This document shows, in pieces, positions 1 through 64,000 of a stretch of DNA of 64,000 bases. Numbering within the stretch: position 1 is the stretch's first letter; each line of letters opens with the position of its first letter. Made by a program: the position numbers and the translations under genes. A model generated the notes under the pieces. It did not search any database, was not told where the DNA came from, and saw only the letters and a program-made list of their open reading frames with translations. The stretch covers positions 372,001-436,000 of the forward strand of contig UWYS01000009.1 in the NCBI GenBank assembly GCA_900291925.1. The letters run 5' to 3'. Source of the stretch: Thecaphora thlaspeos (Eukaryota; Basidiomycota; Ustilaginomycetes; Urocystidales; Glomosporiaceae).

Positions 1-132
1 CGGGTGCTCACCGGACTTCCGCCGCACCCTGCATACATGTGTCTCTCAGCTGATGAGGATTTCGCCACGACGGAGCGGAAATAATGACGCGGCGAAGCGT
101 CCCGGCCCTCTCTGCTTCCAAACAAAGGTCGA

Positions 133-204
133 CGTCTCCACGGGCGTCTCCACGGGCGTCTCCACGGGCGTCTCCACGGGCGTCTCCATGGGCGTCTCCA
201 CGGA
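133..204. repeat. 12-bp minisatellite, six units
   Basis: Six head-to-tail copies of CGTCTCCACGGG. The fifth copy has CATG in place of CACG and the sixth ends in A. The unit is a multiple of 3, so short open frames on both strands read through it (Arg-Gly-Asp-Ala on one strand, Ala-Ser-Pro-Arg on the other). That is why spurious ORFs arise here. Confidence 0.95.
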
Positions 205-1867
205 TCAGCTGTAGCAGAAGCGCAGCCGGCAAGATGGGTGCGGAGCTTGAGACACCAGAGTCTTAGCCATGGTCCAGCGTTCAACCACTCTAAGCACACC
301 TGGGCAGGCTAGCTTTGCCAGGTGCTCTACAGTACCCATTGTTCAGGAATGATTCTGAGCGAAGCTCAGCCACACTAAGGGGGAAGGCACGATCGCATCA
401 ATACGCCACAGTAATTTTTAGCAGTACTGCCAAGACTTTGCTAGCTGCAGTACCATCCTCTCGCGGCTCGGCGCGATCGTCGGACGTCGAGCTTGTGCGT
501 CAAGTTGGTCTGCCACATGGTACCATCAATGCAAGTCGTCGGCAATTGAAGTTCGCTTCCCTTTGTCAAGGACCGAGTGCAACGAGACGACGAGGAGCTT
601 CTTCACCGAACGACACGCGACGAGAAAGGTATGTACGTACAGTAAGTTACAGTGACAACGGGGTGCCACGAGGGTCGCTGGGACCAGCGTCGGCTAGAGA
701 GACTCGTACATACAACTGATAGGGTATGCATTCGCCTGTTCGTTACAGAGTACATGTACGTATGCACCTCTTTGTAAGAGAGCGAGGGGCCGCATCGGCT
801 AAGTAAGTAGCATGTCGGGCTGGCCGGGCAGCAACGCAGCGCCACAGTGAGTGGGGCGGAACCAAGTCATCGGAGGCGCTCCGTCCAGCGCGGCATAGCC
901 AGCACGTTCACTCTGGCGACGTCGACAGCTACGTCTTCCACTCACTTCGGCCCGATTCTAGGACATGATCGGGAGGACGAGGCTGTGCTAGAGAAGACCG
1001 GGAACGGAAATGGCCAATTCGCTCGACAGGTGTCAGCTCGGGTGGATCCGCGATGCAGTCCGCGATGCAGTCCGAGATGCAAGCAGTTGCTACTCAAGCG
1101 GTATCCCTGTCGCCGGAGGCTCGTGGCCTTGGCGTTGGCTGGGTCGCACATCTCGGCCCTGCGTTGCGATGCTGCGCACCAGATCTCCGGAAGTCGTTGC
1201 ATGTGTCTCGGGGTTCGAGGCAAGTCAACATGCACCAGACCGGCTGCCTCGATCACGACGATGTACAGACCACGGTCGTCATCCTCGTTTACGTCTACGG
1301 TATGCGCTTTGCGGCGCTGCAAGAGAGGCTGTCGAGCATGACCGTCGAGATCGCTAGTTGGTACTTGACAGCCGAACTGAGCCGCAAGCAGTCATTGATC
1401 CCAAACGCCAATCTCCCGCTCACGTCACGGGAGCGTGCTGTATGTACTGTACGTAGATGGTGGGTCTTTATGTATATGGTTACACACAGGCTGGCGGCTC
1501 TTCGGGTAGCGTCAATGGTGCATGCCTTGGCGCAGAGCAGCGGGGGCTGTACATATGTACAGTGAGCTTTAGTAGGAGCTGGAAGGGGTTGTGCTCCGAC
1601 GGCGGTGGCCGAACAAGGTGGTGGCGGAGGGATTTATGAGTGGGCGGCGAGATCCCCTACGCCCTGCGAATAGAAAAGCAAAACACAGTCCGATGTCGGC
1701 GGCTACCGAACGAGGCCAGGACAGGCAAAGGACCAGGCTAGGCGTGGTTGTGCGTGCGTGCGTGCGTGCGTGCCTGCCTACCTGCGGCTGTAGCCGTCGA
1801 GAGGTCGGGTCCGTCTTTGCTCTAGCTTTCGCTCGCTTTTCCTTGTTCGCTTGCTCGCTTCTTCCCG

Positions 1868-1910
1868 ATCGCCCATTCGCCCATTCGCCCATTCGCCCAT
1901 TCGCCCATCG
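1868..1910. repeat. Tandem 10-bp repeat CCATTCGCCC
   Basis: About four consecutive copies of a 10-bp unit lie in the C/T-rich leader upstream of the zinc-finger factor. They are followed by three copies of a CCGTCCCCCA-like unit about 70 bp further on. This is simple tandem DNA and no protein is implied. Confidence 0.85.
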
Positions 1911-2391
1911 CCCCTCTGCACTCGGACGGGGCGACCGCATTCCTCGCTGCCCCTCCGTCCCTAGCTCCCGCACCGTCCCCCACCGTCCCCCACCGTCAGC
2001 CATTGTCCCGTCCCCGTCTTCGCCTCCCTCAGCCTCCCTTCGGCCAACAATACCGCGACTCGAAATATGGTCTGTACCACGTTTCCCCACACCACCACCA
2101 CCACCCAGTCACGCATTCGCCTTTGAGCCCACTGGCGGACACCCGCCCCTCGACGTCCCCGCCACCTCTACCACGTTCAGCCTCGCCGTCGACGCTGGCA
2201 GCATCGCACACCTACTTTCCTCCTTCGCTCCCAACCACGTCCACGCGACTCATCTTTCCCGCGCTGCCCTGACATCGCTCACCCCCGCCCCGCCGGCTTC
2301 CTCTGACGGCCATCCCACGTAGAGCACACGTGACTCTCCCTCCCTGCCACTCCGGTCAGACCAGAACAGGCCACGCCGCAGTCTAGCAGCC

Positions 2392-5217
2392 ATGGCGACC
2401 GGCAACGGTGGCCAGCATGCGCCCACCTACGGCCATCTGCAGAACGCGGCCGCCCTGGCCGGACCCAATCTCTCGCTCTACACTTCTTCCCAGGCCTCAT
2501 CGTCGACGTCGTCTCTCATGGACCCTTCCAGCGAGACGAGCTCCTTCTCCGGCGGCCACAACGGCTCTTCCTTCAGCCCACACATATCCCACTTCGGCGC
2601 AGCGGGCGGCTCGGCGGCGGGCATCCGCTCCGATCGCTCCGGTCCCGGCCCCTCATCGTCCTCCTCAGGCTTCAGCTGCCCCAATTGCGGCAAGACCTTT
2701 GCGAGGGACGATCTGCTCCGCAGGCATCTGGCACGCGAGGCTCGCGCCCTTGCACAACCCTCGTTCGACCGCCAAAAGAGCTGCTACGAGTGCGCTCGCA
2801 GCAAGGCTCGCTGCGATCTCGAGGTCCCCTCGTGCGGCCGCTGCCGTTTGCGCGGCAAACATTGCGCTTATGCCCCTCGCTCCGGCAACCCAAACGTACG
2901 CAAAGCGCGGAACAGCAGCATGACACCATCGGTCTCGGGAAGCTCCATGAACGAGGCTTCCGGTATGGCCGGCATGTCGCCGATGGGAGCGGACATGGCT
3001 CATGGCGAGGTTGGCGCCGACGGCAACGGGAGCCAGGCGTGGGGGATGCACACATCGGCCTATGGCCCCGGTGCGTCCGGCTACGTCAAACGCGAGGGCG
3101 AGGCGGACTATGACAGCACCAGCGAGAGCGAGTTTGGCCGCTCGTGGAACGAGCCGTACGGCGACCGGCTGGCTCGGACAGTGTCCGACTCATCGAGCTC
3201 GGTCAACTCGAACATCGGCTCGCCGCGGCGTCACTTTGGCCTTTCCGAGCTACCGGATTCGGCCCCGGCTTCCCTGACACACTTTAGCTTCTCGCCAAGC
3301 GTGGCGCCCGGCTTCCCGCCACCCGTACGCACCGAGTCGCCGAGCTCGTACGGCGACGTCGCGATAGGGCCCTCGATGGCCGTCGGTGCAATGCACGGAG
3401 GTTCCGGTTGCAGGTCCAGCGGCTTTTCCAGAACCAATACTGGCAGCATCGTCACAAACATCAACAGGCAGAGTGCAGGCTTCGCCAACGATGAAGGCGA
3501 AGAGACCCCCATCGTCCGAGTCACCAACAGCTTTGCCCAGGCAACCGGCCTGGAGCCGCGGCACCAAGCGAACCAAGCCGCCCCCGGGCCCACCGTGGCA
3601 GCCTCACCAGACACGCGGCAAAGGACGGCGAGCTTGCCGCAGTCCGATGGTGGCGACTCCGAGATGTCGGATGCTTGGCACGACCGACCGGTTGCCCAGC
3701 GGAACATGGCCGGTCACGCCCCGAGACTCCATCCCCAAGGTTCTGGCGCACATTCCTTGATGCAGCCGCCGTCGCTGATCACTTCAAACCTCGGCCGGCC
3801 CAACGGCGGACAGATGGCGTTTCCTTCTTCGATGCGGCCATCGCTTTTCACCAACGGCCTCGACCTCTCCGGTTGGCTCGAGGAGCCGGTGGTGCCGTCT
3901 CCGCTCTACAGGAATGGGTCCGGCTTCCCACCCTATCAGTTTGGCCAATTCTCCAACATGGGAGGAATGCTGCAGTCGCCGATCATTGAGACGCCGGTCT
4001 CGGCTCGGTTTGCTGCCTCCTTAAATCAGTTCTTGGGCTCCAACCACGCCGCCAACGCCGAGATATCGACAGATGGTAACGTCGGCAACCCAGCCGCGGG
4101 GAGCGTCATTCCCCTGCCGTCCTCGAGCCACGCGGCGACCGACGCCACTGCGGACCTGGGCCGAGGCCCAAGTCGATCGCAGTCGGATCCCACTGGAAGC
4201 GTGGGCCCCGGATTCAATCAGAGCGCCAACGGGCCGCAGGGCCACGAGCTGCCGACGGCGAAGCAGTTCTGGCTCGAATCACAGCAGAGTGGCGAGATTA
4301 AGGCCTCGCTGGCCCAGCTGAGCGCGGCATGCTTCGTGTCGTTCCCTTCGTTCCTGGTTCTCAACGACCCGGCGGCGCCCTGCCCACCTAACATCCACCG
4401 ACGGTGGCTGCAAGAGTTTCGCAACACGCGGCTGTCCTTCCTTGCCAATGCTCGGTCGGTCCTGGCGGGCTACTTTGTCCGCCTGCCGGCCAGCGAGGGC
4501 TTCGTGTGGAAGTTGATCGCGGACCAGATCAAAGCCATCATCGTCGACTCGGCCGGTCTCTGCAGTAGCGAGGCGAGCGAGGTCGAGGTGCTGTCGGCCA
4601 TCTCTGCACTCTGGATGTACCTCGTCCTCCTCATTTTCACTGACGATACCGCGTGCACGCAGCATGTCGACTCGGACCTGCTCAACAGCGGTCTCTGCGC
4701 GCTTTCCGAGCTCTCGCGTAGCCTCTCGTCGAGGCTGGAAGCGAATGCGAACACAGGCGATCCTCATTCGTCGACGCGGGCGGCCGACTTTGCCTTCTTC
4801 AGCCAGGACGAGACCATCGTCCGTTGCCTGTTTGCGGCCTACTCGCTCCTCGTCCTGCAGCGGTTCCGCGAAGGCGGCGAGTTGCTCAAGAGCAAGCTGG
4901 CCGGCTGCGACCTGGTTCTGGACATCCCTCTGCCGGCGGGCGCGGCCGAGTTTGAGGCTGCCAACGAGGACGAGTGGCGAGCGACTCGGTCGAAGGCGGC
5001 CGAAGCGCTGGACAAGGCCGACTGCCCCACCCCGCGGCCGACGCTCCGCCACCTGCTCGCGGCGCGCAAGGCGGTGGACGCCGAGACTCAACAGCAGCAG
5101 CAGCAGCAGCAGCAGGCCACGCCGCACTGGATCGACGTGTACTTCGACAGTCACGACGCCTTTGCCAACGTTGTTCTCTCCATCGCATTGGCGCTCGACA
5201 TCGATCGTCTTTGAGTC
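2392..5217 (+). CDS. Transcription factor with a C2H2-like finger and a Zn(2)-Cys(6) cluster
   Basis: Single-exon, 940-residue fungal transcription factor. A C2H2-type segment begins at F94 (C96, C99, H112). It is followed at once by a canonical Zn2Cys6 binuclear cluster (C131, C134, C141, C148, C151, C158) with the usual basic spacing. Such paired DNA-binding domains are known in fungal regulators, so a nuclear, sequence-specific DNA-binding role is expected. In the C2H2 part the position expected for the second zinc-binding His is Glu116, so that finger may not bind zinc. The middle (about 170-620) is low-complexity and Ser/Gly-rich. Residues about 625-940 are helical and leucine-rich, resembling a fungal transcription-factor regulatory region, interrupted by a polyglutamine run near 900. 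The start follows a C/T-rich leader. Target genes cannot be told from sequence. Confidence 0.9.
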
Positions 5218-5873
5218 GATGCCGAAGCCCCTACGGACGATACCTCTTCCCACGTTCTACCTTCACCCGTCGCCTCTCCCTTGTCATTTGTCTTCTCGAT
5301 CGTGCAAACTTCGCGGACGTTCGGCTCTTTCGTTCGTGCCCCCGTCTCTCTTTCCCTCGCCCTGTAAAACAAAGTACTTCTTAAGTCTGCATGATTGCCT
5401 CACCTTGCCAGCTCGATCCGCCGATCGCGCGAACAATCAATTGCCCCTGGCCCTCACCCCCATGCACCTCGACATAGAATGGATGCCCGTCCGTCCCATC
5501 GCCTTTTTCAGTCGGACGAACACCTTGGCACACGCCTTGGAACAGAATCTCACGGCCCGTTCTCCGTCAGACCTATTTAACCACCACTTCCGGTATGAAT
5601 TTATGAGAGGCATCGGGCACCTAGGCAGACGCGAACGGCAACCACCACCTTTCCGGACCAATTTACGCCTGTTCCTTTGCTGACATGGACGGACACATGC
5701 ACGGGCGTACAGACGGAAGGTGAGCCGATCCATCCTGGCAATAAGCCAGCCGTTAGCTGAATAGCTAGCAGCGCGAGATTCCCTTTTATTGCAGACCCGA
5801 ATCGGAGCGACATGCTTTGTCGAGAGGCGGAAGGTCGTCTTGACAACTTCCATGCCTCCGTAACACCACGGAG
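5218..5873. other. Intergenic region
   Basis: This is the 3' flank of the zinc-finger factor and the upstream region of the coiled-coil gene. A TATTTAA box occurs near 5573-5580, about 295 bp before the chosen downstream start. I see no other gene-like feature. Confidence 0.6.
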
Positions 5874-7568
5874 ATGGATGCCGTGAACGTCGGTCTGCTC
5901 TCAAGAAAGGAAACAAAGGGGAAAGCCTGGCAAAGGAGATCTGGCCGGTACAGGACGGTCGGCTCCTTCTCTTTTCTTGAAGCACGGACGAACGACCTTG
6001 GCGACGCCCCGAAACAGGGACAGCCCGTCCAGCCCGACTTCTCCACAACACGACCGGGACGATTCACGGCAATGTTTCCGTATCCCCTTCCTCCACCACC
6101 ACCCACCACCCGCTTGACGACGGCCACAACGACGATGACCACGAGAAAGCAAACCGGATTCTGGACACGGCTTGCGCATACCTTCTCCTGGCCAGTCTAC
6201 AAGAGTCAAAGTCAAGGTCACCCGGGCCATATCCGCCTATCTCTGGACACACAGGGCGGAGTTCCCTTCTCCACCCGCGATCCCACCCACCACCCCGCGA
6301 TCGGCGCGGGCAAGTGTGGCTCTCAAACAGCCGATGGCTCTCACGATGATGACGCAGAGCTCCGTCAGGGCGGTCGTAGCGGCGAGGCGGCCAAACGACG
6401 GTGCCGTCGACGTCTCCGGACCCAGTCGATGCCTGTCCTGCTGGAAAGTCCCGCTTCTTTCATGACATCTTCTTCGCCCGGTGGCGCGAATGTCGAAATA
6501 GCGTACGCGCCCAGCAACATAGTCAAGATACATGGAGGAAGCAACTACACCAACCGACGTCCCGGCGCTCCTTGCGGCAGTCGTTCGAGCAACAGCGACA
6601 GCCGACCCGACTCTCAGACGGAAGAAAAGAGAGGAGACAAGACGCGCACTCTCTCCTCCTCAGACATTCTCGATCCTTTCCACCCACCTTCGCCCCGTCG
6701 TACCGAGGGGCATCCGAGGCGTGAGGGAGAGTCGGAAGAGATACCAGATGACCTCCCCTCTACGCATTCCGACGCCCTCACACCACATCGACACCAACAC
6801 GGCGGACACTGTCTTTTTCGTCGTCAACGCGACTCGAGCACACCGAAAGACACCTCTCTGCAATCCTCACCCTCACCGTTCCGCAGTACCATCTCGAGCG
6901 AGGCCGCACAAGAACACATCGAAAAGCGACTCCTCGAAACGCTCAAACAGCTGGTGGGCAGCTACATCTGTCCACTCGAAACGCGTCTGCAGCATCTCCA
7001 CGACCAACTCAACCACCGCCACCACCACGCACCATCTTCCTCTGCTTCGCCGCACAACGAAGGGACGATCCTGGGCCACGAGAAGATAGCAAAGGATCAG
7101 GCCAAGTTGGAGTTGAGACTGGACCAGAGGTGTAAGAGTCTGTTCAAGAGGGAGGCAGAGTTAAAGTGTAGGATCGAAAGGTTCGAAGAGGAACAGATGA
7201 GGTGGAATCAGAGGAAGAGGGCGAGCGAGGCCGAGTTGCTGGTGAGGCAGTGTGCGCTCGACAGGGAGTTAAGAAGGCTTCAGCGGTCCACGACGAGCGG
7301 AGCGGGCGAGAGCGAAGAGAAGCGCAAGACGACACTGAGCGAGAAGTTTGCGGGACCATGGCAGGATCGAGAGACGGCACAACCACCATCACCACCATCG
7401 CCGCCGCCGACCAAGGGCAAAGAGAGGTTGGATGAATCCACCTTCTACCGATGCTACAGTCGCGGATCGGGTCAGGATCTAGCGAAAGCCGTCAAGGTCG
7501 ACCATCGGACCGCCTCAAACGGCGGTTCCGAGGTCGGTGAGATCAAGGGAGCTTCGACGTCGATCTAG
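5874..7568 (+). CDS. Hypothetical protein with C-terminal coiled coil
   Basis: Open frame of 564 codons with no recognised domain. The N-terminal two thirds is disordered and rich in Ser, Pro, Thr and Arg, with a His-rich stretch near 380-390. Residues about 400-480 are strongly charged with heptad-like spacing (Glu/Lys/Arg/Leu), typical of a coiled coil, ending in a run of Arg/Glu/Leu. An internal Met near residue 88, just after a Thr-rich stretch, could be the true start, because the first part is poorly structured and might be leader. The gene converges on the GatC-like gene with about 125 bp between stops. I judge it a probable gene from length and the coiled coil only. An unseen intron is possible. 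Confidence 0.5.
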   Translation: MDAVNVGLLSRKETKGKAWQRRSGRYRTVGSFSFLEARTNDLGDAPKQGQPVQPDFSTTRPGRFTAMFPYPLPPPPPTTRLTTATTTMTTRKQTGFWTRLAHTFSWPVYKSQSQGHPGHIRLSLDTQGGVPFSTRDPTHHPAIGAGKCGSQTADGSHDDDAELRQGGRSGEAAKRRCRRRLRTQSMPVLLESPASFMTSSSPGGANVEIAYAPSNIVKIHGGSNYTNRRPGAPCGSRSSNSDSRPDSQTEEKRGDKTRTLSSSDILDPFHPPSPRRTEGHPRREGESEEIPDDLPSTHSDALTPHRHQHGGHCLFRRQRDSSTPKDTSLQSSPSPFRSTISSEAAQEHIEKRLLETLKQLVGSYICPLETRLQHLHDQLNHRHHHAPSSSASPHNEGTILGHEKIAKDQAKLELRLDQRCKSLFKREAELKCRIERFEEEQMRWNQRKRASEAELLVRQCALDRELRRLQRSTTSGAGESEEKRKTTLSEKFAGPWQDRETAQPPSPPSPPPTKGKERLDESTFYRCYSRGSGQDLAKAVKVDHRTASNGGSEVGEIKGASTSI

Positions 7569-7694
7569 ACGTCGTCGTTATACTCTGACGACATCAAGGG
7601 GGAGATTCCCTGCTTTCAGTACGACGTCGGCGGAAGAGACCGTCTAGCTGGATTCATACGATACAAGCATCCCGGAGGGGCCACGGGGGTGGGT

Positions 7695-8201
7695 CTACGT
7701 CCTTTCGACGACAATGAACCCACCATACGTCGCGTCACCCCGCTCCTTTCCCGCGTTGCACAACAACCTCTCTCTACCCAGAACCTCTGTTCCCTCTTTC
7801 TCTACCATGTCCTCTTTGTCATCTACACCATCCTTCCACGTCTCAGACTGCGCGAGTATCCTATCGTCCTGCAGCGATTCCTCTTGAGTCTGTCTGACTT
7901 CCAACGACGTGACGGTATGAACGAGACCGACCAATTGCGTAAGACGATGCTTGATCTCTTGCATCTCGGCGACGGTCGATGGTGGAGTGAGGCAGGAAAG
8001 TCGGTAGAGCTTCAATAGATCTTCGTCGGTGAGCGAGCAAGGTGGCGTAGAGGTGGAGAGAAGTTGCCTGACGCTCCATGTAGCTTTGGTCGGGATGCAG
8101 AGATTATCCAGCGCGAGTGTGCCCGAACGGGTGCGCATCGAGCAGTTTCGTCGATTGCCCGTCGGCGACAAGCGTGAGACCGCACCGTTTCGTGTCTGCA
8201 T
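7695..8201 (-). CDS. Mitochondrial glutamyl-tRNA(Gln) amidotransferase subunit C-like (Gta3/GatC type)
   Basis: About 168 residues if read from the ATG at 8201. Residues about 35-85 contain WSVRQLL, then a short spacer, then a helix with LKLYRLSCLTPP and LTQLVGLVHTV. This is the pattern of fungal Gta3/GatC proteins, the small subunit that stabilises the mitochondrial amidotransferase converting Glu-tRNA(Gln) to Gln-tRNA(Gln). A basic N-terminus fits mitochondrial import. The gene lies 167 bp behind the ABC transporter stop on the same strand. Its ATG overlaps a good 3' splice site (the CAG at 8198-8196), so this segment may instead be the last exon of the upstream gene (see findings). The C-terminal 80 residues are charged and unlike anything I recognise. 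Confidence 0.6.
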   Translation of the reverse strand: MQTRNGAVSRLSPTGNRRNCSMRTRSGTLALDNLCIPTKATWSVRQLLSTSTPPCSLTDEDLLKLYRLSCLTPPSTVAEMQEIKHRLTQLVGLVHTVTSLEVRQTQEESLQDDRILAQSETWKDGVDDKEDMVEKEGTEVLGRERLLCNAGKERGDATYGGFIVVERT

Positions 8202-8253
8202 GTGAAGAACGAAAGAGGAAAGCACAGATAGAGACAGAACGTTAGACCCAGAG

Positions 8254-8264
8254 GGGGGGGGGGG
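8254..8264. repeat. Mononucleotide G run (C run on the minus strand)
   Basis: Eleven consecutive G on the plus strand, between the ABC transporter stop and the GatC-like start. On the transcribed (minus) strand it reads as a C tract. It would fall inside the candidate 185-nt intron at 8380-8196, about 55 nt before the acceptor. Confidence 0.9.
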
Positions 8265-8368
8265 AACGTGATGCTGAGACAGTCTATTCGGACGAAAAGC
8301 GGTGGTGCGGATGATGCAAGAATACCCAAGGGGGAAGTAGGGAAACAAAAGGGGAAACCTTGAAAGCA

Positions 8369-10882
8369 CTAGGTACGTACATCTCTCTTTGCCTGCTCCA
8401 CCGCCGCCGTCTTGGCCGTCTGCTGCTGCTGCTGTTCTTCCTCCTGCAACGCCTCCTCGCCCGCCCCAGCCTCGAGCTGGGCCGCCATCAACTTCCTAAA
8501 CCTCGTGCCTGGTCTATCGAGCTGCTCGTACGTCCCCTGCTCTACGATCCTACCCTTGTCGAGCACCTGCAGATTCTTTGCGCTCTTGATGGTGCTCAGA
8601 CGATGCGCGACGATCCATACAGTGATCTCGCCCTTTTCGATGATCTCCTCGATGGCGCGGTTGACGAGCACCTCGCTCGCCGAGTCGAGCGCGCTCGTCG
8701 CCTCGTCCAGCAGCAGGATGGACGGGTTCTTGACGAGCGCCCGTGCGATGGCGATGCGCTGCCTCTGACCGCCCGACAGCTGGCGCGCTCCGATGCGAGT
8801 CTGCAGTCCGTTCGAGAGGTCGTGGATAAAGTCGCACCCCGCCATGCGGATCACGCGCTCCACGTCTTCGCGCGTCGCGTTGTCCGTGCCGTACGTGATG
8901 TTCTCCTCCACCGTCCCGTCAAACAGCACCGGCTCCTGCGGCACCACCGCAATCGCCCGGCGCACCTCTTCCACCTTGAGCTCCCTCAGATCGCGATTGC
9001 CCAGCAGGATCCGCCCAGAGTTCGGATCGTAGTAGCGCAGCAGCAGCGCGTGCACCGACGACTTGCCCGCCCCGCTCCCACCCACCAGCGCGTACGACTT
9101 GCCAGGCTCAATGTCGAGCGTCACGCCGTTCAGGATCTTTTGTCCCGGTCGCGACGGGTAGCTGAAGTGGACGTTGTCGAAGCGGATCGGCAGCGAGTTG
9201 GTCTTGGACCGCGCCGAGGTCAGCGGCAAGCTGGAGCCGCCGGGCGACGAGGACGAGGACGAAGAAGCCGCCGGCACGGGTAGCGGCGCGCCCGAACCAA
9301 GCTGGACGTTGGACTCGCAGTCGATCAGCTCAAAGACGCGCGCCCCCGCTCCGACACCCTTCATCACGCTGGCAAAGAACGACGTCAGGCTGACCATGCC
9401 TCCGCCAAGGTAGGCCGTGTACATCAGCAGCGAGGTCAGGTCGCCCACCGAGATCTCGCCGCGGCTCGCCAGGTGGCCGCCGTAGGTGAGGAGGGTGAGG
9501 ATGGCGCAGTTGCCGACGAAACCCGTGCCGGCGTAGAAGAGGCCGCTGGCGTACGCCTCCTTGGTCTGAAGCTCGATGATGTCATTGACCTTTGCGTCGA
9601 AGCGCCGGGCTTCCTGGCGCTGCGTGTTGTAGCTCGTCAGCGTGCGGAAGGCGGGGGGCGAGAGACGCTCTTCGGCCAGCCTCGTCATGGCGCCGACAGC
9701 GTCCTGCGTCTTGTGCGTGAGGTCGCGCAGGTATCGACCGTAGAAGACGGCGCCGATGGCGGCGGGCGGCACGACGGCCATCATGAGCAGCGTCAGCTTC
9801 GACGAGAGGAGGAACATGGCCGTGCCGGCAAAGATGACGGTGACGCCGGCGCGCAGGCCGTCGCCGATGTCCGAGGTGAGGGCGTCGCCGACAATGTTGG
9901 TGTCGACGCTGAGGCGACTGACGGTGTCTCCGGCCCCCTTGTCGGCCAGCTCGACGTCCTGCCTGAGCGCGCTGCGGTAAGCCTGGCCGCGGATGCCCTG
10001 GACCACGCGCACGCCGGCCAGCTCGAGCAGGATGTTACTCCCGGCCTTGGCTCCGGCGCCGATGGCAAACACGAGAAGCATGCCGAACGCGACGGTCCCG
10101 AAGCTAAAGCCAAAGAGGCTCGACTGTCCCGATGTGAAAAAGTCAATCACCCTGCCGATGGCGGCGGGGATGGTGAGCGAGATGCACGACGAGACGAGCA
10201 AGAGGCCGAGAGCGATGAGCATCGTGCGCCGCTGTGGCATGGCGAGCGCGAAGAGTCGCTTCATATCGGGGAAGTTTGCGGTGGGCGTGGGCGATGTCTC
10301 GCCATCTTTTGTCTTTGGCGCCGACTTGGCCATCTGTTCCTGGAGACGTGTCTTGATCGCGTTTCCGAGGCGGGCGGCGAGCGATGCTGACGAGGACGAG
10401 GAGGTGGATGCCTCAACCTTGCTGGCGGCCGTATCGACGGCGTTTTCGGCGTCTTCCAGGGTCGACTGCTGGGTCGCCTCTTTGGCGGCAGGCCGAGGCG
10501 GTGCGTTGGGGACGTTTGCTGCGGTCTTGCTGGAGCGCGCATTGGAGCTGTTGGCTCTGCTGCTGGAGGAGGCGGCGGCAGCGGCGGCGATGCGAAAGAG
10601 CTGTGAGAGGCGGAGCAGACCGAGCTGGCGCGTTGAGGTCGATGCGGCGGTGGGGGTGGTGGTGGTGGTGGTTGTGCGGAGGGTGGAAGCGGTGGTAGGG
10701 CGGGCTAGATGGCGAGCGAGCTGCGAGTAGCGCCTGGATTGCTGTCGCTGGAGGAGCGTGGTCGAGGAAGCCAGTGCGATGCTGCGATGACATGTGGATG
10801 ATGCGGCGCTGTGACGGAGGAGGCCTAGGAAGGCGGTCGATGGGCCTACGAGGCGCATCAAGGGTGCGGCGACGGCGGACAT
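8369..10882 (-). CDS. Mitochondrial inner-membrane ABC transporter, half-size (Mdl1/ABCB10-like)
   Basis: 837 residues. The first about 130 residues are rich in Arg, Ser and Ala with almost no acidic residues, a typical mitochondrial presequence, followed by a low-complexity linker. A six-helix ABC transmembrane domain spans about 205-500. The nucleotide-binding domain has Walker A GGSGAGKSS near 602, signature LSGGQRQR near 700, Walker B ILLLDEATSALD near 720 and the H-loop His in VAHRLST near 757. One TMD plus one NBD means it works as a dimer. Relatives in the yeast Mdl1 class export peptides from the matrix or act in stress resistance. The C-terminus has a Gln run and then AKRDVRT before a TAG that sits inside a GTACGT splice-donor-like sequence, so the final residues may be replaced by splicing into the GatC-like segment. 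Confidence 0.9.
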   Translation of the reverse strand: MSAVAAPLMRLVGPSTAFLGLLRHSAASSTCHRSIALASSTTLLQRQQSRRYSQLARHLARPTTASTLRTTTTTTTPTAASTSTRQLGLLRLSQLFRIAAAAAASSSSRANSSNARSSKTAANVPNAPPRPAAKEATQQSTLEDAENAVDTAASKVEASTSSSSSASLAARLGNAIKTRLQEQMAKSAPKTKDGETSPTPTANFPDMKRLFALAMPQRRTMLIALGLLLVSSCISLTIPAAIGRVIDFFTSGQSSLFGFSFGTVAFGMLLVFAIGAGAKAGSNILLELAGVRVVQGIRGQAYRSALRQDVELADKGAGDTVSRLSVDTNIVGDALTSDIGDGLRAGVTVIFAGTAMFLLSSKLTLLMMAVVPPAAIGAVFYGRYLRDLTHKTQDAVGAMTRLAEERLSPPAFRTLTSYNTQRQEARRFDAKVNDIIELQTKEAYASGLFYAGTGFVGNCAILTLLTYGGHLASRGEISVGDLTSLLMYTAYLGGGMVSLTSFFASVMKGVGAGARVFELIDCESNVQLGSGAPLPVPAASSSSSSSPGGSSLPLTSARSKTNSLPIRFDNVHFSYPSRPGQKILNGVTLDIEPGKSYALVGGSGAGKSSVHALLLRYYDPNSGRILLGNRDLRELKVEEVRRAIAVVPQEPVLFDGTVEENITYGTDNATREDVERVIRMAGCDFIHDLSNGLQTRIGARQLSGGQRQRIAIARALVKNPSILLLDEATSALDSASEVLVNRAIEEIIEKGEITVWIVAHRLSTIKSAKNLQVLDKGRIVEQGTYEQLDRPGTRFRKLMAAQLEAGAGEEALQEEEQQQQQTAKTAAVEQAKRDVRT

Positions 10883-11546
10883 GCGGAGCGAAGGTGTGCG
10901 CCACCAGGTGGCAGCGGTGCAGCTGTTATGCAGCAGGGGAGGGCGGTCGGCGGTCGATCAAAAGAAAGGAACGGAGTAGGAGAGATGGAGCGGGGAAGGG
11001 CTAAGGAGAGGAGGCCGATGGTAGCATGTCTCTTGCTGTCGATGTGTGGGAGGATGAGTGACGAGGGGAGCGGCAGCAGCGGCAGGCGTTGTTGTGGGGA
11101 TGGTGCCGGGATTGTGCAGCTGCGCGAGCGTTGCAAGATGGAACAAGGAGGAGGGGGAGGCAACGACAAAGGGGGTCGCGGATGGTGGATGTAGGTTGCG
11201 AAGTTGGGGGATGGGCTGCCTGCAAGAAAGGGTCGAGTGCGCGCAATGCGAGCCGCTCTGGCAATAGGAAATGATTAATGAACGAGGGAAAGGGTGCGTT
11301 CTTCAACTTATCCTGAAAAATGACAGCACATCCGCCTTTGTCATCCCATCAACCTCTTCTCGCCCTCGGCACCGCGCGCCCATCATCCTCCACCCTCGAC
11401 ACCTCGACGCACAGCGACGGCCACCCTGCACTTACCTCGCCTCTCTGTGTAGTCAGTACTGAGTGGCGTGTACTTCACAGCCACAAACATCCACCACGCA
11501 ACCGTCGCTTTCCATTCCCAGCCAACAGTCCCCTCTCCCTCTACCC
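10883..11546. other. Intergenic region (promoter of the ABC transporter, 3' flank of the CLASP gene)
   Basis: About 660 bp between two minus-strand genes. On the minus strand it is C/T-rich over the part nearest the transporter start (10900-11200), as expected for a fungal leader. No convincing coding frame, RNA gene or repeat is visible. Confidence 0.6.
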
Positions 11547-14381
11547 TTACGTCCCTTTCGCCACGGCGCCACCAGCACTTGCGTCCGCACTCGTCTTGCA
11601 CCGTCCACCAGCAGCCGTCACAACCAGCGGCTTGGGCTGCAATTTTTTCGTCGGCGCCGATGTAGTCTTGACCACCACCACACCCGCGCGCGCTCCCGTG
11701 GTCGCCGTCGCTTTTGCCGTCGCCGTTGCTGACTTTATCGCCTGGTTGGCCGTCGCTGTCGCTTGGATCGGTTCAAGCGGTTTGGACGTCGATGTCGTCG
11801 CTTTCGTCGACCCGCTCGTCACCGCCGCCGCTGGCTTACGCGGTGCTGAGACTGGAGCGCTCGATTTCCCTGCGGCGTCGGGCTCCTTGGCGCTCGTCGT
11901 CGTCGTCGTCGTCGCAACTTTGCTGCTCGCGTCCGCCTTGCTAGGCTTGTCTGCCTTTGACGAGGCCGCTGCGGCCGTGCTTGAAGCCTGGCCCGTTCGC
12001 AGCGACGCAGATGGTGCAGACGCCGTGCTCGTTGAAGAAGCAGCAGCAGCGACAGCAACGGAAGATGAAAACGACGACGACGACGACGACGATGCGGCGG
12101 CTGATGCTCGTAGTGCCGAAGCCGTCGTTCTGCCGGTCGCCGAAGGCGTAGCTCCTGGCTTGACGCTGACCCTCACCGCCGACGTCTTGCTAGGCAGAGC
12201 GGGTCGCGTGGCAGGTACGCGCGATGCCTTGATAGACTGCCCCTGCCTGGCGGCACTCTGCGAGCATCGACCTGCCTCGCTCGATGAGGTTGCGGCAGTG
12301 GTAGTGGGGCCATTAGAGGAAGACGACGACGAAGAGGCTTCATATCTGCCCTCACGCTCGTCTGACGCAGTGTTGCTGATAGCCACGTCGTGCATCTTTA
12401 GCAGGTGTCGCTGCTGGGCTTGCACCAGCCTGTCTGCTACGCCGTCGCTCGGAGCCGCTCCACGACTGGCCTCGGCGGCGTTTGCTTTTGACGACAACGA
12501 CGACGCCGTCGGGGGCGAAGGGCTGAAAACATCCTGCTGTTGCTGGTGTAAGAGCCACCCGCCGCCGCCGACGGGGTCGCAAGACGGAGCATCGTCGGAT
12601 TGACTCCTCGTAGGTACGGGCTTGTCCATCCACGGTCGACCGTCGCCGCTGCTCTGGACTTCCGTCTGGTTCGGTGACACTCCCACTGCCGCCGAAGCCG
12701 AAGCAAGACTGCCTAGGTCAGGGTGCGAAGAGGCCCGCAGGTGCTCGCGGCTGAAGGCGTGGCTGTATGCTGCTAGAATTTGGCTCCGGCCGTGAAGGCC
12801 GGATGCAGCGGCAAAGGAAGAGATCGGTGCGCTGCTGGTCGAACTGGCGAGGTGCCTCGAAGCCGGCGTCGTGGAGGGACCGAGCGAGGCCGAGAACGGG
12901 TTCGGGTGATGCGACCCTGCCGGCGCCGCGGCGGTCGTCGGCATGGACGAGACTGATGCCGAGAGCGTAGAAGAAGGGTGTGGCGGTGGGTGTAGAGGAT
13001 TGGAGAGCGCAGCGCTGCGACTCGACACCGAGACTCGTAAATTGGGATTGAGCGTCGGCGGTGCCGGCTCTGGCTCCTCGATCCACCGCTTCGCCCGCCG
13101 TGATGCCAACAGAGGCAGCTCAAACTCTCTCGTCCGTTCGTGCCGACCGCCCTCCGCAAGCATCGCTGGCGGCGCACGCATAGACGACGATGACGACGAC
13201 GACGCCGCCGAAGAGGTATCCTCCTGCATCTGTGGAGTGCCTCTCGACGCCCTGAGCTGCTGCTGCGACCGCACCGCTGCAAGCTGCTCGGTGAACAGGG
13301 TCCGCTTCAAGCTCGACGACACGGGGAAAGCGGCCGACTCCAGCGCACCGTGTTCGCGGTGGCGGTCGGTCGGTGTTGCGCTATGCTCGACCGTCGAGGG
13401 GGTCGGCGTGGTGGCCGCCATCCTCTGTGTTGGCCGGGACGACGAAGATGCCGATGCAGGGCGAGATGAAGGTGGCGGTGGCGCTGCTGCTGCTGCCGTC
13501 GCGGCCTGGATCGGTACGTCGACGACGAGTGCGCCCGTCTTTGGCAGGGCGAGGTACCGCCGGATAGTGGGTGTTAGCGGTTTGATGAACCTGCGGTGAA
13601 AGGAAAGGCAAGCGAAGGTGGCCGCGACGATCGAAGTCAGCGTCAGCGTTGGCGCCTTCATCGAGACATGCCGTCCGTATTTTGCCGCTCCGCTGTTGAC
13701 TCACGATTCAACCCTCTCGGGCCACATTGCAATGTAAAGCTCAAAGACCTTTTTCGTGATCTGCCTGACTTCGGGGTTGGAGTCGGTGGCGCCGCCCTTG
13801 ATGCTCGTCTCGATGTCTGCGATCTTCCTGCTCAGCTTCGCCCTCTCCGTTGCTTCGAGCAGTGCGAGGATACAGCCCATAGCGACCGCCCTCAACCCCT
13901 GTCCCTTGTCCTTTGCCGCCTCCCTGAGCAAGGGTAGGAGCGAGGGGAGCTTGCAGTGTTTGCAGATGAGCAGTAGGCTCTTTTCCGCCCTCTTTACGGC
14001 GACCTTGTTCGTCCTGGCGCAGATAAGGAGTAGGGTGGGCACAAAGATCTGGACGAGGGCGTCAAAGCGCTCGACGAGCCTTGGCGCGACCGAATTGATG
14101 AGGTCTCCGGCCGTACCAGAGAGGCGCGTGCGCTCCGAGAGGAGAGAGTTGTTGATGGGCTGCGAGAGCTGCTTGAGGTACGGGATGTACTCGGGGAACT
14201 TTGTGGCGCCGCCCTTTGTGATGGCCTGGAGGCGTACTAGGGCCTTTTCGAGCTTCTGCCATGTGTCCTCGGTCTCGGGGATGGAGAGGTCGTGCTGCAG
14301 CTGCGCAAAGTGGCTGGTAAGATCGGCGAGCGTCGAGACGGCGATCTTGGCGTCCGGCGGATGGCGGGATGAAGGAGGCAT
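11547..14381 (-). CDS. CLASP-family TOG-domain protein (microtubule-associated), two exons
   Basis: Joined from exon 14381-13705 and exon 13590-11547, giving 906 residues. The 114-nt intron (13704-13591) has donor GTGAGT and acceptor TTTCACCGCAG, and the frame is kept through a split Ser codon. Residues about 10-235 form a helical-repeat domain of CLASP N-terminal/TOG type (signs: KGGATKFPEYIPYLKQL, LRAVAMGCILALLE, KKVFELYIAMWPERVE). The last helix continues across the junction into FIKPLTPTIRRYLA, which supports the splice. TOG domains bind tubulin, and CLASPs stabilise microtubules at kinetochores, the spindle midzone and the cell cortex. The remaining about 670 residues are Ser/Ala/Thr-rich, basic and disordered, suited to lattice binding. 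Only one TOG domain is seen, whereas most fungal CLASPs are longer with several, so this is a short form or paralogue. Confidence 0.8.
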
Positions 14382-15136
14382 GACGAGCGTGCCCTGGCGC
14401 TGGCGTGGGGCGTTGAGTGCGAGTGATGGTGGGCGGCTGTGGATGGACGAGAAGGCGACGACGGCGGGTGGTGATATGTATGGAGCGAGGATGAGCTGGG
14501 CGGCGGAAAAAGTGTGGGCTGGCGAGGGATGGTGATGGTGGGAAGGGTAGAGTAGATGGCGGCCGAGCAGGGAACAAGGTCGGGCGCGCAGCTGATGTGG
14601 AGCAAAGGGAAGAAGGCCAAGGCGCAGCAGCTACGGCCGACGCGAGCGCAAGAGAAACAACACCGCACGCACCAACCCTCACTCACGTCTAAAGCTCCCG
14701 CGCGCGCCCTCCTCGCCTCGCCCACAAAATCCGGGACGCGTCGCAGCGCCCAGCCCCGGCCACATCGCCCCTCGCTCCTCGCTCCTCGCTCCTCGCCCCT
14801 CGGCCCTCTCGCCGAGCGCACGCCCGGCCTCGCCCTTTCGCCTCGCCTCACCCGCGACCTACAGAGCGCAATATGCAATCGCCACAGCCCGGTGTGCCGT
14901 TGCTGGCCGCGCCGCCTGGCCGCACCGCCATCATGCCAGCCTTGAGTAAATAACGAAGACGATTAAACGAGAAAATGACTTTTGGGTGTGGTGGGCTTGG
15001 ACGTGTGCGCGAGGGACGCCACAGAGAGTGGCCAAGTGGTGTAGAGTATGTAGGTCTCTGTGCAAGAGACATAGAGGGGGAAAGTGAGGTCCATAAAAAA
15101 AACAGCATAGACGACGACCATGACGCTGCCGCCTCG
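14382..15136. other. Intergenic region
   Basis: About 750 bp between the start of the CLASP gene and the stop of the giant disordered protein, both on the minus strand. It holds a short CTCGCTC repeat near 14768-14800. Overlapping open frames here are low-complexity and have no counterpart I recognise. Confidence 0.6.
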
Positions 15137-18100
15137 TCAGAAGCCGAACCGCTTCTTGCGCTGCTGCTGCTGTCGCGGCTCTTCGGGACCCGCCGGCCTG
15201 GTCGAGCTGGGCATACGGAATCCTTCCCGCAGCAAGTTGAGGCTCTTCCGGCCAAAGCTCGAGTCACCGCCTACACCGCCGCCTCCGATGCTCGTCGAGT
15301 TTCTCCTACCGCCTCCCTCGCGAGGGACCGTCAGACCGCTGCTGCCATAAGGTCCCGGCTGGTAGTCGCGGTCGAAGCCCATACCGTCATCGCCCTCATC
15401 CTCGTCCGACCCCTCGAACGACCGCTCCCCCACGTCGCGTCTGCGCTCGCCGCCGCCGTCGGTCGAGAGGCGCGTCTGTGACGTCGAGGCGAACCGCTGC
15501 GTCGAGAGCATACCAAACGCGCTGTGGCTGCGCGGCGGCATGTCGACACGCCCGTTGGACAGCGACGATAGCACCCGCTGCCGCTCCGCCTGCATTCTCG
15601 ACTTGGGCGGCGCCAGCCCAGAGTAGCTCTGCCGGTTCCGCAGCATCGGCGGCGGGCCCAGGCCGAGGTTCGACCTCCGTGACTCCGCCTCGGCCAGGTT
15701 CTCGATCCCGCCGCTGGCGAACACCGACGGCGACGCCGTCCCAACGCTCGAATCGCGCTTCTTGCGTCCGAACGGCAGACGCAGCAGCTTGCTCGTCCGG
15801 CTCTTGTCCTTGCTCTTGCGCTGCTGCTCGTCCGTCAGGTCGAGTGTGGACAGCCGCTTCGGCAGCATGTCGTAGGTCGGGCCCGCCGGGAAGTCGGTCT
15901 CTATCGTCATGGCCTGACCGAAGCTGTTCGGCTTCGCGCCGGCGGACGGCTTAGCGGCCGCGTTCGACTCCGACTCGGCCGTTGAGCTCGAAAAGCTGGG
16001 CGAGGCCGTCATCTGGTCTGGACGACGAGGGTTGCGGGGCGGACGCTTGGGCCCGTCGTTGGACGACGACCCGGCAAAGGAGCCCTCGGGGCTCGTGTTT
16101 CCGAGGCGTTGCTGCGGCGAGAGCGGGGGCGACGTGAACGGTATCGACGGTCGGCCGACCTGCATGCTGCGGCGACCGCCAGTGTCCGACGCCATCTGCC
16201 ATGCGCCGCCGCCCGACGTCCGGCAGCCGGAGGCGGGCGGCCCGCGGTTTCCATAGCTGCCGGACATCGACTGCCGACCTGGGGGGATCGGGCCAGATAA
16301 GCCGCTATTAGAACCGGAGCGCGAGTGCTGCTTGGCCGGCAACTGGGGCTGCTGACCGCCGCTGCTACCGAGATCGAGAGCGTCCTGCGGCGGCATGGGG
16401 GGCAGCTCCTTGCGCAGGCTATTGCGGCTGTTGCTCGAGACGCTGCGCAGGTCCGCCCGGTCGTTGACGCTGTTTTCTGGGATCGTCCAGGGCGTCGAAT
16501 CCCGTTGGTTGTTGTTGCCGGCGACGCTGGCGAGCGATCGCGACGAGCTGTACCCCTTCATTGGGTCAGCCGACGGCGACCATCCCTTGGCCGCCGTGGT
16601 GGTGCCCGCGTTCGGGCCGGGAGCACCGTCGTTCCGGTAGGGCGATCCGGGCGGCGGCGGCGTGGTCGGCGAGCCCAAGATGGGCCCCTGAGAGGCAACG
16701 ACGGGCGATTGGAGGTACGTTTGCATCATTGGGTTCGACTGGCCCTTGCGCAGCGACGGGGCGGCGGCGTCGGCACCGTTAGCGAGGCTGGAGTGGACGA
16801 AGTTGCTGGCCCGCTTGCCGCCGTAGGCCGGCGACGCGCCTGGTCCGCTCGACCCCGGTTGCTGCTGGAAGGGGCCGAGGTCCAGGCTCGTCTGGCTCGC
16901 CATGCCAGGCGGATACTGGAACGGCGCAGGGAGACTCTGCAGCTGGCTCTGCGATCTCGAGCGCAAGATGGCCTCGTCGGCCGCCGAAGTCGGCTGGGTC
17001 GGATCGGTGAAGAGCGACATCGACTTTCCCGCCTTGCTGATCAGTCCGCCGCTACCGCCACCGCCTCCAGCAGCGAGGGCTGGCGAGGGGACGGGATCAA
17101 CCGTGGGATCGTAGGGCAGCGACGCGGACGTGGCGCGCGGGCTGGACGATGACCGCGAGCGCTTGCTCGCGTTTCGGCTGGCTCCGCTGCCGTTGATGCT
17201 GCCGGCGCCCGAGACTGAAGCGTTGTGATTGCTGCTGTTGAGATTGGACGTGCTGGCTCCGCTGCCGGTCAACTTCGAGAAGAAGCCGCGGAAGCCCTTC
17301 TTCTTGCGCTTGAACGACTCATCGCGGGCCGGCGAGCCTGATGCGCGCATCCCCTCGGGCCTCGCCCGCTCCGGATCGACGTAACCCTCTCCCGGCACCA
17401 CCTTCGCCTGGGCTGAGGCCAGATCCGGCGCGGGGACCTCGCCGTCTCCAGGGAAACCGTAGAAAGACCGGCTCATGGCCCCTGGGCTCTCCATGGGAAT
17501 CGGCGTACCCGGGATGAAGCCGGCCTGGTTGAGGCGGTGCTCTGTCCGATCCTCGAGCGCGACGTGCATGTTGACCATTGAGCCGTTGTGCATCAGCGAC
17601 AGCTGCGAGGCACCCGACCGTGAGGCGAGGCGCGACAACGCGCTGGGTGAGTTGGGGACAAACAGACGGAAGGGCGGTGCCAGGCTCTCGGCAGGGCTGG
17701 GAGGGTACAGGACAGGCGACGAGACGGTGCCGGACGGCGGACGCAGCTCCTGAGTGCTGCTGACCGTCCTCCTGCCCAACGACGCCGCCGCGCCTCGACC
17801 GGATGAGCGGACTCGGCCAAGGCTGGCGTCGTCGACCGAAGTCGGGACCGGCGGCTGCTGCTGCTGAGGCGGTGCAGCTCGAGGGGCCGCAGGCTGCAGC
17901 GGTGAGGCCGACGCCGGGACCGGAAGCGATGGCGGTTCCGACGAGACGATCCCCGCCATCTTGTTGCGGGCTGCGCAAGCCGAGGCGATGTCGCGCAGCT
18001 TGTCTTCACGCTCCGCCGACGAGAGGCCGTCGTCGTCCATGACGATGGCGTTCCGGAGCAGGCTTCCGGATGAGCTGCGGTTCCGCAGGTTGGAGTTGAA

Positions 18101-21100
18101 ATCGCGAGAGGAGCCGACGCCGCCCGCGGCTGGCACGGGGGAGCTTCGTTCCGACTCGGGGCTGGCGTGGCCTGGCTGAGCAGCGGCACGCCTCCTCTCA
18201 GCCTCGATCCTCAGCCTGTCGGACTCCATCGCGATGTACTTGGCCTGGACCGCCAGGAAGGTCTGCAGCGTCCGCCAACGATGGGATGATGCAGGCGGGT
18301 TCTGTTTCAGCGGGACCGATCGAAACAGAAGTGAGGGGCGAGGGAGAGAGAGATATATATATAGGTGTCACAAGGTGGACCTGCGCACGCGCGGGGAGAA
18401 GCACACGCCGGGCAAGGAATGCAATCCTCTTTCGAACGCTGTACGCGACCTTTCGCGACTCACCATTTGCGTGTGGAGCTTCAGCCGTTCCGACGTCAGC
18501 GGTTCGCCCTTGCCGAGCTTCTTCGAGGGCCGCGGCAGGAGGCCTGAGTTGCGGCTCTGGGCGCGCTCCGACGACGACAGCGTGTGCCGCTGCGACGAGC
18601 TGCCGTGATGGTTGCTGCTGTGATGGTCGGCGAGGCTGCCCTCGTGCTCCTCGGCGGTGGCCGCCGTCGGGTGCGGCCGGCTGATCTCCTCGGCCTCGAG
18701 CCGCATCGCCTCGTTGAATTCCTTGTCGCTCTCCCGCTCCCAAATGCCTTCGCCGACCACCTGGACGTCGATCATGTCCTCGTCGCGCATCATGCACTCT
18801 AGGCAGACCTCGGGGTCGTTGATGCTGCGTCGGATGCCGTCGGGCCCGATCAGCCCGGACGGCAGACCGTCGGGCCGATTTTGTAGCTCAAAGGGCGGCA
18901 CGAGGCTGCGCTGCGGCATGATGCCCGGGTACTGGCGCGAGCCCTTCTTGGTCATCACAGTCGGCGACGCGAAGACCGGGTAGGGTCCGTTGGAGCCGCC
19001 AGAGACGGCGTTTGCGGCCGCCATCGAAGCACTGAAGGCGCCGACGCTACGCCGCTGCTCCCTCGCCTGGTTTCGCTGCAGCTGCTGGGTGCTGACGACC
19101 GCGTCCGACGCCGCGGCTGCTTGGCCGTCCTTTGCCGCACCGTCATCGGTGTCAAGACCGGCTCCGGATGTACGTCTCGGGCCGCCGCCGCCGCTGCCGG
19201 CAGATGCAAGGCAGAACGAGTCCCTGACGTGCGAGGCCAGTGGCGTCCGAACATCGTCTGCGGAGCCCATAAGGCTGTCCGCCGGGACCAGCTGCAGCGG
19301 CTTCAGCTGGCTGCGCAACGTACCACCCGTCGTTCTGCTCGTCCGTCCCGCCGCCGCCGACTCCTCCTTCCTCTGCTTGCGCTTCATCTGCGTCCGCTCC
19401 CACTCGGCCCGCGCCTCGACTTCGCCATCCGGCGGGGGGCTCGCCTCGCGGGACGGCGCCTCTATGCTAGGAGAGGTGGCCCGCTCCAGCATGGCGACGT
19501 TCGCTGCGGCAGAAGGAGGCGGCTGGGCCAGCGCGGCCATGGGCAGGAGGCTAGCGCTCGATGCACGTCGCTGGCGGTCGACAGGCGTCAAGATAGCGGC
19601 GTTTGTGTCGGGCGCGCTATCGGCCGCCACCGTAGCGGAAGCAGCAGCAGCAGCGGCAGCTCCAGCAGCTCCAGCCTCAATCGCAGCGCCGCCGTTAGCT
19701 TCGCTGGCGCGCCGGCTGGCCTCACTGGCGACCACGACGCCGCCACGGCCTGGCTCACTCATCGACTGCAGATGCGCCAGGCCGGCGGCCTGCTGCGCAG
19801 GGCTGATGTCGGCCAATGGCTTCCGCCGGAAGTCGGACACGGGCTTCTGCGCGGCGGGCGCCACAGGGCCGAAGGCCGAATCTGCGGGTAGCTGCGCGGC
19901 GGCCGCGGCTGCGACGTCTGTGGGGAGCGGCGGTGGGATCACGTTGTTTAGAATGGGACCTTCGACCGTGCTCGCGATCTCTGCCACCGTCGCCCCGCTC
20001 GGCGATGCAGCAGCAGTAGGAGGCGGGCCTGTACGGCTGGGTTCATCAAAGGCGAGGGGGCGCCTCGGCGACTCCATCCAAGCAGTGCTAGCCGATGGCG
20101 CTGCAGTGGCATCGGCAACCGGTAATGCTGTGGCCGTCTGCCCGGCGTCGGACGATGGACCGATCGTGCCTGACGATGGTGACCCACCGGCCGCGAAAGA
20201 GGAGAGCGGGATCGTCAGCATCGAAGGTGGCGGCGCCCGCGCCATGTCGTGCGGCTGCATTTGGATGGGAGGCAGCCTGGTGTTGATCGGCGGTGGTGGA
20301 GGTGCTGGCGTCGCTTTCGCCGGCAGCGGAGGCGACACTTGCTGCTGCCGCTGCTGTTGCTGCTGAGACGAGTCCGTCGACGGGAGCGGGGGCAGCGCCG
20401 ATTTCAACGTCGTCGGGCTATGTCTGTAGGAGTTGCGCAGCGGCAAGGTGCGCATTGCCGGGCTCGAACTGGTGCTGTTGCTGAACGTTGCCTCGCCCCA
20501 GGCGCCCGACGGCAGCGCTCCCGGCAGCGTTCGCTCGTCGGGCGAGGTGCCATAGCCACTGTAATTCGAGCTCGCGCTTTGGAGCCATGGCTGGATGCTG
20601 TCGCGTGCGCTCAGCCTGTCGGTCGGCAGCACCCGAGAGGGGCCCTCGTTGGCCTCATCGAAGTTGTCGTCGGCGCCGCCGCGGCTCGAGGCCCGAGCGT
20701 CGTCGCCGCTGACGAAACCGTCGAGTCCGTTACCGCTCATGGCCGTCTGGAAGGAGAGCGCAGACATCCGCCTCGACTCCTTGGCATTGACGCTGTAATT
20801 TGTGCTGTAGCTGCTGCGGTTGCCGGCACCTTCGGAGATCCAGCCTTCGCCACTCTGAATACTCGCGGCGGTTTCGGGTCGGCTGTCACCGCTCTGTCCG
20901 TCAGCCAGCGATGCGAGAATCGGGTCCGGCTGGTTGTAGGCATCGGCCGACGAAAACGGCCGGTGAACGAGCGGCGCCGGCGCTGACACTGAGTCCGCCA
21001 GGGCAGAGGTCCGCCTCGCCGTTTGCTGTTGGTGCACAAAGTAGTTGACGCTTCCGCTCGCCTTGGGCGTGGTGACGACGGATGAGTCGAATGTGGCGCC

Positions 21101-21931
21101 ATGTGATGGGCTCGAATTGACCGTGCTCGGCGACATCTCGGGCCGCTGCAGGTCGCGCGGCGTCGACGTCTGCGAGACAGCGGAAAACGCACGCTGGCCG
21201 TTTGTGGGCGTGAACTTGGCCCGCTCGACGGACGACCTGCTGCGGGGCGATGGACGCGAGAAGCCGTCGGGAAACTCTGGTTCGAGCGTCGGCGAGCCGG
21301 CCCAGTCGTGCTGGCTTAGAGCGCTGACCGGGATCCCGATAGGCCCGGGGGCGACGGCGGCGGCACCGAAGGAGGATGGCACCTTGGGCGAGGACTGCTT
21401 GGGCGACTGCTGGAGTTGCACCAAGCCCTGCGCCAGAGTGTTGTAATGAGTTGGCATGGGTGGAATGCCGCTGCCGCCGGTGTCGGGCGTCGTCCGTCTC
21501 CCTTTTGTCTGCTGCGACGAAGGAGGGCCAGCTATAGATGCAGAGGTTGATGGTTCTGGAGGAGGGAAAGCGGGAACGGGAGAGAAGCGGGAGACAAAGC
21601 TGGTCAGAACTTTCCTTTGATCTCGATAGGCAACGCAGCACCCGGAGCGCCGGCCGCTGGAAGGGAATGGGGATCGGTCTGGCCGTCTGCACGTACGGAA
21701 TCCTGCTGATCTGCCCTTCGAATCGGCGCGCGGGCCGCCCTGGATCGACCCGTTGGCCGCAGCAGTGCCGCCCAGGTAGGTCGAGGCGGTCGCCGACGAG
21801 GACGAGGGCTGCTTGAGGTCAAAGTCGCCGTCAAACTCGAACTTGGCCCAGGTAGGCCGGCGATCGAGGTCCCCCTTCTCGTCGGACTTGCCGGTCCGCT
21901 GTGGCGAAGCGGCAGTAGTGGTGCCGTTCAT
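15137..21931 (-). CDS. Very large disordered fungal protein with a conserved cysteine motif, three exons
   Basis: Joined from 21931-21697, 21555-18464 and 18262-15137, giving 2150 residues. Intron 1 (141 nt) has donor GTACGT and acceptor CCTCCAG. Intron 2 (201 nt) has donor GTGAGT and acceptor ACGCTGCAG, and joins LKLHTQM to TFLAVQAKYIAMES, a continuous charged helix. Most of the chain is Ser/Pro/Gly/Gln-rich and disordered, with many Ser-Pro and Ser-Arg sites. The ordered core is about residues 970-1140. It contains DPEVCLECMMRDEDMIDVQ, then an acidic helical stretch (GIWERESDKEFNEAMR) and the helix across intron 2. I believe this core recurs in uncharacterised fungal proteins, but I cannot give it a name or function. 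The cysteine pair could bind metal. Near the middle of exon 3 a basic stretch (FKRKKKGFRGFFSKLTG) could contact membrane. Confidence 0.75.
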
Positions 21932-22485
21932 GGCAACGGATGAGTGGACAGCGGCTGCGCTCCCTGGGTCGTCCGGCCTTCGCGGACGGTTGGAGGGTGA
22001 TGCTGGAGCAAGCTGTAGAGCTCTGTGACAAGAGTGTTCCTGCGAACGCGAGCCTGCTTGCTACCGACGACTGCTGGCCTAAAGGCTCGAGATCAGCTGA
22101 CTGGTAGCAACGCTATACTAGGCGTAACTGCACCCGATCCGACAAAGAGGCAAAGCGAGCAGAAGTGGAACAATCACCTCGGCGTGCTACTGCAGCAGTG
22201 TCAGAGGGCTGGGTGGGGTGCAATGGTGGCGGCGATGAGGAGGAGGAGATGAGGTCCCATGCAGCGGGCGGCGCCTAGGCTGCGGTCCAAGAGGCGGTTG
22301 GCAGGTGCGTCCGATGACGAAAACCAAGGAAGGAGAGAGAGGAGCTGGAAAGAGTTGCGAAGGTCGGAGAGAAATGAGAGAGAGCGGGAGAGCGAGAAAG
22401 ACAAAGGCGGCCGGATATCTGCTTCTTCTGCCGCGAGAAGTGAGAGCTGGCGTAGCGGAGCAGTCGAGTAGAGTCGAGTAGTGCA

Positions 22486-22520
22486 GTGTAGCGTAGTGTA
22501 GTGTAGTGTAGTGTAGTGTA
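22486..22520. repeat. GTGTA pentanucleotide array
   Basis: About seven consecutive 5-bp units (GTGTA, with one GCGTA variant) lie in the upstream region of the giant disordered protein. Imperfect related units (GAGTA, GTGCA) precede them from about 22465. Confidence 0.9.
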
Positions 22521-23173
22521 GGAGCTGGTAGGCTGCAGGTCGGTGTGAAAAAAAGGAGGGATTCTGTCGCCGCACGGAGGCAAGGATGCAGGGTGCCACT
22601 GAGCGATCGAGGCCAGGCGGAGGGGAGGGTTGCCGCGCACCGGTGCACGCTTCGATTACTACTTTAGTGCTTCGGGCACGGACGGTGGGAGGACTGCTGC
22701 ACCGACGAGAAGAGGAAGCCGGCGCGAAGGATAGGAGACGAACAACGACAGGCGAGCTGGCGGTTCGGCGGTTCGGCGGTCCGGCGACGTCGACGTCGAC
22801 GTCGATTGCAAGGCCAAGGGAGGATGTAGGAGTTGTACTGTAGCAAGGTAGGCGCTGGGGGAACGAGACGTGGGGGGAGTCAAAGTTGGGCGTTGGGTGA
22901 TGGTGGTGTTGGGCAAGCAGCCGTGGAAAAATGCATCTCATCCAAGGGGAACGACACACGCACGCACAGCCAGAGACGAGTGAGCCGTTATCGGCTCGAC
23001 GGCCGCCTGCAACGCAGACAAGGCCCGGCGCAACGCACGCGCCACCCTTTTCGCAGAACTTGACCCGCCTCGGGCGCTGCGCCTTGCTCGCACGCTTGCT
23101 TGCTCGTCTGCCTCCCGATGCCCCACTCGACGCCGAGCTGACTAACCTGTCAAAATTGCAACCCGCCCCTTTT

Positions 23174-23185
23174 CCCCCCCCCCCC
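23174..23185. repeat. Mononucleotide C run
   Basis: Twelve consecutive C, preceded by TTTT, in the gap between the secreted barrel protein and the giant disordered protein. It is likely polymorphic and error-prone in sequencing. Confidence 0.9.
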
Positions 23186-23795
23186 TCGTCGCCCTGCTTC
23201 CGCCGCCTCTTGTCAGCGCGTCTCGTCTCCCGCAAACGCCATCAACGCCAGGCTGGGCTCGCATCGCGTCGCTCCCTGTTGCACAAGCACCCACACGCAC
23301 AAAGACAGACAGACGCTCCCTTTCGCCAGGTGCGTCCAGGGCCCGACCGTAGCATCGAGGCGACGTTGAAGCAAACGGGGGAGAGGGGGTTAGGAGTGTG
23401 GTCCCGCACATCCATAGAACTGTGGGCAAGGGGGGAGCGGGAAACGCGCAAGAGAGAAGGGCTACAGGAGCCAGACTGATACAAACAAGATAAGAACAGT
23501 TGTAAGACAGCGCTAGAGACAAGAGCTTGCTAGATGGTGATACAGCAGGGCCGCATCTGCGAGAGACCTCCAGGGTCATCGTCAGCAGCGTGCACGCCAG
23601 AGACCTAAGAGCGGTCAAAAAGGCGGGGCAGCGCAGGGCAGAGCAGAGCGACGTCTAGCCAGAGACGCCGCCTCGTCACGCCGAGCGACGGGCCGAACTC
23701 AGGAAGACCGGCTCGACCAGCGAGCATCGTCTGGCCCCCTAGGTCGACACCGTCAATGGAGAGAGGAGCGCGGGTGCAACAGAGCGTCGCGTCCA

Positions 23796-24851
23796 TCAAG
23801 GGGCAGAGCCGACCCACTCCCACGTCATGCCAGACAGGCGTCCGACCGAGGGGTCGGCCAGATCCTGGAAGGCGGTAGGCGAAAAGTCGAGATCGTACAT
23901 GGCGCAGCCGACGCACCGGTCGACGACGGTGATGGTGGTGCTCTTGCCCTGGTACGTCGCCTTGATCTTGTGTCCGCACGCCGGGTTCTCGTTGGGGTTG
24001 GCCGCGCCAAACGAGTCGTACAGGCTCGCCGAGATCGCGGCGATGCGGTCAGAGTCGCTGTTGGTCTTGCCACACGCGCCGAGTCCGGTGGCGTAGTAGG
24101 TGCCCTCGCCGGTGTGGCCACCTCCGCTCGACGACAAAGACGAAGACGTGGACGAGGACGAGGTGGAGGCGGAAGACGAGGCGCTATGGGCGCTGCTGAC
24201 CGACGACGAAGAGTGGCTCTGGCTGGCGGAGTGCTCGATGCTTTGCTTCGAGGATCTCTGCTTGCCGGTGTCCTGCTCGGCCTTGTATGCGCTCGTGCCC
24301 TTGGTGGCCTGCTTCGGGCTTGCCTTGGTCTCCTCTTCCGGCGAAATCGATTCTTCTTCCTCGTCGCACTCGTCGTCGTCGTTGCTGCTGGTGGTGTCGT
24401 TTCTCTTGGTGTTGCTGTCGGCGGTCCACTCCTTGTTCTTAGAGGCGGCAGTAACTTCGGTGGTCGGAGTCGAAGCCGGCTTCGACTCCGACGACCCCTG
24501 GCCAGAGGAGCCGCTGTGGCTGCCGGCGTGGTACTCGTCGTACATCTGTGGCGTCTTGCCGGCCTTGAGCTGCTCCATAGCGGCCTGCTGCCATTCGGTG
24601 TTCTTGGCGGCAAAGTCGGCGGCAACCTTGTTGAGGTCCTCCTGGGACTGGCGACGGGCGGCGGTGCTCTTGCGACGGTGGAAGCGCGCGGCGCCGGGCA
24701 TCTTGATGGCGCGGCTAGTGTAGTCGCGCCTGTCTATAACGGCGCTATAGGCCCGGGCCATGGCGTTCTGGCTAGCCTCAACGGAGGCGAAGCTGATCGC
24801 CATCGAGAGGGCCACAGTAATGGCGACGAAGAAGAGGCGCTGAGGAGTCAT
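23796..24851 (-). CDS. Secreted double-psi beta-barrel (RlpA/barwin-like) protein
   Basis: 351 residues from the ATG at 24851, chosen because a clean signal peptide follows at once (MTPQRLFFVAITVALSMA, cleavage near SVEA-SQ). Basic pairs soon after (DRRDY, FHRRK, AARRQ) could be processed by Kex2. The middle is a Ser/Lys/Glu-rich linker with a long serine run. Residues about 245-351 form a double-psi beta-barrel: GEGTYYATGLGACG, ENPACGHKI, ITVVDRCVGCAMYDLDFSP and the closing GMTWEWV. The four Cys of the fold are present. Fungal proteins of this type are secreted or wall-associated, and some inhibit plant proteases or bind wall polysaccharide. The expansin catalytic Asp cannot be judged here. 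The long disordered spacer between signal peptide and barrel is typical of fungal RlpA-like proteins. Confidence 0.88.
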   Translation of the reverse strand: MTPQRLFFVAITVALSMAISFASVEASQNAMARAYSAVIDRRDYTSRAIKMPGAARFHRRKSTAARRQSQEDLNKVAADFAAKNTEWQQAAMEQLKAGKTPQMYDEYHAGSHSGSSGQGSSESKPASTPTTEVTAASKNKEWTADSNTKRNDTTSSNDDDECDEEEESISPEEETKASPKQATKGTSAYKAEQDTGKQRSSKQSIEHSASQSHSSSSVSSAHSASSSASTSSSSTSSSLSSSGGGHTGEGTYYATGLGACGKTNSDSDRIAAISASLYDSFGAANPNENPACGHKIKATYQGKSTTITVVDRCVGCAMYDLDFSPTAFQDLADPSVGRLSGMTWEWVGSAP

Positions 24852-26118
24852 CTTGGCGTGGCGAGGAGGAAATTTAGGAGATTGAAGGGGTAGAGGAGTG
24901 GACGCGAAGGATGCGGAAGAGCAGAGCGCGTCGATCGTGCGGCAGAGTATCAAACTCGGTGCAAAGGTGGTGTTGGTCGCGTAGCTAAAAAGGGGGATGC
25001 TGAAGACGCGAAAGAGTATGACAGTCAAGACCTCGGGGATACGATCAACGTTCCGAAAGATCTAAATGCAGCGGCGGTCCGAACCGGGGGGTGGGGACAA
25101 GGCAGGGGCGAGAAGAGTGGCGAGGAGAGGGGACCGGATGAGGGGCTTGTCAAAAGCGACCGTGGATAGGGTTGCGGACGAATGGGACGGAAGTGAGAGG
25201 AGAGAGGAGCGAAGAGCGAAAGTAAGAAGGAAGAGGAGAAGGATGGACGAAGAGGGCAGAGTTTGGGGTGAGGAAGAGAAGGGAAGGGAAGGGCGGAAAG
25301 GAGGACGGAGGGGCTGACCCTCTTTTATCCTGGGCCTGCCGCGCGCGCGCGCCCCCCGAGCTCCCAGGGCCCTTGGCGCTCTGCCTGGCCTGCGCTCTCA
25401 ATTTCCTGCCTGCCTCTCCGCTGCCTGCGCCCGTCCAGCTGAAAAGGGCAGGTCAGGCTAGGTAGGCTTGGCCGGCAGGGCCAAGAGCTGCGGTGTGCAG
25501 CTGTCTCACCGCCGAGCTGCACGCTGCAAAATCGCCGGCCCCGAGGCCTGTCCGCTCGCCTGCCGCTGGGCAGGGCCTCTGCCTCGCTACTTATCACCCA
25601 CGCTAAGCGCTAGACCTTCTGGTCACACCAACTAGCTCTGCTCCAGGACGGCTCAGGCTCGGCCTTCTGCGCTACAAGCGCGATCGCAACGGATGGTACG
25701 GAGCACGTTCAGGCGGACAGGCAGGCAGATGGACGCACGGACCTATCGCTTCAGTTGCCTATGAGGGTGGAATACTGTACAGTGTGTTGACTAAATGCTA
25801 GAAATGATGATCGAGGCGCGTTGGACAGAGCAAGTGAAGGTATCGTTCTTTTGAGGCGGTCGCGGGCTGGTCAATCCAAGGTCAGTATTTATGTGGGTGA
25901 GGCACTGGACTTGGAGACAGACACCGGACATTGCGAGCAGAGGATCTTGAAGCCAGGATGGCCTGTGTGTGCTGGAAGCAGGCCGCATACAGGTTATGTG
26001 CATGCGTGGCGTGTACTGTATGCGCGTGCGCGCGCGCGCATGTGGGTGTGTGTGTGTGTGTGCTGGGGGTTCTCCTGGCCGGTGGGGCCGCTGCGGCGAC
26101 GGGCCCATTGAACCCCGC
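24852..26118. other. Intergenic region
   Basis: 1.27 kb between the kinase stop and the start of the secreted protein, both minus strand. The half near 25000-25330 is purine-rich on the plus strand (pyrimidine-rich leader on the minus strand). Near 25773-25783 is a perfect TACTGTACAGT-type palindrome like those in the other gene-poor regions. At 26017-26063 is an alternating purine-pyrimidine tract. No gene is visible. Confidence 0.6.
26017..26063. repeat. Alternating purine-pyrimidine tract (GC/GT)n
   Basis: 26017-26044 alternates purine and pyrimidine without a break (TG, CG and GC steps). One G breaks the alternation, and a GT run continues to about 26062. This composition favours left-handed DNA. 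It lies about 60 bp past the kinase stop codon, in the likely 3' UTR or terminator region. Confidence 0.85.
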
Positions 26119-29100
26119 TCACGGCAGCCCGTCGAACTTGACGGCGCGCGAGAGGCCCAGGCTGAGCACGTCCAGCCATCGGCCGAGCTCGTCGACCGTC
26201 CGGGCGAGCTCGGCGTGTACGTCGTCTTTGGTCCCCAGCGCGGCAAAGTCTAGCGGCCGGATCGGCGGTCCTGGCGGTAGCTCGCGGGAGTTGGGGTTCC
26301 AGGCCGTCCCCGACGCGGACGCGGACGATGCTACGGCCGTGGTACGGTCGATGATCGAGTGGTGGTCTCCCGAGCCGTTGCTTCTCGAATGCATGGCCAG
26401 CGAGATGCCCGGTCCGTCGAAGCCGCCGCCGCCGCCGCCGCCCGACGCGAGTCCACCATCCCAGTCGCCGCCGCGCAGCTTGCGCAGCCGTCCGTAAGCG
26501 CTGGTGTCGGGGCCGCCCTCCCACAGGCTTTGCAGGTTGCGTCCGTGAATGGGGTGCGAGCTCGGCAGGGTGGGGTCGCTGCCGCCGTGCGAGTGACGCT
26601 GGTGTGCCATCAGTGCACGCGCCGCGTTGCCGTGAACGCCCGGGTAGCGCTGCTGGCCGAGCGAGATGCCGGAGCGCAGTCCCGCCGAGATGGCCGCAGA
26701 TGGCGACGGAATCACTACGCCAGGCCGATTGATGGACGAGACAGCGGTGGAAGTGGAGCCAGGCGGCGTCGCTGCGGCGGGTGGCGGCGGGATCAGGAGC
26801 GGCGACGGCCTCTCTGCCGTCTGGGGCCTTGCCGTGGGGGTGGCCACCCCGGGCGGCGTCGGCTGCGCGAACGGGCTCGATCGGCCGTCGTCGAGCGCCG
26901 CAAGGTCATCGTCGTCGTTCCACCGATCTGTGCCGTACACCTTCATCGGGGGAGCGGCATCGCTCGGCGGCGGCGGCGTCTGTGCTTGCAGCTGCATCTG
27001 CAACTGCGGCTGAGGGTACGCCGAATGGACCGCTACGCCGCTCCCGCCACCGGCTCCGAAGCGGAATGGAGTGGCACCAGTCCCTACAAAGCTGGCCTTG
27101 TCCTGAAGGGCGGCCGCCGCGGCTTTCGTCGATGCCATCGCGGCTGCGGCAGAGGAGGCTGGGCTCTCCTGCTTCGGCGTCTCCTGCAGGTTGGCGGCGG
27201 CGGGCGCCTTGGCCTGCTTCAGCGTCGCAATCTGCGATGACGGCTCGATGGACGGGGCTGGTCTCGGGACGGAAGGTGCCGGCGCCGGCATGGTGCGTGT
27301 CGACTGCATGGCGCCCGGGTTGCCGTTGTAGCTGGGCTCCGCCTCGAAGAGCCGGAGCAACGGGTGGTCGCGGATGGGCTGCGGTAGCACCTCGTCGTCG
27401 TCGCCACCGTCAACGTCCTCGTCCTCCCGACGGTCGCACGCCGAGCGCCAGGTGTTGAATTCCCATGTGTCGCCGTTCTCGTGTCCGTCAAAGGCAAACG
27501 AGTCGCGGTTGCCGGCGTCACCCCAGTCAGCCGTTTCGGCACCGATCAGGCTCATGCGCATGCCGCCTGCCTTGGTCCAGGCATTGTACTGCTGGATCAG
27601 CTCCTTGAGCACGGTGACTGGCTGTTTTGCGCTCGCTTTCATCCACTTGTGCTTGGTCAGCTCCTCGGAGGTGGGCCGCTGTGTGCAGGGCAGCGCAGAA
27701 AGGCGAGCAGGGGATAGTGGGCGGAGGGTAAGAGAGGACGAAAATATCGGGTCAGCGGATGACAAAGGACGAGGCAGGGCGAATCGTGCGTACAACAGGT
27801 AGCAGCAACAGTTACGACAGTGCGGGCCCCGGGTGGTGCTTCGTGTGATCGATCGGCCGGACACCCACCTCTCTCGGCTCCTCGTTGAGGCAGCAGGCGA
27901 CAAAGTCGCGCATGGCGGGCGAGAAGTCGCCCTCGGTGGGCAGGCGGGGCGGCTTGCTCTTTGGGATCAGCATGATGACGCGCATCTGCTCGATGTCAGA
28001 GAGGGGCGGGTTGCCGGTCACCATCTCGTAGATGGTGATGCCGAGGCTCCAGACATCGGCTTTCTGGTCGTACGTCTTGCCCTCGGTGATTACCTCGGGC
28101 GCCATCCAGTACGGCGTGCCCACAAACGTCGAGCGCTTGCTGTGCGCGCTGAGAGACGTTGCTACGCCAAAATCGCACAACAGGATCCGGCCGGCGTTGG
28201 TCAGCAGGATGTTGGCCGCCTTGATGTCGCGATGGATGATGCCGGACTTGTGCAGGTATGCCAACGCGACGAGCGTCTCGCGGACAATCAGCGTGCAGAA
28301 CCTCTCCGCCACGGGACCAGCCTTCATAAGCGTCCGCACGCTGCCGCCTTCGGCGAAATCCATAACGATCCAAAGCTCCGGGCCCTTGAGCCAGCAGCCC
28401 CAGTAACGGACGACGTTCTTGCGGTCAGCCTCGCGCAGTTGACTCAGCAGGGCAACCTCGCGCTGGATGTCACTGACATCGTCGTCGGGCGTGTCGAGAT
28501 TGACGACCTTGAGTGCGACGGCTGCACCCGAGGCGACGTGGACGCCACGGTAGACGGCCCCAAAGGCGCCGCGCCCGACAAGCTCGAGGCGTCGATAGGC
28601 CTGGTTGACGGGCGGCGAACTTCGTCCCGACGACTTCTTGCCTCGGTTCGGCCCGTTGCCGCCACCGCCGCTCCCACCGCCAACGCCACCACCTCCTCCG
28701 CCCGACCCCCCTACCCCTCCTCTGGCTCCCGATCCTCCGCCGGATGCATAGCTTCTCCCATCCCCTCCTCTCTCTCCGCCGCCCCCTCCGAGGCCGTTAG
28801 ATCCCGCCCCTCCGCCATTGGAGGCCGCATTCCTTGATCCGTTGGCGACAGAGCGTCCAGCGACGACCCCATCCTGGCCGCCTCGGGCCTGGTTGCTCGA
28901 GTCTCGGCTATGGCCGTGCGCGGCAGTCGCGTGTGCGGCCTCCGGCAAGGACGGCCCCTGAGCTTGTTTGGGCTGCTGCTGCTGTTGTTGATGTTGCTGC
29001 TGCTGCTGCTGCTGAGCTGCTGCATCCTTGAGGAGGGCGGGGTTCAAAAGGTCGATGAGGGCGGCGTAGGACTTCTTGGCCAAGCTCATGCGCCTTCCGG

Positions 29101-31012
29101 CGATCGAAGGTCTGCTCGAAGGGGCAACGCCCGGGTGACTCACGCCCAGCAGGACGGTGACCTTGCTAGGCGGCCTCTCTTCTTCACCGGTGACCGCCGC
29201 CGCTGCTGTTGCTGGCGTACCTGTGGCCATCGCCTCGGCTTTGGTCGGGGAAACCGCGGCTGATGTTGCGGGGGCGACGGCGGTGGCTCGCTTGCCGACG
29301 CTCGCATCAGTGCGGTCGGGATCCTCGTCGTCCGCCTCGGCGATCTGCGAAAAGCGGAAGAAGGCAGTGCGCGGAGACGAGGAACCGCCGGCAGGATCAA
29401 TGGCACGCTCCCACTCCCCCGCGGCGAAACGAGGGCTCCGCAGCGGTGGCGACGGCTCGATCCCCAGCCAGCTCTTGGAGCTCGAAAGGCTGCGGAGGTG
29501 AATGTCTCGGCGGTCGCCGGACGACGTAGATGAGGCCGAACGCGTCTGTCGCACCGCGGTGAAACCGTCGTGCCTGTCTGCGCTGCTTGCCAGAGAGCTG
29601 CGCCGCATGTCATCTCGCAGGTCGTAGAATAGCGCCTCCGAGGAGGTCGAGTTGGAGCGGCTCCGCGACTTGCCGCCCCACGATATAGAGGGCCAGGCCG
29701 GCGAGCCGACGACCGTAGCGGCGACGTCGAAGCTCCCCGCTCGACGCAGGAGGCCGAGCCCTTTGCGCTTGGCGACCGAGGCGCCCTTTGCCGCCGCCAT
29801 GGCGACTTCACCGGAGCGCCGTCGCACCCTAGAGGCGAGGCTGTCGTGCGTGCTCGCCTCGGACGCATACCACTCGCCGTGCTGGAAAGGGGCGATGCGA
29901 GGCGATTGCCGCAGGTTCCGCCCGCCGGCTCCGATCCCGCCGCCCAAAGAAGAGAAGGCCGATGACGACTGACCGCCCTCGTCTTCGTCCAGGACACGGG
30001 ACAAGCTACCGGCGCTCCTCCGCGCCGGGTTTCGCCGTCGACTTGGGCTGGCAGGCGCAATGCCGGCCAACGACGGAGATATGCCGACGGGGGCGAACCG
30101 GTCGTATGTTTGCCCGGGCGAGTCTGGTAGGGCTGCGGAGCCGGCATGACTGCTGAGGCCTCGGCCGCGCCCTTCCGAGAGGTGGCGCTGGTACGCCTGG
30201 CGGTAGGACCATGAGAGCGAGGAGGCGCTGGCGCTCTGGTAGAGCGAGCCCGAGCGCTGCTGGGCGTGGAGCGGGCTGGACCCTTCGGTGTGCGAGCGCA
30301 GGCGACCGCCGTACGTCTGCTTCCGCTCTGCAAGGCTATGCGCGGCACTGCTGCTGGCGGCATCGCCGCCGTCGTAGCTGGTCCGCTTGCTGCGGCGCTT
30401 GCCGCTCCTTCCCCAGCTGGTGCGATGATCGTCGAAGACGGACCCTCCGTACTCGGAGACCGAGATCGAGGAGAACGAGTTGCGCCGAGAGATGGAGCGT
30501 GCGCCGCCGCCGCCGCCGAACGACGAGAGGGACGAGGTGGATGGGTTGGAGAAGACAGTCGGAGCGAAGAGGGCGGGCGACGAGAGCGGCGGCGTAGCGT
30601 CGGCCGAGGCGGTCGCTCTGGTGACGGTCGAGGCGTGGCTCGACGAGGAAGCGGGTGTGGCGGCGGCAGCGGCGGCGGCGACGGGATTGAATGATCTGGC
30701 GAGACGATGGAGCGTGTTGATCTCGCTGGTAGAGATTGTGTTTGTGAGGGGCTTGTGGCCAAAGGGGATTCGGTGCAGGTCGACCTCGTCAAACAAGCCA
30801 AAGGCGCCCGGACGCGGGCTGCTGCTGCTGACGACAAGAGGCGAGATGGACAGCTCCTTGCCCTTGTTGCGCCTCGTCGGATCGTGGCCGTACGCACGTG
30901 CGTCTATCTGCATCGGCGAAAGCCGCCTATCTGGCTGTTCGTGATCGGAGAGGTGGCCGACGCCGTCGCCGCCGATGGCGAGGCCCAGCAGCCGGGTCCG
31001 AGGCTCCGACAT
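26119..31012 (-). CDS. Ste20/GCK-family protein kinase, Kic1/Nak1-like, two exons
   Basis: Joined from 31012-27869 and 27678-26119, giving 1567 residues. The 190-nt intron has donor GTGGGT and acceptor CACACAG, and restores NEEPRE-RPTSEEL, the subdomain XI Arg region. The kinase domain spans about 805-1065: glycine loop G813-x-G815-x-x-G818, K835, E852, HRD with D929, K931 and N934, DFG at 947-949, and the Ste20 signature GTPYWMAPE (965-973) after SKRSTFV. All catalytic residues are present. VVRYWGCWLKGP and LIPKSKPPRLP are typical of the Kic1/Nak1 group, which works upstream of NDR kinases in RAM/MOR polarity and cell-separation signalling. The group assignment is inference. Unusually, about 800 disordered Ser/Gly-rich residues precede the kinase, including a Gln/His run and a glycine-rich stretch just before it. 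The 500-residue tail is also disordered, with a helical C-terminus. Confidence 0.9.
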
Positions 31013-31323
31013 GGCGCCAAAAGAGACGAGAGAGCCGAAGCAGCTGCCGTGAGTGTGTGGAGAGGGAGATTGTCGGCTCGGCGCCTACTGATTGTCGCAA
31101 GCTGCAGGGACAGGCTCGTCGAATGCTAGCGGAGCCGGAGAGCAGGAGGAGAGGCAGTCGGATCGTGGTGGTATAGGTAGTATAGGAGACAGATAGATGG
31201 CGATCGCCGGCGGGCCAAGGTGGTCAAGGCAGCGGGGTGTAGAGTGGGGGTCCGCAACGATGGTCAGCCGGCCGACGTGGTTTGATCTTTGCGTGCTGGG
31301 CGCACGCAAGCAGGCTCGCTGGC

Positions 31324-31352
<29 letters not shown>
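31324..31352. repeat. (CT)n microsatellite
   Basis: About fourteen CT units in the divergent promoter, followed by C/T-rich then T-rich sequence. Pyrimidine tracts of this kind are common in fungal core promoters. This one would serve the plus-strand gene only if its leader is long (about 830 bp to the ATG). Confidence 0.95.
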
Positions 31353-31355
<3 letters not shown>

Positions 31356-31785
31356 TCCCTCGCTTTTTTTGTTTTTTGTTTTTGGATTGCCCGATCCGAC
31401 TCTTGTGGCTCCGCGAGCTTCGGACCCTTGGAAAGCTCGTCGTCGTCGTCGTCGCAGTGAACGAGTGCTAGCAGACAGCAGCAGCCGCAGTAGGGCGGGC
31501 ATGAGCTGTGCCATTCGAGGTTAGGCTGGCGGCGTAAAGCTAATTTGGCTCAAGCGCTGTCTCGTCAAAAGGAACAAGCGCAAGCTCAGGGCGCCGAGGA
31601 AAGCTTAAGCTTAGTCCACTCTGACGGCGGCGACGCTGAGTCGGAGGCGCTGGACCCTGCCTGGGCCCTTTTTCCTCGTTGTACGTCGCGTCGGCCGCCG
31701 TGAGCCCGTGCCCAGGCCTCGCTCCGCACTTGCATCCTACCACCACCACCGCGCTCCTTGACTCCCCTCCGTTGCACACCCTCCT

Positions 31786-31790
<5 letters not shown>

Positions 31791-31821
<31 letters not shown>
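31791..31821. repeat. (TGC)n trinucleotide repeat
   Basis: About ten TGC units in the probable 5' leader of the SANTA-domain gene. No protein is implied. Confidence 0.9.
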
Positions 31822-31822
<1 letters not shown>

Positions 31823-32180
31823 GCTACTTGCTTGCCACGCGCCATCACTCTACAGGTCGCCTGCAACTCTCCATCCTGAACACCTTCCAACGCTGATTGC
31901 CATCTCGCCCGTTCTTCCACCCGGCCTCTACCAGTCAATTACAGCGACTGCCAGCGTTGTCGTCAGTTGCCCTCCCTTGCAAACTGTGACACCCACGGCC
32001 AGTGACGTTTGAACAGCATCGAACATGCGCGGGATACTCGCCACGTAGAGACCAACGAGAACCAGACTGGAAAAGACCAGAACGACCACTGGGAACACCC
32101 CTTCAGCAGCATCAGCATCAGCATCGACGCTCGACGCGTCGTGTCATCTGCTGCCCGACCCAGCCCAATTCGACCCAAGC

Positions 32181-35100
32181 ATGGTACCGCCAGCGCACTA
32201 CAGTGCCTATCACGAGCCAGGCCCGCTCAACTCTGCTCCGTTCCGCCATCGCGATCGACCACCGCCGCCGCACCCTGGCTTCCCCGGCTACGCCATTCCA
32301 GAGCCCCTTGGCGTGTCCGGCTACGCCCGTCACTCGAGTGTCCAGCCCCACTCGACCCCGCTGCGCCATCCGCTGGCCCACGCTGCCGGCACGCTCAACC
32401 CCGGTGGCTCCCTCCGTACGCCGCACTTCAAGCACGCTGCCTACTATGGCCCGCCCGCCAATGTCGCCTTTCCTTCCGGCCTGCCGCCAAGGTACCGCGG
32501 CGATCCAAGGCGGGATTCGCCTCACTTCCAGGCCTCGCCCGCCCCCCTCGCCTACTTTGAACGGCGATACGTCGGCCTGTCATCAACGGCTGCGAGTCCG
32601 TACGGTCAGGGCGGGCCGCCACTGCCTACACCACCACCACTACGCCCGCCGTACCCGAGGGCTCTGACGGTACAGCCGCCTGATCAGCGCGCCGGTCCGT
32701 CGAAGCGAGCGCTCGACTTTCTGCTGAGAGCGTCCGACAAGGCGAGCGATGCAACGCACGCGACGCTCCAGCCGACTAAGGAGGAGCCAGATGCAGCATT
32801 GGTGGCAAACACACAAAGCGCCGACGAGCTAGCGAAATCGATACCGCGGCAGATATCGCTCGACCTGCAGCAGCCGACCGATGGGCTAAGTGGCATCTAT
32901 GCCGAGCCCAAGGATGAGGACGCGGAGGTCAACGACGTCCCAGAAGCTGCATCGAATCTGGCGTTGCACAAGGCTCCTCAGGGCGTCGATGCATCCAAAC
33001 GGAACGGGAACGGAAGCGAGGACAAGGAAGAGGACGTGGACGAGGCTATGCCGACACACTCGGCCGTCCAAGAGCCGTCGGATGCCAGCGCGAGCGAAAC
33101 CACCGCACCCTACCCGAGGCTCCCGAATCTCGCTGCCCCAGCCTCCGCTCCCGTCGCCGTGCCCGTCCCTGCTCTAGCCCCCGCCAAGGAGCCTGTCCGA
33201 CTCCAAGGCTGGTGCATCAGGCTCGCATGCGTGCCGAACCTCCCTCCCCGCCTCGTCGACGACATCGTCCAGGAAACCGACATTGAGCGCGATCAGCTCG
33301 CTTCGCTGCATCGCTGGATCCAGATCAGCGGGACGCGGCGCTACTCGGACGAGGCTCGTAAGCCCGGGACCGAGAGCCAGCCCGACGCCATTTGGCGTAC
33401 CAACATGATTGCCGCGCTGGCGGATCCATCGCGAGCAGGAGACGGCTCATGGCGCGTGTCTACCTACAGCGGCACCATCTACGAGTTGGTTGGTCCGCAA
33501 CGGAGCCAGAGCTCCGAGGATCACTTTTTGGCGGTGAGGAGAAAGGTGCTCGAGGTCCGCGGCGCAGCGGCTGCTGTGGAGTCGGTCGATGTCGCGCTCG
33601 AGCTCTGGCGCGAGGTGCTAGCACATCCCTTCGGCGATGGGTGGCGTGCGCGGGTGGCTAGGGCCTGCCTTGCGTTGGAGGCCGAGATCGACCGTAGAGC
33701 GCCGTCGCTGCCGCGCCTCGAGCTCGCCAGACGCAAGCGGGCCAGGGTCGTCTTTGCACTCGACGCCAACGACTTCGGTGAAGGCGCTGCGCTAGAGATA
33801 GGCGCTGACGAAGGCAATGCCGGAGATCTGGCTCGTTTCGCGCAATCTGACAAAGATCTGCTCCCGCAGTCGAAGAAGCGTCGGCGCATCGCGGAAGCAT
33901 CGACGGCAGGAGAGGGCGACGCGGGCGCCGAGATCGCAGTCATGGACGACGGCCCCTGCGTTGCCGACGAAGGCTACGACACCGACAGCTTCGACACGAG
34001 CCGACTAGAAGCGTCTACCGAGGCCCGAACAAGCGAGGCCTCCGCGAGGGAGAGCCGCAAAGGTGAGGCGGCACGGGGGGCAGCGCCTGCTCGGACTGGC
34101 AAGGAAGACAACGTGGAGTACAGCTTTTCGCGCCCTCGTAGCTCTTTGGGCCTCGAAGTTGTCGTCGAGATCCCACAAAGGAGCTCGAAGAATACGCCGG
34201 GAGAGCCCGGCCGGCGGCGCATGAGCAGCAGCGCCAGACGCAGCGACATCATCATTGACGGTAGCGCCCGGATACATACGCGGTCCGCAAAAACGGCGTC
34301 CAATATCTCGCGAGTCGCATCCTCTGCGACGCCCAGCAGAGATGCACCCTCAGCAGTAGTAGGACCGGCAGCCCCTATACGCACAGCGAGGTCCGAGTCT
34401 GCATCGGCCCACACGCCCATTCGCGTCAAGAGCGAAGTGGAGCAGCAGCTTTCGGGAGGTTCCACCAAGAAGATATCGCGCGAGCTGATGGCGTTGATGA
34501 GCGGGCCTTTCGGTACCAACCCTGCTGCCCGAAGGGGGTTCTTGGAAGGTTGCTCGGCCGACAATCCGATCTTGCTCGACCAGGAAGATGCAGGCGACGT
34601 CGCATCGATACGTTCCGGGAGGACGTCTGACAGTGAAGAGCCCTTGTGGATGGCCGTTGCGAGGCGGGCGGGCCGAGGAGGAGGAGAGGGAGGAGCGGTC
34701 CAGTCACCGTCCACAAGAGCCGGGGCAGCTCCTGTCGTCCGTCCCGGCAGCGAGTCATGCGCCGGTGATGCCTCCTTCGGTGACCTGCCGGGGTCCTTAC
34801 GACCGCCCCGCTCTGGCAAGCGGCTTGCCGGGAGAGGCGTGGCAAAGTTTTGGATTCAGAATCCCATCACATCGCCGCAGGTCATCTACAAGCGAGAGCA
34901 GAGCGACCAACGTCGACGCTCCAAGATACTTCAGGCCGCGTCAAAAAGGACGGAGCCGGGGGACCTGGGTGCCGCCGCCGCCGACGTTACAAGCGGCGGC
35001 AAAGGAGTCCTCTTTTCTACCGGGGTGGCAGCGATCACGGCCGCGGTCGAGGGCTCCGATATTGGCGATGCTGCCGCAGCAGCCAGAGATGGAAAGGACG

Positions 35101-35804
35101 GTAACGACGACGGCGATGATGGTACTGGTAGCAAAGGCAAGGCCACGACGACTGCGTCCGCTACCGACACGATCGCCGGGCCCGAAAAGGCAAATAGCGT
35201 CCCTCGCCCCGACCGACAGGCGGCCAACGGGACGGCCTCCTACTCGGTGCGGAAGCTGGTGCGGGAGCAGCTGCAGAAAGCGCCGCAACTTTTCACCGCC
35301 GCGACCAAGCTGAAGGCCAAGATTCCGCCTAAACAGACGATCACTACCAGCGGCAGAAGCGCCAGCGGGAGGAGAAGCGGAACTTCTGTGGTCGCCGCTG
35401 CTGGTCCTGCTCAAGCTGGTCCTTTCAGAGGAAGGGGCCTGGCAGCTCCCGTGCCCGGCAGACAGAAGGTTCCCAAGACGACGGTCAGAAGCGCCACCAT
35501 CGCCGCCGCAGGATCGACGTCTCAGGCGCCTCGCAGAAAGACGGCCAAGGCCAGCAAGGACGCGGCAAGCGGGCTCGTCGAGGACGACGACGAGGAGTGG
35601 GAAGATGCACTGGCCGAGCAGGACACCGACGGCGCAAGCAAGACTGCCGCTGCAGCCGTTGACAAGGACGACGACGACGATGATGATGATGCTGAGAGTG
35701 GCTTCTTCCTGCGTTTCCAGACGATCACGGGCGACAGTCGACCGGACACGTCGGCCCCGCTGGGATTCGGCGTCGTAGGTGATGACTATTACTTTTCCGA
35801 CTGA
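32181..35804 (+). CDS. SANTA-domain protein, possible KNL2/M18BP1-like centromere factor
   Basis: Single exon of 1207 residues. Residues about 339-435 show the SANTA pattern: an opening LQGWCIRL, a middle LHRWIQISGTRR, then IWRTNMIAAL and the closing WRVSTYSGTIYELVGP. In animals and plants SANTA is the hallmark of M18BP1/KNL2, which guides deposition of the centromeric histone H3. Near the C-terminal third, RPPRSGKRLAGRGVAKFW (residues 874-891) has the basic cluster, spacing and aromatic end of a CENP-C-type motif. This is suggestive only, because the motif is degenerate. No SANT/Myb domain is evident. The rest is disordered: a Pro/His/Tyr-rich N-terminus, acidic stretches, and an acidic C-terminus (an Asp run near 1170). 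Nuclear signals such as QSKKRRR near residue 565 are present. It shares a divergent promoter with the kinase. Confidence 0.8.
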   Translation: MVPPAHYSAYHEPGPLNSAPFRHRDRPPPPHPGFPGYAIPEPLGVSGYARHSSVQPHSTPLRHPLAHAAGTLNPGGSLRTPHFKHAAYYGPPANVAFPSGLPPRYRGDPRRDSPHFQASPAPLAYFERRYVGLSSTAASPYGQGGPPLPTPPPLRPPYPRALTVQPPDQRAGPSKRALDFLLRASDKASDATHATLQPTKEEPDAALVANTQSADELAKSIPRQISLDLQQPTDGLSGIYAEPKDEDAEVNDVPEAASNLALHKAPQGVDASKRNGNGSEDKEEDVDEAMPTHSAVQEPSDASASETTAPYPRLPNLAAPASAPVAVPVPALAPAKEPVRLQGWCIRLACVPNLPPRLVDDIVQETDIERDQLASLHRWIQISGTRRYSDEARKPGTESQPDAIWRTNMIAALADPSRAGDGSWRVSTYSGTIYELVGPQRSQSSEDHFLAVRRKVLEVRGAAAAVESVDVALELWREVLAHPFGDGWRARVARACLALEAEIDRRAPSLPRLELARRKRARVVFALDANDFGEGAALEIGADEGNAGDLARFAQSDKDLLPQSKKRRRIAEASTAGEGDAGAEIAVMDDGPCVADEGYDTDSFDTSRLEASTEARTSEASARESRKGEAARGAAPARTGKEDNVEYSFSRPRSSLGLEVVVEIPQRSSKNTPGEPGRRRMSSSARRSDIIIDGSARIHTRSAKTASNISRVASSATPSRDAPSAVVGPAAPIRTARSESASAHTPIRVKSEVEQQLSGGSTKKISRELMALMSGPFGTNPAARRGFLEGCSADNPILLDQEDAGDVASIRSGRTSDSEEPLWMAVARRAGRGGGEGGAVQSPSTRAGAAPVVRPGSESCAGDASFGDLPGSLRPPRSGKRLAGRGVAKFWIQNPITSPQVIYKREQSDQRRRSKILQAASKRTEPGDLGAAAADVTSGGKGVLFSTGVAAITAAVEGSDIGDAAAAARDGKDGNDDGDDGTGSKGKATTTASATDTIAGPEKANSVPRPDRQAANGTASYSVRKLVREQLQKAPQLFTAATKLKAKIPPKQTITTSGRSASGRRSGTSVVAAAGPAQAGPFRGRGLAAPVPGRQKVPKTTVRSATIAAAGSTSQAPRRKTAKASKDAASGLVEDDDEEWEDALAEQDTDGASKTAAAAVDKDDDDDDDDAESGFFLRFQTITGDSRPDTSAPLGFGVVGDDYYFSD

Positions 35805-36128
35805 TGCGGCGACCCTAGCTATCTTGCGCAACTGTACTTGCTCCCATCGCGTCATTTTGTGTTTGTATTCCGTCGTCGTTCCCACAGTATCCCACACATG
35901 CTTTCAAGTCCATCCTACCCTCTGACACACTGACCGATCTTGATGTGGGAAGAGTTGGTGAATAGACAGAGGAGAAGAGGGTGGACACGGACCAATTCGA
36001 TTCTGCTTTACTTCTCTGAACACGACGCGAGTGTGGAGACATGCACGCCGTTCTCTCTTCCCTTTTTTTGTTCCTCACAATACACCATCGCACCACGTCT
36101 TTCCCTACGTGGCATCACAAACTGCAAC
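35805..36128. other. Short intergenic region
   Basis: About 320 bp between two plus-strand genes. An upstream in-frame extension from 35940 exists, but it lacks an acidic or basic character like the rest of the small protein and is treated as leader. Confidence 0.5.
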
Positions 36129-36650
36129 ATGTCCAGCACGAACACTCGCGCATCACCACCTTCACCAGTCGATCAGGAAAAGAAACAAGATACTTCAGTT
36201 CTCAAGGATAAACGAGATGCAAGAGAGGATGTAATTTTGACGAAAGAATCGGGTCAAGGTCAGCAAAAAGTCGAGCAAGGGAAAGAGGAAGACGAAGAAG
36301 AGAACGAGAAAGAGGGGGAGGAGGAACAAGGACCAGAACTTTCCTGGCTTCTGGAAGATCATGATGACCAAGATGATGAAGATGAAGAGTATTTAGATCA
36401 AGGTGATGATGACGAAGGTAAGTTCGCCTTGTTCCTCTTTTCCCCTGTATCCGCTTCGACGCTAATACGAGCATCTTCGTCTTGTCTACCAATGCACCTG
36501 GTGGGAGGAGTAGATGAGGAGATAGAGGAGGAAGAGCAAGATTCGAAAGAGACCACACCCACTACAACCATAGTGGGCAGCGGGAAGCGGTCGAGAATGG
36601 AGGAAAAGATCAAAACGTCAGATGCTAAAAAGGTCAAGATCGATCCGTAG
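36129..36650 (+). CDS. Small acidic protein with basic tail, two exons
   Basis: Joined from 36129-36417 and 36508-36650, giving 143 residues. The 90-nt intron has a perfect GTAAGT donor. The acceptor is tandem (GAGGAG), so one residue may be included or skipped. The intron has no stop in frame, so an unspliced 173-residue reading is also open. The protein is strongly acidic in the middle (Glu/Asp runs around 55-115), with one hydrophobic island LSWLLED. It ends in a basic stretch (KKVKID) like a nuclear signal. I recognise no family. Acidic proteins of this size are often histone or ribosome chaperones, but nothing here proves it. It converges on the GMC oxidoreductase gene. Confidence 0.55.
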   Translation: MSSTNTRASPPSPVDQEKKQDTSVLKDKRDAREDVILTKESGQGQQKVEQGKEEDEEENEKEGEEEQGPELSWLLEDHDDQDDEDEEYLDQGDDDEGKFALFLFSPVSASTLIRASSSCLPMHLVGGVDEEIEEEEQDSKETTPTTTIVGSGKRSRMEEKIKTSDAKKVKIDP

Positions 36651-36925
36651 GCGCTGTCCATGGTCCATCAGACCCTCTAGATACCCTTTGAGCAGATCGA
36701 ATACGTCTCTCGGCTCACGAGCATACGGACAGGCGACGGATGGGGATTATGGGCCACGGCATTGGCAGCCCGGCGCGCAGAGTTGCGATTAGAGGAAGAG
36801 CGGGATGGCAATGATAGGAACAGGGCCACGCTCGTGTTCCTTCCGTGCGTAGCGTACAGGATGGGATGCGGTGGGTATAAGAAAAGTCCATAAGGCTTAT
36901 CGGAGACAGGGAATGGGAATGCTTT

Positions 36926-38812
36926 CTACACGCCACGGATGGCCTGGGCTGCCTTTTCGGCAAAGTCGTAGAGGGTGCTGGATAGGTGCGTGCTCACCTG
37001 CATCGGCAGAGCACTGGCATCGACGACGCGCACGTTGGCCGTACCGTAGACCTTGAACGAGGTATCAATCACGCCTCCCTGGTCGCGTGGCATCATGGAG
37101 CATGTGGCGATTTGGTGCGATACCGAGCTGAAGCCACCGGTCCCGTCGGTCTCTAGGATCCAGTTGCGCCACCTCCGGTACAGACCGTGTTTGCTACCGT
37201 CCGGAATGTGACCGAAGCCGGGCTGTGTCTCGCCGTCATTGGTGAGGCTGCGGAGGGGCTGGGCCTGCAGCACCCGTCGACCGCCTCGAAGCGCCGCCAC
37301 CTGCATGTCCATGTCGATGGGTACGGCGAAGTAGTTTGGGTCGACCGAAGGGTTGACGAACGCATCGAGCGACGTGGCGTGCGTCGAGCCACGGCTGATG
37401 GGGAGGAGAGACCAGGTGTCGATGCCGTAAGAGTTGGACGGGTAGCCCGTGTCGAAGAAGAGCTCGGCGACGGACGTCCGCTCGTCGAAGATGGCACTGA
37501 CCGCGAGCTGCCACTGCTTCATCAGGCCGTCCCTGCTGGCCAAGTGGCCCTGCGAGACCATCGCATCGGCCCACGCGCCAAGATTGCCATTGATGTAGGC
37601 GCGCATATCGGTGGCGTTGGCGAGCAGCTGGTAGACATTGGGCATCGAAATCATGTTGGACGGTCCGCCGCCGGCGTAGTTGACGTTGGCCTGGGCGCCG
37701 AGCGTGTTCATCGTCTGCTCCTGCAAGTTCCTACCGACGCCGGGAAGGTCGACGATCTGGTCAACACCAAGCTTCTTGACGACGTCCGAGGCGCCGACGC
37801 CGGAACGCTCGAGGATGGCGGGGCTGTTGATGGCGCCAGCGGCGAGGATAACTTCCCTGTTCGCCTTGATCTGTCGAACGCGGCCGTTCTGCGACTTCTG
37901 GACGTTGACGCCACCAGCCTTAGCCAAGGCCGCGTCGGTCCACATGATCGACGTCCCGCGGTAGCCTGTGAGGACGGTGAGGTTGTCGCCTGCCTGGGCG
38001 AGGTATGAGGTCGCGGCACTCGAGCGCTGACCGTTTGCTTGGATCGAGCTGGCCGCGTAGGCGGCGCCGTTGTTATCGCCGCTGCACTGGTCAAGGTTCT
38101 TGTCGACGCCGAGGGCGTTCTTGATCGACGAAACAAATGCACCCTGCTGCGGTCCTGAATACATGCGCTTGGCGAGGGTCGAGCGCCTGCTGCTGCCGCC
38201 GCCGCCCTGGACCTTTGTGTAAGTGATCTGCAGCGGACCGTTGGTGCCGTGCGCCGAGAGATCGTAGGTGACGCCAAGGTTCTTCTGCGTCGCGTCCGGC
38301 GGGACGAACGACTCGGCTTTGTTCATGGCAGCCTGAAAGCCCTGGAAGGCGAAGCTCTGGTCGCCCACGAGCGTCGCGAGGTTGTCGTACTGAGTCTTAT
38401 GGCCGCGATTCCAGGCGGCGCCGTTGATGCTGGTCGAACCACCGAGCGTCTTGCCGGCCCTAAGCGTCTTTGTGTTGCCGGTGAGCGCTGGCTGGGTCGT
38501 CTGGAAGCTCCAGTCGAGGCCGCTGCTAAAGGACGATCCGTACTTGCCGAGGTCCCAGACGGCCGGATCGGCGCGATCGTCATTGCCCGCCTCTATGACG
38601 AGGACCTTTGCATCGCTATCCTCGGCGAGGCGCTTGGCGACGACGAGACCCGTCAGGCCGGCGCCGACGACGACATAGTCCCACTGCTGTGTCTCGATGG
38701 CGGTGACCTTCGATGTGACGATGGCCGCCTCGGCGCTAGCGATGAGGAGGGTAAAGGAGAGGGCGAGCGAGAGGCAGCCCCCGAGCCTGGCGAACGAGGC
38801 GTGAAGAAGCAT
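36926..38812 (-). CDS. Secreted GMC-family FAD oxidoreductase
   Basis: Single exon of 628 residues. An N-terminal signal peptide (hydrophobic core LSLALSFTLLIASAEA) precedes the FAD-binding motif GAGLTG (50-55). The adenine-ribose Glu is near 74. The second GMC signature lies near LRAGKTLGGSTSINGAAWNRG, and a PROSITE-like AAGAINSPAILERSGVG region follows. The active-site pair is H566 (SHQIATCSM) and H609 (STHLSST). Both are histidines, as in glucose-oxidase-type and aryl-alcohol-type enzymes. The enzyme would oxidise an alcohol or sugar outside the cell and reduce O2 to H2O2 or a quinone, but the substrate cannot be told from sequence. Length and motif order are normal for the family and all FAD motifs look intact. 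No peroxidase or other lignocellulose gene is next to it. Confidence 0.92.
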   Translation of the reverse strand: MLLHASFARLGGCLSLALSFTLLIASAEAAIVTSKVTAIETQQWDYVVVGAGLTGLVVAKRLAEDSDAKVLVIEAGNDDRADPAVWDLGKYGSSFSSGLDWSFQTTQPALTGNTKTLRAGKTLGGSTSINGAAWNRGHKTQYDNLATLVGDQSFAFQGFQAAMNKAESFVPPDATQKNLGVTYDLSAHGTNGPLQITYTKVQGGGGSSRRSTLAKRMYSGPQQGAFVSSIKNALGVDKNLDQCSGDNNGAAYAASSIQANGQRSSAATSYLAQAGDNLTVLTGYRGTSIMWTDAALAKAGGVNVQKSQNGRVRQIKANREVILAAGAINSPAILERSGVGASDVVKKLGVDQIVDLPGVGRNLQEQTMNTLGAQANVNYAGGGPSNMISMPNVYQLLANATDMRAYINGNLGAWADAMVSQGHLASRDGLMKQWQLAVSAIFDERTSVAELFFDTGYPSNSYGIDTWSLLPISRGSTHATSLDAFVNPSVDPNYFAVPIDMDMQVAALRGGRRVLQAQPLRSLTNDGETQPGFGHIPDGSKHGLYRRWRNWILETDGTGGFSSVSHQIATCSMMPRDQGGVIDTSFKVYGTANVRVVDASALPMQVSTHLSSTLYDFAEKAAQAIRGV

Positions 38813-39639
38813 CGCTACGAGTCAAAGCCAGAGTGTGTGGACGGAGGGCCGTAGGTGGCAAGTAAGTCAGATTGGGAGATGCTGAGGGTGTGAGTTGGGG
38901 GCATTGACGGCGAGTTGAAGCTCTGCCAGCTCGTGTTCCCTATAAACTAGCAAGCCCTACGTCCACTCGCCAGCCAGGAGGAGGAAGGACGATGGCCATG
39001 GCGGATGGGCTGTGTAGCTAGGAGGCCAGGCGATGGCCATTGGGGGTTGAGTGTCGGCCGCTTGGTCGATCGCTGGGCGGAGGAGCGGAGCGCGAGAGCT
39101 GAAGGGAGGATGGTGATGAGGTGGTGCGCGAACGAGAAGTCCGGCTGCAGGCGGCGGAGGGAGGAAGGGTCCGCTGGTCGCCCAAAGTCCGTCGCAGGTT
39201 GTGCTGGCAAGGCTTGCAGCCCACCAGCGAGCGACGGGCCATGGTGGTCCGGTCTCTGGTACCGACGGGTGCTGAGGTCGGAGTGTACCATCGCTGTCAG
39301 CACATGACGAGGGCGACGCCAGCGGAAGACCATAGCGACGGCGCAGCGCAGTGTATCGGCCGATTTGTTGGGGCAGCCCGATCTGTAGTTGCGGCTCTTT
39401 CACGTGCGCCGATTCTAAAATCGGCCCGATTGTTGGCTAGCTTCAATCATCGGCAGCTCCTGAGAATAAAGGGAGAGTGAGCATAGGTCGATGACATCCC
39501 AGGTATTGTACGTAGACGCCCCTCACCCGCCGATGTGGTCGCTCGCCCGCCGATGTGGTGCGAGACGCCGTGTGCAGTCACGGCCATGAATACAAGTACA
39601 AAGAGAAACAGGCAACAAGATTGTACAGGGTGGAAGAGT
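38813..39639. other. Intergenic region
   Basis: About 830 bp upstream of the GMC gene and downstream of the bromodomain gene, both minus strand. A TTTATAG sequence on the minus strand near 38940-38946, about 130 bp before the GMC start, is a weak TATA candidate. A short direct repeat (CGCCCGCCGATGTGGT) occurs twice near 39526-39562. No gene is seen. Confidence 0.55.
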
Positions 39640-42600
39640 TCAAGTGGATAGGACCTGCTCGATCTTACTGTTGAGTTCGGCGGCCGAGTCGGCGTCGAGT
39701 CCTTCTGCGTGGCTTTCAAGCGCTGATGGGGCGACCGCCGCGGTCGTTGACTGTGAAGATGGATCGAAAGGCGCGGGCGCGGGCGCAAGTGCGGATGCGG
39801 ATGGCGGTGACAAAGAGCGGATAGAGGAGAGATGTTGGTGCGCGAGCTGGAGGACGCTAAGCATGCCGCCCGACAGCGGATCGAGCACCTTGGTGGCCAC
39901 GTAGTCGGCGAGCGGCAGCGGGAGCAAAGCTTCGGCGGGAAGGGCACCGGAGACGGTTGATGGAGGCGCAAGAGGCGCCGCAGCATCGCCAGCTGGTGAC
40001 AATGAGGCGGCGGACTGCTGCTCTACCTCCCTCTCGTCCGACTGCGTCTCGCTGGCGTCTGCCTCCGTCTTTGCCTGAACATCGTTCGTAGCATCGGCGT
40101 CTGACGCCATCGACACTGGAAGCTCGTCGCCTTCTTCCCAGACAAAGGGCGAGTCGACGGCTCCGCTGATGAATTCGGCCAGGCTGCGGGCATAAGCCTC
40201 GCCAAGACCGCCTTTCCAGACTGTGTCACGAAGGACGCCGCGGCTCCAGGAGACCATGGCGTCGACGGCTGCCGGGCCGGCCCCACCTGCCGCCGATGCC
40301 ATGACGACGTCCGCCAACTGAGGCTCCGCAGCTCCGGCAGCGCCGTCGAGGAAGGCCTCGAGATGCCGCTTGAAGTCGCGCTCGCCCTCGACCTTGATGA
40401 CTTGACCCAGCTCGGTGTCCGCAACAACCCCTGTTGCCGAGGGCCCGGGTAGCGTGCTCCAGAGCCCGAGGTCGCGAGCCTCGAGCAGCCTGCTCAAATG
40501 CGGCCGGAACTGCGTCCAATCTTCGCAGTACTCCTTTTCCTTTTCGCGCTCCCTGTCCTTGTTCTTCTTGGGCCGCGCCTCGTTCTGCAGCGCCTGCGTG
40601 TATGCAATGTTTTCATAGTGGATGGGAAGCAGAGAGGGGGTTCCCTCGACAGCCGTGGACGACGAGGCCGAAGGGATGTGGAAGGGGAGAGTCGCCAGGT
40701 CTGCGGGAAGCACGTCGATGTCGTGACTGTAGTTGGCCGAGCAACGCTCCGGTGCCGGTGCAATGGCGGTGAAGAGCGAGTCGGGCACGCCCGGCCGCCC
40801 CGGCGGGAGCGTCGCTAGCGGGTCTTTGTCCGCTTTTTCTGTCTTGTCGGGCTTGTCAGACTTGTCCTTGTCCTTGTCCTTCTCCTCCTTCTCTTTGTCG
40901 CCGTCCTTGTCGCCGCTGCCCCTGTCGTCGTTGTCCCTCTCCTTTTCCTTCTTTTTGGCGCCCAGCGACGACGCCGCCGCCGCCGAGTCGCGATCGGCGT
41001 GCTTCTGCGGCACAAAGGGGAGCGGGTGCAGCGACTCGATTGTCGGGATCAGGACCGGGCGCGTGGAACACCGCAGCGCGAGGAACGAGTAGAGGTCCTC
41101 AACGTCGTCGGGGCTGATGGAGCCGTCTAGAGCGTAGGGGAGGTTGGTGGGCGCCGCCTGTGCCGACGTTGAAGCGGCGGCGGCCACCGCTGCTGCTGCT
41201 GCTGCTGCCGCTGCGGCTTGGGTTGCCTTGGCGGATGCGGGGGTCGCGGCGCCGCTGCTGCTAGCGATCAAAGCGGCAGCGAGTCTCTTGGGCGTACCGG
41301 GCGGGCCTAGCCGATGCTTGGGCTTGACCTTGCCGACCGGCGTAGGCCTGGCCATCGATCCGCCGCCGCCTCCGCTGCTGCTGCTGACAAAGGCTGCCAG
41401 AGGTGTCGAAGTGACGGTGGCGAGGCGCTTGCGGAGAGAGTCTGGGCTGGCGTGTCGAAGGAGAGCGCCCGAGATCGGGGTGGCTGGAGACATGGCGCTT
41501 AATCTCGCCGAGCTTAGCCGTCGCCCGTAGATGCTCGGCCCACTCACGTCTGTGGTGACCGACCGCTCACAGAACGAGACGCTGCGCCTTTCGCTAGCAT
41601 TGGCCTCTTCTTCCTCCGCTTCTGCATCGTCCATGTTTTCGTCTGGTGATAAATCGCCATCGCCGCCCTCGCGCTTCACCTCGACGTCCATGTCGTTGAC
41701 GTAGCCAATCGCGCCGTCGACGAAAGCGCGGCCGGACCGCGTCGCGTTGGCCAGGGCGAGGGCCGCTACGGCCCGCTCCTCGTCGCCCGGCTTGAGGCGG
41801 GCCGCGTCGATGAGAGCGTCGAGACCGGCGTTGCCACCCGTCGACATCCTGAGCATCTTCCTCGGCCTGCTCTGCGTCGGCGTATCGAGCGCCTGGCCGT
41901 CGCCACTGACGAGTCGTGCCGCCTCCCTTTTCCGCCGCAGCATGTCGCCCTTGACGCCAGCGCGGCCGTTGTCGTTGACCGCCATCCCCTCCCTCTCAAT
42001 CGCCCGGTTGCCCCACTGCTGCAGCTTCTTGCCCTCGCCGTGGAAGAGGGTGCCGGCCGGATTGAAGGTCTGGGCGTTCTCGACGACCAGCTGAAAGTCG
42101 CGTTTGAACTCGTCCATGTGGCAATAGGTCCGCTCCTGCACCTTCTTCTCCATCGTCCCAAGGTCCATAGGGTGCGAGATGAAATCGCGGTAGTTTGGCA
42201 CCTCTTCGAGGTCGACGGGCTCCCAAAAAAACTTGTAGCTGTCGCGCCGCTTGAGGTTCTCGATGAGCTTCGGAAGAGCGTCGTAGAGGCCCTTTGTCCT
42301 TAGGCGCTTGATCGGTCTCGAGCGCAAACCCGTAGACCTGGAAGCTGTGGCCTGGTCATCACCGCTTGTGGCGAGGTGCGTCGGCCTGTCGCGCCACGAG
42401 GAACCCCCAGCTCCACGGCGAGAACTCGACCCGGAGACAGTGCGAGTGCCAGAGCCGAAAGCAAACCCGCCCTGTCCTGCGTCCTCGTCTGCATCCTCAT
42501 CCTCGTTGCCCTCATCGTCCTGTTCCTGATCCTCGTCCTTGTCCTCGTCCATCTCCTCGCCATATTCTCTACCCGCTTCGTTCTCGCCGTCATTGTCATC

Positions 42601-43041
42601 TTCGTCGATGTCCTCATCTTGGTCCTCGTCGCTGTCCCTGTTCGTGTGCCAGCCGTTCCTGGACATTCTGCCTACATGACTCTGCCGCTCGTCCTTGTCG
42701 TCGTCGTCCGAGACCGAGTCCTCTTCGTCATCTTGCTCTTCCTCGATGCCACCTTCGCCGTGGATGCTGTCTCTGTCTCCGTCGCTGTCGCTCTCGTCTT
42801 CCTCATCGTCGTCGGCGTCATCATGCTCTTGCCCGCCACTCCCGGCGTCGTCTTGACGAGCGGTCCTGCTGGGCCTCCTCTTAAGGGAGATGCGAATGCC
42901 TCGGCTGGTATGGCCCGCGCTGCCGTTGGCTCTGCCGTTGGCGGTGGTCGAGCTGGCGGTCGGTGTCGGAGTGGGCGGTGGCTTGGGTCGACCTAGCTTG
43001 ATCTGAAGCCGTCGTCTTTGGGCAGCGGGCGGATCGGACAT
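39640..43041 (-). CDS. Bromodomain protein
   Basis: Single exon of 1133 residues. The first 245 residues are extremely acidic (long Asp/Glu runs) with basic patches. A bromodomain occupies about 247-350: LYDALPKLIENL, FFWEPVDLEEVPNYRDF, HPMDLGTM, and the acetyl-lysine-binding Asn in TFNPAGTLFH. The ZA-loop WPF shelf is replaced by FWEPV, as in the BRPF/BRD7/BRD9 type. It should read acetylated histones as part of a chromatin complex. After the domain come an Ala-rich stretch, a Lys/Asp/Glu-rich repeat (about 690-745), and a helical C-terminal half with a region (RLLEARDLGLWSTLP) that may be a conserved partner-binding segment. No PHD finger or second bromodomain is present, so it is not a BET protein. 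Exact orthology is uncertain. Confidence 0.88.
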   Translation of the reverse strand: MSDPPAAQRRRLQIKLGRPKPPPTPTPTASSTTANGRANGSAGHTSRGIRISLKRRPSRTARQDDAGSGGQEHDDADDDEEDESDSDGDRDSIHGEGGIEEEQDDEEDSVSDDDDKDERQSHVGRMSRNGWHTNRDSDEDQDEDIDEDDNDGENEAGREYGEEMDEDKDEDQEQDDEGNEDEDADEDAGQGGFAFGSGTRTVSGSSSRRGAGGSSWRDRPTHLATSGDDQATASRSTGLRSRPIKRLRTKGLYDALPKLIENLKRRDSYKFFWEPVDLEEVPNYRDFISHPMDLGTMEKKVQERTYCHMDEFKRDFQLVVENAQTFNPAGTLFHGEGKKLQQWGNRAIEREGMAVNDNGRAGVKGDMLRRKREAARLVSGDGQALDTPTQSRPRKMLRMSTGGNAGLDALIDAARLKPGDEERAVAALALANATRSGRAFVDGAIGYVNDMDVEVKREGGDGDLSPDENMDDAEAEEEEANASERRSVSFCERSVTTDVSGPSIYGRRLSSARLSAMSPATPISGALLRHASPDSLRKRLATVTSTPLAAFVSSSSGGGGGSMARPTPVGKVKPKHRLGPPGTPKRLAAALIASSSGAATPASAKATQAAAAAAAAAAVAAAASTSAQAAPTNLPYALDGSISPDDVEDLYSFLALRCSTRPVLIPTIESLHPLPFVPQKHADRDSAAAASSLGAKKKEKERDNDDRGSGDKDGDKEKEEKDKDKDKSDKPDKTEKADKDPLATLPPGRPGVPDSLFTAIAPAPERCSANYSHDIDVLPADLATLPFHIPSASSSTAVEGTPSLLPIHYENIAYTQALQNEARPKKNKDREREKEKEYCEDWTQFRPHLSRLLEARDLGLWSTLPGPSATGVVADTELGQVIKVEGERDFKRHLEAFLDGAAGAAEPQLADVVMASAAGGAGPAAVDAMVSWSRGVLRDTVWKGGLGEAYARSLAEFISGAVDSPFVWEEGDELPVSMASDADATNDVQAKTEADASETQSDEREVEQQSAASLSPAGDAAAPLAPPSTVSGALPAEALLPLPLADYVATKVLDPLSGGMLSVLQLAHQHLSSIRSLSPPSASALAPAPAPFDPSSQSTTAAVAPSALESHAEGLDADSAAELNSKIEQVLST

Positions 43042-43815
43042 GCCCTCGCCTCGCTGGCGCTAGACGGTAGGAGCAAGCACTCACTCTCTTGTCGCCGCGG
43101 GCCCTTCTTTCTCCTCCGGGCGGTCCAAAAGCTGGACGCCTTAGGTAGACCGGACCGTACCGAGTGCGCTGCCGAGTAGCAGAGCTGAGCGGCTCTTGCG
43201 CTGCCAAGCGAGCAGTAGTGGTAGTCCGCCCTCGTAGCTCGGTCGGCAGCGGCTCTCGGGCGTGGATGCGAGGCCCGGGCTCCGAGGCTGGCGGTTGGCG
43301 TTTGGCGGTTGGGGATTGGCGTTGCTGGAGCTGGCGGACGGGGGTTAACACTGGGCGACTAGCCGGCCTGCTGTCGGCTGTCGGGCTGGCGTGCTGCGGG
43401 TGCTGACGTGTGAGCAGGTCTGTGTGTGTGGTCTTGCGTGCGCTCCCAGAAAATACGAGCGGCGCTCTCGCTCTCAGAAGGGGGTAAGCGGCGGTTGTGT
43501 GTGCGTGCTGGGTGCAATGTGCTGGGTGAGCTCTCGACAAGCGGCAAGCGGTGAGCGCGACGGCGAAAAAAGGCGGATCTCAGCCACGAGTGCGCCCTCG
43601 TCGCCCTCACACCCTGAAGCCTCCTCGCCAGACGTACCGGCCTCTCTTTCGAATTTCGGCGACGATGCTTGGGATTTATCGGAGCCGCTACCGCCGCCGC
43701 CACCACCCTCCAGGGTCCCGGCTATGCTAAGTTACACCTTTGTCACGGGCTACGTGCTGCCACGACTGCCGCTACAGCAGCCTAACAACGAGTCATATAA
43801 CGAGTCTCGCCAACT
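43042..43815. other. Intergenic region
   Basis: About 770 bp between two minus-strand genes. It includes a GGCGGTTGG-type short repeat near 43289-43325. I see no coding or RNA gene. Confidence 0.6.
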
Positions 43816-44820
43816 CTAGGGGCACTCGACCGGGTTCGGTCCGACGGCGCCGGCCGCGCCCTTGTCGCACTCGTCGAGCCTGGCCATGTCACCCTCTTCC
43901 AGCTCGAATGCGTACAGGTCCGCGTTGGAGACGATGCGGCTCGGCGTGTCCGACTTGGGGAGCGGCGAGTAGCCTTTCTGGAGCGACCAGCGCAGCAGTA
44001 CCTGAGCCCAGCTGACCTTGTACTTGTCCGCCAGCTCGTTGAGCAGCGGGTCCGCGGCGTACTCGCCGCGCACGATGGGGCAGTAGGCCTGCAACGCGAT
44101 CCCCTGCTTCTGGCAGTAGGCGACGATGGGCCGCTGTTGGCACCATGGGTGGATCTCGAGCTGGTTGATTGCTGGCGTCTCGCCGGCCTCGACCATCTGC
44201 TCGAGGTGCTTGACGCCAAAGTTGCTGACGCCGATCACCTTGGCCTTGCCCTCTTGGCGCAGCGTCTTGAGCGCGTCCCAGAGGTGCTTTCTGCCGTCCG
44301 GGCCCGAAGTCGGCGTGTGGATCAGGAAGCAGTCGACGTAGCTGTCGATGCCGGCATTGTCGACACTCCGGCGCAGCGATGCGAGCGTCTCGTCCTTGGA
44401 AGCGCCGGGCGAGAGGATCTTGGTGGTGAAGAAGACGTCCTCGCGCTTGCCGCCATCCTTGGCGATCCACTGGTTAACGGCCTCGCCAACCCTGTTGAGA
44501 GAAGCCGGGCACGGATGACGGAAAAGACAGTGGGCGAGAGAGGCGGTGCAACTTTGTCAGCGTCGGAACGGGGAGCATGAGGCCCGATGACGGAAGAGGT
44601 CTTTCTCTCGGTTGGACCCTCCATGAACGTCTGCCACTCACTGCTTCTCATTCTCGTAGTACTGGGCGCAGTCGATGTGTCGGTAGCCTGCGCGGAGTGC
44701 CGCCAGCACCGATGCCTTTGTGACGTCCGGAGGGCTGTTATAGACGCCGAAGCCGAGCACAGGCATCTTGACCGAGGAGCCCTTGAGGGGCAGGGTGGAT
44801 TGGAGCGTGAGCTTCGACAT
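43816..44820 (-). CDS. Aldo/keto reductase, two exons
   Basis: Joined from 44820-44642 and 44491-43816, giving 284 residues. The 150-nt intron has donor GTGAGT and acceptor TCTCAACAG, and the split Gln codon restores YYENEKQ-VGEAVNQW. The catalytic tetrad is complete: D50, Y55, K84 and H118. The (beta/alpha)8 signatures AGYRHIDCAQYY and VIGVSNFGVKHLEQ are clear. The C-terminal NAD(P)H phosphate-binding segment (LPKSDTPSRI) has Lys and Arg in the positions that favour NADPH. It should reduce aldehydes or ketones in the cytosol. The small size and AYCPIVRG match the AKR3/AKR5-like fungal group. No metabolic neighbour narrows the substrate. Confidence 0.9.
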
Positions 44821-45756
44821 GACGGCGCAGAAAACAATGATAGGCTTGGTGCGGGGGGAGAGTGATGAGAGGGGAGGGGCTTATGGTCGTGGTGATGGTG
44901 GCGGCGCCCAGCAGAGAAAAGATTAGTGGGCCTCCTCCCTTGCTCGCCCGCGGCGACGGTAGAGAGAGAGCCGTGGCAGATCGGTACGGTTTGGAGCGGC
45001 CTCGATGCGAGCAGGTCGCGCGCTTCTCCCGATGGCCAACGGCGGCGCGTGCAGGGTCCACCTGGTGCTTCTCTCGCTTAGCTCGATTCACGCAAGCGCG
45101 GGCAGGCGTGATGTGGAGGCAGTCACATGCGCGTGCTGGTTGCCGTGTGGAGGCAGCGGGCGCGGGGCGGTGGGGGCGCAGGCAGGCAGAGGCGGCCCGA
45201 ACGTTCGGCCGACTGTGTGACTTCGGACGAGGATCAAATCGTGGCTCGACGGACACGGGAGCATACAACGCACACGGCAAGAAGACCCCCGGCACCAACC
45301 TTGCGAGGCAATCAAGAACCTCAATACGTGATATAGACACCTTTCGTCGTCCTCCTCCGCCCCATCCCGTCGACGACAACCACCATCCGCTTCCGTTCCC
45401 CGCCCTACGTCTACACTCAACGGCCGTCGGCCCCACCGTTTCTCAGAACCCACCATCGACGAGCTCATCCCCTGCTCCTCGTTTGATTCTATACAACCGG
45501 CCTAGCACTTGACTGGTACCAACCAGCTCATCGGCACAAGGCTACCGCCACCTACTCAGCCCCGTCTTGCTCCGAACAGTGGACCTAGCTAGGAAAGCCA
45601 GCTCGAGGCTCCCCTTTAGATCACAGTCTGGAGTCGATCTCTTCCTTGACGGACGCGGACAACCCTCCGCGAACTCGTCCCGACCAGCTCCTCCCAACTT
45701 CGACGCAGGCACGGCCACAAGGACCTCCGCCCGGTCCCTTTTTCTCCTGCCTCGAT
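44821..45756. other. Divergent intergenic region
   Basis: About 940 bp shared upstream region of the aldo/keto reductase (minus) and the SEC14-like gene (plus). The 300 bp before 45757 is C/T-rich on the plus strand. An in-frame upstream extension of the SEC14-like frame to 45646 has no ATG and is taken as leader. Confidence 0.6.
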
Positions 45757-47631
45757 ATGGACTCGCCACCAAAATGGGATCGCAACGCGACGTGGGGCGC
45801 TGGAGCCAATGGCGGCGGCAGCTCTAGGGCACCTCTGAAGCAGGCCTTCTCGTCGTTCACAAGGTCTTCGGGCCAGAGGGCCGCTGCCGACCTCGCAGGT
45901 TCTGGAGCGTCCACCGGAGCATCTACTTCTTCCGGCTCGGGGACGGCAACGCGCAGCTCAACCCCTGCACCAGACGGTGGTCCGGCGGACCCCAAAGCAA
46001 AGGAAGCAGACGGTGTAGTGTCATCGCTGGTCCAAGATCTCGACGGCAAGGCGACGGCCTCGAGGCGCAGCAGCATCTCAAAGGGATTGAGCTCTGGTGA
46101 AAGGACAGGCGTGGCTTATTTGTCCGCACGTCCGGAGAAGACGGGAGCGGAGGGAAAGACCGCGGAGGTCGCGGAGGACTCGCCGCTCCAAAGAGCTCAG
46201 AAGAACCCGTACCACGTAAGTTGGGGCACCAGCACCGCTGCGGATCAGCTTCAAGTCTCAGAGGGGGGAAAGGACGGCCAAGCAGCTGCATATTGGGTCG
46301 GGCGGTGCATCCCCCCGCCCGGATTGTCGCTGCGTCAAACGAGGTTCGACGCGAGGCACGGCAAAGCTGACACCCTCATGACTTCTTTCGATTACAGAGG
46401 CCGCTCCCCGGCCATCCTGGCAACCTGACTACCACACAGGCCAGAGCGCTGCTAGATCTGACTCTGTTGCTCAAGAAGGACGGCGCGCTGCACGACCCGA
46501 CCAGAGAGCCTCCCTCGTACCAAGAGACACAGCTGCTGTGAGTCGCTCAACGCTGGGCTTGGGAAGGCACCCAGGCCGTCGAGCTGACCGACACTCTCGC
46601 GTGCCTTGCCCTCCCGTCGCGCTCCTCGGTCGCCAGTCGCTTCCTGCGCGCTCGCAGCTTCAACGTCGAGGCGGCCAGAACGATGTACCTCAAGTCCGAA
46701 GCATGGAGAAAGGAGTTTGAGATCGACCGCCTCTGCCGCGAGTTTGTCTTTGAGGAAGAGGAGGCGGTGGCCGCCAGCGGCTGGAGGATGTGTGAGTACA
46801 CCGATCGAAGCTTGCCGGACGTCGCTGATCGACCACCCTAGCTGACTGGTCAGGATCCCCCTGCGCACTGACGTCGACTCTACCTCGCCCAGACTTTCAC
46901 AAGGTCGACAAGGTGCGCCTCGAGAGGGCAATGAGAGACTCAAAGGCTATGCCGTGCCTCGCAACACCCGCTGACATCGTCTCTCCCTTCCTCCCTCTCT
47001 GCCCAACCTGCCCGGCCTACTGCAGCTCGGCCGGCCCATCTTTGTCCAGGATCTCTCCAATCTCGACACCACCGCCCTGTTCCAGACAACGACGCCGGAG
47101 CGTATCCTCCAGAAGTTCGCCGTTACGCTGGAGCTCGCGGTGCGGCATCGCTACGAGGCGTGCACGCTGGCGAGCGAGCGCTGGGTCGACGACAACATGA
47201 TGGTGGTCAACGTGCAGGGGCTGGGCCTCTCAACGTTCTGGGCGATGAAGGATCAGCTGCAGCAGCTGCTCAGCGTGCTCGACCAGAACTTCCCCGAGCT
47301 GTCGGGGCGGGTGCAGATCATCAACGCGCCGTGGATGTTTAGCTCGATCTGGTCGCTGCTCAAGGGCTGGCTGCCAACGGCGACCGTCGACAAGATCGAC
47401 ATCGCCGGGTCCGCCTACCAGCCGCTCATCTTCAAGTTCATCCGCAAGGAGGACTGGCCCAAGCATCTCGGCGGAGAGTGCTGCTGCGAGGATGCGGCCG
47501 TCGATGTCAGCAGCGGTGGCAGTGGCGGTGGCGCAAGAAAGAAGACATCGGATGGGTGCTTACGCAGCGACGTGGGCCCGTGGAACAAGGTGCTGGCCAG
47601 TGGTACTAAGCAGCAGCAGCAGCAGGCGTAG
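45757..47631 (+). CDS. SEC14-like CRAL-TRIO lipid-transfer protein, five exons
   Basis: Joined from 45757-46215, 46398-46537, 46637-46791, 46893-46912 and 47026-47631, giving 459 residues. Introns are 182, 99, 101 and 113 nt. Donors are GTAAGT, GTGAGT, GTGAGT and GTGCGC, and all acceptors end CAG. The frame is kept at every junction. Residues 1-153 are a disordered Ser/Gly-rich extension. From about 154, PLPGHPGNLT and LLRFLRARSFNVEAA form the CRAL-TRIO N-terminal helices. The lipid-binding fold runs from YFHKVDKLGRPIFVQDL through VVNVQGLGLSTFW and IINAPWMFSSIWSLLKGWL to IRKEDWPKHLGGECCC. These proteins exchange phosphatidylinositol and phosphatidylcholine and couple lipid supply to Golgi secretion. 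Exon 4 is only 20 nt but codes the essential FHKVDK turn. The C-terminus is a short Gln run. Confidence 0.88.
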
Positions 47632-48127
47632 TAGATGCCCGTGGTCCGGCATCGTCTTTTGATACGACTGCGGAACCTCTTTGAGCAGCAACATTCATCA
47701 CCCGTCTAACCTCCTGCTTCTCCGGCGCGACGAGTGCGAGCCTGCTTCCTGCGCTCGCCATCATGTATGGACGAGCTGGGCAGCATGGACCGCGACAGGG
47801 TTGCCGATTGCCCTCGCTGTACACAGACCAGACGAGGAGAACGGACAGGCCGAGGCACACGGGGGAAGAGGTGGCGGTGACTCCGCTGCACCCTCCCATT
47901 GAATTAAGAATATTATTCTCAATCAAGAACTAGTTAACTACATCAAGAATACTAATGCATGCCTCGGTTCAAAGTCAGCGACAGAGGGCCCGTGGGCGGG
48001 CCGTTGAATAGAAAAAGGGCTTATCTTTGACCCTGGCTAGGCTCGGCAGCCGGCAGGCGTGGCTGGTTATCTCGTCCCTCGGCCTCACTGCCTCTCTCTC
48101 TCCTCTCTCGTCACAAACACCAACTCC

Positions 48128-48148
48128 CTCTCTCTCTCTCTCTCTCTC
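48128..48148. repeat. (CT)n microsatellite
   Basis: About ten CT units in the pyrimidine-rich leader or promoter of the large Q-rich protein, roughly 510 bp before its start codon. Confidence 0.9.
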
Positions 48149-48632
48149 CGCAAAAACCAACACACCCACACACACCAGACGCTCGGCGAGGTCGGCCTCA
48201 GCCCTTCATCAACCCAACGCCGCAGCCGCCCGTAGCCGCCCGTCGCCGCCCTCCTGCCGCCTTGCTCTTTCTCCACCAACATCTCTCTCTCTCCGGCCAG
48301 ACTGTCCCGTTTCGTCAAGACCTTCCTCACTCTCGACCCCAACACGACTCGCTCCAACCAGCCCTCGATAAACGCCTCTCCGCAAAGACCATTCGATCAA
48401 CCTCGAGCTGCTCTAAGGCCTTCCTTTCTCCACTTTTCTGCTTCGCGTCTGACGTGGCACTAGCGAGTCACTTCCCTGCCGGCGCCGTTCGGTCCTCTGC
48501 GCGGCGCTCATCAGGCGGTCATCTTCAGACTCGCCCCTCACTTTGACTCTGAGAGCAGAGCGGCGCCTGAACCTCTTGTCAACCCTTAGCCCACCGGTTC
48601 AGGGCCGAGTCAGACCTGAATCGATAGGCCCC

Positions 48633-48641
48633 ATGGCTTGA
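48633..48641 (+). promoter_or_regulatory. Two-codon upstream ORF
   Basis: ATG GCT TGA, in the sequence CCATGGCTTGA, ends 17 nt before the chosen start at 48659. If transcribed in the leader, this minimal ORF in a good initiation context (C at -1 and -2) would force re-initiation and dampen translation of the main frame. Confidence 0.4.
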
Positions 48642-48658
48642 AGCGGAAGCGTCCGCTG

Positions 48659-49053
48659 ATGCACCCGCCGCCCACGGCGCAAGGCAGACATCACTCGACA
48701 CACACACATACAGCCGCAAGCCCGGAGAACGCAATGCAGGGCGCGCCTCTCAATTCGGTCACAACTATGCTCGGCGGCGGCGTCGGTGGTGCTGGTTCCG
48801 CAAGTCACCTGGCGCCCATGGGCGTTTCCGGCTCCGTCAACCTTCTTGGCAACGGCCTCCTGCAGCAGCTTTCGCCGCACCAGCATCAGCAGCAGCACCC
48901 AGCTCAGACTCAGAATCCGCTTCATCAGCTCCAGCAGCAGCCTCATCCACAGACGCAGGCTCAGCAGCGGCAGCCGCCCCTTCATCAGCACCATCAGCAA
49001 CAGCAGCGACAGCAGCCACGGTCTCAGCCGCAGACTGAGACGCAGAGGCATGG

Positions 49054-49086
<33 letters not shown>

Positions 49087-52000
49087 GCAGCCACAGTTTC
49101 CGCAGGCTCTCGGTCTGTTTTACGCCAGTCTGGCCCAGCTCTTGACCAACCCGGCCTTTGCGATGCCGAGCGCTCCGTCCTCACATCAGCAGCACGCGGC
49201 CGTCCTCGCAGAGGCGAGAACCAGCGTCTCTGGCTTTGCAGCCACAATGCAAGAGGCTAAGCAGGCCTGTCCGGGAGATAGGCAAGACATCCGCGCTCTT
49301 GTCTCGACACTGGAGAGAGCCTCGCGATCGCTGTGCTCCGAGCTAGGTCGAAGCATCTCGAAGCTCAAGGCCCTCAACGATGCGCCGAGCATTACCGCTC
49401 CCTCAAACAACTCGTTCCTGCCGCCGGGGCAGCAGATGCCGTTTCAGGCCACCGGCCAGCAGGGCACTGACTTGCTTCAAGCCCTGGCTTCCTTTGGCCT
49501 CCCCGGCCTGATGGGCACAACGCCCGGGCTAATATCGCCCTCGTACCTCACGCAGCCGCAGCAGGATGCGCAGCAGAGTCTCCCGCACCAGCCGCCCCAC
49601 GGCGGGCTGACGGTACCCTTCGACCTTGCCTTTCCCTCACAGCAGCAGAACGATCACGCCGGACCCAATACCGTTCGCGGACCGGCAAACAACGTCGCCA
49701 TCGGCGGAGCAGGAGGAGGACCATTCAGCTTTGGCGGCAACACTGCCTTGCCCTTCGTCGGAGGTGATGCCCAGAACCTCGTCAACCCCCTGCACCAACC
49801 TGCGCATGGTCAGCACTTGTTCGGCAGCCTTACGGACGGCATACAGTCGCCCTGCCTCCCGGCTCTGGCCCAATACCTTTCGCAGGACGGCAGCAGCAAG
49901 CTTGCCAATTTGGGCATCCTCCAAAACAATGGCGCCGGCAACGGGATGGCTCCCGGACCAGGTCAGGCCCAGGGCCAGAACCACATCAACACGTGGCTAC
50001 TTTCGCAACGCCAACAGCAGCAACAGCATAGCAATAGCGGTGTCCTCGATCTGAATACTCAAGCGGGAGGAGCTGCGGGATCCCTTGGCGACGTTGCCAG
50101 TCTAGGCGGCAACGGCAATGCGCAGCAGAATCCCAGTCTCCAGGCTGCTTCCAGCTATCTTGGAATTCCGGCCAGCATGCTCGATGCTTTCGGACTCGGA
50201 CCGCTGCTCAGCGGAAATACCACCTCGAGCAGTACGGCGACGTCCGCGTCCGTCACCGTCGCTGCACCGGCTCCAGCTTCAACGCCAGCTCCGTTACCAC
50301 TTCCAGCTCCACCTACTGTCACCGCCCATCAAGCGGTTCAGAACACCAGCAGCAGTGGCAGCGGCGACAGCAGCGTCAACGGCGGACATGGCAGCGGCAA
50401 CGATTCGAGTGTTAGGTTGCCCGGCCGCATCGCCGAACAGCGGAAAGATCTCGACGTGCCCGTTGCAGGTCAGGATAAGACCTCGGTCGAACCCTCGATT
50501 ACGACGGCCAGCGAGAGTGGCTCCTCGCTCGACGCCAGGCGCAAGAAGAGGAAGCTCGGCCGCGGCAGAGTCAACGAAGTCAGGGCCGCTCCGCTGCACC
50601 AGACTACAGCGAGGTCGTCTGCGGACGACATGTCGATCCCGCTTCCGTCGCGTCCGCTCTTGCCCAAATCTGTCCCGAGGCCCTCAACCCCGCCCGTGCT
50701 CGCCGCCCAGGGTGCCGATGGAGCCGTCGCTGTCTCCGCCGTTCCCTCAGTCTCCTTGGGGCCCCAGGCGCTAGCGGTAGCCCCAGCGCCAGGCCAGCCG
50801 GCCGCCGGCGAGAAACGCGTCTCTACGCTGGGTGTCGGACTTCGCCAGGAGGGCGAGAAGCGGTACCGCAACCGCAAGCTGCTGCGCGACCTGCGCGAGC
50901 ACCTCTACCGCTGGCTCGGCACCAACGAGTTTCGCAAGCTCCGGGACACATACAGGGTGGCCGAGTGGGTGCCCAATCCGCACCTGACCGAGGAGGAAAA
51001 GACCCAAGGCGCGATCCTCGCCGCCGGCAGCTCGAGCGCCCCGCCGATCACAACGCATATATTCCACGTCGACTTCACCTCGCGCGACTTTTACCGGACC
51101 AATCAGTCGATCATTGACGCGATCGTCACCGAGGCGTCGCGCAAGGTCGAGGCGCGCCCCGAGGCGTACGGCATCGTTCCCGGTACCATCGACCGCGACC
51201 ACCTCGAGGATGTGGCCAAGGACCTGATGGACAGTGCGCGGAGCGGCTTCCGGATGAGCCTGCGCACCGGCCTCCAGGCCGAGAAGGAGGACAAGGAGAA
51301 GCACGAAAAGTACCGCGGCGTCGAGCGTGCCAAGACAAAGTGCCGCAACCGCGAGATCGGTGCAGCCCGGCTCCGCCACAAGATTCCCAAGCCGCTCCTC
51401 CTCCCCGGCGCCTATTCGGATGACGCGGCGAGCGACGAGGACCTCCACGGCCTTACCAAGTCCGAGTGGAAGCGGCAGCGGCTGCGGAAGCTCCGCATCG
51501 CAAAGGGCTGGGAGGCTGTTACGCCCAAGTGGCGCAATCGCCATCTGACGCGGGCCTTCCACAAGGCCGACATCGTCTCAAAGTCGAAGCAGATGGCGCG
51601 CTGGCGGCGCGACGATCCTGTCGAGCTGCCCTTCCCCATCAAGCTGCACGGCAAGACGCTGTCAGTCTCGCTCTTCGACCCCGAGTGGCTGGCCGAGCAC
51701 CGCGAGGAGCTCGAGGCTGAGCCGTACTGCGTCAAGATCGACGAGCGTCCGGTCGAAGGCTGGAACGAGGCCGACCACTCGCTGGGCGAGGATACTTCCG
51801 ACGAGATGGAGTGGAGCGATGCCAAAGATTCGACCAGCCGAGGCAGGTACTTTGTCACCCACACCGCCAGCGCCAGCGTCCAGATGACTCCGGTCGAGGC
51901 GTCCTCGACGGACAAGGACAAGGGCAAGTCCAAGGGCGACACGGCCGTGACGGGGATGGTCGCGGCCGCCAGGGAGTCGAGCTCGCCGCCGGTCGAAACA

Positions 52001-52768
52001 GGAGGTCACCACGGTCGAGCCTCTGCCTCGGTGCCGCCGCCGTCGTCCTCGCAGCAACAGCAGCAGCAGACCTCCAGCTCGTCATCGTCGACTTCGGCCC
52101 AGATAGCAGGCGCAGATGCCAGAGCTGCGGATGTCTCGTCAGCTGAGCATGACAGCGTGCCACCTATTGCTCATACCCGTTCCTTGCCGGCATCGGCCAG
52201 TCAAACGCCAGCGACCGGCAAGAGGGATGATGAAGCTGAGCAGCAAACCCTCGAAGACGAAGTCGGCACGAACCAGTCGGGCAAGCGGAAAAGGGACGAT
52301 GACGAAAAGAAGAGGGGCGACCTGGCGGCGTCGGCCCGAGCAGCGTCCGAGGAAACCGGCGCGATCCAGGCGACTGGCGATGGAGAGGACAGGGGCGAGG
52401 GCGATGACGAAGGCGGAGCCAGTAAGGCGCGCAGCAGCCACAGCAGCAGCGCCGACAGCTGCCAGACCAGTCATACCACCACCGCTGGAGGGGCAGCGTC
52501 GAGCGAGACGGAATGCGAGATGCACGCCCCCACGGATCCCGCGGCTAATGCCGCGTCCGCGTCCTCGTCCTCGTCCTCGTCCTCGTCTGCTCAAGGAAAC
52601 GCACCGCCTGCTCCGCTGGCCGATGCGAGGAACGTGACGCCAAAGTCTCTGGCCTCGCTGGCGACCGAGCATGAAGGCAAGGCGGACGCCGCACCAGCCC
52701 TGGAAGCAGCCTCGACGGTCTCGACAACCACGGCAACGCCGGCCGCGGCGGCGCTGGCCTCGCAGTAG
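48659..52768 (+). CDS. Large Q-rich protein with an unrecognised basic domain
   Basis: Single exon of 1369 residues from the first in-frame ATG. A second in-frame Met near residue 26 is possible. Residues 60-150 are Gln/His-rich with a long polyglutamine run. The middle to about 730 is disordered. Residues about 733-1040 are different: basic, helical and Trp-containing (YRNRKLLRDLREHLYRWLG, EFRKLRDTYRVAEWVPNPH, EWKRQRLRKLRIAKGWEAV, PKWRNRHLTRAFHKAD). This reads as one folded domain, possibly nucleic-acid binding. I do not recognise its family. The C-terminal 330 residues are again low-complexity and acidic/Ser-rich, with KRKRDDDEKKRG as a likely nuclear signal. A nuclear regulatory role is plausible from composition alone. 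Confidence 0.8.
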
Positions 52769-53810
52769 GTAGACTGACTTCCGCCTACGCTGGTGCGTGC
52801 CTAGATTAGATCAGGGACCAGGCCAGCGGGAAGGGACGGGGTGGAGCGGCGATCGCCCCATCGAATCTTGGCTCGCTACCGTTCAAGCGGGGTCGGATGG
52901 TCGTGTGAACCACACGATGCCTTCTCTGGTATGCTGACATGGTTTGTGTTTTGGAAGGTCCATGGACATGGTGATCAAGAAATGGCCCTTGAGCATGGGA
53001 AAGGCATGGCAGCAATGCTTTGGACCGAACGTTGCCCGTTTGTTCACGGCGCAAAGGGCGGTCGTCCATTTTTTGTTTGAAATATCCGGAACGTTTTTTA
53101 GGTGTAACATCGATAGCTTTGGCGAAGGAGGTAGCGACGATGATGATTCAACCGGCGAATGAATCAAGCCGCTGTCTGGTATGTGTGAATCGAGCAACAC
53201 CGAACATGCTCCATCTACAGGGCTTTGGTGATGAACCGGGGGGGTGAAGTGTACAGTACTAGACAAACTCTCTCTTCGTCCGGGTCACCATCAGGAGCAC
53301 AGGCTTGCTGAACGACGGACGACCTGCTCTCAGCCCGCGCTCGGATGCGAAGAAGCCTGTCGTTCTTCCATCGAGACGACCTCGTCCGGCGCGGAAAGCG
53401 GGACAAACCCGCTGCGTACGTAGCACACCGACGCACAGCCCACCCTGCTTCGCAGACGGAGACAGAACGTCACGAGAGGCAAGCTTGCTCCACCACAAGA
53501 CGGCACCCCCAGAAGAGGTTCCAGACTCGTCCGCAAAGCTACTTACAGTATCACCGACGACGGATTGGACAAATGACGAGCGAGATACGTAAGCACTATA
53601 GTTGTTCTCGGATCTCGTGAGGGAAAGGGCGGGTGGAAAAGTTGACTGACAACCCTCGTTGGAGGGAAGGAATATACATCGATTTTGGTACACCGCCGCT
53701 GGAGAGGCAGGTGCGAGCATGGAAGGCCGACACGTTGTCACCAGCACAAACACGCAACGACTTAGCACGGGGTCGAGAGGCGGACTTCGGCTGTCGACAT
53801 TCTAGGCCTG

Positions 53811-53826
53811 CTGTACTGTACTGTAC
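53811..53826. repeat. Short CTGTA array
   Basis: Three CTGTA units followed by C, giving three overlapping TGTAC sequences. It is one of several GTAC-rich motifs in this gene-poor interval. Confidence 0.85.
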
Positions 53827-55867
53827 TCGACCAGCGGAATTCGACAGGAGTGAGTCGGCCGTAGACGCTGCCCACCTTGCTTACCATCAAAGTGTCCGTC
53901 AACAGAAGGACGGTGAAAGGCTGTCTTTTGATCGGAGGCAGGAAAGCGGGGGGCGGAGTTATTTGTTACATACAGTGCTTCCTTCCGCTTGCATCGTCAT
54001 ACATCGACCTGCATCGTCTGAATTGGGGCGAGCGACAAGGCAGTCCAACGGCGAGGGGGGTGAACGGCCTCCCGACCCGCCTGGCAACCGGTCCAAGGTC
54101 GTAAGCTCCACTTCAGAGTAGACACGCACGAAGCTGCGGAGACGGACAGCAATGCACCCACTCTATGTAGATGCACGCTTGGGACGGGCGCTTCAGTGCG
54201 TCCGGCGAGTCTTGTAACGATGTAAGCATCCTGTTGCCGTAGGTTCGGCAGCAACGCTCGGACTTTGCCAACCTGAGCTCTTCTCTTGTTCTACTTCAGG
54301 CAGGCCAGCGTGCCCAGACGTCGTTGCCTGCCGCGGCGACGCTCGGTTTTAGTCCGCCACCCGCAACCCGGCAGCTTCCGCGCTTGCAGTAAATCTGACG
54401 CCCGCCTGGCGCGGAATCCTCCGGCGTAAGTAGATGCTGTATTTATTCTTGACGTTCTGCGTGGTCACTTCACTTTCGCTTGTCTATAAGTCGTCTCGAG
54501 GTTCGCATCGCCTCGAGTGGTGGACGGAACTACTGCACGAACCGTCGTCGGACTGGACTACGTACTATGGAAGCTGAAGGCGCGGCGCTCAGCAAGGCCG
54601 CCCTAGAAAGCAATCAACATCGCCATCAGTCGCTGGTAATCGTGACCGGCGATAGGGCCGGTCTTTACGAGTAATGAGTCGCTTCAGCAGGGCCCAGCCC
54701 CCCTTGTTACAGTAGGTTTGTCTCAGGAGCGAGATAGCCCGTGTCGTTCAGCATCCTGGTCAACGCTTCAACATCTCCTGGGACTACTGCGGATCGTCTC
54801 GTATGCGCACAAGGTTGCCGCGAGCGGCCCGTAAGACGAATGTAAGTACCCACGCGCCTTGTCAACAACAAACGGCAGAGAGAAAGCCGATACCGGAAGC
54901 AGTCGCTGTGAGCTCGCTTTGAGCCTCCCTTCCGGACGACGGCACCTTCCAGTTGCACGGACACGAACGCCGTGGCCGAGGCGAGAACGGGCGGAAGTGG
55001 GCTACCTGTATGTACATAAGTACCTACATACTCTTACGTACAGTTGTGTATGTAAGTACAGTAAGAACTGACGGATACGCCAGGCACATGTCGACCTGGA
55101 CCGGTTGCGATGATACCGAAGGCGTCAGTACACTTACGTACAGTGGCACACTATTATGTACTGTATCCCTGTTGGCGTGGGGTTCTCTGGCCATTGCAGT
55201 ACGGCGTCAAGGCCTCTGCATTTCTTCGCCCCACTCATGCCTTATGAAGCTCATGCTGTACTGTACGTAGACACGGCCGCTTGTTGAGGACACCACACGG
55301 CTCGGCCACCTTGAATGATCTTGTACCGGGTCCACGCATGGACCCAGTCACGAGGGTGGGGGCAGGCAAGTGCCCAAAGGATAAGTTGCCAGAGTCCTCC
55401 CTTGCACTACATGAGAGCTGCGCGCCTGGCGAAGACTTTTGATAAGCACTGTAGCGTACTGTACATAGGACATCCGAGAATCACTTGGAGGAATCCCTAC
55501 GCCCGACGACCAAAAGGATGGTCAGGTGGGCGCACTCGTGCGATGCCAGGTCTTGCATCATCCCAGACGGTTTTCAAGAAGGTCGGGCGAAGTCGCTGCT
55601 GAGCACAGGCTCTAGCAATGGGGGAACACCTTTGCGTACGTTCCGCTGTCCGGAGACCGTTGGTAGGGCCAGCGAGGCAGAGCTCGCGAGAGCCGTGGTT
55701 ACGCAGAGCGACACCGGACGGTTTGGCGGCCAGCAGCGACGGCAGCATCAGCGCTAGACTCGACGGTGACACCCACAGAGCACTTCCACAAGTTCACCCA
55801 AGTGAAGCACGCTTTACGTCGCTTTGGGCGCGTCATGGCCCTCCCACCTCATGGCGCTTCATCGTTG

Positions 55868-55918
55868 CATCAAACCGTCCGCTCCGTCCGCTCCGTCCGC
55901 CCCGTCCGCCCCGTCCGC
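55868..55918. repeat. CCGTCCGCTC/CCGTCCGCCC tandem repeat
   Basis: About five imperfect 10-bp units (GTCCGCTCC or GTCCGCCCC). Translated frames through it give Val-Arg-Ser or Pro-Arg-Pro runs, which are artefacts. Confidence 0.8.
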
Positions 55919-56679
55919 CGCGAGACGTCGGCCGCCCATTCTGCCCTTTGCAGGTATTGTTTTGTTAAGTTTAGCTTGCTTTTGGCTCGACCGCCAGTGA
56001 TTCGGTTCAATTGAAACCAGCCTTGCTTAGTGTCCTTATTTTATCTGTAGTCTACAGTTCTTTCACCCACCTACTTGAATTGCACCGCGCCTTGTACATA
56101 TTCGAGCCGCTTTTACTTTCGAGAGCACAGCGCCGCGCTTGCCTCACCCAGCCGTGCCGTGCCCTTGCCGTGCCCAGCCTGAGCCTACGGCCCGAACTCG
56201 GACCCGTCCTTTGCCACTCTGGAAGATCTCCCACCAGCCGTGCTTGACAAGAACCGCACTCTCGCTTGTCCCCATGACTGATACGCGTCTACTGTATCGC
56301 GCTGCATGGGCCCAGAAGTTGTCCCAAGGCTTCAACAGAGAGCGATGAGGCTGTTACAACGAGAAGGACCTCTTGCAAGGAGGGGTCGTTAGACCCGCCT
56401 GCCATGACGGGTCCAGCGAGGCCCACAAAGGGGGAAAAGGGGCTCTGACCTCCCTCGTTTCGGGTGCGAGCGCCGGCTGCAGGACGGAGAGGTCGACGGG
56501 GGAGGACTGCTCCAGTGCCGATACATGGCAGAGGAATGTACCGTTGGCGGAAGGGCGCGCCCGTGATGCGGCGGCTCCACGCCTGGCCCGGGGCGGCCTC
56601 GCACGGCGGCCGAGCTGAGGCTGGCCAGCTCAGCGGGGACAGAAAGGGGATCGGAAGGCTTAGGCGGATGCCCCGTAGT

Positions 56680-56681
<2 letters not shown>

Positions 56682-56712
<31 letters not shown>
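56682..56712. repeat. CCGTCG hexanucleotide repeat
   Basis: About five units of CCGTCG on the plus strand in non-coding sequence. Confidence 0.85.
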
Positions 56713-56903
56713 CGCCCTTCCAGCTCGGCAAGGTCCCGGGCAAAGGCCTGGGAGAAGCCAACGCGCCCGTCCAAGAAGCACGCAGCACTTCCGGGCAATT
56801 TGAACTCACTCTTCGGCTGACACTGATCTAATGCTCCATTTTTTTTAGTCGCAGCACTGGACCAGTGTGTCACTCAATCGAACCGAGCGTTGGATGGACC
56901 GCA

Positions 56904-56930
56904 GGCAGGCAGGCAGGCAGGCAGGCAGAC
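56904..56930. repeat. GGCA tetranucleotide repeat
   Basis: Six or seven GGCA units ending in AGACAGG, in the gene-poor interval upstream of the SFP1-like gene. Confidence 0.85.
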
Positions 56931-57295
56931 AGGTCAGGCCGCGCGAGCCCACTCAGCTGGACTCCGGCGCCGCCGCCGCCCTGTGGGGCCGTCCGTCTGA
57001 AGATTCGTCACCCAACGCGAGCGCAGCGCGGCCCTAGGCTCAGTTAGCCAGCGACGTTGCCCGGGCGTTGTCCAGGGCATGCTACGCTGCGCCGGCCCCT
57101 CTGCCTCTCCTGCCGCACCGTACCCATCTCTACTGTAGCCTCTCGCCTCTCGCCTCAGCCTTCATCCCACGACCAACCAACGAAAGGGCGCAGAAAGCCC
57201 CACCTCATCCGTCTCCCTCGAGCGCCACCACCTGCCTCACCCCGACCCACCTCATCTCCCACCCCATTCCTCGCAACCCTCCCGCCAGCATACAG

Positions 57296-57308
57296 TTATA
57301 TACAATAA
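57296..57308 (+). promoter_or_regulatory. Candidate TATA box of the SFP1-like gene
   Basis: TTATATACAATAA at the end of a C-rich stretch, about 380 bp before the start codon. If used, the leader would be about 300-350 nt and C/T-rich, and it would contain the 16-nt C run. Confidence 0.3.
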
Positions 57309-57507
57309 GCTCACGTCAAGCGAGCACGTCCCTCTTCTGCTGCCTCCCTCTCCCTCTAGCTCCCTTCTGTCTCTTCTCAAAGATCACGACCACCAATCCT
57401 CCGCTTGATCACATCTTCTACCATCACCGTCCCCCCACCACCGCATCAACACATCCCTACATACATACATACACGTCCCGCCGGTCTGCACGCCTCGCGC
57501 AGCTTTG

Positions 57508-57523
57508 CCCCCCCCCCCCCCCC
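57508..57523. repeat. Mononucleotide C run of 16
   Basis: Sixteen consecutive C in the probable 5' leader of the SFP1-like gene, 165 bp before the start codon. The length is likely unstable. Confidence 0.95.
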
Positions 57524-57688
57524 GACCTGCTTCCTGTGACGGATACAGCCCACCACCAACATCCAATCTCGCTCTGTACCTCTTCACTAGAGCCTGCGAG
57601 ATTGACACCCGCCACGTTTCCACTGCTCATCGCCTAGACGCACGACCACCATCATCACCACCTTTGCCTCCTCTTCACATCGACCCCC

Positions 57689-59768
57689 ATGGATTTCTTG
57701 AAGATGCCGGCCCCTATCCCTATCAACCGCAATACTTCACAACGCGACTCGTTCGGGACGCCTCGTCCCGGCGGCCTGACACCAAAGCAGGCCAGTTTCC
57801 TCGGTAGCACCAGCTACAAGGAGCCGATGGCCGTGTCGTTTGGCAAGGACGTTTCTGAGTGAGTATGGGCAGCCAAGGCGATGTTGAAGATTGGCGGCGG
57901 ATTCGGTTAGCGATGCGACAAGGGACGCTGACCAGTGCTACCCAATTCTTTGATTTTCTTCACTTCGCCTGCTCTTTCGACCGTCGTTCGCCCTCCGTTG
58001 CTGTTTCAGGATCATGGACTACTCGATCTCGCGCTTCTCGACCTCGACCGAGTCGGACATCACAGTGGCCCCGTCCTCGACGCGCCTCGAGTCGACCTTC
58101 TGCCGCAACTTCACCTGCTGCGGCCAGAAGCTCGACGACCTTCACGACCTCCTCCAGCACTACGAAGAGTGCCACGTCAAGTTCGAGGACGATGAGATGC
58201 CCGCGATGATCACCGACGACGATGTCGCGTCGTCGGCCTCTTCGTCCGAGACGGCCTCGCAGCCTCCTAGCCCCCGCACCGCCACCGCCTCGACCACATC
58301 GTCGACCTCGGGCGCGGCGTCGGCCGTCGCTGGACCCTCCGCAATGGCGACGACATCGGCCGCGCAGGCCAAGACGACCAAGCCCATCCTCCAGAGCACC
58401 GACTCGTTCGAGACGACGTCGGCCTTTGACACCGCCGTGATGCGGTCGCCCTCGCTCTCCAAGGGCAAGAAGCGTTCGTTCGGACAGTATGCTAACAACG
58501 TCAATGGCTCCAGCAGTGCCATCCACCAGTCGCTGCGACGCGCCCTGATCGACGGCGGCGTCGGTCGCCGCACCCCAGGTCAGCCGCAGATCTACGCGCC
58601 CAACTCGCCCTTCTCGACGCCCGGCAGCTCGATCCCCGGAACGCCCTCCTGCGACTCGGAGAATGGCGACTTCTTCGGCAACGGTGTCAACCCCTCGGCG
58701 TTTTCGGCCCTCTCAATTCGCAGCAGCAACGCGTCCGAGGAGCACCACCTCCCTTCGTGCGCTCCGCCCAACCTCTTTTTCCCGGCCTCGGGAACGTCGA
58801 CCGTCGGCAGCCAGCCCCCGGCCAAGCGCGAAAGGACGACCTCATCCAACACGGCGGCATCCGTGTCATCATCGACGTCGGCTATCAACATCGAGAACGC
58901 GCTCAAGTCGAGCTCGTCGTGCGTAGACAAGCCGTACAGGTGCCCCGCCCCCGGCTGCGACAAGGCGTACAAGCAGATGAACGGTCTCAAGTATCATCGC
59001 CTGCACGGTCACTGCAACCAGAACAACCTTCCGATCCAGACGCAGGCAGCTCAAGCTGCGGGACAGCTGCCCATGATCAACACCGGCATCTCGCCGCAGG
59101 CCAGCCAGATCCCGACGCCCGCCTCGGCGGCGACGTCGCCCGTCGCGGCCAAGGCTGCCGCTGGTGCCAGTGCTGCTGCCGCCTCGCCGATGGCTGCCCC
59201 CGTTGCCATCGTCTCGCCCGTCGCCGTCGAGATGGCCGTAGAGGACCCGTCAGGCAACATCACCACTCCGCCGAGCATGCCTTCGTCGCCGACCATGGCC
59301 AACTCGAGCGTCGCCGCTTCCCCTACGGCACCCTCGAGCCCCATCTCGAATAGCGCGTCCACCACCTCTGCTGGCGGCATCCCGCTCTCGGATCGCCTCT
59401 ATATTTGCCAGGTCGGCGCTTGCGGAAAGCGATACAAGAACCTGAACGGTCTGCGCTACCACTACCTCCACTCCGGACAACACGGCCTCCTTGGCATGCA
59501 GCTGCTCCAGTCTGGAGGTGGATCGAGCGCCAAGGTGGACGCCAGCGGCCGTGCGCCCATCAGCACCAGCACGCTGAGCAGCAAGGAGATTGCCGCGGCC
59601 GCCCAGGCGGCCCAGGCTGCGCAGGAGCAGATGCAGGCCGCCGCTGCCAAATCGGCCGCTGCTACTGCCGCTTCGGCTGCCGCTGCTGCTGCCGCCGCCG
59701 CCAACGGTAACGGCAACAGCAACAACGCCAACGCCAACGCGATTGGCGCCACCGATGGCCAGAGTTAA
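57689..59768 (+). CDS. SFP1-like C2H2 zinc-finger transcription factor, two exons
   Basis: Joined from 57689-57858 and 58010-59768, giving 642 residues. The 151-nt intron has donor GTGAGT and acceptor GCTGTTTCAG, and the split Glu codon gives KDVSE-IMDYSISRFST. An N-terminal finger, FCRNFTCCGQKLDDLHDLL followed by QHYEECH (C88, C93, H107, H112), is followed after about 250 disordered residues by two more fingers. These are RCPAPGCDKAYKQMNGLKYH (C368, C373, H386) and ICQVGACGKRYKNLNGLRYH (from C523). The wide spacing and the YKxxNGLxYH signature are those of fungal SFP1-type factors, which in yeast couple nutrient and TOR signals to ribosome-biogenesis genes and cell size. The tail has polyalanine and Asn-rich runs. 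The long C/T-rich leader suggests translational control, but this is inference. Confidence 0.88.
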
Positions 59769-60566
59769 CAGCGACCGTCGCCTGCTCCTTGCTTTCTCCG
59801 CCTCTCTCAGTCATTCGGCTCTGGTTTTCCCCACCCCCGGCTCGTCAAGTCTTCTCATTATCGATACCCAGTACATGTCTTCCTCTCTGTCCTCGTTTGG
59901 CCCCTCCGCAGCCGCGCCGCTGTTGCTGCTGTACATCGCATTTTCCCTCACCCCTCACGCTGTCACGTCGTTTGCGTCTCCCCACGTTTCAGTCGCGGGA
60001 ATCTCGTTTACCTCGGTCTCTCTCTGGCCTGTGCCAGAGGGCTTGGTATAATTCTGTATCGATTCCGGGGGCGCCGTCACGGCCAGACGCACGAACGGCG
60101 AGCTGCGCTACGGTGCCCCTTCTGTAAGATAGTCTCTCTTTCCCATCGCACCGTCGGCCTCTTCTCGACAGGCTCGCTCGCCCCCTCCAAAATGTATATG
60201 AGGCCTAGATTGCCTTCGAACCTTTCCCCGATGATGCCTTGGTTCGCCTGTGCGAGAGCGCGACTACTGTCTGTGAGACGACACTCTGGCTGCCAGGGTG
60301 GGCGTGGCGTGAGTTCGGGAGTGGGATAAGCGGCGGCGGCGCCTGAGTGAGGAACTAGGGTGGGAAGCGTGGGCCGAGGCGTGGGTCGTTTGGTGTGACT
60401 GGCGTTATCTTCCAGCCGCCGCGTACTGGCTGCACCCCGTTAGGCAGCTCACCTCTTGTTCTTAATTCCTTCTTCCTTGCTCCCTTGCCGTTCGTCCCCA
60501 CCAACTTCGATCATCAGCAAACACCCACTCAACTCAACCCTGAGGAACATCTCAGACATCGTCACT
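59769..60566. other. Intergenic region
   Basis: About 800 bp between two plus-strand genes: the 3' UTR of the SFP1-like gene and the promoter of ornithine carbamoyltransferase. The part just before 60567 is C/T-rich. No clear element or gene is visible. Confidence 0.6.
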
Positions 60567-62200
60567 ATGCTGGCATCCTTGCACTCGACCACCCGCAGCG
60601 TCCTCGCCTCCACCTCTCGCACCTCGCGAGTACTTGCGGCAGCCCGTAGCCTCTCGACCAGCGCGACCGTCGCCTCGGCCTCGACGGCGTCGTCTTCGCA
60701 GCCATCCCCGAAGCCACCGCACCTCCTCACGCTGGCAGATCTCTCACCTGCGCAGATACAGTCGCTGCTGCAGACTGCCATCGAGTTCAAGGCGGCCTCT
60801 CGCGCCTCGTCGCTCGCCACGCCGCCGAGCCAGAGGAAGCAGCTCGGCCACAACAACTCGCCCCTCCCCCAGAGCCTCAAGGGAAAGCAGGTCGCCATCA
60901 TGTTCAGCAAGAGGAGCACCCGCACTCGCGTCGCCAGCGAGACCAGCGTCGCGTCGCTCGGAGGCCACCCGCTCTTCCTCTCGCCCTCGGACATCCAGCT
61001 CGGTGTAAATGAGAGCCTCTACGATACCGCCAGGGTCGTAAGCTCCATGGTTGATGGCATCATGGCCCGCGTCGGCGGTCACGACGAGGTAGAGGTGAGT
61101 TCTCTCCCTCACTGGCAGCAAAAGCGAAGGCGGGGATGTGCAGATACTGAAATCCGATCCTCTGCTACTTCTGTCCCCCGGCCAGACTCTGGCCAAGAAC
61201 TCGACCGTGCCTGTTGTAAACGCACTCTCGGCTCGATACCACCCGACTCAGATCCTGGCCGACCTCCAGACGATGCTGGAAGTCTTCCCCACCAGCTCTT
61301 CGTCCTCGACCTCTTCGAACCTCGCGTCGTTGGCCGGCCTCAAGGTGGCGTGGGTCGGCGACTCGAACAACATTCTCAACGACATGCTCGTCGCCTACCC
61401 GCGCCTTGGCATCAACCTCTCGGTTGCCGCACCCAAGGGAAAGGCGTACGAGCGCGACGAAATCGTCTGGGGCACGATGCAGGACGGTCTCGCCGAGCTC
61501 AAGCGCAACCCGACCGGCGTGGCCAGCGGTCACGTCACCTGGACCAATGATCCACTCGAGGCGGTCAAGGATGCCGATGTCATTGTCACCGATACCTGGT
61601 GAGTTGGCCGCAAAGGCGCAACGGGCTATCACCTGTCTGTTGTGAGAGTTCGGCTTCTGACTTGACTTGACTTCCGCGCTCCCCTTCTCTTTGCACGGCC
61701 AGGATCTCGATGGGCGATGAGGCGCAAAAAGAGCAGCGCCTACGCGACTTTGCCGGCTTCCAGGTGACCGAGGAGCTGGCCAGGAAGGGCGGCACCAAGC
61801 CAGACTGGAGATTGATGCACTGCCTCCCGCGCAAAGCCGACGAGGTCGACGACCAGGTGAGCTTGCGGATTGTCGCGCACGTCCGTAAAGAATGCCAGAG
61901 AAGGAGGAGAGTTCGGCGAGCTGACCTCGGTATGATATGATCTTTCGATGCTTTGCGTCGGCACAGGTCTTCTACAGCGATCGATCAGTCGTCTTCCCCG
62001 AGGCTGAGAACAGGAAGTGGACCATCATGGCCATCTTTGAGTGAGTGTATGCTGTGGCCGGAGGGAGCTAGAGAGAAGCGCTGGAAAGACGCACCGACTG
62101 ACACCATGACGCTTGCTTTCCCTTGCTCGCTGCGCTCCGCCGTTTCTGTCTGCTTTCTTCTCATCTGCGCAGCCGCATGTTTGGCCGATGGGAGCTCTGA
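60567..62200 (+). CDS. arg3: Ornithine carbamoyltransferase, mitochondrial, five exons
   Basis: Joined from 60567-61094, 61186-61598, 61703-61856, 61967-62040 and 62173-62200, giving 398 residues. Introns are 91, 104, 110 and 132 nt, all GTGAG donors with AG acceptors and consistent phase. It transfers the carbamoyl group of carbamoyl phosphate to ornithine to form citrulline in arginine synthesis. The carbamoyl-phosphate loop SKRSTRTR is near 114-121, HPTQ lies in [10 protein letters not shown], the ornithine-loop motif is in WISMGDE, and the HCLP motif ([10 protein letters not shown]) is near 352. The Arg/Ser-rich N-terminus ([15 protein letters not shown]) is a mitochondrial presequence. 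The last exon is 28 nt and supplies RMFGRWEL after the split Asp codon. A second in-frame acceptor at 61143 would add 14 residues, but its intron would be only 49 nt. Confidence 0.93.
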
Positions 62201-62527
62201 GGCGGCTGTTCGCCATAATGCAAAGTGTCAGGCCCGTATGCACTTGGAGCCATGCTTATGGCGCCGACGTATGTGGGGTATCTGCGAGCGAGCGTCGCCT
62301 GCGGCCCGCGGCTGCCAAGTGGGCCGGCCAGGCGGCGCGGGGAATAAAGGGGGCGATGTGCGATGGAGGTTGGCGCGAGAATTTTGCCGCGTCCGTCGGT
62401 GGCGGACCAACGATGTGCCTCGCCACCTCACCTCGTCACCTCCATCACAGACCACCACGTCTCGCCTATCCTTCCTTCACAAGCGACGCTCCCTCTACAT
62501 GGTCCTCTCGTCGATCACGTGCAGCCC
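62201..62527. other. Short intergenic region
   Basis: About 330 bp between ornithine carbamoyltransferase and the F-box-like gene on the same strand. An earlier in-frame ATG at 62363 would extend the downstream protein by 55 residues of low information. Confidence 0.5.
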
Positions 62528-64000
62528 ATGACGCAAGGCGACCACGATGGCGTCTGCAGCGTTAGCTCTACCCTCTCTTCGCTCTCCCTCTCTTCGCTCT
62601 CCCTCTCTCCCACTCCCACTCCCACTCCCATCGGCTCGTACCCGCGTTTGCCACTGGAGGTTCTAGAATACATCATCTCTCTCCTCGCACCCGATGCCGT
62701 AGCAGGAGACCCCGTCACGCAACGTACGCTGGTGCGACTCAGCGGCGTTAGCAGGCTGGTACGACACTGGAGCTTCCAAGCGCTCTTCACCGTCTTGGTG
62801 TTGCCGCGCCATGTGAGGGATTTCAGAAAGTGGTACGCCCGTATGCGCTCGGCGATGCCGCCGTTCTCTTTTGCAGGGTATACGAGGGGTCTCTTTTGTG
62901 CACTCGATGATGTGAGTGTGCTCCCACCTCCTTCTCGCCGCGTGCCATGATGTTGCTTGACAAGAGAGGAGGCGCTGACACCACGAAAAACGATGATGCG
63001 ATGCCGCCATGCCATGGGACGACGTAGATCTCGCGCCTCACCACCTTTTCGGCAGGATGGGACAACGAGATGCTGCGTATGCTCCACTATGCCGGTCCAT
63101 CCTTGACCTACCTCTCACTATGGCGGTCCGAATCCACCGCGCTCCTCCGCGATCCCGGCCAAGTTCGAGCCGCCCACCGACTGGGCAAGCAACAGGCTCC
63201 GTGGAGTTGGGGTTCGGGTGGGCTGATCGAGCTCGATTCCGACCTCGCCACTACCCCTTCTTCTTCCACCGACGCCACCCAGCCCACCAGCCGCGATGGA
63301 GCTCTGTACACCCCACAGGAACTCTCCGAGATGCCCAACTGGCTACGAGCCGAAATCGCCTCGTCGGATCCACAGGACGTGACGAAACGACATAAAGCCC
63401 ACCTCGTCCCCACGCTACCGCCACCTTCGCGTCTCAACGGCTGTCGACCGAGGTACATCAGCATAATGCTCTCCCTTCCCCTCTACGAACACGAGGATCC
63501 AGCTCTGTTCGCCATGATGTCGATCTGGAGTAGGGTGGAGGAGTTGGACATCTACGTCCCCACCCCGGCGCAGGTTGACAAGTGTCTGAGGTTGGTCGTG
63601 TCGCTGCATAGGAGTCCCGTGCGGTGGTTGAGAGTGAGCACTTGTCATGCCAGCCTGGTATTGCTCAAAGCACCCTTTCCCCGGTCGGAGAGGAGGCAGG
63701 AAGAAGCGACGAGCATGTCGAGAAGGGACCGAAGTCATCACACAACACATCCATCACCACCAGCAGGCGAGGCGGAGATCAACATCATCAAGATCCTCTC
63801 TGACTTTCTAGCCCGCGACCATCTCAATGCTACGCTCATCAACGAGTTTACAGGCCACCACCTGGGCGACTGCGAGACGCTCGAACGAGTCTTCCTCCAG
63901 GCCGTCCAACTCCGCACAGGGCTAGAGCAGCAGGAGCTGGAACGAAGCTTCCGAATCACCTTTTCGCAGGACAATCAGCAGAAGTGGGGAAAGTTCAAGG
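62528..64000 (+). CDS. F-box-like protein, partial (runs off the right edge)
   Basis: Two exons seen: 62528-62911 and 63028 to the window end, so the 3' end is missing. The 116-nt intron has donor GTGAGT and acceptor GACGTAG, and joins FCALDD to ISRLTTFSAGWDNEML in phase 0. Exon 2 is open for 324 codons without a stop. After a Ser/Pro/Thr-rich repeat (LSSLSLS, PTPTP), residues about 38-85 resemble an F-box: YPRLPLEVLEYIISLL, then SGVSRLVRHWSFQALF. The rest alternates short hydrophobic and charged segments (YISIMLSLPLYE, VEELDIYVP, RWLRVS), as in the repeat-bearing halves of fungal F-box proteins. If so, it is a substrate receptor for an SCF ubiquitin ligase, substrate unknown. The start is uncertain, because an ATG at 62363 is also in frame. 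Confidence 0.65.

Follow-up and report, generated by a model that had tools for sequence, protein, structure and literature searches.

Positions 7,695 to 10,882 of the window, which is the whole 64,000-nucleotide stretch of Thecaphora thlaspeos DNA that was analysed, almost certainly hold one fused, spliced gene on the minus strand, as judged by comparison with related proteins. The gene joins an Mdl1/ABCB10-type ABC half-transporter to a GatF-type subunit of the mitochondrial tRNA amidotransferase, and two mitochondrial proteins share one reading frame once the predicted intron is removed (Table 1). Taken as a whole, the product is probably a tandem precursor that is made from spliced RNA, imported and then separated into Mdl1 and GatF by cutting in the matrix. 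Splicing at 8380/8196 would remove the stop codon of the transporter and join the two parts. The N-terminal presequence would bring the chain into the inner membrane and leave its nucleotide-binding domain on the matrix side, and the linker would act as a second, internal presequence cut in the matrix by MPP (and Icp55). The released GatF would then join GatA and GatB.

Table 1. Features of the fused gene and of its predicted junction, in window positions
Feature	Position	Strand	Basis
Exon 1: Mdl1/ABCB10-type ABC half-transporter, fused-chain residues 1-834	8381..10882	-	putative mitochondrial location
RRYS, presequence cleavage-like motif, residues 50-53, N-terminal targeting region	10724..10735	-	motif match; putative function
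ABC transmembrane domain PF00664, residues 221-494	9401..10222	-	E 4.6e-48
ABC nucleotide-binding domain PF00005, residues 584-730	8693..9133	-	E 1.9e-32
Predicted intron, 185 nt, GTACGT...CAG, phase 0	8196..8380	-	sequence-based prediction
TAG read upon intron retention; transporter end then ...KRDVRT	8369..8371	-	frame translation
CTAAC branch-like site, begins 50 nt before intron end	8241..8245	-	motif match
Exon 2: linker plus GatF-like subunit, residues 835-1000, stop included	7695..8195	-	frame, profiles, tail alignment
Presequence-like linker, 29 residues without D or E, 6 Arg	8109..8195	-	composition; putative role
Pfam GatF PF20977 match, 28.0 bits, under curated 33.4	7842..8087	-	profile match

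The transporter part lies in an 837-residue open frame on the minus strand (10882-8369) that closes with a TAG stop at 8371-8369. One transmembrane domain is followed by one nucleotide-binding domain, which is the domain order of a half-transporter. Among solved proteins, ABCB10 (4ayw_A) can be aligned to residues 187-802 and is outscored by full-length ABCB1-type pumps, and several of the transporter's relatives among the best 120 of 287 proteins returned carry the name mdl1. Members of the Mdl1/ABCB10 family reside in the inner mitochondrial membrane with the nucleotide-binding domain on the matrix side, and the N-terminus of the T. thlaspeos frame is presequence-like, with an RRYS motif. 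The predicted protein resembles Mdl1/ABCB10 in having a single transmembrane and a single nucleotide-binding domain and a long N-terminal region, and differs from them in the second protein at its C-terminus.

That second protein was identified by profile comparison. Exon 2 matches the Pfam GatF family at E 2.9e-6, better than Gta3 at E 0.0056, and GatC was absent from the Pfam matches listed for it. For the window's protein alone, the scores stay under the curated values for both families (28.0 of 33.4 bits for GatF and 17 of 27 for Gta3). Precomputed Pfam annotation assigns Gta3 or GatF to five relatives (P0023, P0024, P0027, P0030 and P0033). When the tails of 10 relatives were scanned singly at E <= 0.01, Gta3 was matched by 8, GatF by 6 and GatC by 4; at E <= 0.1 the corresponding numbers for the 24 aligned proteins, the window's included, are 14, 10 and 5. 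A profile of the same 10 tails, searched against 177,635 PDB sequences, ranked yeast GatF (4n0h_F) first at E 4.1e-4, matching it from position 59 to 176 of 178; bacterial GatC (3h0l_C) came second at E 1.6e-3, and the third match lies at 0.58. The tail therefore resembles both GatF/Gtf1 of the yeast GatFAB enzyme and GatC of GatCAB, which hold these first two ranks. Homology extends across the domain in two steps, from the window to its relatives (E 1.9e-31) and from the relatives to yeast GatF (E 4.1e-4). An AlphaFold model contains a confident helical core at about residues 51-100 (mean pLDDT 68.4, pTM 0.43); the top two Foldseek matches to it fall short of significance, namely 9a62_B, whose entry is titled GATA-GATC (E 0.59), and GatF 4n0h_F (E 0.72). 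By these sequence matches the tail is GatF/GatC, the third component of the amidotransferase that completes glutamine-tRNA in mitochondria. The preliminary description had spoken of a GatC/Gta3-like subunit; by the matches above, the tail belongs to the GatF type. In yeast GatF is a separate protein, whereas here it forms the C-terminus of a transporter.

A second GatF copy was not found in the genome, where the GatF and Gta3 profiles and a protein query all led to this locus only, in searches that ignored introns and scored the best candidates alone. A search of the same kind placed GatB on a different contig, and eight amidase-family matches are present, from which no single one could be picked out as GatA. 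As protein queries, neither the GatF part (66 candidates) nor the fused chain's tail (1690 candidates) gave any match at E <= 0.001, and the relatives were retrieved by the transporter-part query only. The lack of a close smut protein in the GatF-part search suggests that no smut GatF has been deposited on its own. The fusion accounts for the third amidotransferase subunit of many Ustilaginomycotina, which lies hidden behind a transporter.

The evidence for a fused gene comes mainly from these relatives. Of the 287 proteins that the transporter-part search brought up, the best 120 were examined. Within them, a Ustilaginomycotina block of 69 proteins (P0002-P0069 and P0071) was delimited by identity to the query, many of its rows being unnamed. 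A profile built from the tails of 12 relatives, with the window excluded, gives the joined tail of the window an E of 1.9e-31 (106.0 bits). The scores of exon 2 taken from its own ATG and of the unspliced frame are only slightly lower (99.7 and 98.5 bits), so the profile shows the identity of exon 2 more than its joining to the transporter. At E up to 10 the profile listed none of the 640 other open reading frames of the window and none of 1000 shuffles. Transporter and tail occur together in 27 of the 69 block proteins at E < 1e-6, 12 of the 27 having been in the profile and tails shorter than 20 residues being unscored and counted as non-fused. The tail was found in none of the 51 less similar proteins that make up the rest of the best 120. 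Full tails align from the linker through a final VV-[D/E]-R-T. With single-chain relatives whose full tails align to the last residues, the option of a fused gene, one of three that the preliminary description had left standing, is strongly supported, and the comparison with gene models of related smut fungi that it had recommended gives transporter and tail as a single protein in these 27 cases.

Carriers of the fusion include Pseudozyma hubeiensis, Sporisorium scitamineum, Kalmanozyma brasiliensis, Moesziomyces antarcticus, Violaceomyces palustris, Exobasidium rhododendri, Jaminaea rosea, Sympodiomycopsis kandeliae, Tilletiaria anomala and four Malassezia. Taxonomy was checked for three of them, and these cover three classes of Ustilaginomycotina: J. 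rosea belongs to the Exobasidiomycetes, V. palustris to the Ustilaginomycetes and Malassezia pachydermatis to the Malasseziomycetes. No GatF tail was found in five Tilletia proteins (P0034, P0036-P0038 and P0041). The closest deposited protein among the best 120 of 287 is that of P. flocculosa, with 79.6% identity over 834 residues. Its model, like those of the other nearest annotated relatives, Thecaphora frezii (cut within the linker) and Ustilago trichophora, is without the GatF part, and gene models that stop at the intron TAG lose this part. No earlier description of an Mdl1-GatF fusion appeared among the matches listed in a search of open-licence literature.

At the junction, removal of 8380-8196 joins AKRD to TRNGAVSR and gives a stop-free chain of 1000 residues, with a GTACGT donor at 8380 and a predicted acceptor, CACATGCAG, that ends at 8196. 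These sites, the intron length of 185 nt, the phase 0 on both sides and the length of the chain had been proposed beforehand and were all reproduced. The stop of the transporter had been placed correctly at 8371-8369, but it does not lie inside the donor as claimed: the TAG occupies intron nucleotides 10-12, directly 3' of the GTACGTAC octamer. The C tract ahead of the acceptor, described as C11, was counted as 12 C, and the alternative ATG that had been noticed at the acceptor, at 8201, indeed falls within the predicted intron. Readthrough of the stop was rejected, since 185 is not a multiple of three and a ribosome that passed the TAG would enter exon 2 out of frame.

An in-frame join is by itself not rare here, as an open chain results from 20 of the 55 GT..AG pairs available around the junction. 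The pair 8380-8196 scores highest of these 20 against the relatives' tail profile (106.0 bits), and the pair 8401-8196 follows at 105.9 bits; with a gap of 0.1 bit and a common acceptor, the profile cannot choose between donors 8380 and 8401. Among the candidate pairs, 8380 is the sole GTRNGY donor, and 8196 is the only acceptor with a CTRAY site at most 70 nt upstream. A splice-site model from 254 kb of the genome did not single out either site, as 17% of GT and 22% of AG positions score equally well. This model is rough and its own training set of 23 candidate donors and 23 candidate acceptors is noisy; 22 of these donors and 18 of these acceptors score at least as high as the junction sites. 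No coding bias was detected in the exon 2 frame across its first 150 nt. Taken alone, the splice signals are unremarkable and do not make a strong case, and the case for a fused gene therefore rests on homology.

For the non-fused relatives, the positions of introns were deduced from the protein ends. The P. flocculosa model ends in ...QRDVRT, which resembles the unspliced KRDVRT of the window, and phase 0 translation of GTNCGN or GTGAGT donors gives V-R or V-S. Non-fused block proteins with tails of 5 residues or more number 37, five tail-less proteins being excluded, and in 28 of them one of these pairs lies within the last 12 residues, as though the model had run on into the intron, compared with 6 of 48 in the outgroup and with a mean of 7.55 and a maximum of 15 in 1000 shuffles. 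As in the window, the final V-R or V-S has a single residue after it in 9 of 22 clusters at 90% identity (at 95% in 13 of 31 and at 85% in 6 of 16), compared with 2 of 51 outgroup proteins. Among the 23 noisy candidate introns of the T. thlaspeos genome, none has its first stop at the corresponding codon. From the protein ends the intron seems to be old in Ustilaginomycotina, and the shared one-residue ending, together with the 0 of 23 candidate introns, suggests that the early stop may have been preserved for a function: it may end a transporter-only isoform or mark unspliced RNA.

The first of these functions leads to an alternative in which retention of the intron yields the transporter alone, with its V-R-x end, splicing yields the fusion, and the ratio of the two is set by splicing. 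This arrangement is a tentative possibility, compatible with a cleaved precursor as an extra layer of control, and it draws on the V-R/V-S and one-residue endings just described. Those endings are missing in 9 of the 37 proteins, however, the rows are related to one another, and an early in-frame stop may merely mark unspliced RNA for decay. Nor would such a switch be general. In five fused relatives (P0023, P0024, P0027, P0029 and P0030) transporter and tail form a single continuous frame whose linkers measure 57-73 residues, compared with 67 in the spliced chain of the window, which leaves no obvious space for an unspliced intron; their sources (lgn, jgi) also contain truncated rows. A precedent exists in fungal peroxisomal isoforms produced by splicing or readthrough, for which PMC4207609, citing Freitag et al. 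2012, describes a stop that is avoided and a C-terminus that is extended. Those isoforms gain a peroxisome signal, whereas here a whole enzyme subunit would be added. The spliced case among them is reportedly the GAPDH of U. maydis. Alternative splicing, the second option of the preliminary description, is thus retained as a possible added layer, given the donor-like ends of the relatives' unspliced frames.

Whether the fused chain is cut was considered from the linkers. The consensus of Icp55 is given as R-x-[FYIL]-[SA]-[ST] in PMC8847149, and 15 of 23 full linkers contain it in this published form, against a mean of 0.58 and a maximum of 4 in 2000 shuffles. A form widened by H, M and V is present in 23 of 23 (shuffle mean 1.07); as it was widened after the linkers had been seen, the published form is reported alongside. 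These counts are based on 23 rows, with P0006 dropped and with P0012, P0016 and P0020 excluded for tails that have no linker block. The cleavage-like motif is conserved among the relatives while the rest of the linker varies. Met is absent from 14 of the 23 full linkers, so GatF could not start at a linker ATG in those proteins. Together, the motif and the missing Met suggest that the chain is synthesised in one piece and then cleaved in the matrix at an internal presequence, and the conserved motif makes a cleaved tandem precursor likelier than a protein whose two parts stay joined for good. In the linker of the window itself the R-x-Y-S-T motif seen in the relatives is absent, which makes a cut in T. 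thlaspeos itself a weaker inference.

This absence, and the retention of the fusion across three classes, would fit an uncut chain whose GatF part, still attached to the transporter, anchors the complete amidotransferase at the inner membrane on its matrix side; this might couple the charging of tRNA with peptide export or with stress signalling. Such a tether is unlikely: it leaves the conserved motif in an otherwise variable linker unaccounted for, and the known tandem precursors examined are cut, according to PMC8847149 and PMC12375894. The fusion bears on the anchoring of fungal GatFAB at the inner membrane, a point left open in PMC4027206, and makes this anchoring testable. Two closely packed genes, with the transporter ending at 8369 and GatF starting from the ATG at 8201 under its own promoter in the 167-nt gap, have a stop, starts (8201, in the predicted intron, and 8138) and a presequence-like N-terminus after the ATG in place, yet as the main reading this third option of the preliminary description is very unlikely given the fused single chains, the 14 Met-free linkers and the donor-like ends common to the relatives.

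The cleaved tandem precursor has counterparts elsewhere. MPP cuts inside the Arg5,6 chain of Saccharomyces cerevisiae (PMC8847149), and the Rsm22-Cox11 fusion of S. pombe is cut following import (PMC12375894). Both systems carry two mitochondrial proteins as one chain, with internal presequence-like and MPP-type sites reported for them, and Rsm22-Cox11 also resembles the present case in that one part is an inner-membrane protein while the other stays in the matrix. Here, by contrast, the pair consists of an ABC transporter and GatF with the membrane part first, a stop-containing predicted intron lies at the junction, the spread is subphylum-wide, and cleavage is predicted from the linkers. The fusion adds a new partner pair to the few known tandem mitochondrial precursors, and a mitochondrial translation subunit would rely on an inner-membrane transporter being expressed, imported and perhaps spliced. 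A combination of splicing and internal cutting across the subphylum, in which the donor of a conserved intron also supplies the transporter's own C-terminal end (V-R-x-stop) to give a two-level switch, is a rather doubtful extension of the sequence evidence. If true, it would hold in smuts and Malassezia alike and would tie mitochondrial glutamine-tRNA formation to an inner-membrane exporter through both splicing and stoichiometry.

For P. flocculosa, Thecaphora frezii and Ustilago trichophora, the transporter as deposited (P0002, P0003 and P0005, among the best 120 of 287 matches to the transporter part) ends before the GatF part, and these are perhaps incomplete gene models. The tail of the T. 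frezii model already contains RRSFTTS, which resembles the Icp55-type motif in the linker of relatives, and is matched weakly (E 0.0012) by a profile built from the C-terminal tails of 12 relatives. The GatF tail was not found in five Tilletia proteins (P0034, P0036, P0037, P0038 and P0041), whereas the Tilletiaria protein P0039 carries the fusion. Only P0038 has V-S near its end; the other four Tilletia proteins lack both V-R and V-S, the donor-like endings of many non-fused models, at this position. The fusion may be absent from Tilletia or have been lost there.

Frames neighbouring the probable fused gene in the window
Feature	Position	Strand	Pfam
940-aa frame, Zn(2)-Cys(6) cluster	2392-5214	+	E 1.1e-5
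564-aa open frame, putative gene	5874-7568	+	no match
704-aa low-complexity frame	11547-13661	-	no match
CLASP N-terminal domain	13701-14381	-	E 8.9e-29

The CLASP N-terminal domain occupies a frame separate from the low-complexity frame, directly upstream of it and on the same strand; the two possibly form a single spliced CLASP-like gene. The 564-aa frame is convergent with the fused gene, their ends lying approximately 126 nt apart. In the 940-aa frame, the Zn(2)-Cys(6) cluster is preceded by a C2H2 finger that scores under the Pfam C2H2 cut-off.
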